NCBI GenBank assembly: GCA_944387205.1
Contig: CALXDZ010000055.1
Coordinates: 1 to 53,164 of the forward strand
Direction: 5' to 3'
Origin: an uncultured Oscillospiraceae bacterium
GTDB lineage: Bacteria; Bacillota; Clostridia; Oscillospirales; Oscillospiraceae
Length of the DNA: 53,164 bases
Shown here piece after piece: positions 1 through 53,164 of the stretch (its first letter is position 1; the number at the start of each line of letters is the position of its first letter). Below the pieces are notes generated by a model. It worked only from the letters and a program-made list of their open reading frames with translations. It was not told where the DNA came from and did no database searches. The position numbers and the translations under genes were made by a program.

Positions 1-700
1 TCTCCTCGGTGTTTTTCAGCAGCGTGGCGATATGGCCCATCTCCGTGTCCATACCGATGCCGGTGACCAGGAAGGCAGCCCGGCCGTAGGTGACAAAGCT
101 GCCGGAAAAGACCATGTTCTTCCGGTCACCCAGAGGCACCTCGCCGGAGATGTCGTCCAGCTCCTTTTCCACCGGCAGACTCTCACCGGTGAGAGCGCTC
201 TCGGCCACCTTCAGGCTGGCGCAGTCCAGCAGCCGGCCGTCAGCGCAGACAAAGTCGCCGGCCTCCAGCTGCACCACGTCGCCCACGGTGACCTCGCTGC
301 CGGGGATCTCCACCACGGCGCCGTCCCGCAGCACCTTGGCAGTGGGAGCAGAGAGCTTTTTCAGGCTGTCCAGAGAGGCGGTGGCCTTCACCGTCTGGAC
401 CGTGCCCAAAATGGCATTCATGGTGATGACCGCCAGGATGACCACCATGCTCTCCACGTCGCCCAGGGCGGCGGAGACAATGGCGGCAATGATCAAAATG
501 ATGACCAGGAAATCCTTGAACTGCTCCAGGAAAATCGCAGGGATGCTCTTGCGCTTCCCAGCCTGGAGCTCATTGGGACCGTACTGCTCCTGACGGCGTC
601 GGGCCTCCTCACTGGTAAGGCCTGCGTCGGAGACCTTCATGTCCCGGAACAGCTCCACTCTCGTTTTTTGATAGACCGGCTTTTCGTTTGGCATATCCAT
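1..700 (-). CDS. Cation-translocating P-type ATPase, N-terminal part (gene runs off the window)
   Basis: This is the start of a P2-type ATPase that would pump a divalent cation across the cytoplasmic membrane. About 233 residues are visible. A cation-ATPase N-terminal domain covers residues 1-55, with the typical YGPNEL at 40-45. Two hydrophobic helices follow at about 63-80 and 83-100. The actuator domain carries the dephosphorylation motif TGES at 171-174. The phosphorylation and ATP-binding domains lie outside the window. I chose the ATG at 700 because AAAGGA lies just upstream; an in-frame ATG at 694 gives better spacing and is a fair alternative. The family is usually annotated as Ca2+-ATPase, but the yybP-ykoY riboswitch in its leader points to Mn2+ export, as in YoaB-type pumps. 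The family is clear; the ion is inferred from the leader. Confidence 0.9.
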   Translation of the reverse strand, partial: MDMPNEKPVYQKTRVELFRDMKVSDAGLTSEEARRRQEQYGPNELQAGKRKSIPAIFLEQFKDFLVIILIIAAIVSAALGDVESMVVILAVITMNAILGTVQTVKATASLDSLKKLSAPTAKVLRDGAVVEIPGSEVTVGDVVQLEAGDFVCADGRLLDCASLKVAESALTGESLPVEKELDDISGEVPLGDRKNMVFSGSFVTYGRAAFLVTGIGMDTEMGHIATLLKNTEE

Positions 701-722
701 CGTTCCTTTCTCGGTGGCACGC

Positions 723-777
723 AAAAAAGGCGAGCCCTTTTGCGTCAACACCCCAGCATTGATGCAAAAGTCTCGCC
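723..777 (-). terminator. Riboswitch-controlled intrinsic terminator
   Basis: On the minus strand the arms GGCGAGACTTTTGC and GCAAAAGGGCTCGCC form a long stem with one mismatch and one bulge. TTTTTT follows at 723-728. It overlaps the 3' part of the aptamer, so terminator and aptamer P1 exclude each other. It lies between the promoter at 865-893 and the ATPase start at 700. Confidence 0.8.
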
Positions 778-857
778 ATTTCAATCCGCAGCGGGGCCAA
801 AACCCGTATTGACGCCAACGGATACACAAGCAGTATGTGCCAGCTACTCCCTTTTCG
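723..857 (-). promoter_or_regulatory. yybP-ykoY (Mn2+) riboswitch with terminator switch
   Basis: Read on the minus strand, the leader of the P-type ATPase has the two hallmark segments of the yybP-ykoY aptamer. They are GGGAGTAGC near its 5' end (about 843-852) and GGCGAGACTTTT near its 3' end (about 766-777). The AAAAGG-type 5' strand can pair with the CTTTT 3' strand to close P1. The same GGCGAGACTTTTGC segment can instead pair with GCAAAAGGGCTCGCC further downstream, making a long hairpin followed by six T. The aptamer 3' strand is therefore also the terminator 5' strand. Established knowledge says Mn2+ stabilises this aptamer; here that would block the terminator and turn the pump on. 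The class call rests on consensus segments recognised by eye. Confidence 0.85.
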
Positions 858-864
858 TTTTGCT

Positions 865-893
865 ATCATATCCCGTTTTTCCCGCACTGTCAA
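865..893 (-). promoter_or_regulatory. Sigma-A promoter of the riboswitch/ATPase transcript
   Basis: On the minus strand there is a perfect -35 TTGACA (888-893), a 17-bp spacer and a -10 TATGAT (865-870). Transcription would start near 858, immediately before the aptamer. Confidence 0.85.
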
Positions 894-1020
894 GGAAAAT
901 TTTGTCGAGGAAACATTTTCCTTTCCATTTTACTAAAAAACCACTGAGAGGAAAAGAGAGAGGCGCATGTTTCCATGCGCCTTCCCTTCGATCTACAGCA
1001 ACGCGATTTCTCCCCCTGCT

Positions 1021-1863
1021 TTACAGCACTACACCGATCTCCAGCCGGCCGGAAACCGTGTCGATGCGAACACCGGTGCCGTTGCCGTCAGAGGCAAAGT
1101 CCTGGGAAACCGCCGGCGGCTTGATGTCACACTGCAGCCCGCGCTTGACCAGCGCGGTGGCCGCATTGCCGCAGGAGATGTTGGTCAGCTCACACAGGGC
1201 GGACTGCACCAGCTCGTCCACCTCCGTCAGCTCCATGCCTGTCATGGTCTCAAGCAGGCGGAGAGCAAGCTCCTTGGAAAAGCCAAAGACCGCCTCCCCC
1301 TTCACATCACCTACCAGTTGGATTTTCACAAAGACATCCTCCTGGGGCGCATAGGGGCTTTCCGTCTGAAGCCGGGCACTTCCCTGGTCAAGGCCCGCCA
1401 TGGTCTCCATCACATCCAGGGCACTGTGGGCAAACAGGTCCGCATACTGCTCAAACTGCTTCTCCTCACCAGTCATCTTTTCACCGGAGATGATCTTCTG
1501 ATCGGTGTCCACCACATGGTAGATGAGCCAGGTAGTCACCGTACCGGCCAGATCCTTCATGGTTTTCTGATCAAACCCATTTCCCGTCAGGCGCTTTTCA
1601 TAATCGAGCACCGTCTGGGTGAACTGCCTGTGCTCCTCCTTGTGAGCCGCCATGCCGTCGTAGTGGATGGAAGCTTGGTAGGCCTCCTCATCCCGGAAGT
1701 GGTACACCACATAGTCCTTCAAAAATCCCAAAGCCTTTTGATATTCCTCTACACCGGCTCCTGCTTTTACAGCATTCACCAAATCTTCCGTCATGCGGAA
1801 CAATTCCATGTGCTGCTGGTCAATGCGCTCCACACCCAGCCGGTAGCTGTCTTTCCACATCAT
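1021..1863 (-). CDS. Bacteriohemerythrin fused to a CheX-like domain
   Basis: The protein has 280 residues and two domains. Residues 1-130 are a bacteriohemerythrin four-helix bundle with a full set of likely diiron ligands: His18 (DQQHMELF), His55 and Glu59 (YHFRDEE), His74 and His78 (AAHKEEH), His116 and Asp121 (YHVVDTD). Such domains bind O2 or sense it in anaerobes. Residues 170-280 resemble the CheX family of CheY-P phosphatases, with Glu225 and Asn228 in ELTNISCGN matching the family's E-xx-N signature. The plausible role is coupling O2 or redox state to a response regulator or diguanylate pathway, but no chemotaxis gene is adjacent. The gene is monocistronic; the nearest purine-rich block, AGAGGG, lies about 12 bp before the start. 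The hemerythrin part is very sure, the CheX part fairly sure. Confidence 0.85.
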   Translation of the reverse strand: MMWKDSYRLGVERIDQQHMELFRMTEDLVNAVKAGAGVEEYQKALGFLKDYVVYHFRDEEAYQASIHYDGMAAHKEEHRQFTQTVLDYEKRLTGNGFDQKTMKDLAGTVTTWLIYHVVDTDQKIISGEKMTGEEKQFEQYADLFAHSALDVMETMAGLDQGSARLQTESPYAPQEDVFVKIQLVGDVKGEAVFGFSKELALRLLETMTGMELTEVDELVQSALCELTNISCGNAATALVKRGLQCDIKPPAVSQDFASDGNGTGVRIDTVSGRLEIGVVL

Positions 1864-2033
1864 ATGTTGTCAATCCCTCTTTTGCAGCAAAATTTGTATC
1901 ATTTTACCACGTTAAGTTTCACAAAGCAAGAAACGGTTCATTTTTAGCAAAAATTTGTATCCATCGTTCTGTATTCCTTTCCTGCTTCGGATTCCTTTCT
2001 GTTTTGCGCATACATATCCAAAAAGGGTTAAGA

Positions 2034-2072
2034 CAAAAATAAACCGCTGGAATCTTACGATTCCAGCGGTTT
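2034..2072 (-). terminator. Intrinsic terminator of the tRNA-fMet/tRNA-Leu unit
   Basis: A 13-bp stem (AACCGCTGGAATC with its complement around GTAA) lies just after the tRNA-fMet 3' end. It is followed on the minus strand by TTTATTTTT. Confidence 0.85.
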
Positions 2073-2074
2073 TC

Positions 2075-2150
<76 letters not shown>

Positions 2151-2166
2151 ATATACAGGACCGAAA

Positions 2167-2253
2167 TGGTGCCGGTGACCGGGTTCGAACCGGTACGGTA
2201 TCGCTACCGGGGGATTTTAAGTCCCCTGCGTCTGCCAATTCCGCCACACCGGC
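2167..2253 (-). tRNA. tRNA-Leu (TAA)
   Basis: A class II tRNA of 87 nt with a long variable arm. The anticodon loop is CTTAAAA, giving anticodon TAA. The acceptor stem is GCCGGTG/CACCGGC and CCA is encoded. It is the first gene of a two-tRNA transcript with tRNA-fMet. Confidence 0.95.
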
Positions 2254-2270
2254 AGATATCGGCAACACAT

Positions 2271-2300
2271 AGATTACCATACTTACCTTCTATTTGTCAA
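2271..2300 (-). promoter_or_regulatory. Promoter of tRNA-Leu/tRNA-fMet
   Basis: On the minus strand: -35 TTGACA (2295-2300), 18-bp spacer, -10 TAATCT (2271-2276), about 18 bp before the tRNA-Leu 5' end. Confidence 0.65.
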
Positions 2301-2434
2301 CCCTTTACCAAAACTTTTTTTGATTTTTTCTTTTTTATGGGTGCCCTGTTTCGTGCAACTTTTCGCGTCTGCGCGCATATACTGGTTAGTCCTCCCCCAA
2401 ATACGGGGGAGTGAAAACGAAAGGAGGCGCAGCC

Positions 2435-2512
2435 ATGAAGTACGATACACTTTATCAGCAGGACGTGGATGATCTGATCTATCAGGAGGAATGGCAGGTC
2501 AGTCAGCGATGA
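2435..2512 (+). CDS. Small ORF (25 residues) with a very strong ribosome binding site
   Basis: An ATG stands 7 bp after a perfect AAGGAGG and opens a 25-codon frame ending in TGA. The peptide is acidic and rich in Tyr, Gln and Asp (it begins MKYDTLYQQDVDD). A small GC-rich hairpin (CTCCCCC/GGGGGAG) precedes the ribosome binding site and an intrinsic terminator follows 13 bp after the stop, so this looks like a self-contained small transcript. A possible -10 TATACT lies near 2380, but no good -35 is seen. I do not recognise the peptide. It could be a genuine small protein or an accidental frame in a small RNA. Confidence 0.5.
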   Translation: MKYDTLYQQDVDDLIYQEEWQVSQR

Positions 2513-2524
2513 GGGATGGGTAAG

Positions 2525-2557
2525 GATGCTGCACGGGGAAACCCGGCAGCATCTTTT
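2525..2557 (+). terminator. Intrinsic terminator after the small ORF
   Basis: Stem GATGCTGC/GCAGCATC around a G/C-rich loop, followed by TTTT on the plus strand. mnmA ends convergently a few bases further on. Confidence 0.65.
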
Positions 2558-2562
2558 GCTGT

Positions 2563-3609
2563 TCAGGGGCCTACGATGGTCCCGCCGCCAGCCACCATCT
2601 CCCCGTCGTAAAGCACCACCGCCTGACCCGCCGTGATGGCCCGCTGAGGCGCATCGAAGCGCACCCGGATGCGTCCGCCCTCCAGGGGCTCCACTGTGGC
2701 CTCCGCCTCCCGCTGGCTGTATCGGGTCTTGGCTGTGAAGCGCATGGGGCCCTCCAGAGCCGGGATGGAGATCCAGTTCACATCCTCCGCTGTCAGCGTA
2801 GAGGAAAAGAGGTCCCTGTCGTCCCCCAAGATCACCTGGTTGGTCTCCGCGTCCTTCTCCAGCACATACAGCGGCCGGTCCGCGCTGACGCCCAGACCCT
2901 TACGCTGGCCGGTGGTATAGCATACCAGTCCCCGGTGGCAGCCCAGCACACGGCCGGAGCGGTCCACAAAATCCCCCGGCTCCAGCTTGACGCCGCCGTA
3001 CTCCTGGAGGAAGCGCACATAGTCTCCGTCGGGGATGAAGCAGATGTCCTGGCTGTCGGGCCGGTTGGCGCTGATAAGGCCCCGCTCTGCCGCCAGGGAC
3101 CGGACAGCAGCCTTCTCATAGGTCCCAATGGGCAGCAGCAAATGGGCCAGCTGATGCTGGGTCAGCTGGTAGAGTACATAGCTTTGGTCCTTCCGCCGGT
3201 CCCGGCCCCGCAGCAGCAGATACCGCCCGGTCTCCTCATCCCGCCCCAGGCGGGCATAGTGGCCGGTGGCCAGGTAGTCCGCCCCCCGAGCAAGGGCATA
3301 ATCCAGCAAGGCCCCGAACTTCACCCTCCGGTTGCACACCAGACAGGGATTGGGGGTCCGGCCCCGGCAGTACTCTCCCACGAAGGGATCCATGACCTGA
3401 TGCCGGAAGAGCTCCTGGCAGTCCAGCACCTCATGGGGCACGCCCAGGGCCTGGGCCGCCCGGCGGGCGTCGTCAATGTCCCCCTCGGCGCCGGGCCGCA
3501 GCCGCAGCGTCACGCCGGTAACGTCATACCCCAGCTTCTGCAGCAGCAGCGCAGCGCCGGCGCTGTCCACGCCGCCGCTCATAGCCACATATACACGGGA
3601 ATGCTCCAT
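2563..3609 (-). CDS. mnmA: tRNA-specific 2-thiouridylase MnmA
   Basis: A 348-residue MnmA, of usual length. It makes 2-thiouridine at the wobble position of tRNA Lys, Glu and Gln, using ATP and sulfur relayed from a cysteine desulfurase. The ATP pyrophosphatase loop SGGVDS is at residues 11-16. The nucleophile cysteine lies in NPCLVCNRRVKF and the persulfide cysteine in SQDICFIPDGDY. The frame is open further upstream, but those residues are unrelated. The ATG at 3609 follows AAAGGAGG at correct spacing and begins MEHSRVYVAMSGG. A bidirectional terminator separates it from the upstream kinase gene, so it probably has its own promoter. Confidence 0.95.
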   Translation of the reverse strand: MEHSRVYVAMSGGVDSAGAALLLQKLGYDVTGVTLRLRPGAEGDIDDARRAAQALGVPHEVLDCQELFRHQVMDPFVGEYCRGRTPNPCLVCNRRVKFGALLDYALARGADYLATGHYARLGRDEETGRYLLLRGRDRRKDQSYVLYQLTQHQLAHLLLPIGTYEKAAVRSLAAERGLISANRPDSQDICFIPDGDYVRFLQEYGGVKLEPGDFVDRSGRVLGCHRGLVCYTTGQRKGLGVSADRPLYVLEKDAETNQVILGDDRDLFSSTLTAEDVNWISIPALEGPMRFTAKTRYSQREAEATVEPLEGGRIRVRFDAPQRAITAGQAVVLYDGEMVAGGGTIVGP

Positions 3610-3633
3610 GGCTCCCGCCTCCTTTCTCACCGC

Positions 3634-3662
3634 AAAAAGTCCGCCGTCACGGCGGACTTTTT
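3634..3662 (-). terminator. Intrinsic terminator after the kinase gene
   Basis: Perfect stem AAGTCCGCC/GGCGGACTT around GTCA with T or A runs on both sides, so it can work in both directions. It lies 8 bp after the kinase stop codon and ahead of mnmA. Confidence 0.85.
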
Positions 3663-3670
3663 CCCATCGT

Positions 3671-4498
3671 TTAATCGGTCCTGCGCTGGAGGAACGCCTC
3701 CATGGGCAGCGCATCGGACAGCTCCAGCAGCACCCGGTCAAAGCCGCCGGCATAGTCAAAGGGCAGGTCTGAGATGACCAGGTGGTCGCTGCGCCGATCC
3801 GGCAGGGACAGCGTCATCTGGGTGCCCTTTCCCGGTGTGGACACAGCCATCATTTGGCCCCCGTGTGCCCGGGCGATGCCCTGGCAGATGGGAAGTCCCA
3901 GTCCTAATCCGTGGGGCGCCGGGTCCCGCCGCTCGGTGTGCAGGCATCGATCAAAGAGAGTAGGCAGCAGCTCCTCTGAAATGCCGCAGCCCGTGTCTGT
4001 CACTGTCAAAAGAATCCGCTCTCCCACTTTCTGCAGCCCCACCCGCACGGATCCGCCGGCAGGTGTGAACTTGAAGGCGTTGGACAGAAGATTGAGCAGC
4101 AAGCGCTCGATCCCCTCAGGATGCACCGCCACCAGATGGCCTTCAGACAGCTGGCTTTCAAACTCCAGGTGCAGCCCCCGCAGCTCTGCCATGGCCTCCG
4201 CCTTGCGGCACACATCTCCCACCAGCACCGTCAGATCCCGGTCCACCAGGTCCAGGGGCTTGTCGTCCAGCAGGTAGGGCGCGTCGGAAAAGTTGTTCAC
4301 CAGCCGCAGCAAGCGGTAGTAGCTCTGATAAAGCAGCGCGGCGTTCCGGTCCATCTCCCGGTTGAAATCCCTGGCCTCCGGCGGAACGATCCGGGAAACG
4401 GCAAATTCGATATTGCTCAGCGCGCCCCGCAGCTGGGCGGCAGCGTTGGGAAACAGCTCCAGCAATAGCCGCAGCCGCTCCTGGTCCTTTTCGTCCAT
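3671..4498 (-). CDS. Histidine-kinase-like ATPase lacking the phospho-acceptor His
   Basis: A 275-residue soluble protein. The C-terminal HATPase_c domain is intact: N box NLLSNAFKF (from about 136), G1 box DTGCGIS (168-174) and G2 box GLGLGL (197-202). The helical region that should be the dimerisation/phosphotransfer domain reads NAAAQLRGALSNIEFAV (18-34). Where H-E/L-R-x-P is expected there is Gln, and I see no alternative His in this helix. No membrane segment, PAS domain or partner response regulator is present. It may be a pseudo-kinase, an ATP-dependent regulator or a stand-alone anti-sigma-like protein. The start at 4498 has AAAGGAG at good spacing; the longer open frame has none. Confidence 0.75.
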   Translation of the reverse strand: MDEKDQERLRLLLELFPNAAAQLRGALSNIEFAVSRIVPPEARDFNREMDRNAALLYQSYYRLLRLVNNFSDAPYLLDDKPLDLVDRDLTVLVGDVCRKAEAMAELRGLHLEFESQLSEGHLVAVHPEGIERLLLNLLSNAFKFTPAGGSVRVGLQKVGERILLTVTDTGCGISEELLPTLFDRCLHTERRDPAPHGLGLGLPICQGIARAHGGQMMAVSTPGKGTQMTLSLPDRRSDHLVISDLPFDYAGGFDRVLLELSDALPMEAFLQRRTD

Positions 4499-4765
4499 GG
4501 TAAGCTCCTTTGGTATGACTTTGCGGATAGGATTTGTCCCCGCTGACCGTTTCACCCATGGAAAAGCCTGTCAGCCCAGGAAGATCCCTGAAAAATCCGC
4601 TCTTACATTGGTCTCAGCATACCAAAATTCGACAAAAAACACAAGAATAAAATCAAATTCGACTATTTTTGACTTTTTCCTGCCGCTCACAGTCCCTCTC
4701 CGCTTCACCCAGCGTAATTTATGCAACATTGTGGAAAAACAATAATTTTCCTTTCGTAAATTCAT

Positions 4766-4815
4766 GCGTAATTTTTACGCAAAATGCGAGACAAACAGAA
4801 AAAGTATGGTATAAT
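4766..4815 (+). promoter_or_regulatory. gap promoter with palindromic operator candidate
   Basis: An extended -10 (TGG-TATAAT, hexamer 4810-4815) lies 53 bp before the gap start; no good -35 is seen 17 bp upstream. A perfect 15-bp palindrome GCGTAATTTTTACGC is at 4766-4780, about 29 bp upstream of the -10, a position that suits an activator or repressor. The rest of 4499-4868 is AT-rich and holds no gene I can support. Confidence 0.6.
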
Positions 4816-4868
4816 GAAAATAACGAAGGCGGATGGCGCCGCCAAAAAATGAAAAGGGGACGATAATA

Positions 4869-5885
4869 ATGGCGATTGCAGTCGGAATCAACGGCTTTGG
4901 CCGGATCGGCCGCGTGATCATGCGCATTCTGGCCAACCGGGAGGACTTCGAGGTCTGCGGGATCAACCTGCGCAAGGCGGACCTGGACTACATGGAGTAC
5001 ATGCTCAAATACGACACCGTGTTTCACGGCTTTCCCGGCACGGTGGAGCATGACGAGGAGCATCTGATCGTCAACGGGCACAAGATTCGTGTGTTCAGCG
5101 AGACCGATGCCGCCCAGATCCCTTGGAGCGAGTGCGGCGCCGAATACATCATTGAGTCCACCGGTGCCTTCAACACCCAGGAAAAGGGTGCGGCACACTT
5201 CGTGGGCGGGGCCAAGAAGGTCATCATCACCGCTCCCGCCAAGGACGACATCACCCCCACCTTCGTCATGGGCGTTAACCATGAGACCTACACCTCCGAT
5301 ATGAACGTGGTGTCCAACGCCTCCTGCACCACCAACTGCCTGGCCCCTCTGGCCAAGGTCATCCAGGATGCCTTCGGCATCGAGCAGGCCCTCATGTCCA
5401 CCATCCACGCCTCCACCGCCAAGCAGAAGGCGGTGGCCTCCCGGGCGGGCCGGGACTGGCGCACAGGCCGCAGCGTCATGGGCAATATCATCCCCTCCTC
5501 TACCGGCGCGGCCAAGGCCGTGGGCATCGTGATCCCGGAGCTTAAGGGCAAGATGACCGGTATGTCCTTCCGGGTGCCCACCAACGACGCCTCTGTGGTG
5601 GACCTCACCGCCCGGCTGAAGGTGTCCACCACCTATGAGGAGATCTGCGCCGCCATCCGTGCCGCCGCCGACGGCCCCATGAAGGGCATCCTCAGCTACA
5701 CCCGGGACCAGATCGTCTCCTCCGATATCATCGGCAATCCCCACACCAGCATTTTTGACGAGACCGCCGGCATCATGCTGGACGACAACTTCGTCAAGCT
5801 CATCTCCTGGTATGACAATGAGTGGGGCTACTCCAACAAGGTGCTGGACCTGATCCAGCACATGTACCAGGTGGACCATCCATAA
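4869..5885 (+). CDS. gap: Type I glyceraldehyde-3-phosphate dehydrogenase
   Basis: A 338-residue glycolytic GAPDH. It converts glyceraldehyde 3-phosphate, NAD and phosphate to 1,3-bisphosphoglycerate. The Rossmann start INGFGRIGR is at residues 7-15, the catalytic Cys153 in [12 protein letters not shown], and the C-terminal [15 protein letters not shown] is intact. The ATG at 4869 follows AAGGGGA at 8-9 bp; an earlier in-frame ATG at 4833 adds 12 unrelated residues and lacks a ribosome binding site. The gene stands alone between its own promoter and a terminator, not in a gap-pgk-tpi operon. Confidence 0.97.
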
Positions 5886-5908
5886 CGCTATCTTCTATTC
5901 CCCCTCCG

Positions 5909-5950
5909 CATTCGGGAGCAGGCACACCGCCTGCTCCCGATGCCATTTTT
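5909..5950 (+). terminator. Intrinsic terminator of gap
   Basis: Strong stem TCGGGAGCAGG/CCTGCTCCCGA, then a short spacer and TTTTT, 24 bp after the gap stop. A second long inverted repeat (GGGGGAGGAAGC/GCTTCCTCCCCC, 5963-6000) follows before the convergent DUF3795 gene. Confidence 0.85.
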
Positions 5951-6035
5951 CAGGGAACATGCAGGGGGAGGAAGCACCGGTGACCGCGCTTCCTCCCCCT
6001 GTCTTTCTCTTCGGGGTTTTCCTATGGTGTGGGCC

Positions 6036-6932
6036 TCACGCCCAGGGGCCCTGCCCCCAGGCGGAAGTGCGATTGCGGGGCAGGCTCTGGAAGAACCTGC
6101 CGCTGCGCCACAGCAGTACCAGCTCGGCAATGGCACAGCCCAGCAAAACCAAGGCGCAGATCATGGCCCCCAGCAGCAGCATCATGGCCAGGGCCGGGGC
6201 ATAAATGGCCCCCAGGGCCAGCACCAGCATCACCACCAAAGCGCCCATGGCCCCCAGGAGACACCGGCGCAGCTTCCGCCACTGACGGCCCAGGCTCCAC
6301 TCCCCCACGGCGTCCAGCTCCCGGGCCAGGCCCTCGCAGAAGTAGTAGGGCACCAGGGCCTCCAGCACCGCCATGGGCACCAGCATCATCAGATACAGGT
6401 AGGGACTCTCCTCCACCGGCAAAACCACTTCCATCAAAAGGGTCACCGCCGACAGCACCACCCCTGCCACCTGCAGCCACCACACCAACCGCAGATGCCG
6501 GGACACCACCGAAAGCTTCCAGAATACATACAGCATAGCCACGCTGATGCCCAGCGTGATCCAGCTGGTCAGCTCCGCCGCTCTCTCCCCCAGGTTCTGT
6601 CCCAGGGATACCACTGTAGAGGCGATGAGCATCCAAAAGAGCACCGGCAGCCACTGGCCCAGGAGCTCTGTTTTGAAGGAGCTGCCGTGCTCCTCAGGCG
6701 GCGTCTCAGGCCCCGGCTGCCAGCTCTCCCTCTGCTCCCGCATTCGTTCCGCCAGGGCGCAGTCTCCCCGGTCCCGGCACTGAGCACAGCTCTCCAGTCC
6801 CTTGACGGAGCAGCAGCGGGCCACCCGGCAAGGGCCGTAAAAGGGATTCCCCTGGGTCTCCCGACAACCGCCGCAGCCGTGGGTATTCCGGTAGGTACAA
6901 AAGGTACAGTCCTGTCCGCAAAAGCCTGTCAT
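6036..6932 (-). CDS. DUF3795-type Cys-rich domain fused to a polytopic membrane domain
   Basis: A 298-residue protein. Residues 1-60 are Cys-rich (CGQDCTFC, CGGC, CRVARCC, CAQC) like DUF3795 proteins and probably bind metal. From about residue 93 to 272 there are roughly six hydrophobic segments, with a charged loop near 200-222. The function of DUF3795 is unknown and I do not recognise the membrane part. The start at 6932 follows AAAGGAG; the open frame extends 20 residues upstream without a binding site. It lies downstream of the HAD gene on the same strand (69-bp gap), so co-transcription is likely. Confidence 0.6.
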   Translation of the reverse strand: MTGFCGQDCTFCTYRNTHGCGGCRETQGNPFYGPCRVARCCSVKGLESCAQCRDRGDCALAERMREQRESWQPGPETPPEEHGSSFKTELLGQWLPVLFWMLIASTVVSLGQNLGERAAELTSWITLGISVAMLYVFWKLSVVSRHLRLVWWLQVAGVVLSAVTLLMEVVLPVEESPYLYLMMLVPMAVLEALVPYYFCEGLARELDAVGEWSLGRQWRKLRRCLLGAMGALVVMLVLALGAIYAPALAMMLLLGAMICALVLLGCAIAELVLLWRSGRFFQSLPRNRTSAWGQGPWA

Positions 6933-7001
6933 GTGGCACTCCTTTCTCTCCACCTCTTCCAGGGAGGCGGTCTCTCTTTTCAGGAGGGACACCCTTCCCC
7001 C

Positions 7002-7883
7002 TCAGAACAGTCCCACCTGATTGGGCAGCAGGTCTCCGCCGATACTGCGCAGCTGGCGGCCGTTCTCCTCGCTCAGGGCGTCGCAGATGGCCATTTTGGT
7101 AATGATGTGCTTCACAGTCTGGTCCAGGCCGGTGCCCTCGCTGTAATCGGCGGGAAACATGAAGTCCACCCGTCCTTTGGACAGCAAGTCCTCCACCCCG
7201 GGGCGGTTGGCCTCCTGGTAGACGGCGATGGCCTGGCCGCCGTAGGCCCGCATCATCTTCATGCAGGGCACGTCGCTCAAGCCGTCGCCCATGTAGATCA
7301 TGCTGGTAAAGGGCACCCGCTTGCTGTCGTCGGGCATGGAGTCGTTGAGGGTCTTGTCGTCGGACACATCCAGCACGCCCTTGTTGATGCGATAGACGAA
7401 CTGGGTCTTGGCGGTGAAGTTTACCGCCAGCTTGGGCCACACCGGCCGACCGGTCTCGTCGTAATAGAACTCGCTGGCATAGATCTCCTTGAAGGCGCCG
7501 CTGATGGAGGAGCCCTCGATGATCTCCCGCAGGCCGGAGGAGATGACATAGTGCTCCACCTGGACCCCCTGGGTCAGGCCGAAGGCGTTGATGCGCCGGA
7601 ACCAGTCCTCCACGCCGGGATAGAGCACAATGCTCCGTCCCTTCTCCACCAGGTCCTGCCGGGTGAAGGGCAGATCCCGCCGCCGGGCCTCCCGCAGCAT
7701 GGTGTACATATAGGCCAAGATGCCGTCCATCCGCTGCTCCCGGCCGAAGTTGTTGGCCTCCTGCCAGAACTCCGCCGGAGTCATACCCAGGCTGGGGATG
7801 AAGGCGTAGTCCTGCATATCCGTGGTGCACAGTGTCTTGTCAAAATCATAGAGAATGGCCACAATAGGCGTCTTGCCCTCCAT
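7002..7883 (-). CDS. HAD-family phosphatase
   Basis: A 293-residue haloacid dehalogenase-superfamily hydrolase. The nucleophile motif is LYDFDKTLC with Asp13 and Asp15. Motif II is probably the serine in HYVISSGL, and the late acidic motif is MGDGLSDVPCM. The insert between motifs I and II is large (about 120 residues), as in cytosolic HADs with an alpha-helical cap. The substrate is unknown. The start at 7883 follows GGAGGGGG. A terminator separates it from divIVA upstream. Confidence 0.85.
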   Translation of the reverse strand: MEGKTPIVAILYDFDKTLCTTDMQDYAFIPSLGMTPAEFWQEANNFGREQRMDGILAYMYTMLREARRRDLPFTRQDLVEKGRSIVLYPGVEDWFRRINAFGLTQGVQVEHYVISSGLREIIEGSSISGAFKEIYASEFYYDETGRPVWPKLAVNFTAKTQFVYRINKGVLDVSDDKTLNDSMPDDSKRVPFTSMIYMGDGLSDVPCMKMMRAYGGQAIAVYQEANRPGVEDLLSKGRVDFMFPADYSEGTGLDQTVKHIITKMAICDALSEENGRQLRSIGGDLLPNQVGLF

Positions 7884-7914
7884 GGGCACCCCCTCCTCTC
7901 TCTGTATGAGCGGC

Positions 7915-7944
7915 AAAAAAGGGCGGCTTGTCAGCCGCCCTTTT
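7915..7944 (-). terminator. Intrinsic terminator after divIVA
   Basis: Stem GGGCGGCT/AGCCGCCC around a 4-nt loop with TTTTTT on the minus strand, directly after the divIVA stop. It would end the long division-gene transcript. Confidence 0.85.
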
Positions 7945-7945
7945 C

Positions 7946-8698
7946 TCATTCTTCGCCGGTATAGTTGCGGCCGAATTTCAGGTCCTTGAGATTGATGGTC
8001 CGGGTTTTGGCAAAGAAGGGATCATCGTCCTCGTCCTCCTCGGTCCTGGAGGCGGGCTGCTGGGCAGCCTGAGATGCCTTCTCCTCCTGGGGCGCAGGCT
8101 CCTCCGCCTGCGCAGGGACGGCTGGCTCCGCCTTCACCGGCGCAAACAGGTCCTTGTCAAAGGAGGAGAGGATCTTCTCCTCGATCTCGTCCACAGCGCT
8201 GGCAGGCTGCTTCTCCTCCACCTCAGCGGGAGCCGCGGGCGTCTCCACCTCCATGGCCGGCAGCTGCTCTAGGAACTCCAGCTGCTTGCGGCACAGCTCC
8301 CGGGAGGTCTCCACAAAGTCACTGAGGCTCTTCTGTCCCTCGCTCAGGCGCTTTTGCTGGGCCAGGAGCTCGTTTTGCAGGTCACCGATCTTGACCCGGG
8401 CCTGCTTCTCCGCCTCCTCCAGCATCTCCGCCTTCTGCTTTTCCGCGTCCTCCACGATGGTGTTGGCCATCTTCTGGGCGGTCAGCAGGGCAGCCCGCAT
8501 GGACTCCTCGGTGGCCCGATACTCCTCCACCTTGTCCACCAGCACCTTCAGCTTGGCCTTCAGGGCCGCATTTTCCTTGTACAAAGCGGTGTAGTCATCG
8601 GTGAGCTCGTCCAAAAATTCGTCCACCATGGCCATATTATAGCCGCCCACCATGGCCTTGGGGAAGGCCCGGTTGGATACCTCCTGGGGTGTCAGCAT
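7946..8698 (-). CDS. divIVA: DivIVA-domain cell-division/polarity protein
   Basis: A 250-residue coiled-coil protein. The N-terminal DivIVA membrane-binding domain begins MLTPQEVSNRAFPKAMVGGY and continues into NMAMVDEFLDEL. A long coiled coil runs to about residue 150. An Ala/Pro/Glu-rich linker and a short C-terminal tail (FFAKTRTINLKDLKFG) follow. DivIVA binds curved membrane at poles and septa. It lies at the end of the yggS-sepF-divIVA series typical of Firmicutes; the usual ylmH and yggT genes are missing here. The 136-bp gap to sepF is GC-rich with short inverted repeats and no gene. Confidence 0.9.
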   Translation of the reverse strand: MLTPQEVSNRAFPKAMVGGYNMAMVDEFLDELTDDYTALYKENAALKAKLKVLVDKVEEYRATEESMRAALLTAQKMANTIVEDAEKQKAEMLEEAEKQARVKIGDLQNELLAQQKRLSEGQKSLSDFVETSRELCRKQLEFLEQLPAMEVETPAAPAEVEEKQPASAVDEIEEKILSSFDKDLFAPVKAEPAVPAQAEEPAPQEEKASQAAQQPASRTEEDEDDDPFFAKTRTINLKDLKFGRNYTGEE

Positions 8699-8834
8699 GC
8701 CAAAATCAACTTCCCTTCCCGCGCCGCACCCGGCGCACAGTCATTTCCGTTCTTTCTGTCCCCGCGCAATGCGCAGGACAACATAGCGCCGCCTCCCGGC
8801 GCCGCTTTCTCCCCGGAGGGAGGGCTGCTTTTCC

Positions 8835-9275
8835 TTAGAAATACAGCCCGTTGTTCTCCAGCTCGTCGATCAGATCCCCTTCGATGTCCACATGATAGGG
8901 GGTGATGATATAGGTGCTGGCAGCCACCTTCTTGATCTTGCCCTCGCCGGCATAGGCCACACCGGACAGGAAGTCGATGAGGCGGCGGGCAATGTCCTTG
9001 TTGGTGGACTCCAGGTTCAGCACCACGGTGCGCTTGTCCTTGAGATGATCTGCGATCTCAGAGGCGTTTTCGAACCGCTCCGGCTTCACCAGAACCACCT
9101 TCAGCTGGGTGGTAGCGTGGATATTGACCACCTTGTTCCGGCGGTCCTCCGCCCGGCTGCGCCGCTCCTCAAAGGGGGATTCCTTTCTCTGGATCTCGGG
9201 GAAATCATCCTCGTATTCCTCGTCCTCATCCTCATAGGGGTGGGTCCAGCGCTTGAATTCGTCGATAATGCTCAT
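8835..9275 (-). CDS. sepF: Cell division protein SepF
   Basis: A 146-residue SepF, which anchors and bundles FtsZ at the septum. The N-terminal amphipathic helix is MSIIDEFKRW, followed by an acidic linker. The conserved core begins near VVLVKPERFENASEIADHLK and includes VVLNLESTNKDIARRLIDFLSG. A GGGAGG lies at good spacing. It is probably transcribed both from upstream and from a promoter-like element inside yggS at 9420-9448. Confidence 0.95.
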   Translation of the reverse strand: MSIIDEFKRWTHPYEDEDEEYEDDFPEIQRKESPFEERRSRAEDRRNKVVNIHATTQLKVVLVKPERFENASEIADHLKDKRTVVLNLESTNKDIARRLIDFLSGVAYAGEGKIKKVAASTYIITPYHVDIEGDLIDELENNGLYF

Positions 9276-9296
9276 GGCGTAAAGCCTCCCGTGTTG

Positions 9297-9998
9297 TCAG
9301 TTTGTCTGTCCGTAGTTGCGAGCGCCGAAAATCGCCGTGCCCACCCGCACCATATTGGCGCCGCAGCGGATGGCGTCGGCAAAGTCGCCGCTCATGCCCA
9401 TTGATAAGTATACGAATTCATTATTATACAACTTTTCATTTATGTCAACATAAAACCGGTACATTTTTTCAAAAAATGGAATACTTCCGTGCGCTTCGCT
9501 CTCCACCGGCGGAATGGCCATGAGGCCACGGACCCGGACATGGGGCAGCTCTTTGGCCGCCTGGGCCGCCTGGAAGAGATCGCCGGGCAGAAAGCCGCTC
9601 TTGGCCTCCTCCTCGCCGATGTTGACCTCCAGCAGCACGTCCTGGACCAGCTCCTTCTTGGCGGCGCACTTGTCGATCTCCGAGAGCAGCTCCAGAGAAC
9701 CGGCGGATTGGATCAGATCCACATAGCCCACCACCTGCTTGACCTTGTTGCGCTGGAGGTGGCCGATGAAGTGCAGGGGCACGCCGTCATAGGCGTTCTG
9801 GGACAGCTTCTGCTGCATCTCCTGGACCCGGTTCTCCCCCAGCACATCGATGCCGGCGGCGATGGCCTCCCGGCAGGCAGCGGCGTCGTTCATCTTGCTG
9901 GCGCCTACCAGGGTGATCTCCTTCGGGTCCCGGCCCGCATCCCGGGCGGCCTGAGCGATCTCCTCCCGAATCTTGGCAATGTTCTGCGCAATTGACAT
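9297..9998 (-). CDS. yggS: YggS-family PLP homeostasis protein
   Basis: A 233-residue single-domain PLP-binding protein (PLPBP/YggS) involved in pyridoxal 5'-phosphate and amino-acid homeostasis. The PLP lysine is Lys35 in LVGASKM. GENRVQE, HFIGHLQRNK and the C-terminal SMGMSGDFADAIRCG with VRVGTAIFG are family hallmarks. The last third contains an AT-rich island (about 9402-9481, encoding PFFEKMYRFYVDINEKLYNN and onward) with codon use unlike the rest of the gene. It lies in the usual place upstream of sepF. Confidence 0.95.
   Translation of the reverse strand: MSIAQNIAKIREEIAQAARDAGRDPKEITLVGASKMNDAAACREAIAAGIDVLGENRVQEMQQKLSQNAYDGVPLHFIGHLQRNKVKQVVGYVDLIQSAGSLELLSEIDKCAAKKELVQDVLLEVNIGEEEAKSGFLPGDLFQAAQAAKELPHVRVRGLMAIPPVESEAHGSIPFFEKMYRFYVDINEKLYNNEFVYLSMGMSGDFADAIRCGANMVRVGTAIFGARNYGQTN
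9420..9448 (-). promoter_or_regulatory. Promoter-like element inside yggS, facing sepF
   Basis: On the minus strand, within the AT-rich island of yggS: -35 TTGACA (9443-9448), 17-bp spacer, -10 AATAAT (9420-9425). An overlapping TATAAT (9423-9428) has a 14-bp spacer. Transcription would start about 135 bp before sepF. Confidence 0.5.
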
Positions 9999-10028
9999 AG
10001 AAAACGCTTCCTTTCTATTTCTCTCCGG

Positions 10029-11336
10029 TTACGCCACGACTTTGCCGTCGTAGAGCTCCTCCGCCGTCACGATGACCTGGTCCCCCGCTCGCAGCAGGGT
10101 CTTTTCCTTGTCGGAGGTGCCCTTCACCAGGCAGAAGCCGTCGCCGTTGTAAAGCACGTCCACAGGCTTGAAGAGGGCGTTGACGCCCACCAGGCAGTAC
10201 ACGCCGGTGACCTGGGTCTGGGTGGTCTCGCCGGTCTCCTCATCCTTGACCTCCTTCGTCACCACCCGCAGGGCATCCTGGGGCACCCGCAGACCGCTGT
10301 AGGTGCTGCGGATCACGTCCGCCGCCTGCCGCCGCAGCTGCGTCACCTCAGAGAGGTATTTGTTGCTGGAAAACACCACCACCTGCTCGCCGTCCTGGAC
10401 CTGGCCCACGGACTCCACCTTTACCGGCAGCTCCCGCTCCAGGCCCTTGACGAAGCGCAACGTGGTGGAGGCGCCCACAGTGAATTCCGAAGCCGTCTCC
10501 TGATCCACCACGGCGGCATAGTACCAGGTGTCCCCGTAAATCATCTTCCCCAGATCAGAGGTCACGGAGGTGTCCGCCTGGACTGCCTTGAGCTGTTGTG
10601 GGGTGATGCTCTCCAGCATGTCCGGCGTCAGGGTATTTTCATACCCGTCCACCACGGCGGAATAGGTACCTGCCTTGGGGGCCTTCACCGTGGTGGCCCC
10701 GGAGGACACAGCGGACTTCAGGCTCTGGACCTGACTCTTGAGATCCTGGATCTGGGCCGTCAAGTCTGTAGAGTCCTGATAGGTATAGTCCCGCTTGAGC
10801 ACCAGGGACCGCAGCTGAGAGATGTGCTCCTCAGCATCGGCCAGCTTGTCCGCAGACAGGTCTGCCTGCAGTGAGAGGATGCCCGCGGCGATCTCGTTGT
10901 CCAGCCGCAGCGAAGCCTCAGAATCTGCTGCTGCGGCCTGGGCATATTCCAGCTGCTCCAGCTGCGCCTCCAGAGCCTGCAGCTGGGACTGCCGGTCCTG
11001 GGAGGCCTGGTCCTGGTAGATCACCGCCAGCACCTTCCCGGCGCCCACCCGCTCCCCTTCGCTGCGCTCCAGGGAGGGGATGCCGCTGGCAGTGGAGGAC
11101 AGAACCTCCTCATCCCGCACCACCACACCGTTGAGGGTCACGCTGTCCTCCACCTGATACTGGTAGACGGCATAGGTGGGATAGGGGTCCTGGAAATACC
11201 GGTAGATCTGTACGCCGAAATACCCCAGCACACATAAAACCAGCACCAGGGAAGCCACTCTCATCTTCCAGGAGGTCTGCTGGCGGACGCCTTTGCGGGG
11301 GCGCTGCTGTTCGTTGTCTCTTTCTTCTTTGGGCAC
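10029..11336 (-). CDS. HlyD-like membrane fusion (adaptor) protein
   Basis: A 435-residue protein with a positively charged N-terminus and one transmembrane helix (about 27-45, VASLVLVLCVLGYFGV). An extracytoplasmic lipoyl-like/barrel segment follows. A long coiled coil covers about 112-210 (QSQLQALEAQLEQLEYAQ and onward), and beta-rich barrel domains lie at the C-terminus. This is the architecture of HlyD/RND adaptor proteins. No ABC or MFS partner is adjacent. It sits between hfq and yggS, so a role in envelope or division processes is possible. The family call is fair, the function unknown. Confidence 0.75.
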   Translation of the reverse strand: MPKEERDNEQQRPRKGVRQQTSWKMRVASLVLVLCVLGYFGVQIYRYFQDPYPTYAVYQYQVEDSVTLNGVVVRDEEVLSSTASGIPSLERSEGERVGAGKVLAVIYQDQASQDRQSQLQALEAQLEQLEYAQAAAADSEASLRLDNEIAAGILSLQADLSADKLADAEEHISQLRSLVLKRDYTYQDSTDLTAQIQDLKSQVQSLKSAVSSGATTVKAPKAGTYSAVVDGYENTLTPDMLESITPQQLKAVQADTSVTSDLGKMIYGDTWYYAAVVDQETASEFTVGASTTLRFVKGLERELPVKVESVGQVQDGEQVVVFSSNKYLSEVTQLRRQAADVIRSTYSGLRVPQDALRVVTKEVKDEETGETTQTQVTGVYCLVGVNALFKPVDVLYNGDGFCLVKGTSDKEKTLLRAGDQVIVTAEELYDGKVVA

Positions 11337-11379
11337 TTTGTCTCCTCCGCTCTCATGCGCCCCGGCAAAAGGGACGCCG

Positions 11380-11607
11380 CTATGCCTCCTCCCGCAGCTC
11401 CACCGGACGGGCCGGCACCACTGTGGAGATGGCGTGCTTGTAGATCACCTGCTGTTTGCCCTCACTCTCCAGCACCACCACAAAGGGGTCAAACCCCGTC
11501 ACGATGCCCCGGAGCTGAAAGCCGTTGACCAGAAACATAGTTACCGGCATCCGGTCTCTTCTCACCTGACGAAGGAAATTCTCCTGTAAATTGGGCTGCT
11601 TTTGCAT
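11380..11607 (-). CDS. hfq: RNA chaperone Hfq
   Basis: A 75-residue Hfq. The Sm1 motif region reads [29 protein letters not shown], and Sm2 ends in YKHAIST. Hfq forms a hexamer that binds A/U-rich RNA. The start at 11607 has GGAG upstream; the frame is open 15 residues further without a binding site. The position just after miaA is the classical miaA-hfq order. It is 63 bp downstream of miaA and probably co-transcribed. Confidence 0.95.
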
Positions 11608-11670
11608 GATGTATCGTCTCCATTCTTTTTCTATGTGCGGACGATCCGTCATTGCTCGCCCGCCCAGGAC

Positions 11671-12615
11671 TTAGCATAAGCCATGGGCGCGGAGGATTTC
11701 CGTCGAAAGTCGGAGGGCGCGGTCAAAATCCCGCTCTTTTTCCCAATAAATCCAGTGAATCTCCTTGTCCCGGCGCAGCCAGGTCAGCTGCCGCTTGGCG
11801 TACTGCCGGGAGCGGAGCTTCACCTCCTCAATGGCCTGGTCCTGGGTGACGGTGCCGTCCAGGACCCCCAAAAACTCCTTGTAGCCGATGGCCTGGAGGG
11901 CGGTGGCGGTCCGGGGCAGGCCCCGGCGCAGCAGCGCCTGCACCTCCTCCAGAAGCCCCTCTTCCACCATCTTGTCCACCCGCTGGTCGATGAGGGCCTT
12001 CATATCCTCCCGGTCCTGAAAGGCCAGGCCGATCTTCACCGGGTCGTACCGCCGGGGCAGCGCCGCCGTCTCGGCGTTGTGGGCGGAGATGGTCCTGCCC
12101 GTCTCCCGGTACACCTCCAGGGCCCGGAGGATCCGCTTGGTGTCCGCCCTGTGGAGCTTTCCGGCGGACTCCGGGTCCACCTGCTCCAGCTCTGCCCAGA
12201 GGCCCTGGATGCCCTCCCTCTCGAACCGCTGCTCCAGCTCCCGGCGGATGGCGCCGCCGCTCTGGCCGGGGGCAAAGGTGCGGCCGCTGATGAGGGCGTC
12301 CAGCCACAAGCCCGTGCCGCCCACCAGCACCACCCGGCGGCCCCGGGCCAGGATGTCCTCCACGCAGGCGGCGGCCGCCCGGGTGTACCGGGCCACGGAC
12401 CACTGCTCCTCCGGGTCCGCCACTGCCACCATGTGGTGGGGCACCCCGTCCATCTCCTCCGGTGTGGGGGCGGCGGTGCCGATGGTCATGCCACGGTAGA
12501 TCTGCATGGAGTCCACCGACACCACCTCACCGTTCAGGGCCTTGGCCAGCTCCACTCCCAGTTTGGTCTTGCCGCAGGCGGTGGGGCCCACCACGCAGAC
12601 CACCTTCTCCGCCAT
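11671..12615 (-). CDS. miaA: tRNA dimethylallyltransferase MiaA
   Basis: A 314-residue MiaA, which transfers a dimethylallyl group to A37 of tRNAs reading UNN codons. The P-loop GPTACGKT is at residues 10-17, followed by VSVDSMQIYRGMTIGTA and GVPHH. The tRNA-binding residues of RQYAKRQLTWLR are near the C-terminus. The upstream open frame is the overlapping 3' end of the previous gene. The ATG at 12615 begins 1 bp after that stop, with GGGAGGAG at good spacing, so the two are translationally coupled. Its partner MiaB is encoded at 21622-23070. Confidence 0.96.
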   Translation of the reverse strand: MAEKVVCVVGPTACGKTKLGVELAKALNGEVVSVDSMQIYRGMTIGTAAPTPEEMDGVPHHMVAVADPEEQWSVARYTRAAAACVEDILARGRRVVLVGGTGLWLDALISGRTFAPGQSGGAIRRELEQRFEREGIQGLWAELEQVDPESAGKLHRADTKRILRALEVYRETGRTISAHNAETAALPRRYDPVKIGLAFQDREDMKALIDQRVDKMVEEGLLEEVQALLRRGLPRTATALQAIGYKEFLGVLDGTVTQDQAIEEVKLRSRQYAKRQLTWLRRDKEIHWIYWEKERDFDRALRLSTEILRAHGLC

Positions 12616-12616
12616 C

Positions 12617-13210
12617 TCAGTTCTCCTCCCCCAGGGTCCGGGCCAGGGCGCAGGCGCTCTCCAGAAGCACCGGAGCACCCGCCGGGTCCAGGTCCAGTCC
12701 CCCGGCAAAGACATAGTCGAACCGCTCGATGCCGAACATGGCGCACAGCTGCCGCCAGTAGAGGACCCCCAGGGAGTCCTCCCGCTCCACGTCGCCTCCG
12801 GAGGTGAGATACACCAGACGCTGCGCCCGGCAGTCTCCGTGGCAGCCGTCAGCCTCGTAGTGATAGGTCAGGCCGTTGGCGCTGATATACTCGATATAGG
12901 TCCGCAGCGCCGCAGGGAAGCTCAGATCCCAGAAGGGAGCGGCCACTGCCACCGCGTCGGCGGCGCGGAACTGGCGGGCCAGGGCAAAGACCGGCGCGTC
13001 CCAGGCCTGCACCGAGGCCAGGGCGTCCCGCTCGTCCAGGGCCGCCGGGTCAAAGGGGCGCAGAGCCAGCAGCGTCTGGGGAGAGACCGTCTCCACCTCC
13101 GCCTCCGGATGGGTCCGGCAGAAGGCCTCCTGGAAGGCTCTCAGCAGCTGCCGGGTGCGGGAGTCCTTCCCCCGCTGGCTGATGCAGCAGTCCACGATCA
13201 AAAGCTTCAT
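12617..13210 (-). CDS. NAD(P)H-dependent FMN oxidoreductase (flavodoxin-like fold)
   Basis: A 197-residue protein of the flavodoxin_2/azoreductase superfamily. The N-terminus MKLLIVDCCISQRGKDSRT matches the FMN-phosphate loop of this fold. AAPFWDLSFPAALRTYIEYI is the usual active-site segment, and YLTSGGD follows. Likely reactions are quinone, azo or nitro reduction. I prefer the ATG at 13210, 9-10 bp after GGAGG. A GTG at 13219 overlaps the previous stop as GTGA but sits almost on the GGAGG. Confidence 0.85.
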   Translation of the reverse strand: MKLLIVDCCISQRGKDSRTRQLLRAFQEAFCRTHPEAEVETVSPQTLLALRPFDPAALDERDALASVQAWDAPVFALARQFRAADAVAVAAPFWDLSFPAALRTYIEYISANGLTYHYEADGCHGDCRAQRLVYLTSGGDVEREDSLGVLYWRQLCAMFGIERFDYVFAGGLDLDPAGAPVLLESACALARTLGEEN

Positions 13211-13215
13211 GATGC

Positions 13216-13395
13216 TCACGCCTCCGTCACTGTGGTCACCACCGGCTTTCCCTCCCGGTCCAGCAGGGGCGTGAGGCCCCCGGCATAGCCGCTGGCATGG
13301 AACACATAGTTGACACCGGTCTTTCGGTCTACCCAGATCTCCGTGATATCGGCGATGCCCTGCTTGTAGGTCCTGACAAAGCGCTTTTCGTCCAT
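13216..13395 (-). CDS. DUF6440 family small protein
   Basis: A 59-residue protein. It begins MDEKRFVRTYKQG, continues with ITEIWVDRKTGVNYVFH and ends with GLTPLLDREGKPVVT. This matches the pattern of the small DUF6440 family (a tyrosine- and aromatic-rich beta domain with a terminal TPLLD-G-KPV). The function is unknown. AAAGGAG precedes the ATG. It lies between mutL and the oxidoreductase with tight spacing, so it is part of that operon. Confidence 0.8.
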   Translation of the reverse strand: MDEKRFVRTYKQGIADITEIWVDRKTGVNYVFHASGYAGGLTPLLDREGKPVVTTVTEA

Positions 13396-13416
13396 CGGTG
13401 GTCTCCTTTCCGGGCC

Positions 13417-15576
13417 TCAGGCCCGCTTGAACAGTTTCTCCAGTTCGTATTGGCTCATCTTTACCGCCACCGGGCGGCCGTGGGGACAGTAGCGGATCTC
13501 TCCCCGCTGGACCCGGTCCACCAGCACCCGCAGCTCCGCCTCCGAGGAGATCATCCCCGCCTTGATGGCGGCCTTGCAGGCCATGGTATGCAGCAGTGCG
13601 TCCCGCCGCTCACCGCCGGTGCGTCCGGCCCGCAGATCCTCGGCAAAGGCCTCCAGGGTGGCGGTAGTGTCGGCAGCGTCGATGTCCGCGGGCACCTCCC
13701 GCACCAGCACCGTGTCGTCGCCGAAGTCCTCGCAGGTAAAGCCGAACTCCTCCAGCAGCGGCAGGTTCTCCAGCAGCAGCGCCCCGTCCTCCCGGGACAG
13801 CTCCGCCGCCAGGGGCACCAGCAGCGTCTGGCGCATGGGCGGCTCCTGCCGGGCCTTGAGCCGGTCAAAGAGCACCCGCTCATGGGCCGCGTGCTTGTCG
13901 ATGAGCCACACGTTTTTCTCCTCGTCCTCGCAGATGATGTAGGTCCGCAGCACCTCCCCGGCGATGCGCCAGAGGGCCTGGTTCTGGTCTGCCCCCGCGC
14001 CGTCCACAGGCAGGGCCAGCTCCTCCTGGACCGTCTCCGCGGTCGCTTCCCGAATGGGCTCCGGAGGGCTGGAAAGGACCGGTTCAGCGGAATGGACGGT
14101 TTCCGGGGTGCTCTTGGAAGCGACAGGCTGGGCACTCTCCTTTTGCTCCGCCGGCATGGTCTCCGGCACTGCCGGAGCGGAGGGCCGGTGGGCTTCCCGC
14201 TGAGGCGCCGCCGGAGCAAAGGGCTCCTTTTTGGCCGCTGCGGCAGGGGGCTCCTGCCGTACGGTCACTTGGGACCGCTCCGCCCCGTGGGCGGAGGCGG
14301 CGTAGGCCGTGGAAGATGGTGCCGAAGATACCTGGGGCGCAGGCCGCTGAGGCCGGGTCTCATAGCGCATCGCCGTCTGGGGCAGGATGTCCGAGGCCTT
14401 CACCCGGCCCCCCATCTCCGTGTCCCAGCCCTTTTGGGGCGCCGCCTGACGGGCCGGAGCCGGACGGGAGGCAGATGCGGGGACCTTGCCCCCGCTCTCC
14501 CGGAAGGTCTTGGCGTCCATGGTCACATAGAAATCCCCCCGGGGATTGCGCACCTGCTCCACGGCCTTGGCCTGAGGCGCGGGCCTGCCGGCGCTGTCCA
14601 GGGTGTCCAGCACCGTGTGGAACACCGCGTCGAACACGTCGTGCTCCCGGGCGAACTTCACCTGGGTCTTGGCCGGGTGGACGTTCACGTCCACCGCCGT
14701 CACCGGCAGATCGATATACAGCACGCAGCCGGGAAACCGGCCCTTCATGATCTGGTTGCGGTAGCCCTCCTCCAGGGCGGCGGTGAGCAGCTGGGACTTG
14801 ATGAAGCGGCCGTTGACGAAGAAGGACTGCATCCCCCGGGAGCCCCGGCCGCACAGAGGCTTGGTCACATAGCCCCGGACGGAGATGTCCCCGCTGCCGC
14901 CCTCCACCGGCTGCAGGCCCAGGGCAAAGTCCCGGCCCAGAGCGGCGTAGACGGCGGAGTCCATCTTCCCGTCGCCGGGGGTGTGGAGGGCCTCGGTGCC
15001 GTCCTTGATGAACTGGAAGGAGATCTCCGGGTGGGACAGCGCCAGGTGCTGCACCAGGCCCAGAGCCGCCGCGGTCTCGGCAGAGTCCTTGCGCATGAAC
15101 TTGAGCCGGGCGGGGGTGTTGTAAAAGAGGTCACGGACCAGGATGGTGGTGCCCTCCGGGGCACCCACGGCGCAGACCTCCTCCGGCACCCCGCCCTCCA
15201 GGTGCAGCGAGGCGCCGGTGTCCGCCCCAGTGGGGCGGGAGAGGATGTCCAGCCGGGACACGGCGGCAATGGCCGCCAGAGCCTCGCCCCGGAAGCCCAG
15301 GGTGCCGATGCGCCCCAGGTCCTCACTTTGGCGGAGCTTGGAGGTGGCGTGGCGCAAAAAGGCGGTGGGCAGTTCCTCGGGGGCGATGCCGCAGCCGTTG
15401 TCGGTGACCCGGATGAGGCCCATGCCGCCCCGCTGGAGCTCCACCACCACGGCGGAGCTGTGGGCGTCAATGGCGTTTTCCACCAGCTCCTTGACCACGC
15501 TGGCCGGCCACTCCACCACCTCTCCGGCGGCGATCAGGTCGGCCACGTGGGAATCCAGTTGTTGAATATGGGGCAT
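13417..15576 (-). CDS. mutL: DNA mismatch repair protein MutL
   Basis: A 719-residue MutL. The GHKL ATPase N-terminus is complete: ELVENAIDA, DNGCGI, the TSKL/GFRGEAL lid and FYNTPARLKF. A low-complexity linker (about 380-530, Ala/Pro/Glu) follows, then a C-terminal dimerisation/endonuclease domain with DKHAAHERV, ACKAAIKAG and CPHGRPV (metal-binding motifs of endonuclease-type MutL). One oddity: the otherwise invariant GEVVERP is GEVVEWP here, while the duplicated fragment at 15685-15795 keeps Arg. The start at 15576 has AAAGGAG. The frame is open upstream, but there only the intergenic hairpins would be translated. Confidence 0.96.
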   Translation of the reverse strand: MPHIQQLDSHVADLIAAGEVVEWPASVVKELVENAIDAHSSAVVVELQRGGMGLIRVTDNGCGIAPEELPTAFLRHATSKLRQSEDLGRIGTLGFRGEALAAIAAVSRLDILSRPTGADTGASLHLEGGVPEEVCAVGAPEGTTILVRDLFYNTPARLKFMRKDSAETAAALGLVQHLALSHPEISFQFIKDGTEALHTPGDGKMDSAVYAALGRDFALGLQPVEGGSGDISVRGYVTKPLCGRGSRGMQSFFVNGRFIKSQLLTAALEEGYRNQIMKGRFPGCVLYIDLPVTAVDVNVHPAKTQVKFAREHDVFDAVFHTVLDTLDSAGRPAPQAKAVEQVRNPRGDFYVTMDAKTFRESGGKVPASASRPAPARQAAPQKGWDTEMGGRVKASDILPQTAMRYETRPQRPAPQVSSAPSSTAYAASAHGAERSQVTVRQEPPAAAAKKEPFAPAAPQREAHRPSAPAVPETMPAEQKESAQPVASKSTPETVHSAEPVLSSPPEPIREATAETVQEELALPVDGAGADQNQALWRIAGEVLRTYIICEDEEKNVWLIDKHAAHERVLFDRLKARQEPPMRQTLLVPLAAELSREDGALLLENLPLLEEFGFTCEDFGDDTVLVREVPADIDAADTTATLEAFAEDLRAGRTGGERRDALLHTMACKAAIKAGMISSEAELRVLVDRVQRGEIRYCPHGRPVAVKMSQYELEKLFKRA

Positions 15577-15589
15577 ATGCTTCTCCTTT

Positions 15590-15680
15590 CGTGGAGCGGC
15601 CGGCCCGCCGCAGGTGCGGCGTCCAAGCATGGCGCCCCCGGGCGCCATCTTGCAAGCGGCCGAATTCACTTCGGACGATT
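15590..15680. repeat. Cluster of GC-rich inverted repeats between mutL and its duplicated 5' fragment
   Basis: Three hairpins occur in about 90 bp: GCCGCA/TGCGGC near 15611-15629, a perfect ATGGCGCC/GGCGCCAT near 15629-15648, and CCGAA/TTCGG near 15657-15676. GCGGCCG occurs directly repeated at both ends. There is no open frame of quality. It may be the scar of the event that duplicated the mutL start. Confidence 0.5.
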
Positions 15681-15684
15681 GAAA

Positions 15685-15795
15685 TCAAATGTAAGGGGTC
15701 CCCGGCAAAGCGCGCTTTGACAGGGTCCGCTCCACCACCTCTCCGGCGGCGATCAGGTCAGCCACGTGGGAATCCAGTTGTTGAATGTGTGGCAT
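15685..15795 (-). pseudogene. Duplicated 5' fragment of mutL
   Basis: From its start codon this 36-codon frame repeats the first 22 codons of mutL at nearly full nucleotide identity (first residues MPHIQQLDSHVADLIAAGEV), including the upstream GGAAACG/AAAGGAG-type leader. It then diverges into unrelated sequence (ERTLSKRALPG) and stops. It retains the canonical VVER of MutL, whereas the intact copy has VVEW. It lies between the AEC transporter gene and mutL. The simplest reading is a tandem partial duplication, or an insertion flanked by a duplicated mutL start. Confidence 0.8.
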
Positions 15796-15823
15796 AGTCG
15801 TTTCCTTTCCAAATGCTCCCTTT

Positions 15824-16741
15824 TCAGAGGATCAGCGAGGCCACCAGGGGAATGGTGACCAGGGACACCACGGTGGTCAAAAAGGTGCCTTGGGCCATAG
15901 AGTCGGTGTCTCCACCGTACTGCATGGCCAGCAGCACGCCGTTGGCGGCCACCGGCAGTCCCATCTGGACCACGGCGATGTTCCGCACCAGCTCGTCCAC
16001 CTGCAAAGCAGAGAGCACCGCGTACAAAAGGGCCGGCATGGCCAAAAGGCGCAGGGCCGTCAGCAGCCACATCTTAGGTGAGCCCAGCATCTGCCCCAGG
16101 GGCAGGGCCGCCAGAATGGAGCCAAGCAGCATCAGCGCCAGGGGGATGCTCATGTCCCCGATAAAGTCCAGGGACTCCACCACCGGCGCAGGAAAGCGCA
16201 GGTGGGTCAGGGCGACGATCAGCGCGGCCAGGGAGGCAAGCATACAGGGGGAGAACACGCCCTTCCAGCTGAGCTTGCCGCCCTTGCCGCCGGAGAGCAT
16301 CACCGGCCCCAGGGTGTAGAGCAGCAGATTGAAGGGCAGGGCCAGCACCGCGGCGTAAAAGACACAGTCGGAGCCAAAGAGGGACCCCACCACGGGATAG
16401 CCTACAAAGCCGATGTTGGTGAAGGAGAGCACAAAGCGGTAGGAGCCGATCTCCTTTTTAGGCGGCCGCAAAACCAGAGGCAGCAAAAAAGCCGCCGCAA
16501 AGGCCAGCACATAGAACACCACCGCCACCAGCAATATGTTCAGAATATCCTGGAGACCCGGCAGGTTCTCGCTGGTGAGCACCGCCGAGACGATCATGCA
16601 GGGCAGTCCCAGATTCAAAAGCAGCTTGGTCAGCTTGGTGTTGAACTCCCCGCCCATATAGCCCAGCCGGTCGGCCACAAAGCCCAGGGCAATGGCGAAG
16701 AGGATCATCCACATATGGCTCAGCGCGTCCAGATAGCTCAT
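15824..16741 (-). CDS. AEC-family transporter
   Basis: A 305-residue auxin-efflux-carrier-family membrane protein with about ten hydrophobic segments. The conserved first half contains FTNIGFVGYPV, and the second half MQMGLPVAANG-like VVQMGLPVAANGVLLAMQYGG. Bacterial members are secondary transporters of organic acids such as malate or malonate; the substrate here is unknown. The start at 16741 follows AGGAGAG. It and the CPBP gene separate mutS from mutL, which are usually adjacent, so they look like an insertion into that pair. Confidence 0.85.
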   Translation of the reverse strand: MSYLDALSHMWMILFAIALGFVADRLGYMGGEFNTKLTKLLLNLGLPCMIVSAVLTSENLPGLQDILNILLVAVVFYVLAFAAAFLLPLVLRPPKKEIGSYRFVLSFTNIGFVGYPVVGSLFGSDCVFYAAVLALPFNLLLYTLGPVMLSGGKGGKLSWKGVFSPCMLASLAALIVALTHLRFPAPVVESLDFIGDMSIPLALMLLGSILAALPLGQMLGSPKMWLLTALRLLAMPALLYAVLSALQVDELVRNIAVVQMGLPVAANGVLLAMQYGGDTDSMAQGTFLTTVVSLVTIPLVASLIL

Positions 16742-16767
16742 GACGTTCTCTCTCCTCTTTTTCTCTT

Positions 16768-17481
16768 TCAGGTCAAAATGGCCCAGTAGGACAGTGCGTT
16801 GACGCCCGCGTGGAGCAGCATGGAGGTCCACAGCGTCCCGGAGCGGTCAAAGCACCAGGCCAGCACCAGCCCGGGCACCAGATACTGGATCATCAGCACC
16901 AGATAGGTGATGTCCTGGCTCACCAGAGCGTACTGCCACACATGGAGCAGGGCGAAGAGAGCACAGGAGAGGGCATAGGCCGCCAGGCGGCTTTTGCTCC
17001 GGAGCCCGCCGAATACCAGCCCCCGGAACAGCACCTCCTCCACGAAGGGCGCCAGGATCACCACGATCAAAAGGGTAGTTCGTGGCGCCGCGTCGATCTG
17101 GGCGGAGATAGTCATGTCGTTGAGGTTGGTGTGGTTGCCCACCACCAGCCTCGTCAGGCGGTAGGTCAGCTCATTGAGGCCGTAAAAGGCGATAAAGCCC
17201 ACCGCCAGCACCTTGAGGCTTCCCACCGCGTTTTCCAGAAAGAGCGTGGTGGTGCGGCCGATGAAGCGGTGAAAGATGATGAGGGTCACGGCGAAGAGCA
17301 CATAGTAGTAGATGGTGTTGCCCAGGGACTCACCGATGGTGACGCCCAGCAGCCGCCCCAGCAGGTCCAGGGCCGGACGGGTCACAAAGGGCAGCACCAG
17401 GAGATAGATGACGAAGAACACGGTGCCCGCGATCTTCTCCCCCTCGGTGAGATAAGCGCCGGAGGCCTTTCGTTTTGCCAT
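16768..17481 (-). CDS. CPBP (Abi/CAAX-type) intramembrane metalloprotease
   Basis: A 237-residue polytopic protein with the type II CAAX-prenyl-protease motifs: EEVLFRGLVFGGL (EExxxR) and FALLHVWQ with its His. Family members are glutamic/metal intramembrane proteases often linked to bacteriocin self-immunity. No bacteriocin gene is visible here. GGAGGAACC lies at good spacing. It is 61 bp downstream of mutS and 26 bp upstream of the AEC gene. Confidence 0.85.
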   Translation of the reverse strand: MAKRKASGAYLTEGEKIAGTVFFVIYLLVLPFVTRPALDLLGRLLGVTIGESLGNTIYYYVLFAVTLIIFHRFIGRTTTLFLENAVGSLKVLAVGFIAFYGLNELTYRLTRLVVGNHTNLNDMTISAQIDAAPRTTLLIVVILAPFVEEVLFRGLVFGGLRSKSRLAAYALSCALFALLHVWQYALVSQDITYLVLMIQYLVPGLVLAWCFDRSGTLWTSMLLHAGVNALSYWAILT

Positions 17482-17542
17482 AGGGTATGGTTCCTCCCAC
17501 CAGATAGATTTTTCCCCTTCTGCCCGGGGAAGCGGGCGTCTT

Positions 17543-20155
17543 TCAGGGCTGGAGCTTCTGCCTCAGCTCATAGAGCAGCGTCATGGCCTCGATGGGGGTC
17601 AGGGTGTCGGGCTGGGTGCGGCGGAGCTTGTCCAGCACCTCCGCCTCCGCCAGGGACTCCATGGACATCTGTCCCCCCGCCTGTGCCGCCGGAGCGGCCG
17701 GGGCCGTGGCGGCGGTCTGGCCGCTCTCCAGCTCCTGAAGCACCGTCCGGGCCCGGCTGAGCACCTTGGACGGCAGTCCCGCCAGCTTGGCCACCTCGAT
17801 GCCGTAGCTGCGGTCGGCGCCGCCGGGGACGATCTTGCGCAGGAAGATGATGTCGTCCCCCCGGGTCTTGACGGCGATGTTGTAGTTCACGGTGCCGGGC
17901 AGGGTGTTCTCCAGCTCGGTGAGCTCGTGGTAGTGGGTGGCGAAGAGGGTCTTGGCCCCCAGGGTCTTGGGGTCGGCGCAGTATTCCAGCACCGCCCGGG
18001 CGATGGACATGCCATCGAAGGTGGAGGTGCCCCGGCCGATCTCGTCCAGGATCAGCAGACTCTTGCCGGTGGCCCGGCGGAGGATCTCCGCCACCTCGGT
18101 CATCTCCACCATGAAGGTGGACTGACCAGCGCTGAGGTCGTCGCTGGCGCCGATGCGGGTGAAGATCCGGTCCACCACGCCGATGCGGGCAAAGGAGGCC
18201 GGAACGAAGGAGCCCATCTGGGCCATGAGCACGATGAGGGCCACCTGGCGCATATAGGTGGATTTGCCGGCCATGTTGGGGCCGGTGATGATGGACACCC
18301 GGTTCTCCTTCTCCCCCATAAAGGTATCGTTGGGCACGAAGAGGGACCCGGAAAGCATCCGCTCCACCACCGGATGGCGGCCGTCGCGGATCTCGATGGT
18401 GCCGGACAGGTCCACCTCCGGCCGGCAGTAGTTGTTGTGGACCGCCACGGCGGCAAAGGAGGCCAGGGCGTCGGCCTCGGCCACAGCGGCGGCGGAGGAT
18501 TGGACCCGGTGGGCCTCATCGGCGATGGCCTGCCGCAGGGCGGTGAAGAGCTCATACTCCAGGGCCACCACCCGGTCCGAGGCGGTGAGGACGGTGTGCT
18601 CCAGATCCTTGAGCTCCTGGGTGATGAAGCGCTCGCAGTTGACCAGGGTCTGCTTGCGGATGTAGGTATCGGGCACCTGGTCCAGGAAGGACTTGGACAC
18701 CTCGATGTAGTAGCCGAAGACCTTGTTATAGCCCACCTTCAGCGTGCGGATGCCGGTGCGCTCCTTCTCCTTGGCCTCCATCTCGGCGATGATGCCCTTG
18801 CCGCCGGAGAGGATGCCCCGCAATCGGTCCACCTCGGCGTTGTAGCCCTCCCGGATGAAGCCGCCCTCCCGGACGGAGAAGGGCGGGTCGTCGCAGATGG
18901 CCTGGGCCACCCTGTCCCCCAGGTCCTCCAGGGTGTCCAGCTCCCCGGCCAGGTCCTGGAGCCGCCGGTCCGGCAGGGCTGCAAGCTGCTCCTTCACGGC
19001 GGGCAGCTTTTCGATGGCGCTGCGGAGGGAGCAAAGATCCCGCCCACCGGCGGTGCCGTAGACGATGCGGCCGATGAGCCGCTCCAGATCGCCGATGCCG
19101 GTGAGGGCCCGGATCAGCTCCTCCCGGTGGATGGTGTCGTCCACCAGCGCGGCCACGGCGCCGCTGCGGCGGCGGATCTCCGTGGGGGAGAGCAGCGGCC
19201 GCTCCAGCCAGGACCGCAGCAGCCGTCCGCCCATGGCGGTGCGGGTCTTGTCCAGCACCCACAGCAGGCTCCCCTTCTTCTCCTTGCCCCGGAGGGTGGC
19301 CGTCAGCTCCAGATTCCGCCGGGCGGTCAGGTCCAGCTCCATGAACCGGCCCTGTTCGTAGTACTCCAGATCGTTGATGTGGCTCAGGTCCGTCTTTTGA
19401 GTCTCGTAGAGGTAGTGCAGAAGCCCTCCCAGGGCCAGAGCCGCCGCCGGATTCCCTGCGGGCAGCTGACCCCAGGCCTCCTCGCCGAACTGCTTTTTGA
19501 TGTTTTTTTCGGCCTCCTCCAGATGGAAGCGCCCCCCGCCGTGCTCCACCCGGCAGGAAAACCGGTCCTCCAGGGCCTTTCGCAGGTCCTGACAGTCCCA
19601 GGCCCCGTCGCTGAGGACGGCCTCCACCGGGGAAAAGCGGCCCAGCTCGTTGAGCAGGTGCTCCACCCGCTCGTCGCCGGAAAAGGCGGTCAGGTGGGTC
19701 TTGCCGGTGGACATATCACAGAAGGCCACGCCGGCCCGGGTCTCGTCCAGGAAGATGCCGCACAGGAAGTTGCTCCGGCCGTCCTCCAGGCAGACCGCGT
19801 CGATGACCGTGCCGGGGGTGACCACCCGGATGATGTCCCGCTTCACCAACCCCTTGGCGGTGGCGGGGTCCTCCATCTGCTCACAGATGGCCACCTTGTA
19901 GCCCTTGGCGATGAGGCGGGCGATGTAGGCGTCGCTGGCGTGATAGGGGATGCCGCACATGGGGATCTTCTCCTCGGCGGACTTGGCCGGGTCCTTGTCC
20001 CGGCTGGTCAGCGTCAGGTCCAGCTCCCGGGAGGCCGTGCGGGCGTCCTCGTCAAACATCTCATAGAAGTCCCCCAGCCGGAAAAAGAGGATCGAGTCCT
20101 TGTTCTCCGCCTTGATCTTCATGTACTGCTTCATCATGGGGGTCATTTCCGCCAT
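17543..20155 (-). CDS. mutS: DNA mismatch repair protein MutS
   Basis: An 870-residue MutS. The mismatch-reading motif is in DSILFFRLGDFYEMF near the N-terminus. Connector, lever and clamp domains fill the middle. The C-terminal ABC ATPase has P-loop TGPNMAGKS, the VDRIFTRIGASDDLSAGQSTFMVEM segment (signature motif region) and LILDEIGRGTSTFDG (Walker B). The ATG at 20155 lies after GAGGTGG; a GTG three codons earlier is possible. The domain set is complete. Confidence 0.97.
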   Translation of the reverse strand: MAEMTPMMKQYMKIKAENKDSILFFRLGDFYEMFDEDARTASRELDLTLTSRDKDPAKSAEEKIPMCGIPYHASDAYIARLIAKGYKVAICEQMEDPATAKGLVKRDIIRVVTPGTVIDAVCLEDGRSNFLCGIFLDETRAGVAFCDMSTGKTHLTAFSGDERVEHLLNELGRFSPVEAVLSDGAWDCQDLRKALEDRFSCRVEHGGGRFHLEEAEKNIKKQFGEEAWGQLPAGNPAAALALGGLLHYLYETQKTDLSHINDLEYYEQGRFMELDLTARRNLELTATLRGKEKKGSLLWVLDKTRTAMGGRLLRSWLERPLLSPTEIRRRSGAVAALVDDTIHREELIRALTGIGDLERLIGRIVYGTAGGRDLCSLRSAIEKLPAVKEQLAALPDRRLQDLAGELDTLEDLGDRVAQAICDDPPFSVREGGFIREGYNAEVDRLRGILSGGKGIIAEMEAKEKERTGIRTLKVGYNKVFGYYIEVSKSFLDQVPDTYIRKQTLVNCERFITQELKDLEHTVLTASDRVVALEYELFTALRQAIADEAHRVQSSAAAVAEADALASFAAVAVHNNYCRPEVDLSGTIEIRDGRHPVVERMLSGSLFVPNDTFMGEKENRVSIITGPNMAGKSTYMRQVALIVLMAQMGSFVPASFARIGVVDRIFTRIGASDDLSAGQSTFMVEMTEVAEILRRATGKSLLILDEIGRGTSTFDGMSIARAVLEYCADPKTLGAKTLFATHYHELTELENTLPGTVNYNIAVKTRGDDIIFLRKIVPGGADRSYGIEVAKLAGLPSKVLSRARTVLQELESGQTAATAPAAPAAQAGGQMSMESLAEAEVLDKLRRTQPDTLTPIEAMTLLYELRQKLQP

Positions 20156-20227
20156 TTTTTCCACCTCATCCTCTTGCTTTGCCCGCTTTTCCCCGGGCCG
20201 GGGTCCGTTTTATTTCCTTGGAGCGGC

Positions 20228-21055
20228 TTACAGGGTGAACTCCGTGCCGCCGGCCATATAGGTGATCTGGTCCCCCAGCATCTCCTTGAGGATGGCATAG
20301 GGGCCCTGGCCGGTGCAGTGGCCGGTGTAGTAGTGGGTGGGCCGCCGGCGCAGCTCCTCCCCCACGGCCCGGATGAGCGCCTCCGGCTCGTCCGCGCCCA
20401 GGCCCGGATTGGTCAGATGGAAGCCGGAGAACACCGCGTCCGGCGCCCGGCCCAGCAGCTCCTCCGCCCGGCGCAGGATGTTGACGATGCCCCGGTGGGC
20501 GCAGCCCGCCACCAGCACCGCCTTGCCCTCGGCGGTGATGAGCAGGTCCTGCTCGTCCCTAAAATCCTGGGGCCGCAGCTCCTCCCCCACCTTCTCCCGC
20601 AGGGAGCCGTTGGCGCTGGTGGGGTAGTCGTGGGTAGCGATATCGGAGAACACCTGGAGCTCATCGTCGATCACCTGATGCCCCCGGCAAAAGACGAAGC
20701 GGTCGGAATACTTGCGGAAGGCCGGGTCGATGCCGATGTAGCGGACCTTCTTCTGCCCGTCCACGGCGTAGAAGGGGCCGAAGGCGTCGGCGTGGAGGTA
20801 GATCTTGGCATGGTCGTTGCGCTTGCAGAAGAGCTCCATGCCGCCGGCGTGGTCATAGTGGCCGTGGGATAAGAAGGCGATGTCCACGGCGGCGATGTCC
20901 ACGCCCAGAGCCTGGGCGTTTTCCAGGAAGCCCGCGTTGGGGCCCATGTCGCAGAGGATCTTGTGTTCCGGGGTCTCCAGATAGAGGCTCAGACCGTGGG
21001 CCCGGCACAAGGTCTCCTTCCGGGCGGTATTTTCCAGCAGCGTGATGACTTTCAT
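20228..21055 (-). CDS. MBL-fold metallohydrolase
   Basis: A 275-residue metallo-beta-lactamase-fold enzyme. The metal motif HGHYDH is at residues 64-69, another ligand His lies in AGCAHRG and the late His in YYTGHCTG. The layout resembles the subfamily annotated as dihydropterin-(ribofuranosyl)aminobenzene 5'-phosphate synthase, with the SFHL-like FSGFHLTNPG segment. The substrate is unknown. AAAGGAG precedes the ATG. It is co-directional with mutS (72-bp gap). Confidence 0.85.
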   Translation of the reverse strand: MKVITLLENTARKETLCRAHGLSLYLETPEHKILCDMGPNAGFLENAQALGVDIAAVDIAFLSHGHYDHAGGMELFCKRNDHAKIYLHADAFGPFYAVDGQKKVRYIGIDPAFRKYSDRFVFCRGHQVIDDELQVFSDIATHDYPTSANGSLREKVGEELRPQDFRDEQDLLITAEGKAVLVAGCAHRGIVNILRRAEELLGRAPDAVFSGFHLTNPGLGADEPEALIRAVGEELRRRPTHYYTGHCTGQGPYAILKEMLGDQITYMAGGTEFTL

Positions 21056-21095
21056 GGAACAGGCTCCTTTCTCATCTCTCCGGCAGGTGGGCGCC

Positions 21096-21296
21096 TCAGC
21101 GCTGCCGCCCCACCAGCTCGTCCAATGTCAGGTCGTAATAGTCCGCCAGGGCCACCAGAGTGGACAGTGTGGGTTCCCTCTGGCCCCGTTCGTAGGTCTG
21201 ATAGGCCCGCAGGCCGATTCCCGCCTGCTGGGCCAGTTCCGCTTGCTTGAGCTTTCTCTCGGTCCGCAGACGAAGAAGGTTCTCCGCAAAGGTCAT
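21096..21296 (-). CDS. XRE-family HTH regulator
   Basis: A 66-residue protein that is almost only a Cro/CI helix-turn-helix: LLRLRTERKLKQAELAQQAG, then AYQTYERGQREPTLSTL and a final YYDLTLDELVG. The start at 21296 follows AAAGGTG. It is transcribed divergently from a small protein gene, and the shared promoter region has two related palindromes. It is probably the autorepressor of that region. Confidence 0.9.
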   Translation of the reverse strand: MTFAENLLRLRTERKLKQAELAQQAGIGLRAYQTYERGQREPTLSTLVALADYYDLTLDELVGRQR

Positions 21297-21312
21297 TTTC
21301 TCACCTTTCCTG

Positions 21313-21374
21313 TTGACAGACACGATTGTGTCTGTTATGATACTGCCATAGTGACACGATCGTGTCTATTTCAA
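21313..21374. promoter_or_regulatory. Divergent promoters with two palindromic operators
   Basis: Plus strand: TTGACA (21313-21318), 17-bp spacer, TATGAT (21336-21341). The spacer is filled by a 20-bp near-perfect palindrome (21316-21335, half-site ACAGACACGA). Minus strand: TTGAAA (21369-21374), 18-bp spacer, TATGGC (21345-21350), with a perfect palindrome GACACGATCGTGTC (21353-21366) in the spacer. Each operator sits in the spacer of one promoter, and both share GACACGA half-sites. The XRE protein encoded alongside is the natural candidate ligand. Confidence 0.8.
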
Positions 21375-21390
21375 AAATATGGAGGGAAGT

Positions 21391-21648
21391 ATGGACCACT
21401 GTGATCCCATTGAGATCCTGCTGGACCGTCTGGAGGAGGACCTGGGTCTTCAGCTCCTGGCCCGGCGGGACTATCTTGACCAGCAGCGCCGGGCCCAGGA
21501 GGCCTTCGCGGCCCTCTCCCCCGACCTCCCGCCTCAGCAGCAGCGGCTGCTTCTTATCTGGGAGGAGGCCTCCAACGCCATGGCCGACATTGCCCAGCGG
21601 CACCTGGCCCGGGAGGCCATCTTACTGGCCCGCCGTCTCTGGGGCTGA
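21391..21648 (+). CDS. Small helical protein of unknown function, divergent from the XRE regulator
   Basis: An 85-residue, Leu/Gln/Arg-rich, probably all-helical soluble protein starting MDHCDPIEILLDRLEEDLG. I do not recognise a family. The ATG at 21391 follows GGAGGG; the ATG four codons earlier overlaps that binding site. It is driven by the operator-filled promoter at 21313-21341. Its 3' end overlaps the convergent miaB 3' end by 27 bp. The layout (small protein opposite a minimal repressor) recurs at 32932-33664. Confidence 0.7.
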   Translation: MDHCDPIEILLDRLEEDLGLQLLARRDYLDQQRRAQEAFAALSPDLPPQQQRLLLIWEEASNAMADIAQRHLAREAILLARRLWG

Positions 21649-23070
21649 GGCGGGCTCCTCCACCTCACCGAAGAGGGCCCAGGTGTTGCTGTCGGTGATC
21701 TTCACGTCGATAAACTGGCCGATATACTTCCGGTCCCCGGCCAGGTGGACCAGCCGCCCGCCGTTGGTGCGGGAGCTGAGGGGCCAGCGCTCGTCGCCGC
21801 TCTCCCCGTCCACCAGCACCCGGACCGTCCGGCCCACGTATCCGGCGTGGAGCCGGGCGGAAATCTCGTTCTGGGCCTCCAGCAGGCGGTCGAACCACAC
21901 CTGCTTCTCCGCCCGGGTGTAGGGGTCCGGCATCTCCGCCGCCGGCGTGCCGGGCCGGGGGGAGTAGATGAAGGTGAAGAGGGCGTCAAAGCCCACCTCC
22001 TTCACCAGGGAAACGGTGTCCATGGCCTCCGCCTCCGTCTCGCCGGGGAAGCCGATGATAACGTCGGAGGTCAGCACCAGGTCCGGCATGACTTTCTTGG
22101 CGTAGGCGATCTCCTCCAGGTACTTTGCCCGGGTGTAGCGGCGGTTCATGGCCTGGAGCACCCGGTCGTTGCCGGACTGGAAGGGCAGGTGCAGCTGCTT
22201 GGCCACATGGGGGCAGCGGGCCATGGTATCAAAGAGCTTTTGCGTGGCGTCCTTGGGGTGGCTGGAGATGAAGCGAATGAGATACTCCCCGGGGATCTCC
22301 CGGTCGATGCGCTCCAGCAGATCGGCAAAGTCCACGCCCATATTCAGGTCCCGGCCGTAGGAGTTGACGTTCTGGCCCAGGAGGGTGATGTCCTTGTACC
22401 CCTCCGCCACCAGCTCCCGGACCTCCTCCAGGATCTTCTCCGGGTCCCGGCTCCGCTCCCGGCCCCGGACATAGGGCACGATGCAGTAGGAGCAGAAGTT
22501 GTTGCAGCCGTACATGATGGAGACCCAGGCTTTGACGCCCTTCTCCCGCACCACCGGCAGGCCCTCGGCCAGGCGGCCGTGCTCATCCTCCACGGAAAAG
22601 ACCCGGCCGCGGCGGGTGTAGACCTGATACAGGAGCTCCGGGAAGCGCCACAGCACGTGGGGCCCGAACACCAGATCCACATGGCGGTAGCTCTCCCGAA
22701 TCTTCTTGGCCACACGGGGCTCCTGGGCCATGCACCCGCAGACGCAGATGATCTGCCGGGGGTTGGCCTTCTTGGAATGGGTCAGGGCGCCCAGGTTGCC
22801 GAAGACCCGCTTTTCCGCGTGCTCCCGGACGGCGCAGGTGTTGAGGATCACCACATCCGCCTCTTTCGGCTCCTGGGTGAAATCAAAGCCCATCTCCTGC
22901 AGCATCCCCAGGATGCGCTCCCCGTCGGCCACGTTCTGCTGGCAGCCGAAGGTGTCCACGCAGGCCAGGGGCCGGCGGCCCTCCTCCTGCAAAAGGTCCC
23001 GTATCTTTCCGGTAAACTCCCGCTGGCGGGAAAGGTCCTCCTCCGAGACCAGTACGTCTTTACGTTCCAA
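21622..23070 (-). CDS. miaB: tRNA-2-methylthio-N6-dimethylallyladenosine synthase MiaB
   Basis: A 482-residue radical SAM methylthiotransferase acting on i6A37 made by MiaA. The N-terminal UPF0004 domain has three cluster cysteines (TFGCQQNVADGE, NTCAVRE, CGCMAQ). The radical SAM motif is GCNNFCSYCIVP, and a C-terminal TRAM domain follows. The start appears to be TTG at 23070, with GGAGG 9 bp before it; no ATG or GTG fits better. Its 3' end overlaps a convergent small gene. Confidence 0.95.
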   Translation of the reverse strand: MERKDVLVSEEDLSRQREFTGKIRDLLQEEGRRPLACVDTFGCQQNVADGERILGMLQEMGFDFTQEPKEADVVILNTCAVREHAEKRVFGNLGALTHSKKANPRQIICVCGCMAQEPRVAKKIRESYRHVDLVFGPHVLWRFPELLYQVYTRRGRVFSVEDEHGRLAEGLPVVREKGVKAWVSIMYGCNNFCSYCIVPYVRGRERSRDPEKILEEVRELVAEGYKDITLLGQNVNSYGRDLNMGVDFADLLERIDREIPGEYLIRFISSHPKDATQKLFDTMARCPHVAKQLHLPFQSGNDRVLQAMNRRYTRAKYLEEIAYAKKVMPDLVLTSDVIIGFPGETEAEAMDTVSLVKEVGFDALFTFIYSPRPGTPAAEMPDPYTRAEKQVWFDRLLEAQNEISARLHAGYVGRTVRVLVDGESGDERWPLSSRTNGGRLVHLAGDRKYIGQFIDVKITDSNTWALFGEVEEPASAPETAGQ

Positions 23071-23116
23071 ATCCTCGTTCCTCCAAATTGGGTGAATTCG
23101 ATACCTTAACTAAAGT

Positions 23117-23145
23117 ATCATAGCATACAAGCCCGGAAAACACAA
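23117..23145 (-). promoter_or_regulatory. miaB promoter
   Basis: On the minus strand: -35 TTGTGT (23140-23145), 17-bp spacer, -10 TATGAT (23117-23122), about 47 bp upstream of the miaB start. Confidence 0.65.
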
Positions 23146-23164
23146 GGGCAAAGCCCCTGCCGCC

Positions 23165-23193
23165 TTGCCTTGGGAGGCGTTTCCTGCTATACT
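23165..23193 (+). promoter_or_regulatory. Promoter of the SDR gene
   Basis: -35 TTGCCT (23165-23170), 17-bp spacer, -10 TATACT (23188-23193), about 31 bp before the SDR start. Confidence 0.7.
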
Positions 23194-23223
23194 TGCCGGA
23201 GAAACGAAAGGAGCGATGGAGCG

Positions 23224-23958
23224 ATGAAAAAAGTGGCGCTGGTGACCGGTTCCTCCCGGGGAATCGGCCGGGCGGTGGCCGCCCGTCTGGCCCGCAGCGG
23301 CTGGGCCGTGGGCATCAACTATGTCACCCACCGTCAGGCGGCGGAGGACTTGCGGGACACCCTGATAGGCGAGGGCTGCCAGGCGGCGGTCTATCAGGCG
23401 GACGTGGCCGACCGGGCGGCGGTGGAGCAGATGGTCCGGGCCGTGGAGCAGGACCTGGGGCCGGTGAGCCTGCTGGTCAATAATGCGGGCATCGCCGGGC
23501 AGATGCTCTTTCAGGACATCACCGAGGAGCAGTGGCGGCGGTACTTCGCCGTGAATCTGGACGGTGCCTTCCACACCATCCAGGCGGTGCTGCCCCATAT
23601 GCTCCACGAAAAGAGCGGGTGCATCATCAACACCTCCTCCATCTGGGGCCAGCGGGGCGCCTCCTGCGAGGTGGCCTACTCCGCCACCAAGGCGGCGGTC
23701 ATCGGCCTGACCCGGTCCCTGGCCATGGAGCTGGGCCCGTCCCACATCCGGGTCAACTGCGTGGCCCCCGGCGTCATCGACACGGATATGCTCTCGGTGC
23801 TGCCGGAGGAGACCCGCCGGGACCTGGCGGAGCAGACGCCGCTGGGCCGTCTGGGCACACCGGAGGACATCGCCGCCGCCGTGGCCTTTCTGGCCTCCGA
23901 GGAGGCCTCCTTCCTCACCGGGCAGGTCATTACGCCGGACGGGGGGTTCATCGTGTAA
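23224..23958 (+). CDS. SDR-family oxidoreductase (FabG/YmfI-like)
   Basis: A 244-residue classical short-chain dehydrogenase: cofactor motif TGSSRGIG (8-15), NNAG, catalytic Ser in NTSS and Tyr/Lys in YSATK, C-terminal GQVITPDGGF. It resembles 3-oxoacyl-ACP reductases, but the true fab operon has its own FabG. It may be the elongation-factor-P 5-aminopentanone reductase type (YmfI) or another carbonyl reductase. The ATG at 23224 is preceded by AAAGGAG; a three-codon ORF (ATG GAG CGA TGA) overlaps the start by ATGA. Single gene with its own promoter. Confidence 0.85.
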   Translation: MKKVALVTGSSRGIGRAVAARLARSGWAVGINYVTHRQAAEDLRDTLIGEGCQAAVYQADVADRAAVEQMVRAVEQDLGPVSLLVNNAGIAGQMLFQDITEEQWRRYFAVNLDGAFHTIQAVLPHMLHEKSGCIINTSSIWGQRGASCEVAYSATKAAVIGLTRSLAMELGPSHIRVNCVAPGVIDTDMLSVLPEETRRDLAEQTPLGRLGTPEDIAAAVAFLASEEASFLTGQVITPDGGFIV

Positions 23959-23963
23959 GACTT

Positions 23964-23987
23964 CAAAAAAATGCCGGCATTTTTTTG
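23964..23987. terminator. Bidirectional A/T-flanked palindrome
   Basis: A perfect 24-bp palindrome: CA7TGCCGGCAT7G. It follows the SDR stop by 5 bp. The G/C part is short, so terminator strength is uncertain. Confidence 0.55.
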
Positions 23988-23998
23988 AGGGAGCAAGC

Positions 23999-24116
23999 AG
24001 GCCGCCGCAGCGCACTCGCTGCGCTCGCACGTTTGCGGCCTGAGCTGTGTTTTCTCCGAGGCGCATGTCCTCGGAGAAAACGGATCGGAATTGTTTCGCC
24101 GCCTGCGGGCGGCGAA
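23999..24116. repeat. Multi-hairpin dispersed element, copy 1 (C-B-A on the plus strand)
   Basis: Three adjacent stem-loops. C (23999-24041, 43 nt) starts AGGCCGC and ends GCGGCCT, with a G/C-rich imperfect inner stem. B (24049-24081, 33 nt) has arms GTTTTCTCCGAGG/CCTCGGAGAAAAC. A (24095-24116) has arms TTCGCCGCC/GGCGGCGAA. C is almost identical (one difference in 43) to 29532-29574 in the groES-groEL gap, where B has the same 33-nt length and the same 7-nt spacing to C but different arm sequence that still pairs. The element is non-coding and lies between convergent genes. Confidence 0.8.
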
Positions 24117-24289
24117 CTCTGCGAGGCGTGTCCTGCGGGGTGCGAAACCCCACGGGCGGCGAACTCTGCGAAGCAATATCCTGCGGGGTGCGAGGCCCTG
24201 CGGACGGCAAACTCTGCGAGGCGTGTCCTGCGGGGTGGGAAATTCTGCGGGGTGCAAAGCCCTGTGAGGCCCGTCCTGCGGGGCAGTAG
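24106..24289. repeat. 48-bp imperfect tandem repeats, about 3.9 units
   Basis: Units begin at about 24106, 24153, 24201 and 24248 (last one partial), each 47-48 bp. They have a conserved core CTCTGCGAGGCGTGTCCTGC followed by GGGGTG. Each unit also has weak internal half-repeats. The first unit grows out of hairpin A of the element at 23999-24116. Several frames stay open across it because the unit is a multiple of three, but none has a ribosome binding site. Confidence 0.75.
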
Positions 24290-24300
24290 CAGAGACGCAC

Positions 24301-24340
24301 AAAGAGGCGGTCCCGGATATCCGGGACCGCCTCTTTTTTC
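24301..24340. terminator. Bidirectional intrinsic terminator (S24 repressor gene/plus strand)
   Basis: A perfect 36-bp palindrome with AAAGAGGCGGTCCCGGAT arms (24301-24336), extended by T residues on the plus strand. It lies 3 bp after the stop of the minus-strand S24 gene. Confidence 0.85.
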
Positions 24341-24342
24341 CT

Positions 24343-25089
24343 TTATTCCTCCGGCAGGGGGAAGCCCCGGAGCATCACCCGCCCCAGGCACACCAGGCTC
24401 CGGCCGCTGCTCTCCGGCAGCACCACGTCCGCGTCGGCCCGGCTGCGATTGAGGGAAAAGAGATACACCGTGCCGCCCCGCTTGTGGTACTGCTTGCACA
24501 CCATGGCCCCGTCCACGCAGAAGATGCCCACGTCCCCGTCGGCCAGGGGGTCACGGTTCACATACACCACCGACCCGTCGGGGATCCAGGGGCTCATGGA
24601 ATCCCCCTGGATGCGCACGGCGAACTCCGCCCCCTGGGGCCGGTCCTCCGTCAGCACATGGAGCTCGTAGTCCTCCCCGAACACCGGCGCGGCATAGCCG
24701 GCGGCGGCCGGGCTGCGGTAGAACGGAATGACCTTGGGCTCCGGAGCCGGCTGCTCCGCCTCCATCTCCTCCTGATAGCTGCGCAGGGCCTCCGCCACAG
24801 ACTGCAGCGTCCGCCGCCCCGCCGGAGACAGCCGCCGGTAGCGCTCCAACAGCGCCCGCTCCGGCCCGCTCAAGACCCTTTTCCCCCCCCGGTAGCTGTC
24901 CTGAAAAAGGATGTTGGGCTCTGTCTCCAGACAGTCGAACAGCCGCAGCAGATTCTCCCCGTTGGGAGAGCTGATGCCCGCCTCATAGTTGCCCACCGTA
25001 GACTGGGACACCCCCAGCCGCCGGGCCAGTTCCGCCTGGGACAGCCCCAGCTCCTCCCGACGCTCCCGGATCCTCTGCCCAATGCTCAT
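24343..25089 (-). CDS. XRE-S24 self-cleaving repressor (LexA/CI-like)
   Basis: A 248-residue protein. It has an N-terminal Cro/CI HTH (residues 1-60, LGLSQAELARRLGVSQSTVGNYE), a helical linker and a C-terminal LexA-type S24 peptidase. The Ala130-Gly131 bond in SPAAAGYAAP fits the autocleavage site. Ser164 in QGDSMSPWIPDG and Lys199 in VCKQY fit the Ser-Lys dyad. Such proteins repress until RecA filaments trigger self-cleavage. The start at 25089 follows AAGGAG; the 37 upstream residues come from promoter DNA. No prophage genes are adjacent, so it may be a stand-alone stress regulator. Confidence 0.9.
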   Translation of the reverse strand: MSIGQRIRERREELGLSQAELARRLGVSQSTVGNYEAGISSPNGENLLRLFDCLETEPNILFQDSYRGGKRVLSGPERALLERYRRLSPAGRRTLQSVAEALRSYQEEMEAEQPAPEPKVIPFYRSPAAAGYAAPVFGEDYELHVLTEDRPQGAEFAVRIQGDSMSPWIPDGSVVYVNRDPLADGDVGIFCVDGAMVCKQYHKRGGTVYLFSLNRSRADADVVLPESSGRSLVCLGRVMLRGFPLPEE

Positions 25090-25134
25090 GGCTGCGCTCC
25101 TTCCCGCCTGCTGTTTTTCTCGTTTTTCTCCTTT

Positions 25135-25185
25135 AGCATACCTGAAAGGCATGGTCCTGTCAACGTCAATAACAAGAATCTTGTT
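25135..25185 (-). promoter_or_regulatory. Promoter and palindromic operator of the S24 repressor gene
   Basis: On the minus strand: -35 TTGACA (25158-25163), 17-bp spacer, -10 TATGCT (25135-25140). A 15-bp palindrome AACAAGAATCTTGTT (25171-25185) lies just upstream, between this promoter and the divergent one at 25194. It is a candidate operator for the S24 repressor itself. Confidence 0.7.
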
Positions 25186-25193
25186 AAATTCTC

Positions 25194-25222
25194 TTGACAT
25201 AATCGAACATATGTGCTATAAC
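25194..25222 (+). promoter_or_regulatory. Plus-strand promoter containing a LexA-like box
   Basis: -35 TTGACA (25194-25199), 17-bp spacer, -10 TATAAC (25217-25222). The spacer holds CGAACATATGTGCT (25204-25217), which differs at two positions from the Firmicutes SOS box CGAAC-N4-GTTCG. No plus-strand gene follows; the transcript would run antisense into the tRNA terminator at about 25345. Confidence 0.6.
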
Positions 25223-25313
25223 TCCAAACAAGGACTTTGATGAATTCTTTTCATGAATCCAATTTACTTGTTTCCCTCTCCGGCCCGGCCCCGGGAACGG
25301 CGGGAGAGACAAA

Positions 25314-25345
25314 TAAAAAAATGCCCCGCCTATTGGCAGGACATT
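25314..25345 (-). terminator. Intrinsic terminator of the tRNA-Thr/tRNA-Tyr unit
   Basis: An imperfect stem (CCTGCC with GGCGGG, loop AATA) flanked by A/T runs on both sides. It follows the tRNA-Tyr 3' end and could also end a plus-strand transcript. Confidence 0.75.
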
Positions 25346-25347
25346 TT

Positions 25348-25432
25348 TGGTGGGGGAAGATGGATTCGAACCATCGAAGGCAAAGCCAGCAGATTTACAG
25401 TCTGTCCCCTTTGGCCACTCGGGAATTCCCCC
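25348..25432 (-). tRNA. tRNA-Tyr (GTA)
   Basis: An 85-nt class II tRNA with anticodon GTA, a long variable arm, acceptor GGGGGAA/TTCCCCC and encoded CCA. Confidence 0.95.
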
Positions 25433-25443
25433 ATATGAAATTG

Positions 25444-25519
25444 TGGAGCTGGTGGACGGACTCGAACCCCCGACCTGCTGATTACAAATCAGCTGCTCTA
25501 CCAACTGAGCTACACCAGC
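25444..25519 (-). tRNA. tRNA-Thr (TGT)
   Basis: A 76-nt tRNA with anticodon TGT, acceptor GCTGGTG/CACCAGC and encoded CCA. First gene of the two-tRNA transcript. Confidence 0.95.
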
Positions 25520-25538
25520 AGTTCCAACAGCAGAGAGA

Positions 25539-25567
25539 ATTCTATCAAACATTCTTTGTTTTGTCAA
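25539..25567 (-). promoter_or_regulatory. Promoter of tRNA-Thr/tRNA-Tyr
   Basis: On the minus strand: -35 TTGACA (25562-25567), 17-bp spacer, -10 TAGAAT (25539-25544). Confidence 0.8.
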
Positions 25568-25615
25568 TATGAAATTTACACTTTTTTGATTTTTTCTGCA
25601 AAGAGGTGAGGCCGC

Positions 25616-25801
25616 TTGTCATATCCCCTTCGCCGGAGGACCGATTTCCTGTGCACGCTGTGCGCCCAGGCCCTGGCTCCAGGCGAGGAATACTGGTACA
25701 TCAACGGCGCCGTGATCTGCGGCGCGTGCCTGGGGCGCTATGCCCGGCTGGAGCTGGCGCCCTTTCGGCATGTCTTGGGAGAGGAGAGAGAAGAAGGATG
25801 A
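25616..25801 (+). CDS. Small zinc-ribbon-like protein
   Basis: A 61-residue protein with two Cys pairs, CTLC at about 13-16 and CGAC at about 35-38, around a GEEYWYINGAVIC segment. This is a typical zinc-ribbon spacing. The start is TTG at 25616, 7 bp after AGAGGTG. The last codons overlap the next ATG (ATGA at 25798). It is first of three overlapping small genes ending in a sigma-region-4-like protein. Function unknown. Confidence 0.65.
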   Translation: MSYPLRRRTDFLCTLCAQALAPGEEYWYINGAVICGACLGRYARLELAPFRHVLGEEREEG

Positions 25802-26031
25802 CACTACTGGAGATCTCATGGACCTATCAAAGCAGCGCGGCGGCCCTGAAGGAGCGCATCGTGCTGCTGCGGGAGGCCCGGAAGGAGAGTGCGGACCCGG
25901 AAGAGCGGCGGCGGCTGGAGCAGCGGGAGCGGGATCTGGCGCCTCTGCTGCGGGAGGCCCGGGAGCTGCAAAAGCTCACCGCTCACTACTACGACAGGAG
26001 GTATCAGCGCAGTGGCAAATACACCCTTTGA
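25798..26031 (+). CDS. Small charged coiled-coil protein
   Basis: A 77-residue, Arg/Glu-rich protein predicted to be mostly helical (from about 16 to 62, with LKERIVLLREARK and LEQRERDLAPLLREARELQK). It ends with an aromatic tail HYYDRRYQRSGKYTL. The start overlaps the previous stop as ATGA, and its end overlaps the start of the next gene by 20 bp, so the three are translationally coupled. I do not recognise a family. Confidence 0.65.
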   Translation: MTLLEISWTYQSSAAALKERIVLLREARKESADPEERRRLEQRERDLAPLLREARELQKLTAHYYDRRYQRSGKYTL

Positions 26032-26308
26032 TACCCGCGCCAGCGAGTTTGCCGGGGACCTGACGGTATGGCTCCGGGAAAACGCCGAGGACAACTCCGA
26101 GCAGATGGACCGGCTCAAGCGCAATCTGCGCCAAGCCCGGGTCCAGGAGCTGACTCCACGCCAGCGCCAGGTGCTGGCCATGTACTTCGACCAGGGCAAG
26201 AACATGGCCCAAATCGCCCGGGAGCTGGGGCTCAACCGCTCCACCGTCTCCCGGACCCTGGTCCGGGCAAAAAACCGCCTCTATCGCTGCCTGCGCTATG
26301 GATTTTAA
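26012..26308 (+). CDS. Sigma-70 region 4-like HTH protein
   Basis: A 98-residue protein. The C-terminal half is a sigma-70 region 4/LuxR-like HTH: ELTPRQRQVLAMYFDQGKNM, then AQIARELGLNRSTVSRTLVRA. There is no region 2, so it is not a full sigma factor. It resembles phage late-gene activators and small sigma-like regulators. The start is probably GTG at 26012, 10 bp after AGGAGG. It closes the three-gene cluster and is followed by a strong terminator. Confidence 0.8.
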   Translation: MANTPFDTRASEFAGDLTVWLRENAEDNSEQMDRLKRNLRQARVQELTPRQRQVLAMYFDQGKNMAQIARELGLNRSTVSRTLVRAKNRLYRCLRYGF

Positions 26309-26319
26309 GCTCTTCCACC

Positions 26320-26352
26320 GCCCCTCCGGCCGCCGGCCGGAGGGGCTTTTTT
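26320..26352 (+). terminator. Intrinsic terminator of the small-gene cluster
   Basis: Stem CCCCTCCGGCC/GGCCGGAGGGG followed by C and TTTTTT, 12 bp after the stop of the sigma-like gene. Confidence 0.9.
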
Positions 26353-26370
26353 CCTTTTGGGGGAATTTCC

Positions 26371-26400
26371 TTGACTTTCTCCCGTCTCCCCTCTTATAAT
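26371..26400 (+). promoter_or_regulatory. Promoter of the YitT gene
   Basis: -35 TTGACT (26371-26376), 18-bp spacer, perfect -10 TATAAT (26395-26400), about 64 bp before the ATG. Confidence 0.8.
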
Positions 26401-26463
26401 CCATCATATATGGAAGGGATCGCACCTGGAATATCATCATACAAAAGAGGGGGGGCTTGCCCT

Positions 26464-27357
26464 ATGCTGTACAATACGCTGCACAACCGGTGGCTGCGGA
26501 TTCTGATGGGCGTGGTGGGCTGCTTCATCAGCGCCCTGTCCCTGAACGTCTTTATCGTGCCCCAGGGGCTGTATACCGGCGGTCTGCTGGGCTTTTGCCA
26601 AGTGATCCGCACCCTGCTCTACACCCATTTCGGCATTGGCGGCGGCAGCTACGACCTGGCCGGTGTCCTCTATGCCATTTTTAACATCCCGCTGTTTCTG
26701 CTGGCCTACAAGGCTTTGGGCCGGGATCTTCTGCTCAAGACCGTCATCTGCACCGTGGCTTACTCCTTCTTTTACAGTGTCATCCCCATCCCCTCGGAGC
26801 CGGTGGTGGAGGATATGCTGACCTCCTGCCTTCTGGGCGGCATCTTCACCGGCATCGGCAGCGGCTTGATCCTCACCTGCGGCTGCTCCGGCGGCGGACT
26901 GGACGTGGTGGGTCTGTATCTGTCCAAAAAGGGCAGCAACTTCACCGTGGGCCGGTTCAATTTGGGCTTCAATGTGGTGCTCTACTCCCTGTGTTTGTTC
27001 CTCTTTGAGCCTGCGGGGGCCATCTACTCCGTCATCTACAACTTCTTCACCGTGCTGATCCTGGACCGGATGCACCAGCAGAACATCAATGTCCAGGCTC
27101 TGATCTTCACCCGGGAGCAGGCCGACGAGATGTCCCACTATATTATGGACACTCTTCACCGGGGCGTCACCTATTGGGACGGCGTGGGCGCCTACACGGG
27201 CACCGATGTGAAGGTGCTGTGTGTATGTTTGTCCAAGTATGAGATCGAGGAGCTGCGCCACGCGGTGCATCACATCAACGCCCATGCTTTCATTATTTTC
27301 CAGGAGGGCGTCCACATCGACGGAAATTTCCCCCGCAAGATCGGCGACGGGGACTGA
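26464..27357 (+). CDS. YitT family membrane protein (DUF161/DUF2179)
   Basis: A 297-residue protein with five or six transmembrane segments in the first 200 residues (LNVFIVPQGLYTGGLLGFCQ and GGSYDLAGVLYAIFNIPLFLLAY are typical). A cytosolic DUF2179 domain follows (NVQALIFTREQADEMS to HIDGNFPRKIGDGD). The family is widespread in Firmicutes with no established substrate. The ATG at 26464 is preceded by GAGGGGGG; the long upstream open frame covers the previous gene. Monocistronic. Confidence 0.9.
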   Translation: MLYNTLHNRWLRILMGVVGCFISALSLNVFIVPQGLYTGGLLGFCQVIRTLLYTHFGIGGGSYDLAGVLYAIFNIPLFLLAYKALGRDLLLKTVICTVAYSFFYSVIPIPSEPVVEDMLTSCLLGGIFTGIGSGLILTCGCSGGGLDVVGLYLSKKGSNFTVGRFNLGFNVVLYSLCLFLFEPAGAIYSVIYNFFTVLILDRMHQQNINVQALIFTREQADEMSHYIMDTLHRGVTYWDGVGAYTGTDVKVLCVCLSKYEIEELRHAVHHINAHAFIIFQEGVHIDGNFPRKIGDGD

Positions 27358-27376
27358 CCCCTTTCCCAGGCACCAT

Positions 27377-27430
27377 CCCCTGCCCTCTCTCCAGGGCCCC
27401 TTCCCGGAGAGAGGGCAGGGGTCCTTTCTT
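27377..27430 (+). terminator. Intrinsic terminator of the YitT gene
   Basis: A 16-bp perfect stem CCCCTGCCCTCTCTCC with its complement around a 13-nt loop, followed by TCCTTTCTT. Confidence 0.85.
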
Positions 27431-27467
27431 CCCCCAGCTGCCCTGCTTGTCCACCAGGCATTGACTC

Positions 27468-27496
27468 TTGCATTTGCGGCGCGCCTTTGCTACACT
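27468..27496 (+). promoter_or_regulatory. Promoter of rpe-recR, with a long GC-rich leader
   Basis: -35 TTGCAT (27468-27473), 17-bp spacer, -10 TACACT (27491-27496). The 187-nt leader (about 27504-27690) is GC-rich with several possible stems. It holds a 23-codon frame (27623-27694) that overlaps the rpe start as ATGA. I see no known riboswitch in it. Confidence 0.6.
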
Positions 27497-27690
27497 AAAA
27501 AGGTGTCAACTGAGGGCCGGGGAGGCATCGGCCTCCTCCGGCCCCCTATCTGAAAAGCGGCTCCGCCGGGGCCGGGAGACGCGCCAGCTGCCGCGTGGCG
27601 GCGTTGCCGCCTGGTGTATCCTATGCGCCGTTCCCCGCCGCCGTCACCCCCGTGCCCGGCGGCATCACATAAGAAAAGAGGAAGCCTGCC

Positions 27691-28335
27691 ATGATCAAAA
27701 TTTCTCCCTCCATCCTCTCCGCGGATTTCGCCAATCTGGAGCGGGACATCCATCGGATCGAATCCGCCGATTATGTCCATGTGGACGTGATGGACGGCCT
27801 GTTCGTCCCCAACATCTCCATCGGCATTCCCGTGGTCCAGTGCATCCGCCCGGTGACGAGGCTGCCCCTGGACGTGCACCTGATGATCGACCGGCCTGTG
27901 CGGTATGTGGAGCAGTTCTGCGACGCCGGCGCCGACCTGGTCACCGTCCATGTGGAGGCGGACACGGAGGAGAATATCCACGCCGCCATCCGGGCCGTCC
28001 GGGCCAAGGGCAAGCGTCCCGGCGTGGTCATCAAGCCCAAGACCCCCGCTGAGGCGGTCCTCCCCTTCCTGGACGAGGTGGACCTGATTCTGGTGATGAC
28101 CGTGGAGCCGGGCTTCGGCGGCCAGAAGTTCATGGCGGACATGATGCCCAAAGTCTCCGCCATCCGCCGCTGGATCGACCAGCGCCGCCCGGAGTGCGAG
28201 CTGGAGGTGGACGGCGGCGTGGACGCCGTGACCTGCAAGACCTGTATCGAGGCCGGCGCCAATGTGCTGGTGGCCGGCAGCGCCGTATACAAGGCCGACG
28301 ACATCCCCGCCCGCATTGCCCAGCTGCGGGGCTGA
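27691..28335 (+). CDS. rpe: Ribulose-phosphate 3-epimerase
   Basis: A 214-residue TIM-barrel enzyme interconverting ribulose 5-phosphate and xylulose 5-phosphate. It starts MIKISPSILSADFANLERDI and has the metal-ligand segments HVDVMDGLFVPN and PLDVHLMI. MTVEPGFGGQKF, VDGGV and NVLVAGSAVYKADD (phosphate site) are intact. GAGGAAG precedes the ATG. recR follows after 38 bp, so the two are probably co-transcribed. Confidence 0.97.
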   Translation: MIKISPSILSADFANLERDIHRIESADYVHVDVMDGLFVPNISIGIPVVQCIRPVTRLPLDVHLMIDRPVRYVEQFCDAGADLVTVHVEADTEENIHAAIRAVRAKGKRPGVVIKPKTPAEAVLPFLDEVDLILVMTVEPGFGGQKFMADMMPKVSAIRRWIDQRRPECELEVDGGVDAVTCKTCIEAGANVLVAGSAVYKADDIPARIAQLRG

Positions 28336-28373
28336 GCCCTTTCCCTATCCCCGATTTTGGAGCGTGAATCAAC

Positions 28374-28973
28374 ATGGAGTATTTCCCCGCCCCGCTGGAA
28401 CATCTGGTGGAACAGTTTGCCAAGCTGCCGGGCATCGGCGGCAAGTCGGCCCAGCGTCTGGCCTTTCATGTGCTCAGCCTGCCGGAGCAGGAGGCCCAGG
28501 CCTTTGCCGACGCCATTGTGGACGCCAAGAAAAACGTGACACTGTGCCCCGTGTGCCGAAACTTTACCGCCGGTGGCCTGTGCCCCATCTGTTCCTCCCC
28601 CAAGCGGGATGAGTCGCTGCTGTGCGTGGTGGCAGACCCCCGGGACGTGGCCGCTATCGAGCGCTCCCGGGAGTACAACGGCCGCTACCATGTGCTCCAC
28701 GGCGTCCTCTCTCCCATGAACCATGTGGGACCCGACGATCTGGAGATCAAGTCCCTGGTGGACCGGGTGGCCAAGGGCGACGTGCAGGAGGTCATCATGG
28801 CCACCAACCCAGACACCGAGGGGGAGACCACCGCCATGTACATTGCCCGGCTCCTCAAGCCCTTTGACGTCCGAGTCACCCGTCTGGCCTACGGCATCCC
28901 CGTGGGCGGGCACCTGGAATTTGCCGACGATGCCACACTGATGCGGGCCCTGGCCGGCCGGCAGGAGATCTGA
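28374..28973 (+). CDS. recR: Recombination protein RecR
   Basis: A 199-residue RecR, a loader in RecFOR recombinational repair. It has the N-terminal HhH motif (FAKLPGIGGKSAQRLAFHVL), a C4 zinc finger (CPVCRNFTAGGLCPIC) and a Toprim domain (CVVADPRDVAAIE, then MATNPDTEGE). The C-terminal TRLAYGIPVGGHLEFADD is intact. Length is as usual. Start at 28374 with GGAG upstream. dnaX and the ybaB-type gene that often precede recR are absent. Confidence 0.97.
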   Translation: MEYFPAPLEHLVEQFAKLPGIGGKSAQRLAFHVLSLPEQEAQAFADAIVDAKKNVTLCPVCRNFTAGGLCPICSSPKRDESLLCVVADPRDVAAIERSREYNGRYHVLHGVLSPMNHVGPDDLEIKSLVDRVAKGDVQEVIMATNPDTEGETTAMYIARLLKPFDVRVTRLAYGIPVGGHLEFADDATLMRALAGRQEI

Positions 28974-28974
28974 G

Positions 28975-29000
28975 CGGGAGGCGCATTTGCCTCCCGTTTC
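28975..29000 (+). terminator. Weak terminator after recR
   Basis: Stem CGGGAGGC/GCCTCCCG with a 6-nt loop followed by TTTCC, directly after the recR stop. Confidence 0.5.
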
Positions 29001-29050
29001 CGCCCCTGCCATTTCTTTGGCAAATTCACAAATTCTTCATAGATACCCCC

Positions 29051-29113
29051 TTTACAAACGGAATACTTTGCGCTATGATAACAGCGTTAGCACTCGAAGG
29101 AGTTGAGTGCTAA
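29051..29113 (+). promoter_or_regulatory. groESL promoter and CIRCE operator (HrcA site)
   Basis: -35 TTTACA (29051-29056), 17-bp spacer, -10 TATGAT (29074-29079). A perfect CIRCE element follows (TTAGCACTC, 9 bp, GAGTGCTAA; 29087-29113), extended by AGCG/CGCT at the ends. Established knowledge: HrcA binds CIRCE and represses until heat shock. hrcA is not in the window. Confidence 0.97.
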
Positions 29114-29119
29114 CGCTGA

Positions 29120-29446
<327 letters not shown>

Positions 29447-29463
29447 ATCCCGCGGCACTGATT

Positions 29464-31263
<1,800 letters not shown>

Positions 31264-31286
31264 GTCCCAGCCCCAAAAAGCGATGA

Positions 31287-31320
31287 AAAGCCCCGGAGCC
31301 AATGGCTCCAGGGCTTTTTT
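31287..31320 (+). terminator. groESL terminator
   Basis: Stem GCCCCGGAGCC/GGCTCCAGGGC (one mismatch) around AAT, followed by TTTTTT. A-rich on the other side, so it can also serve the convergent lipoprotein gene. Confidence 0.9.
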
Positions 31321-31332
31321 CGGAAAAATTCC

Positions 31333-31826
31333 TTATTCCTGAATCATGCCGAACCCTTCCGTCAGCAGGGTAGCTGCATCGTTGAGGGCGGTGGTGTAAT
31401 CCGTAACGGCGGTGTTGTAATCCTCCGTGGTCATCTCGCCGTCCAGCATCCCTTCGGCGCTGTCGCACAGGCCCTCCAGACCGTCCGCAAAGCCATTGCA
31501 GCCCTCGGCGATCTTGGCGTGAGCCTCCGCATAGGACTCAGGGGGATTGGTGATGGCGGCAAAGTCCCGGAAGGCGGACACCATGTCGCGAATGGACTGG
31601 ATGCCAGCCCGGAAGGAGTCCTCATCCGTGGCAGACAGTCCGCTCATGGAGGACATGGCCGTGCCCACATCGGCGCTCAGGGTCTCCACCTCACTCTGGT
31701 ACTCCTGGTCATGGGGGTGGCCGCCTCGCTTTGAGAGTCCGTGCTGCCCGTGGAGCCCTGGCCGCAGGCGGTCAGGCACAGGACCAGGCACAGGAGTGCC
31801 GCCAAAGATACGATACGCTGTTTCAT
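31333..31826 (-). pseudogene. Lipoprotein gene with a frameshift in a C5 tract
   Basis: The frame from the ATG at 31826 encodes a lipoprotein signal peptide (MKQRIVSLAALLCLVLCLTAC, lipobox LTAC at 18-21) and a Ser/Thr linker. It then runs out of frame and stops near 31690. The mature domain (EYQSEVETLSADVGTAMSSM to LLTEGFGMIQE, about 125 helical residues) continues in another frame from the C5 tract at 31713-31717. One extra C there would join the two into a protein of about 164 residues. Either a real frameshift, a phase-variable tract or a sequencing error. The mature domain is unknown to me; it is acidic and helical. It has its own promoter at 31859-31887. Confidence 0.8.
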
Positions 31827-31858
31827 TCTTCTATCTTCCTTCAACAAAAGATGCCCTC

Positions 31859-31887
31859 ATTATGACACTGTGCCCACCAGTTGTCAA
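31859..31887 (-). promoter_or_regulatory. Promoter of the lipoprotein gene
   Basis: On the minus strand: -35 TTGACA (31882-31887), 17-bp spacer, -10 CATAAT (31859-31864), 33 bp upstream of the start. Confidence 0.75.
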
Positions 31888-31949
31888 TGACTGGAAGACA
31901 TATTGCATTTTACCCCTCTCCTTTCTTGCTGCCGCGCCTTTCCTGTGTG

Positions 31950-31978
31950 TTGCAAAGCATTTTTGACCATGCTATATT
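31950..31978 (+). promoter_or_regulatory. Promoter of the creatininase-family gene
   Basis: -35 TTGCAA (31950-31955), 17-bp spacer, -10 TATATT (31973-31978), about 80 bp before the start. Confidence 0.65.
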
Positions 31979-32058
31979 CTGTACCAAGAGGCGCTGTCCC
32001 CGTTCCATTCCAATGGAATGCGCAGCTCCGCAACAAATCACAATATGAGGAGGCATCT

Positions 32059-32844
32059 GTGGATATGAAAAATCTGCTCCTGGAACATATGCGCTGGCCC
32101 GAGATCCGGGAGGCCATCGACAATGGCATGGATACTGTCATTCTTTATGCCGCGTCCATCGAACAACACGGCCCCCACCTCCCAGAAAACACCGATGTAG
32201 TGCTGGGCTATGCCGGAGCCGAAGATCTGGCCAGACGTCTGGGCAACGCACTGGTGGCCCCTGTCATCAGGCCCGGTCTTTCCCTTCACCATATGGCTTT
32301 GCCCGGTACAGTCACGCTTCGCCCAGAGGTCTTTGAAGGATTGGTAAAGGACCATGTGGCTGCCTATGTTCAGCACGGCTTCAAGCGGATCGTACTGAGT
32401 TCCTCCCACGGCGGCAATTTTGAGACCATGTCCAGATTGGCCGCCAGCGAGGGAGCGCACTATCGGGATCAGGGCATCACTATCGTGTCCGGCATCAGTC
32501 TGGATGATATGCTGGAGCTTCTGGCGGAGCTGGAAGTCAGGGAAGGCTTGGCACCAGGCACTCTGGGCGGACATTCCGATGCCTGGGAGACCTCAGAGAT
32601 GCTGATGCTGGGCAATGAGAATGTGCGTCAAGATCTGGCGGAGCAGGGATATATGGGCGGCTTGCTGGGCGGAGACGCCGATCGCATGTTCCACGGTGGA
32701 GTGGTGGCACTGAGCCCCAACGGGATCGTCGGAGATGCCCGTCCGTCCGACCCCCAGCGCGGCGCCCGCATCTTTCAAGCCATGCAGGACGCTCAGGAAA
32801 AGGCTGTCCGGGAAAACTTTGCCCGGGCCGGCGCATCCCTTTAA
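32059..32844 (+). CDS. Creatininase-family amidohydrolase
   Basis: A 261-residue enzyme of the creatininase superfamily, a di-metal hydrolase family acting on cyclic amides and formamides. Metal-site motifs are AASIEQHGPHLPENTDVVLG, SSSHGGNFE and GGHSDAWETSEML. The usual length is about 250 residues. The substrate is unknown; family members include creatininase and MftE-like peptidases. The start is GTG at 32059, 5 bp after AGGAGG; the ATG two codons later is possible. The frame is open 52 codons further upstream through promoter DNA. Base composition is lower in GC than in the core genes. Confidence 0.85.
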   Translation: MDMKNLLLEHMRWPEIREAIDNGMDTVILYAASIEQHGPHLPENTDVVLGYAGAEDLARRLGNALVAPVIRPGLSLHHMALPGTVTLRPEVFEGLVKDHVAAYVQHGFKRIVLSSSHGGNFETMSRLAASEGAHYRDQGITIVSGISLDDMLELLAELEVREGLAPGTLGGHSDAWETSEMLMLGNENVRQDLAEQGYMGGLLGGDADRMFHGGVVALSPNGIVGDARPSDPQRGARIFQAMQDAQEKAVRENFARAGASL

Positions 32845-32866
32845 GCATCCCTCCGCTTTTTCTGTA

Positions 32867-32912
32867 TGGAAAGACCGCCCGATGCCTCGTAGGGCATCGG
32901 GCGGTCTTTCCA
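32867..32912. terminator. Bidirectional intrinsic terminator
   Basis: A long near-perfect palindrome (TGGAAAGACCGCCCGATGCC and its complement around a short loop) between the convergent creatininase-family and XRE genes. Confidence 0.8.
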
Positions 32913-32931
32913 TCTATTTTATGGCAGCGCT

Positions 32932-33282
32932 TCAGTCCCGTATCTGTTTCGTTTTCCGCAGATTCTCCTTCAGTGAGCGCATGGTCTCAGTAATAATCTT
33001 TCGTTCCCAGTGTGTGCAGTCCGACAGCAGTTCCGCAGCTTCCCTCTCAAAGACCCCGTCAGATTTGGCAAGGCTGTCGCACAGGAGATCATCTACACTC
33101 ACCCCCAAGGCATTCGCTATATTGACAATGGTGGGTAGTCCCAGCTTGGTGGCCCCCCGCTCAATGTGCGAGATGTTAGAGGGCTCCTGCTTGGAGCGTT
33201 CGGCCAGCATTTGCTGCGTCAGTCCTCTTTCCTTTCTAAACCGGCGAATTCGTATTCCAATGGCCTGATAGTCGATCTCCAT
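32932..33282 (-). CDS. XRE-family HTH regulator
   Basis: A 116-residue protein. Residues 8-65 form a Cro/CI HTH (RIRRFRKERGLTQQMLAERS, SNISHIERGATKLGLPTI, ANALGVSVDDLL). A helical C-terminal tail (ELLSDCTHWERKIITETMRSL) probably dimerises. GGGAGGAAG precedes the ATG. It is divergent from a small frameshifted gene, with two matching palindromes between them. Probable autorepressor. Confidence 0.9.
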   Translation of the reverse strand: MEIDYQAIGIRIRRFRKERGLTQQMLAERSKQEPSNISHIERGATKLGLPTIVNIANALGVSVDDLLCDSLAKSDGVFEREAAELLSDCTHWERKIITETMRSLKENLRKTKQIRD

Positions 33283-33310
33283 TTCATCACTTCCTCCCGG
33301 ATAAATGTTA

Positions 33311-33370
33311 TTTTATATCCGATTAGGATGCGATAAAACAATTTAAATATCCGAATAGGACGTTAAATAA
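33311..33370. promoter_or_regulatory. Divergent control region with two ATCCGAWTAGGA operators
   Basis: ATCCGATTAGGAT (33317-33329) and ATCCGAATAGGAC (33349-33361) are 32 bp apart, close to three helical turns. On the minus strand a promoter TTGTTT, 18 bp, TATAAA has the first operator in its spacer. A weaker plus-strand promoter (TTTAAA 33342-33347, then an A/T-rich -10 near 33365) has the second operator in its spacer. The XRE gene next to it is the likely regulator. Confidence 0.7.
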
Positions 33371-33414
33371 TTTTTGCATCCTACGGCCGGAGATTGTTTA
33401 GAAAGAGAGGCGAT

Positions 33415-33664
33415 ATGCCGTTGGATACACAAATGTCACTGTTGGATCGTCTGGCCTATTGTGCCGGATGTACGATGCTCTCAGAGCTGCGCCACATACC
33501 CCGGCAGACGTCTGGTCCGCGTTCTGGAACAAATGGCACCGGAGGACGCATCTTTGAAGGATTGGAACGATGCCTTGGTCTATCTTACCGGCGCGGCAGC
33601 AGAGCCCACGGCTTCTAGCGCTCGAGCGCAGCTAATAGAGTATCTCAGCCAAAAGCACACTTAA
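33415..33664 (+). pseudogene. Small gene opposite the XRE regulator, frameshifted in a C4 tract
   Basis: The frame from the ATG at 33415 (GAGAGG upstream) reads MPLDTQMSLLDRLAYCAGCT and on to LSELRHIP. The convincing continuation (RRLVRVLEQMAPEDASLKDW to YLSQKHT) is in another frame. Removing one C from CCCC at 33499-33502 joins them into an 82-residue helical protein. I recognise no family. Position and size mirror the gene at 21391-21648 opposite another XRE regulator. Confidence 0.65.
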
Positions 33665-33725
33665 AAGCTTTCTATCAGCCTTTTTAAAGAGGCTTTATCA
33701 CAGCTTTCCCCAATTAACGGAAGCG

Positions 33726-33758
33726 GCCCATTTCTCTCAAGAAATGGGCACGTTTTTT
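33726..33758 (+). terminator. Intrinsic terminator after the small gene
   Basis: Perfect 10-bp stem GCCCATTTCT/AGAAATGGGC, then ACG and TTTTTT. Confidence 0.85.
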
Positions 33759-33832
33759 ATCTCAGGCCCTGGTGTACCACGGTCTTCTCCTCATCTGCTA
33801 AAAACTTTTTTCTGCCACCTGCAGGCAAGATA

Positions 33833-33868
33833 CAAAAACCACCCCGCGTCCTTTTGGGACGCGGGGTG
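33833..33868 (-). terminator. Intrinsic terminator of the reductase/SDR operon
   Basis: On the minus strand a stem ACCCCGCGTCC/GGACGCGGGGT with loop CAAAA, then GG and TTTTT. It follows the SDR stop by about 18 bp. Confidence 0.9.
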
Positions 33869-33885
33869 ATAGCAAAACAGCCTGC

Positions 33886-34635
33886 TCAGGTCTGGCACAG
33901 ACCGTCCACAGAGAGGACCACGCCGGTGATATATCCAGCCAAATCGCTGGCCAGGAACAAAAACGCGTTGGCGATATCCTCCGGCTCACCGATCCGCTGG
34001 AGCGGAATGGTCTTGGCCAGGCGCTCGATGACTTCCCCGGGCACAGAGCGCATCATGTCCGTACTGATGACGCCGGGCGCCACCGCGCACACCCGGATCC
34101 CGAAGGGTGCCAGTTCCTTGGCCAGGGAGAGTGTGATGCCATTGACCGCAAATTTACTGGCCGGATAAGCTACGCCGGTCGCCTGTCCATAGCGGGAAAC
34201 CATGCTGCTGGTATTCAGGATAACGCCGCCCCGCTCTTTCATGCCGCCGTTGACCACAGCCCGGGAGCAGTTGATCACAGCCCGGACATTGATATCCATC
34301 ACATGGTCCAACTCCTCATCGGTATACTCTCCCAGCTTGGTGGAGGAGGTGACACCGGCATTGTTTACCAAAATATCCACAGGGCCCATCGTCTCCTGCA
34401 CGGCGGCAAAGGCCTCCTCTACACTGGTCCGGTCAGAGAGCTTGGGGGTGATTGCCATAAACTTCTCTTCCGGATACCGTGTCCTGAGCTCCGCCAAAGC
34501 GGCGTCCGCCGTCTCCTGACGGGAGGCGCACAGGGCCACCCGGGCGCCGCTCTCCAAAAATGTCTTGACCGTGGTAAAGCCGATGCCACGGGACCCGCCG
34601 GTAACGATGGCTGTTTTTCCTGCTAATGAAATCAT
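33886..34635 (-). CDS. SDR oxidoreductase, BaiA-like (hydroxysteroid dehydrogenase type)
   Basis: A 249-residue classical SDR: TGGSRGIG (12-19), NNAG, Ser in NTSS, Tyr/Lys in YPASK, then VAPGVISTDMM. From memory it has several stretches in common with the bile acid 3-alpha-hydroxysteroid dehydrogenase BaiA, such as the RYPEEKF region, GVAYPASK and the end DIANAFLFLASDLAGYITG. That similarity is not proof of substrate. AAAGGAAC precedes the ATG. It is the last gene of a minus-strand cluster with two enoate-reductase-type proteins and an MFS remnant. Confidence 0.8.
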   Translation of the reverse strand: MISLAGKTAIVTGGSRGIGFTTVKTFLESGARVALCASRQETADAALAELRTRYPEEKFMAITPKLSDRTSVEEAFAAVQETMGPVDILVNNAGVTSSTKLGEYTDEELDHVMDINVRAVINCSRAVVNGGMKERGGVILNTSSMVSRYGQATGVAYPASKFAVNGITLSLAKELAPFGIRVCAVAPGVISTDMMRSVPGEVIERLAKTIPLQRIGEPEDIANAFLFLASDLAGYITGVVLSVDGLCQT

Positions 34636-34744
34636 AACGGGGTTCCTTTCTTTTTCAATTTTTAATGAGAGGCTGCGATCCTGGCCTCACCACATGAAAA
34701 GAATAGCTTCTTTTCCGCAAACTGGTCAGAGCAGCTGGTCTTCC

Positions 34745-35148
34745 TCAGGCGTGCACGGAATTTTCCCGAAGGGCATCGCCCGCCTTCAGCGCCAGCACAG
34801 CAAAGATCGCTATAGCTGCAAAAACCGCAATATACACGATCCACGCAGCGGTATAGTTTCCGGTGAAAGTGCGGATAGAGGAAGAGAACATCGGACCGAT
34901 CATGCATCCGCCCATAAATCCGAAGTTCACCAGGCCATAGATGGCGCCATAATCCTTGGTGCCGAACAGCTGCCCGGCGATCAGAGGCAGCGTCAATCCG
35001 CCCATGCCCGCGCCAAACGCCAGCAGGGCAGTGGAGACGGATGCCAAGACAGGCATGCCGGGTACCAGCAGCAGCGCTACCAAGGAAGCCGCCCCCAAAA
35101 CAGAGTTGATCCACACGCCCTTTTTCAGTCCAAGCCTGTCGTATCCAC
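34745..35148 (-). pseudogene. C-terminal stump of an MFS transporter
   Basis: About 133 residues with the last three or four transmembrane helices of a major facilitator, entered at DRLGLKKGVWINSVLGAASL (cytosolic loop plus helix). It ends after IFAVLALKAGDALREN. The N-terminal two thirds and any start codon are missing. Upstream the sequence passes directly into the coding region of the enoate-reductase-type gene in another frame. This looks like a deletion that removed the 3' end of that gene and the 5' part of this one. BaiG-like transporters occupy such positions in bile acid clusters. Confidence 0.8.
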
Positions 35149-36768
35149 CATGGTGATGTCCACATCGGCCACGGCTCTTTGCAGGATGGTCTCTGCAGTC
35201 TCGCAGGCCACCAGACCGCTGCCCAAAACGCAGACCTTGCCGCCGGGGATGGGGAACTTGCCCTCCAGGAAATCGTAGGCCGTCCGGATGGGGTGCTCCT
35301 GGGTGCCGGGGATGGGCGGGATCAGGGCGTTGGAGCCGGTGGCTACGATCACAGCGTCCGGCGCAAAGTCACGGACCGCCTCCACGGTGGCCTCCCGTTC
35401 AAACTCCACCTTGACCTGGTGCTTTTTCAGCTGAGTGTTCAGATATACCAGCCACTTGGCAAGATCCTGCTTGGTGGGCGGGACGCAGGCCAACAGCAGA
35501 TGGCCGCCCAGCTCCTTGGAGCGCTCCCAGATGGTGACGTCATGCCCCCGGACCGCCGCCGTATAGGCTGCTTCCATGCCACCGATGCCGCCGCCGATGA
35601 CCAAAACCTTCTTCTTAGGTCCCTCGGTGGGCACCATGGGGTACTCCAGCTCATGGAACAGCCGGGGATTGATGTGGCACTTGGGGCCGCTGAAGCCCTC
35701 GTCCGGATCGTAGGACACGCAGCCGCCGCAGCTGGCGCAGGGGGCGATGTCCTCGAAATTTCCGGCCTGGGCCTTGTTGACCAGATCGGGCTCGGCAAAG
35801 AAGGGCCGGCCCATGACGATGCCGTCCACCAGTCCCTTGTTCACCAGGTCGGCACCGTAGCGGATGTCATTGATCTTGCCCACCACGAACACCGGCACAT
35901 CCACCACTTTCTTAATGGCAGTTGCCTCGGGGACATTGATGCCCACAGGGCAGCCATGGCAGGGGATGATGTCCCAGGGCTCCTCATAGTTGGCGCCGCC
36001 GGACACCTCGAAGGCGCTGGCACCGGCCGCCGCAAACTTGGGCGCCAGATACAGCATATCGCTCAGGGTGTTTCCTCCGGGATAGCGCTCATCGCCGGAA
36101 ATGCGCATGATGATGGGGAAATCCGGACTCACGCAGCGGCGGACTTCTGCCAGGATCTCCAGCATCAGCCGGGCACGGTTGTCCAGACATCCGCCATACT
36201 CATCGGTGCGGTGATTGCGCAGAGGCGAGAGGAACGCGCCGGGCAGCATATAGGCATGGCCGCAGTGGAGCTGCACGCCGTCAAAGCCGGCCGCCTCGGC
36301 CCGTCTGCAGGCCTGGCCGAATTTCTTTACGATCTCGGGGATCTCCGCGGCATCGATGGCCCGGGTCATATTCCCCATATCGTTCATGTAAACAGAGGGG
36401 GCCGGCGGATTCTTCCCCATGAAGCCCATGAAGGACTCCGGTCCGGCGTGGACGATCTGGGCCAGGATCTTGCACCCATAGGCATGGATCTCATCGGTGA
36501 CCTCCTTCATGGGAGCGATGTAGCGGTCGTCCCCCATGCTGGTGGTGGGGCCCCGGTAGGGCACCGCGCTGTCCACGGTGACGGCATCCATCTCGATGAA
36601 GCCGGCGCCGCCCGCCGCCCTGGTCTTGTAAAAATTCCGCTGGATCTCACTGACAAAGCCGTTGGGGTCCTCGCAGCTCAAGGTCATGGGCGCCAGTCCC
36701 ACACGGTTTTTCAGTTCCATGGAGCCGATCTTCAGCGGGGCAAATACCTTGCTCTCACAAAATTCCAT
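35125..36768 (-). CDS. NADH:flavin oxidoreductase/enoate reductase (BaiCD/BaiH-like), 3'-truncated
   Basis: A 547-residue remnant of a protein normally about 640-670 long. The N-terminal OYE-type TIM barrel binds FMN (MELKNRVGLAPMTLS, VQLHCGHAYMLPGAF and NHRTDEYGGCLDNR are typical). A 4Fe-4S cluster region is CASCGGC with a further Cys in GPKCHINP. An FAD/NAD Rossmann domain follows (KVLVIGGGIGGMEAAY). The second dinucleotide motif GSGLVACETAE is present, but the chain then ends within about 30 residues, at the junction with the MFS stump. Such enzymes reduce C=C bonds of enones or enoates (bile acid and steroid intermediates, cinnamates, flavones). It is probably inactive. AAAGGAG precedes the ATG. 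Confidence 0.85.
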   Translation of the reverse strand: MEFCESKVFAPLKIGSMELKNRVGLAPMTLSCEDPNGFVSEIQRNFYKTRAAGGAGFIEMDAVTVDSAVPYRGPTTSMGDDRYIAPMKEVTDEIHAYGCKILAQIVHAGPESFMGFMGKNPPAPSVYMNDMGNMTRAIDAAEIPEIVKKFGQACRRAEAAGFDGVQLHCGHAYMLPGAFLSPLRNHRTDEYGGCLDNRARLMLEILAEVRRCVSPDFPIIMRISGDERYPGGNTLSDMLYLAPKFAAAGASAFEVSGGANYEEPWDIIPCHGCPVGINVPEATAIKKVVDVPVFVVGKINDIRYGADLVNKGLVDGIVMGRPFFAEPDLVNKAQAGNFEDIAPCASCGGCVSYDPDEGFSGPKCHINPRLFHELEYPMVPTEGPKKKVLVIGGGIGGMEAAYTAAVRGHDVTIWERSKELGGHLLLACVPPTKQDLAKWLVYLNTQLKKHQVKVEFEREATVEAVRDFAPDAVIVATGSNALIPPIPGTQEHPIRTAYDFLEGKFPIPGGKVCVLGSGLVACETAETILQRAVADVDITMVDTTGLD

Positions 36769-36788
36769 GTTGGTGCTCCTTTCCTCTC

Positions 36789-36902
36789 TTAAATCTTCAA
36801 AACAGCGTCATAGGCCTCATGGATCGCATTGAGTGCCAGCCGGGGCGCGACCAGAGCGTCACCCACCACATAGAAGGGGATCTCCCGCCGGCGGCAGGCC
36901 TA
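36789..36902 (-). pseudogene. Severed C-terminal tail of the upstream reductase, beyond an in-frame amber codon
   Basis: The TAG at 36900-36902 ends the 36900-38747 frame. Reading on in the same frame gives 36 more residues (including PFYVVGDALVAPRLALNAIH and EAYDAVLKI) and a TAA at 36789. This is exactly the conserved C-terminal FAD-contact segment (VGD...PR...AI-EA) of the enoate reductase/2,4-dienoyl-CoA reductase family. A CAG to TAG change in DLQ-Q-AC explains it. Confidence 0.85.
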
Positions 36903-38747
36903 CTGCAGATCCTCGGAGGGCCTGGGCTTGGAGCCGATGGCCAAAATGACCGCATCGGCTGCCAGGGTCTTTTCCCCCTCCTCGTTCTCCACCACGACCT
37001 GCTTTCCATCGATCCTCTTGCAGGTGGTATTGAGCATGACCGTGATGTCCTCCTGAGCCATGGACATCTGGGTGCTGATCTTGCGCAGCATGCCCATCTC
37101 GGTCAAAATCGCATCCTTCATCTCCACCACGGTCACATGGGACCCCTGATGGGCCAGGTGCTCAGCCACCTCCATACCCACCAGACCGCCGCCGATGATG
37201 ACCACGCTGCCCACCGGGACCTGTGCTCCGGCCAGCGTCTCATGGGACCCAAAGACGCCGGGGCCATCGGCGCCGGGGATACGGGGCACAATGGGTTCAG
37301 AGCCAATGCTGATGAGGACTGCATCCGGTGCTTCCTTTTCGATAAGCTCCGGTGTCACAGCCGTGTTCAGGCGGATCTCCACGCCCTCTTCCTGGATATT
37401 CCGGATCGCCATCTCGCAGGCTCTGCGGAAGTCCCCCTTCCGGGGCGCCACGCCTGCCAGCAGGAACTGCCCGCCCAGATGATCGGAGGCCTCACAGAGG
37501 ACGGGGTGGTGTCCCCGTTTGAACAGGGCGTCCGCCGCCTCGATGCCCGCGATGCCGCCGCCGGCGATGAGCACCTTCTTGGGCGTCTGGGTCGGGGTCA
37601 GGGAACGGGTGGCTTCCTCGCCCAGGGCAGGGTTTCTCATGCAGGTGATGTGCTCGTACTTGGGGTCGTTGAGACCGTAATAGAAGTAGTCATAGCAGCC
37701 CTGGTCGCAGCCGATGCAGTATTTGATGGAGGTCAACTTTCCAGCCTTGGCCTTGTTGCAGAATTCCGGGTCGGCCAGCTGGGCCCGGGCCATGACCACC
37801 AGGTCCGCCTGATCGTCCTCCAGGATCTGCTCCGCCAGCTCGGGTGTGTTGATGCGGCCGCAGGGCATGGTGAGCATACCGGTCTCCCGCCGGATGCGGG
37901 CAGCAGCCTCTACATTCAAGCCGTGAGGCAGATCCACAGGAGGCACCTCATAGATGGTCGCCGCAGAGAAGATATTGCCCCGGGAAACATTCAGCACATC
38001 CACGCCCAGCTTTCCGGCCTCCTTGCAGAAGGCAATGACATCCTCAGGCGTCAGCCCGTTTTCCACGAAGTCATCCTGATGGACGATCCGCATGAAAAGC
38101 GGCATGTCCTCAGGGATGTTGGCGCGGATGGCGCGGATGCACTCCAGGGGGAAACGCATCCGGTTTTCCAGACTGCCGCCCCACTCATCCTGCCGCTGGT
38201 TGAAGGCGGCGGAAAGGAAGGAGTGGGGGAGATAGTTGTGTCCGCAGTGAAACTCCACCGCATCAAATCCGGCTTCCGCCGCCCGGCGGGCGCCGTCGCC
38301 GAAGGCCTGGATCACTGTGCGGATCCGCTCTACGCTCATGCCGGGCAGGGTGAAGTTCTCCGCCAGCTTCCGGTCGGAGGGGACCAGCTTTTCAGCCTGA
38401 GGATCGGCAGACACTGCCAAAGAGCCCTGCCACAGCTGGACCGCAGCCAGGCCCCCTGCCTCATGAATGGCATCGGTGAGGCGGCGCAGCCCCGGAATAT
38501 ACCGGTCATCTGAGATGGAGAGAAATCCCCGGGGAGAGCTTGCAGCGTCCACCGCACAAACCTCCACCGTGTTCAGGCCGGAACCACCTTTAGCCCGAAC
38601 CACATGATACTGGATCAGCTTGTCTGTCACCGAGCGCTTGTCCTCACTCTTTGCAGCAAACAGTGTTCCCATTGCCGACATGACCACCCGGTTGGGCAAT
38701 TCCAGTCCGCGGATCTTAATAGGCGAAAACAGCTTGTCAAATGCCAT
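36900..38747 (-). CDS. NADH:flavin oxidoreductase/enoate reductase (BaiCD/BaiH-like), cut by an amber codon
   Basis: 615 residues as read; 651 plus stop if the TAG is read through. OYE-type TIM barrel (LPNRVVMSAMGT, VEFHCGHNYLPHSFLS, QDEWGGSLENRMRF). 4Fe-4S ligands CIGCDQGC and a later Cys in ITCMRNP. FAD/NAD domain with KVLIAGGGIAGIEAA and an NAD(P) motif VVIIGGGLVGMEVAEHL. The chain stops at RPSEDLQ, before the last FAD-contact motif. It is the first gene of the cluster. The start at 38747 follows AAAGGAGG. The role of the intact family is C=C reduction with NADH. Whether this truncated form works is unknown. Confidence 0.85.
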   Translation of the reverse strand: MAFDKLFSPIKIRGLELPNRVVMSAMGTLFAAKSEDKRSVTDKLIQYHVVRAKGGSGLNTVEVCAVDAASSPRGFLSISDDRYIPGLRRLTDAIHEAGGLAAVQLWQGSLAVSADPQAEKLVPSDRKLAENFTLPGMSVERIRTVIQAFGDGARRAAEAGFDAVEFHCGHNYLPHSFLSAAFNQRQDEWGGSLENRMRFPLECIRAIRANIPEDMPLFMRIVHQDDFVENGLTPEDVIAFCKEAGKLGVDVLNVSRGNIFSAATIYEVPPVDLPHGLNVEAAARIRRETGMLTMPCGRINTPELAEQILEDDQADLVVMARAQLADPEFCNKAKAGKLTSIKYCIGCDQGCYDYFYYGLNDPKYEHITCMRNPALGEEATRSLTPTQTPKKVLIAGGGIAGIEAADALFKRGHHPVLCEASDHLGGQFLLAGVAPRKGDFRRACEMAIRNIQEEGVEIRLNTAVTPELIEKEAPDAVLISIGSEPIVPRIPGADGPGVFGSHETLAGAQVPVGSVVIIGGGLVGMEVAEHLAHQGSHVTVVEMKDAILTEMGMLRKISTQMSMAQEDITVMLNTTCKRIDGKQVVVENEEGEKTLAADAVILAIGSKPRPSEDLQ

Positions 38748-38785
38748 AGAATTTTGTCCTCCTTTCGACATTTTTCATGATAGGG

Positions 38786-38985
38786 GAAAATGATTTGTCA
38801 TGACGATTAGATTTTTCAAAAACGCTTGAGGAAAAAGGTCCAAAAGGGAGGCAAATCATTTGTCCTAATTTAGTATTTTTTGACAAGCAAATTGTGAATA
38901 AACGAACATATTTCAAAAAAACGCTTTCATTTGAATGATCAATTTCAAGCTCCAGCTTGTCAAAAAGGGGAAAAGCCCTTACAAT
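38786..38985. promoter_or_regulatory. Divergent AraC/reductase control region
   Basis: The 310-bp gap is AT-rich. Plus-strand promoter for the AraC gene: TTGTCA (38957-38962), 17 bp, TACAAT (38980-38985). A perfect 12-bp inverted repeat TTTTTGACAAGC (38877-38888) and its complement (38955-38966) overlaps that -35. A minus-strand TTGACA in the second arm has a poor -10 (GATCAT) 17 bp further. Two direct-repeat pairs also occur: ATTTGTC preceded by AAATSA (about 38788 and 38853) and TTTCAAAAA(AA)CGCTT (about 38814 and 38911). They look like AraC-type half-sites. Confidence 0.6.
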
Positions 38986-39057
38986 AAAGTCCGTGAGAGA
39001 AATTGAAGAAATATATGTGTTCTGCCGGAAAATGCCCCAAACAGGAGGTGGAATGTT

Positions 39058-40272
39058 GTGGAAATCGCGAGATGCCCCGATCCGCTGTATACGACGCCGA
39101 AACCCTGCTATACCGCAGATTTCAACCATTATCTGACCCTGCACCGCAGCGTCCTGTCCTCCGAACAGGACTATCATTTGGAAGTGGAGTCCGTTCTGGT
39201 TTATGTGGAGAGCGGCCGTGGGTGGGTGACCATCAACGGCCTGATTTTTTCCATTGAGACAGGATGCGCATGTTTGCTGCAGACCTACCATACTTATCGC
39301 TTCTCCTCCGTTAAGGACGATGTCCTGCATCTTCGGGTATTGGTTTTGGACTATCCTCTTCTGGCCTCCATCGGCTACCGGGTGCCAGATCCCCAGCGGA
39401 TCGGCGCCGCCATGGAGCAGATGCCCGTTGTCCATTGCTCTCCCTCTACCCAAAGCGAAATGCTCCATATTTTTCATAAATTTGAACAGGTTCAGGAACA
39501 AGCCAGCACCCATACCATTTTGATCAAGGTGGCCCTGTGCGGTCAGCTGAAGCTCCTGTATGCTCAGGAGGCTCTCCGGGCCAAGCCTCTGCCCTTTCCG
39601 GCGCCCGCGGGCTGGAACGCCTGGCCGTACATCACCAAGTTCTGTACCAAAAATCTTACCGCCGCAGACGTAGCTGCGGCGGTAGGTGTGACTGTGCCGC
39701 AGCTCAACCGGGAGCTGCGGTGGATCTCCGGGTACAGTTTTCATCGGCTGCTTACCCGAGCCAGAGTGGGCATCGCCGCTTCTGTCCTTCTTCTCAACGG
39801 CCTTTCCACCCAATATATCTCCCGAATCACCGGTTTTCCCTCGGAAAATATCATGTTCCGCGCCTTTCGGGAATGGCGCGGTATGACGCCTCAGGAGCCG
39901 CGGGAAAAGATGCTCTCTCCGGAAAATCGCTGCCCCCGATACATGATCTATGAAAAACCGTTTTTGATCCTCTCCTACATCTCCCATCACTACTGCGAGC
40001 AGATCTCTCTGAGCATGGTGGCCAAGAAGTTTTTTCTCAGTGAGGCCACCGTAAATCAAATCATCTCCAGCTATTTTGGAAGGCCCTTCCATAAAATCGT
40101 TACAGAATTTCGTATGCAGCACGCCAAGGGGCTGCTGCGCTGCACCGATCTTCCGGTCTGTGACATCTCTGTAACCTTGGGTTTCACCTCTCCTCACACC
40201 TTTTCCCGGCTTTTTAAGGAGTACTTTTGCATGACGCCCAGCGAATTTCGCAGAAGGGGGAGACGCGAGTGA
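39058..40272 (+). CDS. AraC-family regulator with a cupin sensor and two AraC DNA-binding domains
   Basis: 404 residues. An N-terminal cupin-like sensing domain covers about 25-125 (VLVYVESGRGWVTINGLIFS). A first AraC-type double HTH lies at about 185-285 (NLTAADVAAAVGVTVPQLNR, then SRITGFPSENIMFRAFREWR-GMTP). A second complete one lies at about 300-400 (SLSMVAKKFFLSEATVNQII, then DISVTLGFTSPHTFSRLF, CMTPSEFRRR). Two full AraC modules in one chain are unusual. The start is GTG at 39058, 7 bp after AGGAGGTG. It lies divergently from the reductase cluster and is translationally coupled to the next gene by GTGA. Likely an activator of the cluster. Confidence 0.85.
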   Translation: MEIARCPDPLYTTPKPCYTADFNHYLTLHRSVLSSEQDYHLEVESVLVYVESGRGWVTINGLIFSIETGCACLLQTYHTYRFSSVKDDVLHLRVLVLDYPLLASIGYRVPDPQRIGAAMEQMPVVHCSPSTQSEMLHIFHKFEQVQEQASTHTILIKVALCGQLKLLYAQEALRAKPLPFPAPAGWNAWPYITKFCTKNLTAADVAAAVGVTVPQLNRELRWISGYSFHRLLTRARVGIAASVLLLNGLSTQYISRITGFPSENIMFRAFREWRGMTPQEPREKMLSPENRCPRYMIYEKPFLILSYISHHYCEQISLSMVAKKFFLSEATVNQIISSYFGRPFHKIVTEFRMQHAKGLLRCTDLPVCDISVTLGFTSPHTFSRLFKEYFCMTPSEFRRRGRRE

Positions 40273-40811
40273 GAGAATTCGACGACAGCTGCGTTATTTT
40301 TACCCATACCAATTACTCTTTTCTGGGCCATCAGGTCATTCCTCGGGTCGAAAAGGTGGGCCGCAAAAGCATTATTGAACGCCCCGCTGCCTTCCGCCAG
40401 ATAAAATCTTCCACCCATGTATACGTCCATGACGGCTCCGGTCAGGTCAACGTCAACGGAAGCCTCTATCCCCTCTCCCGAGGCACCGTGATCGCGCTTA
40501 TGAATTATCATCTCTACCAATACCTGCCGGACGCTCCCCTGGATATGAGCTACTGCCGTCTCCTCAATGGTTCAGGCTGCACATTTTACAACAATCCTTA
40601 CTTTCCCCACTCGGCCTACAAGACCTTTTTGGATGAGACAACACCCGTTTGGAAGTTTTCCCCTCCTGCACTGGCCGAAGCCGAGTCACTGTGGGACAAG
40701 ATCCTGCGTCTGCAGGACCGTCATGACGCCGACGCTGTGGAGCAGCATCTGTATCTGATGATGGAGTTTATCGGCCGTCTTTATCAGGCCAGTCCGGTTT
40801 TTGAGCTCTGA
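40269..40811 (+). CDS. HTH-less AraC-type cupin sensor protein
   Basis: A 180-residue protein homologous to the N-terminal half of the preceding regulator: THVYVHDGSGQVNVNGSLYP matches its VLVYVESGRGWVTINGLIFS, and NYHLYQY matches TYHTYRF. It has the cupin and the helical dimerisation region, but no DNA-binding domain; it ends at 40811 with SPVFEL. The GTG start overlaps the previous TGA, with GGGGGAG upstream. Probably a partner subunit that senses a ligand and pairs with the double-HTH regulator; it could also be the product of a lost C-terminus. Confidence 0.7.
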   Translation: MREFDDSCVIFTHTNYSFLGHQVIPRVEKVGRKSIIERPAAFRQIKSSTHVYVHDGSGQVNVNGSLYPLSRGTVIALMNYHLYQYLPDAPLDMSYCRLLNGSGCTFYNNPYFPHSAYKTFLDETTPVWKFSPPALAEAESLWDKILRLQDRHDADAVEQHLYLMMEFIGRLYQASPVFEL

Positions 40812-40819
40812 GAAAAGCA

Positions 40820-40856
40820 GGAAGTGCCCGGCAAAATGTTTTTGCCGGGCACTTCC
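40820..40856 (+). terminator. Terminator after the cupin gene
   Basis: A 16-bp perfect stem GGAAGTGCCCGGCAAA with its complement around a 5-nt loop. No strong T-run follows on the plus strand. Confidence 0.6.
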
Positions 40857-40941
40857 TATCTCTGCTGCTTTCCATTTTTTCAATCTGCTGCAAAAATGAG
40901 CTTTCCTTCTCCTGCGCAGGAGCTGCAGCTGTTTTCTGCAT

Positions 40942-40979
40942 AAAAAGGGCCTGACTTCCAAAGAAATCAGGCCCTTTTT
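40942..40979 (-). terminator. purC-purF terminator
   Basis: Perfect 13-bp stem AAAAAGGGCCTGA/TCAGGCCCTTTTT around a 12-nt loop, usable in both directions; 43 bp after the purF stop. Confidence 0.9.
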
Positions 40980-41022
40980 CATGTGTTCAAATGGAACAAA
41001 ATTTTTTATCACGAAGAGTCAC

Positions 41023-42462
41023 TTACTCTCCGTCCTCTTTTTGGCTGAGCCTTTGGGCAAAGCGATTCTTCTGCCCCGCTGCCGGGATGGCGGTGGGATA
41101 GCCGCCGCCGAAGCAGGCGGTGCAAAAGCCCGTGTCTCCGGTGCCGGTGAGCTGCCGCACATGCTCCAGGGAGAGATAGCCCAGGGAGTCCACGCCGATG
41201 ATCCGGGCGATCTCCTCCACCGTGTGCTGGTTGGCGATGAGATTTTCCGCGCTGTCGATGTCCGTGCCATAGTAGCAGGGAGCCACAAAGGGCGGCGCGC
41301 TGACCCGCATATGGATCTCCCGGGCTCCCGCCCGGCGCAGCATCTCAATGGTACGCCGGCAGGTGGTGCCCCGGACGATGGAGTCATCCACCAGCACCAC
41401 CCGCTTCCCCTCCACCGCCGAACGGACCGGGTTGAGCTTGATGTTGACGCCGTCCTCCCGCATGGCCTGGGTAGGCGCAATGAAGGTGCGGCCCACATAC
41501 TTGTTCTTGGTAAAGCCCAGGGCATAGGGGATACCGGAGGCCGCCGCATAGCCCAGCGCCGCGTCCAGTCCGGAATCCGGCACGCCCACCACCACATCCG
41601 CCTCTACCGGATGCTCCTGGGCCAGATATGCGCCGGCCCGCTGCCGGGCCTGGGTGACGCTGCAGCCGTCGATGACGGAGTCCGGCCGGGCGAAATAAAT
41701 CAGTTCAAAGACACACAGCCGCCGGGGCGCGGTGCCGCAGTGGGAGGTGTCCGAGTGAATGCCGTCCCTGCCCACGGTGACCACCTCACCGGGCAGAAGA
41801 TCCCGCTCAAAGGCAGCGCCCACCGCATCCAGGGAGCAGGATTCCGAGGCGAACACCACGCTGCCGTCCGGACGGCGGCCCATGCACAGCGGACGGAACC
41901 CGTGAGGATCCCGGGCGGCGATGAGCTTGGTGGGAGAGGAGATCACCAGGGAGTAGGCCCCCGCCAGATGGTCCATGGCCGAGCAGACCGCAGCCTCGAT
42001 AGAGGGGGTATGGAGCCGCTCCCGGACAATGATATAGGCGATAACCTCCGAGTCGGTGGTGGTATGGAAAATGGAGCCCTGCTCCTCCAGCGCCCGGCGC
42101 AGCTCCATGGAGTTGGTCAGGTTGCCGTTGTGAGCCAGAGCCATGCGGCCTTTGCAGTGGTTGATGATCAGGGGCTGGGCATTGAGGGCTGCGTCCGAGC
42201 CGGTGGTGGCATAGCGGACATGGCCCACCGCAATGCGGCCCTTGCCCAGACTGCTGAGCCGGTCCCGGGGCAGCGCCTCGCTGACCAGTCCCACATCCCG
42301 CCAGGCGGAGAACACGCCGTCATCGTTGACTGCGATGCCCGCACTTTCCTGGCCCCGGTGCTGGAGCGCATACAGCCCGTAATAAGCCAGAGCGGCCACG
42401 TCCTCCGTCTTAGGGGTAAAGAGGCCGAACACGCCGCACTCCTCGTGGAGATGGCGCTGCAT
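41023..42462 (-). CDS. purF: Amidophosphoribosyltransferase
   Basis: A 479-residue PurF, the first committed step of purine synthesis (PRPP plus glutamine to phosphoribosylamine). The class II glutamine amidotransferase begins at Cys in EECGVFG after a short propeptide-like lead, as in Bacillus PurF. YATTG, ALAHNGNLTN and GFRPLCMG follow. The PRTase part has the PRPP loop VVLVDDSIVRGTT. Cys residues near the end (GFCTACFGG) fit the Fe-S type. I chose the ATG at 42462 after GAGGGG; ATGs at 42480 and 42483 overlap the purC stop and are possible. Confidence 0.96.
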   Translation of the reverse strand: MQRHLHEECGVFGLFTPKTEDVAALAYYGLYALQHRGQESAGIAVNDDGVFSAWRDVGLVSEALPRDRLSSLGKGRIAVGHVRYATTGSDAALNAQPLIINHCKGRMALAHNGNLTNSMELRRALEEQGSIFHTTTDSEVIAYIIVRERLHTPSIEAAVCSAMDHLAGAYSLVISSPTKLIAARDPHGFRPLCMGRRPDGSVVFASESCSLDAVGAAFERDLLPGEVVTVGRDGIHSDTSHCGTAPRRLCVFELIYFARPDSVIDGCSVTQARQRAGAYLAQEHPVEADVVVGVPDSGLDAALGYAAASGIPYALGFTKNKYVGRTFIAPTQAMREDGVNIKLNPVRSAVEGKRVVLVDDSIVRGTTCRRTIEMLRRAGAREIHMRVSAPPFVAPCYYGTDIDSAENLIANQHTVEEIARIIGVDSLGYLSLEHVRQLTGTGDTGFCTACFGGGYPTAIPAAGQKNRFAQRLSQKEDGE

Positions 42463-42472
42463 TCCCCGCCCC

Positions 42473-43189
42473 TCAGTCATCATGCTCCATGAGGCGCTTC
42501 ATGACCTCAGCGTAGGCGTCCTCCACACCGCCCATATCCCGACGGAAGCGGTCCTTATCCAGCTTTTCCCCGGTCTTGGCGTCCCACAGGCGGCAGGTAT
42601 CGGGGCTGATCTCATCGGCCAGAACGATGGTGCCGTCGCTCAGGCGGCCGAACTCCAACTTGAAGTCCACCAGCGTCACGCCGCAGCCGCTCCAGAATTC
42701 CCGCAGCAGCCCGTTGATCCGCAAGGCCATGGAGCGGATGGCAGCCAGCTCCTCCTCCGTGGCCAGCTTCAGCGCCAGAGCATGGCTGGTGTTGAGCAGC
42801 GGATCCCCCAGCGCATCGTTTTTATAGGAGAATTCAAAGGTGGGCTGGTCAAACACAACACCCTCCTCCACACCGTAGCGCTTGGAGAAGGAACCGGCGG
42901 CGATGTTGCGGATGATGACCTCCAGAGGCACGATGGATACCCGCTTGACCAGCGTCTCCCGCTGGCTGAGTTCCTGGAGATAGTGGGTGGGAACGCCGTT
43001 TTTCTCCAGCCGCTGCATCAGGCGGTTGCTCATCTGGTTGTTGATGACGCCTTTGCCCACGATGGTGCCCTTTTTCTGGCCGTTGAAGGCGGTGGCGTCA
43101 TCCTTATAGGAGACGATCAGCTTTTCCGGGTCCTCCGTGGCATAGACCCGCTTGGCCTTTCCTTCATAGAGCATCTCTTTCTTTTCCAT
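42473..43189 (-). CDS. purC: Phosphoribosylaminoimidazole-succinocarboxamide synthase (SAICAR synthase)
   Basis: A 238-residue SAICAR synthase, a purine pathway enzyme joining aspartate to CAIR with ATP. It starts [40 protein letters not shown] and LVDFKLEFG are typical, as is [14 protein letters not shown]. The start at 43189 follows GGAGG; the open frame upstream is leader. It overlaps or abuts purF in a two-gene operon. purE, purM, purN, purH and purD are not here. Confidence 0.97.
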
Positions 43190-43380
43190 AGTCCCTGCCT
43201 CCTGCATCCATAGGATTTCTTTCGTGTCCGCCTGTAGAAGTCGCTCTCCGCACTCTTTGCTTTTGTGCAAGGGATCTTGGACGGCGATCCGGCTTCCGCC
43301 CGGACAGGCACAAAGCAAAAAACGCCGATTTGCCAGCGCAAGTTCCTCCTGCGCGGCCTCATCGTCGTTTGATGATCCTT

Positions 43381-43410
43381 ACTATACGCCGCCATCTCCG
43401 ATTCCGTCAA
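43381..43410 (-). promoter_or_regulatory. purC-purF promoter
   Basis: On the minus strand: -35 TTGACG (43405-43410), 18-bp spacer, -10 TATAGT (43381-43386). The leader to purC is about 185 nt. I see no purine or PRPP riboswitch signature in it. Confidence 0.65.
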
Positions 43411-43908
43411 CGGCAGATTCCCCAAAAAGAAAAAGAGGCAAAAAGTAAATTTTTGTTAGGGGTTTAATTGACTTTTGTGGGATTTCGCAGTATTTTTATG
43501 TTGTATACGCTTGAGGTAAAAAGCTCTGTGCAAAAGGAAAACGCCTTTGTACGGAGTCTTTTTCTTTTAAGGCCGGAAGCCCTGCATATATGGTATGTTT
43601 TACAGCCTTGCCACTGCGTTCAGGGATAAGGGCGCCTCCTTTTTTGCTTGAATTCCTTAAGGATGCCATTTCTGATAGTAGATTGCAGTTTTTCTCATGC
43701 GGGCAATTCCAGTCAATTTCCCCTCTCCGTTTTGCTCCCATCCGCCTCTTCTGTTTACAGCCTATTCTGTGCAGCCAAATTGCAGTTCGTGGTTTATCGA
43801 AAGGTTTTCTTGCTTGGATACCTGCGGCTATGCCTTATACACATATGAGAAGCTAATGGTTGGAATTGTCCAAATAAGGAGGAAGCAACGGGCCCTTGTT
43901 AAAATAAA
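43411..43908. other. About 500 bp without a convincing gene
   Basis: This stretch is clearly lower in GC than its surroundings. The longest frames (43496-43741 minus, 43590-43856 plus) lack family resemblance and coding-like composition. Inverted and direct repeats are short. It could be decayed coding DNA or a mobile-element remnant next to the tRNA cluster; I see no decisive sign. Confidence 0.5.
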
Positions 43909-43946
43909 AAAAAGCTCCTGATTTCTTTCGAAATCAGGAGCTTTTT
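43909..43946 (-). terminator. Terminator of the tRNA-Met/Glu/Val cluster
   Basis: Perfect stem AAAAAGCTCCTGATTTC with its complement around TTTC, with T-run on the minus strand, touching the tRNA-Val 3' end. Confidence 0.9.
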
Positions 43947-44022
43947 GGTGGAGACTGCTGGACTCGAACCAGTGACCTCCTGCGTGTGAAGCAGGCGCTC
44001 TAACCAGCTGAGCTAAGCCTCC
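43946..44022 (-). tRNA. tRNA-Val (CAC)
   Basis: A 77-nt tRNA with anticodon loop TTCACAC (anticodon CAC), acceptor GGAGGCT/AGTCTCC and encoded CCA. Last gene of the three-tRNA transcript. Confidence 0.93.
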
Positions 44023-44073
44023 ATATGAAGTTGGGGACCCACAGGACACCGCTTTACACGGCGTCCTATGGGA

Positions 44074-44148
44074 TGGTGACCCGTACGGGATTCGAACCCA
44101 TGTTACAGCCGTGAAAGGGCCGTGTCTTAACCACTTGACCAACGGGCC
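44074..44148 (-). tRNA. tRNA-Glu (TTC)
   Basis: A 75-nt tRNA with anticodon loop CTTTCAC (anticodon TTC), acceptor GGCCCGT/ACGGGTC and encoded CCA. Small hairpins lie in the spacers on both sides. Confidence 0.94.
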
Positions 44149-44197
44149 AGGTCGGATACCCCAAGGGGGTTCCCGTGAGAGCTTTTCTCACGGGAAA

Positions 44198-44274
44198 TGG
44201 TAGCGGCACCTGGATTTGAACCGGGGACACTGCGGGTATGAACCGCATGCTCTAGCCAACTGAGCTATGCCGCC
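44198..44274 (-). tRNA. Elongator tRNA-Met (CAT)
   Basis: A 77-nt tRNA with anticodon CAT in loop TTCATAC. It is of the elongator type (G1 acceptor GGCGGCA, like the B. subtilis elongator), unlike the initiator at 2075. CCA encoded. First gene of the cluster. Confidence 0.9.
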
Positions 44275-44305
44275 ATGTCTTTTCATCCCCGACAGGGCAC
44301 GAATT

Positions 44306-44334
44306 ACTATACCAGCAAACCCTCTATTTGTCAA
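44306..44334 (-). promoter_or_regulatory. Promoter of the tRNA-Met/Glu/Val cluster
   Basis: On the minus strand: -35 TTGACA (44329-44334), 17-bp spacer, -10 TATAGT (44306-44311). Confidence 0.85.
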
Positions 44335-44473
44335 GGCTTTTCCCGAAAAAAATCAAAAAGAGGAAAAATATTTTTAGGGGGTGCCAGACACACCTGGATT
44401 TTCCCCGTCTTTTTCGCCGGGAGCAGAGAGGGCCGGAGCCGCTTCCGGCCTCTCTCCCTCCCCCGCCGGGGAA

Positions 44474-44968
44474 CTACTCTGGCAGATGAGTCTCCGGGAT
44501 CTCCACCTCCGGCATCAGCTCCCGGCTGACAATGGTCAGCATCTCCTCCAGCTTGGCGCAGTCCTCCGGCGAGAACCGCCGGGTGATGCGATCCATGACC
44601 TCCACCATATAGGAGGTGGAGATGTTATAGTAGTCAATATACTTCTGGGTGACCTCCAGGTGATACTCCCGCTTGTCCTGCCGGGACTGCACCTTGCGGA
44701 TGTAGCCCTTTTTGATGAGGCTGTTGACCTTATAGGCCGCGTTGGGCGGCGAGATCCGCATAAAGGAGGCAAACTCATTGATGGAGGGACGGCCCAGGGC
44801 CTGGATACTCTCCATGCAGAAGGTCTCCACGGTGGTGAGACTGGCCTCCCGGTCCTGGAAGCGGCGGAAGATCTCCTGATAAAAATGCAGTTTGAATTTG
44901 GTATACACGTTGAAAAATGCGTGCTTCAGCATGGCCGTTCGCTCTCTTTCCGCCATTAGTTTGTCCAC
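44474..44968 (-). CDS. MarR-family regulator at the fab operon (FabT-like)
   Basis: A 164-residue winged-helix protein: SLTTVETFCMESIQALGRPS, then SINEFASFMRISPPNAAYKVNSLIKKGYI (recognition helix) and the wing RKVQSRQDKREYHLEVT. Its position after fabZ suggests the FabT role, control of fab genes in response to acyl-ACP. The GTG at 44968 has no ribosome binding site, and the promoter at 44977-45005 puts the transcription start almost on it, so the mRNA may be leaderless. An ATG at 44956 is the alternative, also without a binding site. Confidence 0.85.
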   Translation of the reverse strand: MDKLMAERERTAMLKHAFFNVYTKFKLHFYQEIFRRFQDREASLTTVETFCMESIQALGRPSINEFASFMRISPPNAAYKVNSLIKKGYIRKVQSRQDKREYHLEVTQKYIDYYNISTSYMVEVMDRITRRFSPEDCAKLEEMLTIVSRELMPEVEIPETHLPE

Positions 44969-44976
44969 TGGGATTC

Positions 44977-45005
44977 ATTATATCAGACCGGCGGAAAAAC
45001 AGCAA
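44977..45005 (-). promoter_or_regulatory. Promoter of the MarR gene
   Basis: On the minus strand: -35 TTGCTG (45000-45005), 17-bp spacer, perfect -10 TATAAT (44977-44982). It starts inside the last bases of fabZ. The expected start of transcription is 44968-44970. Confidence 0.75.
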
Positions 45006-45008
45006 CCG

Positions 45009-45443
45009 TCATCCGCCGATGGCGAAGGTCAGCTCCGCCGTGCAGACCACTTCTCCGTCCACCGTGGCCGTGGCCTCGCCGATGCCCACCGGCCCCCGGC
45101 GTTTGACCAGAGTGCAGGTCATCTCCATTCTGTCCCCAGGGATGACCTTCTTTTTGAACCGGGCATTCTTCACGCCGCCGAAATAGGCGGTCTTGCCCCG
45201 CATCTCCGGCAGGGACAGCACCGCCACGGCCCCCACCTGGGCCATGGCCTCCAAAATCAGCACGCCGGGCATGACATGCTCCTGGGGGAAGTGGCCGCAG
45301 AAGCAGGGCTCCCCCACGCTGACGCATTTGATGCCCTTGGCCCACTGGCCCGGCTCCCCGTCCACGATCCGGTCCACCAGGGCAAAGGGATAGCGGTGGG
45401 GCAGGATCTGGGCGATCTCGTTGGAATTATACTGCATGCCCAT
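45009..45443 (-). CDS. fabZ: 3-hydroxyacyl-ACP dehydratase FabZ
   Basis: A 144-residue hot-dog-fold dehydratase: [13 protein letters not shown] with the loop, and the catalytic segment [20 protein letters not shown] with His and Glu. It removes water from 3-hydroxyacyl-ACP in each elongation round. GGGAGG lies upstream; the start is 3 bp after the fabF stop. Last biosynthetic gene of the operon. Confidence 0.96.
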
Positions 45444-45446
45444 CTT

Positions 45447-46688
45447 TTACGCCTCCCACTTCTTCAGCAGGATGCTGCCGTTGTGGCCGCCGAAGCCCAG
45501 GGAGTTGGACAGTGCGCAGCGCAGGGCCTTCTCCCGGCCCTCGTTGGGCACCACATCCAGGTCGCACTCCGGGTCGGGCACCTGATAGTGGATGGTGGCG
45601 GGCACAAAGCCGTCATGGAGGGACAACGCGGTGAAGATGGCCTCCACCGCGCCGGCGGCGCCCAGCATATGGCCGGGCATGGACTTGGTGGAACTGATGG
45701 CCAAGGCATGGGCGTGGTCGCCGAACACCGCCTTCACAGCGGCGGTCTCTCCGGCGTCATTGAGGTGAGTGGAGGTGCCGTGGGCGTTGATATAGTCCAC
45801 CTCCTCCGGGGCGATGCCGGCGTCGGAGAGGGCCATGGCCATGGCCTTGGCGCCGCCGGAGCCGTCGGGCCGGGGGGCGGTCATGTGATAGGCGTCGCAG
45901 GTGGCGCCGTAGCCCACGAACTCGGCGTAAATATGAGCGCCCCGGCTCAGGGCGTGCTGGAGTTCCTCCAGCACCAGGATGCCGGCGCCCTCGCCCAGGA
46001 CGAAGCCGCTGCGCTCGGCGTCAAAGGGGATGGAGGCCCGAGCGGGGTCCGTGGCCTGGCTCAGGGCCTTCATGGAGGTGAAGCCGCCGATGGCCAGAGG
46101 GGTCACGGAGGCCTCGGTGCCGCCGCAGAGCATCACGTCGGCGTAACCGTCCCGAATGTAGTGGAAAGCGTCGCCCACTGCGTTGGTGCCGCCGGCACAG
46201 GCAGTCACCGGGCAGGAGCACATTCCCCGGAAGCCGGAGTCAATGGCGATCTGGCCCGCGGCCATGTTGCAGATGGCGGTGGGAATGTAGAAGGGAGAGA
46301 CCCGGTCCCAGCCCTTCTGGGCGCCCTTGTCGTGCTCGGCCTCGGTGATGGACAGGCCCCCGATACCGCTGGAGACGATGACGCCGCAGCGGTCCAGGTC
46401 CTCCTGCTCCCTGTCCAGGCCGCTGTCCCGGAGGGCCTCCCGGGCGGAGGCCAGGGCAAACTGGGTGAAGCGGGCCATGTGCTTGGCCTCCTGACGGGTG
46501 AAGTGGGCCTCAGGGTCGAAGCCCTTGACCTCCGCCGCCAAGGAGACCTTCTGACCGGCGGGGTCAAACTGAGTGATGGGGGCGATGCCGCACACGCCGC
46601 TGCGCACGGCCTGCCAGCTCTCGGCAGCGGTCAGGCCCACGGGGGTCACGGCCCCCAGGCCGGTGATGACGACTCTGCGTCGTTCCAT
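45447..46688 (-). CDS. fabF: 3-oxoacyl-ACP synthase II FabF
   Basis: A 413-residue elongating ketosynthase. It starts MERRRVVITGLGAVTPVG, with the catalytic Cys in VTACAGGTNAVGDA and His residues in NAHGTSTHLND and STKSMPGHMLGAAG. The C-terminal NSLGFGGHNGSI is intact. GGAGG precedes the ATG at 46688. It is separated from fabG by an unusual 338-bp gap. Confidence 0.97.
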   Translation of the reverse strand: MERRRVVITGLGAVTPVGLTAAESWQAVRSGVCGIAPITQFDPAGQKVSLAAEVKGFDPEAHFTRQEAKHMARFTQFALASAREALRDSGLDREQEDLDRCGVIVSSGIGGLSITEAEHDKGAQKGWDRVSPFYIPTAICNMAAGQIAIDSGFRGMCSCPVTACAGGTNAVGDAFHYIRDGYADVMLCGGTEASVTPLAIGGFTSMKALSQATDPARASIPFDAERSGFVLGEGAGILVLEELQHALSRGAHIYAEFVGYGATCDAYHMTAPRPDGSGGAKAMAMALSDAGIAPEEVDYINAHGTSTHLNDAGETAAVKAVFGDHAHALAISSTKSMPGHMLGAAGAVEAIFTALSLHDGFVPATIHYQVPDPECDLDVVPNEGREKALRCALSNSLGFGGHNGSILLKKWEA

Positions 46689-47026
46689 AGTGTACCTCCG
46701 AATTTGAATGCAAGCCGCTCCGCCCTGGGGCAAAGCGGGAAACACAAGTCATTTTTCTCCGTCGGATCTGCCTTCGACAAATCCAGAATTTCCAATCATT
46801 TTCGCCGCGACATGTGCGTGGCAAAAATGCATCGACTCAGCCGCCTTGGGCGGCGTTCATCAGTGACCGATGTCACTGGTGGTGGGAGAGGTCGAGGGGA
46901 AAGCAGCGAAACGCCGCCTGTGGCGGAAGAAGTGAGCTGCTTTCGAGGCAGCGGCACGATTGCCGGCCCCAACGGGGCTGGGAATCGCAATGCCGCAACG
47001 GTGCCAGTCTGCTCCCCCTCGCGGTT
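46689..47026. repeat. Structured 338-bp gap in the fab operon with a partial third copy of the hairpin element
   Basis: No gene. Plus-strand hairpins: B-like 46798-46828 (ATTTTCGCC/GGCAAAAAT, loop containing CATGTGCG), A-like 46840-46854 (GCCGCC TTG GGCGGC), 46861-46878 (CAGTGAC CGAT GTCACTG), and a nested one about 46902-46943 (AAAGCAGC/GCTGCTTT outside, CCGCC/GGCGG inside). Further G/C-rich stems lie in 46945-47010. B and A have the same order and similar spacing as in copy 1 (23999-24116). The C module is not recognisable. The operon is otherwise tightly packed with 4-bp overlaps, so this looks like an insertion. Confidence 0.6.
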
Positions 47027-47770
47027 TTACATGGCCATGCCGCCGTCCACGGCCAGCACCTGGCCGGTGACATAGGCGGCCTCGTCGCTGGCCAGGAAGG
47101 CCACCGCCTTTGCCACGTCCTCCGGCGCGCCCATGCGGCCCATGGGGATGGAGGCCAGGGTGGCCTCCCGGGCGGCCTGGGGCATGGCGGCGGTCATATC
47201 CGTATCGATGAAACCGGGAGCCACGGCGTTGACGGTGACGCCCCGGGTGGCCAGCTCCTTGGCCAGGGACTTGGTCATGCCGATGACGCCGGCCTTGCTG
47301 GCGGCGTAGTTCACCTGGCCGGCATTGCCCCGGAGGCCCACCACGGAGCTCAGGTTCACGATGCGGCCCCAGCGCTGCTTCATCATCAGGCGGGACACCG
47401 CCTTCATGCACAAAAACGCGCCCTTGAGGTTGGCGTTGATGACCGCGTCGAAGTCATCCTCCTTCATCATCATCAGGAGGCCGTCCCGGGTGATGCCGGC
47501 GTTGTTGACCAGGATGTCGATCCGGCCGAAGGCCTGCACCGCCGCGTCCATCAGGGCCTTGACCTCGTCGGCCTTGGCCACGTCGCACCGGACGGCCAGG
47601 GCCTTGGCCCCCAGAGCCTCACAGGCGGCCACGGTCTCGCCGGCCGCGGCCTCGTTTCCGGCGTAGCACAGCACCACGTTGGCGCCGCCCTTGGCCAGCT
47701 CCAGGCAGACGGCCCGGCCCAGGCCGCGGCTGCCGCCGGTGACCACGGCGGTCTTTCCCGCAAAGTTCAT
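47027..47770 (-). CDS. fabG: 3-oxoacyl-ACP reductase FabG
   Basis: A 247-residue NADPH-dependent SDR that reduces 3-oxoacyl-ACP: AVVTGGSRGLG, VNNAG, NLSSVVG and YAASKAG with the Ser-Tyr-Lys set, then VAPGFIDTDMT and the end VTGQVLAVDGGMAM. The start is 4 bp after the fabD stop. The operon position fixes it as the fatty-acid FabG, unlike the SDRs at 23224 and 33886. Confidence 0.97.
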   Translation of the reverse strand: MNFAGKTAVVTGGSRGLGRAVCLELAKGGANVVLCYAGNEAAAGETVAACEALGAKALAVRCDVAKADEVKALMDAAVQAFGRIDILVNNAGITRDGLLMMMKEDDFDAVINANLKGAFLCMKAVSRLMMKQRWGRIVNLSSVVGLRGNAGQVNYAASKAGVIGMTKSLAKELATRGVTVNAVAPGFIDTDMTAAMPQAAREATLASIPMGRMGAPEDVAKAVAFLASDEAAYVTGQVLAVDGGMAM

Positions 47771-47774
47771 CTTC

Positions 47775-48713
47775 TTACTCCTTTCCCAGTTCCGCCAGAC
47801 GCTGCGGCAGGGCCGCCACGTCCGCCGCTGTCTCCATGGCGATGACCGGCAGCTCCGGCACGGTCTTTTTCACAAAGCCGCTGAGGACCTTGCCCGGGCC
47901 GATCTCCACCAGGGCGTCCAGGCCCATGGCGGCGAGGGTGCGGATGGTGTCCTCCATATAGACGCTGCTCTGGACCTGGCGCACCAGGAGCTCGGGGATG
48001 GTCTGGGTGTCGTCCTTCACATCTCCCAGGCAGTTGAACAGCACCGGGAGCTCCATGGGCCGGAAGTCCACGGTCTCAAAGCGCTTGGCCAGGGCCTCCC
48101 CGGCAGGGGCCATGAGAGGCGTATGGAAGGGGCCGCTGACCTTCAGCGGCATGCAGCGCCGGGCGCCCTTTTCCTTGGCCAGGGCGGCGGCCTTCTCCAC
48201 GGCGGCCTTGTCGCCGCCGATGACCAGCTGGCCGGGGCAATTGTAGTTGGCGATGACCACGCAGCCCGCGTCGGAGGCCTCCTCACAGACCGCCTGGAGG
48301 GAGTCCCGATCCAGGTTCAAAACCGCCATCATGGCGCTCTCCCGGCCTGCGGCGGCGGTCTCCATGGCCTTGCCCCGGAAGGCCACCAGCTCAATGGCGG
48401 TCTCGGCGTCGAAGACGCCGGCGGCGTGGAGGGCGGAGTACTCGCCCAAGGAGAGGCCGGCAGCCACGGCGGGGCGGATGCCCTGCTGGGCCAGCACGGT
48501 GGTAAGGCCGGCGGCGAAGGCCACCATGCAGGGCTGGGTATAGCGGGTCTGGTTCAGGACTCCGGCGGCGTCGGTGAAGGAGACCTCCTTCAGGTCAAAG
48601 TCCACCTTGGCGTTGTCATAGACCGCCCGGAAGGCGGGGTAGGCCTCATAGAGGTCGGCGCCCATGCCCGGGTGCTGGGCACCCTGGCCGGCGTATAAAA
48701 ATCCCAGTTTCAC
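47775..48713 (-). CDS. fabD: Malonyl-CoA:ACP transacylase FabD
   Basis: A 312-residue malonyl transferase: KLGFLYAGQGAQHPGMG, catalytic Ser in GLSLGEYSAL, Arg in VAFRGKAM and His in VSGPFHTPLM. The GTG at 48713 overlaps the fabK stop as GTGA, with GGAGGG 7 bp upstream. A further upstream ATG lies on top of that binding site and is less likely. Confidence 0.95.
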   Translation of the reverse strand: MKLGFLYAGQGAQHPGMGADLYEAYPAFRAVYDNAKVDFDLKEVSFTDAAGVLNQTRYTQPCMVAFAAGLTTVLAQQGIRPAVAAGLSLGEYSALHAAGVFDAETAIELVAFRGKAMETAAAGRESAMMAVLNLDRDSLQAVCEEASDAGCVVIANYNCPGQLVIGGDKAAVEKAAALAKEKGARRCMPLKVSGPFHTPLMAPAGEALAKRFETVDFRPMELPVLFNCLGDVKDDTQTIPELLVRQVQSSVYMEDTIRTLAAMGLDALVEIGPGKVLSGFVKKTVPELPVIAMETAADVAALPQRLAELGKE

Positions 48714-49657
48714 TGCTCGTCCCTCCATTCCTCTCCAGCGGCGGCCAGAACGGCCCGTCCGCCGTCATAGAGCCCCTGGAGGATCTCCGCCACGGGCCGG
48801 ATCTCGTGGAGCATGCCGGCCACCTGGCCGCTCATGACACTGCCCATCTCCGTGTCGCCCTCCAGCACGGCCCGGCGCAGGCCGCCCAGGGTCACCTGCT
48901 CCAGCTCCTCCAACGTGGCGCCCCGCTTTTCCAGGGCCAGATACTCCCGGGCCATCTTATTCTTGAGCACCCGGACCGGGCCGCCGATGGAGCGGCCGGT
49001 GACCACGGTGTCGGAGTCCTTGGCCTTCAAAATGGCCTGCTTGTAGTTGTCATGGATGGGGCACTCGCTGCTTGCCAGCAAACAGGTGCCCACCTGGATG
49101 CCGCAGGCGCCCAGGGCGAAGGCGGCAGCCGCCTGACGGCCGTCGGCGATGCCGCCGGCAGCCACCACGGGCACGTCCACCGCGTCGATGACCTGGGGCA
49201 CCAGGGCCATTGTGGTCATCTCGCCCACATGGCCGCCGGACTCGGTGCCCTCGGCAATGAAGGCGTCCACCTCATAGCGGCTCAGGCGCTTGGCCAGGGC
49301 CACCGCCGCCACCACGGGCAGCACCTTGATGCCCGCCTCCTTCCAGGCGGGGATGTACTTGCCGGGGTTGCCGGCGCCGGTGGTGACCACCTTGACGCCC
49401 TCCTCCAGGATGACCTGGGCAATGTCGTCGGCGTAGGGGCTCATGAGCATGAGATTGACGCCGAAGGGCTTGTCGGTGAGCTCCTTGGCCCGGCGGATCT
49501 CCTGGCGGAGCCTCTCGCCGTCCCAGCCGCCGGTGGCGATCATGCCCAGGGCCCCGGCGTTGGAGCAGGCGGCGGCGAACTCGCCGGTGGCGATGTTGGC
49601 CATGCCGCCCTGAATGATGGGGAGACGGGTCCCCAGGATCTCATTGAGTTTTTTCAT
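48710..49657 (-). CDS. fabK: Enoyl-ACP reductase II FabK
   Basis: A 315-residue FMN-dependent enoyl-ACP reductase (TIM barrel): LPIIQGGMANIATGE, GVNLMLMSPY, EGTESGGHVGEMTTMALVPQ, AAGGIADGRQ and QVGTCLLASSE. It performs the last step of each elongation round in place of FabI; FabK is common in Firmicutes and confers triclosan tolerance. AGAGGG precedes the ATG; it overlaps fabD by 4 bp. The acpP gene that often lies between fabH and fabK is absent. Confidence 0.95.
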   Translation of the reverse strand: MKKLNEILGTRLPIIQGGMANIATGEFAAACSNAGALGMIATGGWDGERLRQEIRRAKELTDKPFGVNLMLMSPYADDIAQVILEEGVKVVTTGAGNPGKYIPAWKEAGIKVLPVVAAVALAKRLSRYEVDAFIAEGTESGGHVGEMTTMALVPQVIDAVDVPVVAAGGIADGRQAAAAFALGACGIQVGTCLLASSECPIHDNYKQAILKAKDSDTVVTGRSIGGPVRVLKNKMAREYLALEKRGATLEELEQVTLGGLRRAVLEGDTEMGSVMSGQVAGMLHEIRPVAEILQGLYDGGRAVLAAAGEEWRDEQ

Positions 49658-49669
49658 ATCTGCCCTCTC

Positions 49670-50620
49670 TTACGCGAATTCCACCAGGGCGCCGCCCCAG
49701 GTGAGGCCGCCGCCGAAGCCCACGATCAGCACCCGGGACCCATGGCCCACCTTGCCCTGCTCGTGGAGCTCGCTGAGGACCAGGGGGATGCTGGCGGCGG
49801 AGGTGTTGCCGTATTCGCCGATGTTTTTATAGTACTTCTCCGGGGGGATGCGGTACTTGCGCACCGCCAGGTCGATGATCCGGGCGTTGGCCTGGTGGAA
49901 GACGAAAAAGTCCACGTCCGCCACGGTCTTGCCCGTGCGCTGGAGGACCTGGTCGATGCACCAGGGCACCGCCTCCACGGCGAACTTGAATACCTTGGTG
50001 CCCTCCATGTACACCAGGCTGGGCACGCCCTTTTCCACGCCGGGCACCCGGAGCATCTCGTCGTTGCCGTGGCAGCCCAGCAGGGCGGAGATGGAGTCCC
50101 ACTCCTCCCGGGCCTCCACCACCGCAGCGCTGGCGCCGTCGCCGAAGAGGATGCAGGTGCCCCGATCCTCCCAGTTGGTGATGCGGCTGAGGTTCTCCGC
50201 ACCGATGACCAGGCCGTACTTCCGCTGCGAGGCGCCCAGCAGGCACTCCGCGGTGTGGAGGGCGTAGAGAAAGCCGGTGCAGGCGGCGTTGAGGTCGAAG
50301 CACACGGTGTCGTGGGGCAGGCCCAGCTCCCGCTGGAGGCAGCAGGCCGCCGAGGGCACCAGGGTGTCCGGCGTCAGGGTGGCCACGATGCAGACCGCCA
50401 CGTCCTCCGCCGTGATGCCGGCGTTTTCCAGGGCCCGGCGGGCGGCCAGGACCGTCATGTCGGTGATGGTCTCCCCCTCCGCCAGGTGGTGGCGGGTGTG
50501 GATACCGGTGCGGGTGGTGATCCACTCGTCGCTGGTCTCCACGATCTTGGCCATGTCGGCGTTGGTGACCAGCTTGGAGGGGACGCCCCGGCCGGTTCCG
50601 ATGATTTTGATGCCTTTCAT
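49670..50620 (-). CDS. fabH: 3-oxoacyl-ACP synthase III FabH
   Basis: A 316-residue initiating ketosynthase that condenses acetyl-CoA or branched acyl-CoA with malonyl-ACP. The catalytic Cys114 is in NAACTGFLYAL, His in FFVFHQANARI and Asn in EYGNTSAASIP. The terminal GFGGGLTWGGALV is typical. AAAGGAG precedes the ATG, which overlaps the accA stop by 4 bp. Confidence 0.97.
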   Translation of the reverse strand: MKGIKIIGTGRGVPSKLVTNADMAKIVETSDEWITTRTGIHTRHHLAEGETITDMTVLAARRALENAGITAEDVAVCIVATLTPDTLVPSAACCLQRELGLPHDTVCFDLNAACTGFLYALHTAECLLGASQRKYGLVIGAENLSRITNWEDRGTCILFGDGASAAVVEAREEWDSISALLGCHGNDEMLRVPGVEKGVPSLVYMEGTKVFKFAVEAVPWCIDQVLQRTGKTVADVDFFVFHQANARIIDLAVRKYRIPPEKYYKNIGEYGNTSAASIPLVLSELHEQGKVGHGSRVLIVGFGGGLTWGGALVEFA

Positions 50621-51438
50621 GGGTTCTCCTTTCGGGACTCAGGCGTCCCCATTTTTCTGAATTTTTCATAGCGCTCCGCCGCCAGGGCCGTGCCCCGGAC
50701 CCGCTCCAGCTCCGCAAGGCGCCGGCGCAGGCACCGGTCCAGCTCCCGGCAGGCGATGGCCGGGGCCAGATGGGCCCCGCCCTCGGGCTCGGGGACGATG
50801 TCGTCAATGACGCCCAGGGCCTTGAGCTCCGGGGCGGTCATCTTCATCAGCGCGCAGGCCTCCTCATGCCGGGCGGCGTCCTTCCACAAAATGGAGGCAA
50901 AGCCCTCGGGAGAGAGGATGGCGTAGACGGCGTTTTCCTGCATCAGCACCCGGTCGGCCACCGCCAGAGCCAGGGCGCCGCCGCTGTTGCCCTCGCCAGT
51001 GATGACGGCCAGAATGGGCACCGTCAGGCGGCTCATCTCAAAGAGGTTCCGGGCGATGGCCTCGCCCTGGCCGTGGGCCTCCGCCTCCAGGCCCGGGTAG
51101 GCCCCGGAGGTGTCGATGAAGGTGATGACGGGCCGGCGGAACTTCTCCGCCTGGCGCATAAGCCGCAGGGCCTTGCGGTAGCCCTCCGGATTGGGCATCC
51201 CGAAGTTGCACTGGAGGTTTTCTTCCAGCGACTTTCCCTTTCGGGTGCCGATGACGGTGACGGGGCGGCCGTGGAACAGGGCAACGCCCCCCAGAATGGC
51301 GGCGTCCTCGCCGCACAGCCGGTCCCCCCTGCACTGGAAAAAGTCGGTGAAGAGGGCGGAGATATAGTCGCTGACGTTGGGCCGGCCAGGGTTGCGGGCG
51401 ATGGCCACCCGCTCCGCGGCAGTCAAAGTCTTACTCAT
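50617..51438 (-). CDS. accA: Acetyl-CoA carboxylase carboxyltransferase subunit alpha
   Basis: A 273-residue AccA, partner of AccD in making malonyl-CoA. Hallmarks are GTRKGKSLEENLQCNFGMPN, FIDTSGAYPGLEAEAHGQGE, TGEGNSGGALALAVADRV and LSPEGFASILWKD. It overlaps fabH downstream and accD upstream by 4 bp each, so the three are translationally coupled. Confidence 0.97.
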   Translation of the reverse strand: MSKTLTAAERVAIARNPGRPNVSDYISALFTDFFQCRGDRLCGEDAAILGGVALFHGRPVTVIGTRKGKSLEENLQCNFGMPNPEGYRKALRLMRQAEKFRRPVITFIDTSGAYPGLEAEAHGQGEAIARNLFEMSRLTVPILAVITGEGNSGGALALAVADRVLMQENAVYAILSPEGFASILWKDAARHEEACALMKMTAPELKALGVIDDIVPEPEGGAHLAPAIACRELDRCLRRRLAELERVRGTALAAERYEKFRKMGTPESRKENP

Positions 51439-52288
51439 GAGCGGCCTCCCTTCTCGTGGAGCCGGAGCAAGCGGGAGAGGGTCTCACGCATCTGCCCCCG
51501 GGGCACCACGGCGTCCACAAATCCGTGCTCCTCCAGGTACTCCGCCCGCTGGAACCCCTCGGGCAGCGTCTCGCCGATGGTCTGCTGGATCACCCGGGGA
51601 CCGGCAAAGCCGATGAGGGCCCCGGGCTCCGCCAGGATGATGTCCCCCAGGGAGGCAAAGCTGGCGGTGACGCCGCCGGTGGTGGGGTCCGTCAGCACGG
51701 AGATGTACAAAAGCCCCTTTTCGGCGTACCGGGCCAGGGCGGCGCTGGTCTTGGCCATCTGCATCAGCGAGAGGATGCCCTCCTGCATCCGGGCGCCGCC
51801 GCTGGCGGCAAAGAGGATGAGGGGTAGGCGGCTTTTCCCGGCGTACTCGATGGCCAGGGTCAGCTTCTCCCCCACAGCGGCGCTCATGGAGCCCATGAGG
51901 AAGCGGCTGTCCAGCACCCCCACCACGCACTTGCGGCCGTCGATGGTGCCCAGGGCGGTGACCACGGCCTCGCTGAGGCCGGTCCTGCGCTGGGCCGCAC
52001 TGAGCTTTTCCCGGTAGCCGGGGAAGGCCAGGGGGTCCGCAGCGCTCACCTTGGTGAAGAGCTCCCGGAAGGAGCCCGGGTCCAGCACAGAGCTCAGGCG
52101 GTAGTAGGCCCCCATGGGGAAGTGGTAGCCGCACTTGGGACACACGGACAGCCCCTGGGCCACCAGCCGCCGCTCGCTCTCCTGGCCGCACTTGGGACAC
52201 TGGACCAGCTTATCGCCGGGCACATAGTTCTCCCGCATGGCCTTCATGGCCAGGAGACGGGCCCGGCGGCGGGCAAAGATGGATTCGC

Positions 52289-52292
<4 letters not shown>
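51435..52292 (-). CDS. accD: Acetyl-CoA carboxylase carboxyltransferase subunit beta
   Basis: A 285-residue AccD. It has an N-terminal C4 zinc ribbon (CPKCGQ at about 32 and CPKCGYHF about 19 residues later) and a carboxyltransferase core with ASGGARMQEGILSLMQMAK, DPTTGGVTASFASLGD and GFAGPRVIQQT. The start is GTG at 52292, overlapping the accC stop as GTGA, with GAGG upstream. Confidence 0.97.

Positions 52293-53164
<872 letters not shown>

Follow-up and report, generated by a model that had tools for sequence, protein, structure and literature searches.

The window, i.e. the whole stretch of 53,164 nt from an uncultured Oscillospiraceae bacterium analysed here, carries three copies of a hairpin array: copy 1 (23998-24116, + strand) behind a fabG-like gene, copy 2 (29463-29575, reverse strand) between groES and groEL, and copy 3 in the fab operon. 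Their parts, named D, C, B and A in the orientation of the element, are listed below (bit scores of hairpin B refer to the covariance model R1, see further on).

23963..23988, + strand: copy 1, hairpin D (TCAAAAAAATGCC/GGCATTTTTTTGA), a few nt 3' of the stop codon (23956-23958) of the fabG-like gene
23998..24042, + strand: copy 1, module C of type 1, hairpin with the conserved core CGCACTCGCTGCGCTCGCACG
24049..24081, + strand: copy 1, hairpin B, 13 pairs, loop CGCATGT; 53.5 bits
24095..24116, + strand: copy 1, hairpin A (TTCGCCGCC/GGCGGCGAA)
24117..24127, + strand: copy 1, conserved 3' tail CTCTGCGAGGC
29463..29483, - strand: copy 2, hairpin A, adjoining the groES stop codon
29492..29524, - strand: copy 2, hairpin B, loop TACACGC and A.A mismatch (- strand reading); 62.9 bits
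29531..29575, - strand: copy 2, module C of type 1, 42/43 identical to copy 1
about 29586..29611, - strand: copy 2, hairpin D (AAAGGGGGAGC/GCTCCCCTTT), 5' of the groEL ribosome-binding site
46764..46784, - strand: copy 3, weak A-like hairpin
46798..46828, - strand: copy 3, hairpin B in the fab operon, A.C mismatch and loop CACATGT (- strand reading); 51.4 bits
46840..46854, - strand: copy 3, C-type-2 hairpin C2 (GCCGCC/GGCGGC)
46858..46881, - strand: copy 3, C-type-2 hairpin C1 (CACCAGTGACATCGGTCACTGATG on the - strand)

For copies 1 and 2, the observations behind the original prediction were reproduced: the C modules are identical in 42 of 43 positions and lie in opposite orientation, C and B are separated by 7 nt in both copies, the arms of B differ between the copies yet are complementary in each, and hairpin A follows B (24095-24116 and 29463-29483). 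The predicted layout A-B-C is right for the modules but falls short of the full extent, as a further hairpin D precedes C. Likewise, the partial copy described as B plus A at 46798-46854 does contain B (46798-46828), but its supposed A (46840-46854) is a C-type hairpin, and the A-like hairpin lies on the opposite side of B (46764-46784). In fact, copy 3 carries a C module unlike that of copies 1 and 2 (46840-46854 and 46858-46881), which we designated as type 2; hairpin D of copy 2 is of the sort usual in type 2. Copies 1 and 2 make up the inverted pair I3 (84 nt, 80%), third among the 25 inverted pairs listed; the two ranked above it lie inside fabG-like genes, judged by coordinates. The core pattern of C (≤3 mismatches) occurs twice in the window versus 0 times in 100 shuffles. 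Hairpin D of copy 1 appears similar to the end hairpin of IS1182-type ends. Furthermore, in a relative (genome G017) a tail related to that of copy 1 continues into a terminal CTTTTTCGACAAGCTG, which is missing from copy 1; copy 1 is apparently truncated at its 3' end. By eye, an A-like unit (GGGCGGCGAACTCTGCGAGGCGTGTCCTGCGGGGTG) is seen several times with drift after copy 1 (24095-24290), followed by a terminator-like hairpin.

The covariance model of hairpin B (R1) was built from 23 sequences, and the scores of the window hairpins (62.9, 53.5 and 51.4 bits; E 4e-12 to 2e-9) are those of three of its own building sequences. A covariance-model search of this kind, suggested in the original prediction, did reveal further copies: six in the own genome, up to 30 per genome of the same genus and 59 in a genome of another family (G042), all of these counts being lower bounds, because candidates were only partly scored. 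Matches at E≤0.05 were present in 29 of 60 genomes, namely the own genome, 26 of 36 of the same genus, G042 and, weakly, G054. Across the order, 22 of 295 sampled genomes had matches at E≤1e-6 (15 in one family, 4 in a second, 3 in a third), again as lower bounds with strict filters and 20 candidates scored per genome. An exact B-hairpin pattern retrieved 82 stretches from a collection of 84,980 genomes, from which records close to the own genome may be missing; all 82 are titled Clostridia, Oscillospiraceae, Ruminococcaceae, Oscillibacter or Dysosmobacter. A DNA search with copy 2 matched 16 of the 60 genomes, some weakly in apparently coding DNA. The exact B pattern also matches two contigs of the viral_contigs set (L219, L220), which may be prophage or host fragments. 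No publication describing these repeats was found by title or abstract start, though ISfinder-type descriptions may exist.

One hundred distinct copies were compared in the D-C-B-A orientation. Besides B, which is common to all of them by construction, hairpin A is present 3' of B in most copies, and the stems of D and A are variable yet paired. Module C is of at least three types (type 2 in 37 copies, type 3 in 31, type 1 in 25; 7 copies are without type). The loop of B is conserved (CG-YRCAYGY-CG), and 78 of 99 copies have an A.C mismatch beneath it. The element is short, occurs in many copies (up to 59) and, judged from its length, has no protein-coding capacity. In G042 (L077-L096), further intergenic repeat modules (e.g., CAATTCCCACGCGGTC...) were noticed by eye in long hairpin arrays around the element.

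In the 23-sequence alignment of B, 97.5% of the pairs are formed versus 74.8% in shuffles, and 57 cells show double changes versus 18.9 in shuffles, whereas slid controls fail; the sequences are related, so these figures are no probability. The original prediction read such compensatory change as selection on structure. This is partly right, but palindrome correction or structure-dependent transposition could do likewise at the DNA level. The covariation, the conserved loop and the folding z-scores (-2.97, -3.83 and -2.31) would also suit an RNA module, i.e. a structured 3'-UTR or intercistronic element whose fold is selected in mRNA (stability, processing, attenuation) and which spread or was inherited with its host genes. 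Selection for a fold in a single RNA strand would be expected to leave more G-U than A-C. Within B, with the usual A.C position left out, G-U indeed exceeds A-C (26 versus 5), 22 of the 26 being at the outermost pair; the position left out is itself A.C in 78 of 99 copies, which speaks against an RNA. Outside B, 376 distinct hairpins contained 3406 Watson-Crick pairs, 44 G-U, 58 A-C and 107 other mismatches, whereas 20 distinct predicted tRNAs of the same loci contained 383 Watson-Crick pairs, 34 G-U, 3 A-C and 4 others. Note that the tRNA stems were predicted with ARAGORN, a program tolerating G-U, which somewhat inflates this contrast, while our hairpin caller penalises G-U and A-C equally. 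The non-B hairpins come from a region reaching about 110 nt upstream and 135 nt downstream of B; some may belong to the host. They were counted after removal of repeated ones (a first pass before removal was mixed). Since the non-B stems, unlike the tRNAs, show no G-U excess, the RNA explanation is weak. The complementarity of the stems is probably kept at the DNA level, by hairpin recognition or palindrome correction. Rfam searches of the window and seven loci returned only tRNAs and a neighbouring RNase P above the gathering score, which likewise does not favour an RNA family.

The main support for an RNA module is the orientation of the element. Among copies with a gene called within 400 nt (codon model seeded with the window genes), the upstream gene is in sense in 65 of 69 cases for genus relatives and the window (65:4) and in 51 of 57 for genome_contigs copies (51:6); six copies of this family (family I) and one genome_contigs copy without recognisable motif are omitted from these counts, and G042 was counted apart (5 sense, 1 antisense), because the codon model performs badly there. 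Furthermore, the centre of B lies 97-116 nt 3' of the sense stop codon in 34 of 100 copies, and therefore the element starts almost at the stop codon in these. One copy sits between nrdD and nrdG. This sense bias is not accounted for by a palindromic target and counts against the transposition model that we favour below.

The gap between groES and groEL allowed comparison of one orthologous site. Of 41 GroEL matches, the best 30 were inspected and two proved incomplete, leaving 28 same-genus loci (including L303, which resembles a different gene pair). R1 elements are present in seven of these, the own genome included, in antisense orientation in G000, G011 and G034 and in sense orientation in G007, G025, G062 and G014. 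In 12 loci the gap measures only 21-84 nt and is without element, and the nine others contain 102-351 nt of other sequence with no R1 match. Here, modules A and B of G000 and G011 resemble each other, but their C differs. The site has therefore gained an element, or seen it inverted, on more than one occasion. The three antisense copies also argue against an RNA module, as do the patchy distribution and the target duplication described in the following. On balance, the RNA option of the original prediction retains its strong sense orientation but is weakened by the base pairs outside B, and we regard it as unlikely.

In G017, 14 of 15 distinct copies have both flanks, and 12 of these 14 have a local terminator-like hairpin on one side and a second copy of it on the other (duplicates of, e.g., 33 nt, perfect, around L018 and 30 nt around L030). 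By their position and an often following T-tract, the duplicated hairpins appear to be terminators of the respective genes. At ≥85% identity, duplications were found for 12 of 105 copies of family I, 10 of 68 genome_contigs copies of family I and 11 of 25 copies of a second family (family II, see below), i.e. for 33 of 198 evaluable copies versus 1 of 5947 mismatched-flank controls (1/2996 for family I, 0/2951 for family II). The 198 copies are what is left of 216 after omission of 18 with too little flank, and one omitted genome_contigs copy looks duplicated. All 12 duplications among 110 family I copies belong to a single genome, G017; none was detected for the three window copies or for any of the 37 copies typed as type 2. 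For direct duplicates, of which there are 30, the centre falls no more than 4 nt from the dyad in 25, and the length differs from that of the hairpin by at most 5 nt in 24; over all 30, duplicate length correlates only weakly with hairpin length (r = 0.23), which was not used as proof. The distance between the duplicated hairpins is 186-207 nt in family I (299 nt in a single case) and 151-168 nt in family II. CRISPR repeats are duplicated in a like manner, and a Cas1-like integrase was hence considered until the IS1182 ends came to light. Other interiors (about 220 and 125 nt) are present between perfectly duplicated hairpins at L107:178-455 and L213:300-467, possibly representing a third family, and at L228 (G017:C41, about 95908) a solo 3' end (hairpin A and terminal repeat) occupies the place of a terminator beside another hairpin.

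The least decayed copies terminate in inverted repeats that resemble CAGRCTGTCGAAAAAG...CTTTTTCGACARYCTG. In the same genus, IS1182-family insertion sequences have these ends as well. Family II was found by following these ends in G017: its interior (GGGAAGGAAG...AACCCAGGAAGGG) is unrelated and its ends are the same, both G017-type family I and family II ending in sequences like CAGRCTGTCGAAAAA. Family II copies L229-L231 likewise lie between duplicated hairpins (further loci are L238-L255), and family II matches are present in 22 of the 60 genomes with up to 26 copies, none of them in the own genome or in G042. Several G029 contigs begin or stop inside a family II element, which suggests recent identical copies. 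Such shared terminal inverted repeats were not seen in the window copies or in type 2; the ends there have degraded or differ, those of type 2 reading AAGGGGGAGC.../...CTAGCCCCCTTCC.

The motif CAGVYTGTCGAAAA (≤1 mismatch) occurs 21 times in 18 of 40 loci picked for holding IS1182-family matches, abutting a hairpin in 18 of the 21 cases. It is absent from 42 GroEL/Y1_Tnp control loci (163 kb), and contigs bearing the element contain it 7 times in 592 kb. For four pieces of transposase next to such ends, the best-scoring NCBIfam family is IS1182 (NF033551), with scores under the cut-off for the whole protein since they are incomplete; they also match Pfam DUF772 or DDE_Tnp_1_6. At L292, an IS1182 end meets a family II copy at the AT-rich hairpin of the latter, apparently a nested insertion. 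Hairpin targeting without sequence preference holds for the duplicated copies and for most IS1182 ends found; it leaves unexplained why type-1 and type-2 copies lie right after stop codons. Four IS1182-like copies with the end motif on both sides (L263, L265, L286, L288) have unlike hairpins on the two sides, a finding not accounted for by a simple duplication model. A search for IS1182 transposases gave no match in G000, G017 or G042, the latter two being rich in copies, and, by eye, transposase presence does not follow copy number over the 60 genomes.

The original prediction also considered a REP-like element, i.e. one of the REP/BIME type whose mobility depends on a RAYT (Y1, HUH) transposase that works on hairpins in single-stranded DNA. 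REPs too are short extragenic palindromes with many copies at gene ends (as far as described in PMC3733652), and Y1_Tnp is encoded in 25 of the 60 genomes, the own genome among them. However, no Y1_Tnp match was found in G042 (59 copies) or G017 (15 copies), and there is no GTAG/CGTC tag beside B, the flanks of which read nGAGAnGT and nAnTTT (consensus of 23 sequences). Terminal inverted repeats and a target duplication of 20-40 nt are likewise unlike REPs, as far as these are described (PMC3733652). This explanation was rejected for the missing tag beside B and the missing Y1_Tnp matches in G042 and G017; it is largely refuted and in our view very improbable.

A further alternative needs neither transposase nor selection: replication slippage or template switching would duplicate the terminators, and quasi-palindrome correction would produce the covariation. 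Palindromes are sites of replication stalling, the symmetry of G-U and A-C outside B fits such correction, and at four loci of both families (L221, L244, L143, L161) the flanks match as inverted rather than direct copies, which also counts against the transposition model. Slippage does not readily account, however, for precise element ends common to two families with different interiors, for the duplication in 12 of 14 G017 copies, or for the same ends bounding IS1182 elements. We consider it improbable.

The element is thus probably a non-autonomous, MITE-like hairpin array of Oscillospirales moved by a hairpin-duplicating transposase of the IS1182 type. The mobile-element option of the original prediction agrees with the many copies, the patchy spread and the presence and absence at an orthologous site, and relatives have both transposon-like ends and target duplication. 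An IS1182-type enzyme is suggested by the identical ends and the hairpin target. In the proposed mechanism, an IS1182-type DDE transposase would act in trans, may recognise its target as a cruciform and would join the element at both feet of a hairpin, typically a terminator. Gap repair would then duplicate the whole hairpin, giving the order terminator, element, terminator, and later the copies would decay, losing ends and duplication as in the window. Classification as MITEs is well supported for the relatives; the window copies would belong here as well, and both the type-1 copies 1 and 2 and the type-2 copy 3 may have arisen by the same route. They fit older members, copy 1 lacking the terminal 3' repeat and none having a duplication. 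The type-2 copy is tied to the family indirectly, through the shared B-A core only.

A broader reading can be put forward tentatively, with somewhat less than even confidence. Structure-guided transposition would be order-wide, with at least two unrelated mini-elements with IS1182-type ends inserting by DNA shape alone at terminator hairpins and duplicating the entire hairpin, whatever its sequence. The elements might in turn be landing pads for more insertions, because they are themselves hairpin arrays; intergenic arrays would grow and become more diverse by further insertion, their stems would stay complementary by DNA-level forces, and the covariation would imitate RNA. The model favoured above in itself offers a simple account of the intergenic repeated hairpin arrays found in gut Oscillospirales that are uncultured, and it hints at a safe-harbour strategy, the 3' ends of genes being the harbour. 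It also holds a warning for RNA discovery: covariation is strong here and the stems outside B lack a G-U excess, so that mobile DNA could be mistaken for regulatory RNA if pair conservation alone is considered.

Compared to known systems, the element is a lineage-restricted MITE-like family with an unusual, hairpin-duplicating insertion. Modularity is known from BOX elements (boxA-B-C). The pneumococcal BOX elements are also described as structured, intergenic small repeats with many copies (PMC3049150), but they belong to another lineage. The description of prokaryotic MITEs in a review (PMC10969869) fits in that they are short, non-coding, intergenic and multicopy and have terminal inverted repeats in common with a resident insertion sequence; our element differs in its multi-hairpin interior with covarying stems and in a hairpin-defined duplication of about 20-40 nt rather than one of short fixed length. 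A text search of this review found no mention of IS1182. There is also a likeness to IS1272 of the IS1182 family, which is reported to recognise stem-loops, including terminators, without sequence preference and to delete the hairpin (PMC5678879, PMC4923244). The ends shared with IS1182 elements of the genus and the hairpin target, often a terminator, agree with this. However, IS1272 and TnSha1 delete all or part of the hairpin, as far as described there, whereas in our clear cases it is duplicated and no transposase gene is present; instead of a deleted target without duplication, we found the hairpin duplicated in 33 of 198 copies. Whole-hairpin duplication is undocumented in the passages on hairpin-targeted transposition at our disposal, and our loci offer natural evidence for this predicted outcome: in an alternative model of Wan et al. 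2017, attachment at the 5' feet yields two copies of the complete stem-loop, and this is what the G017 and family II sites resemble.
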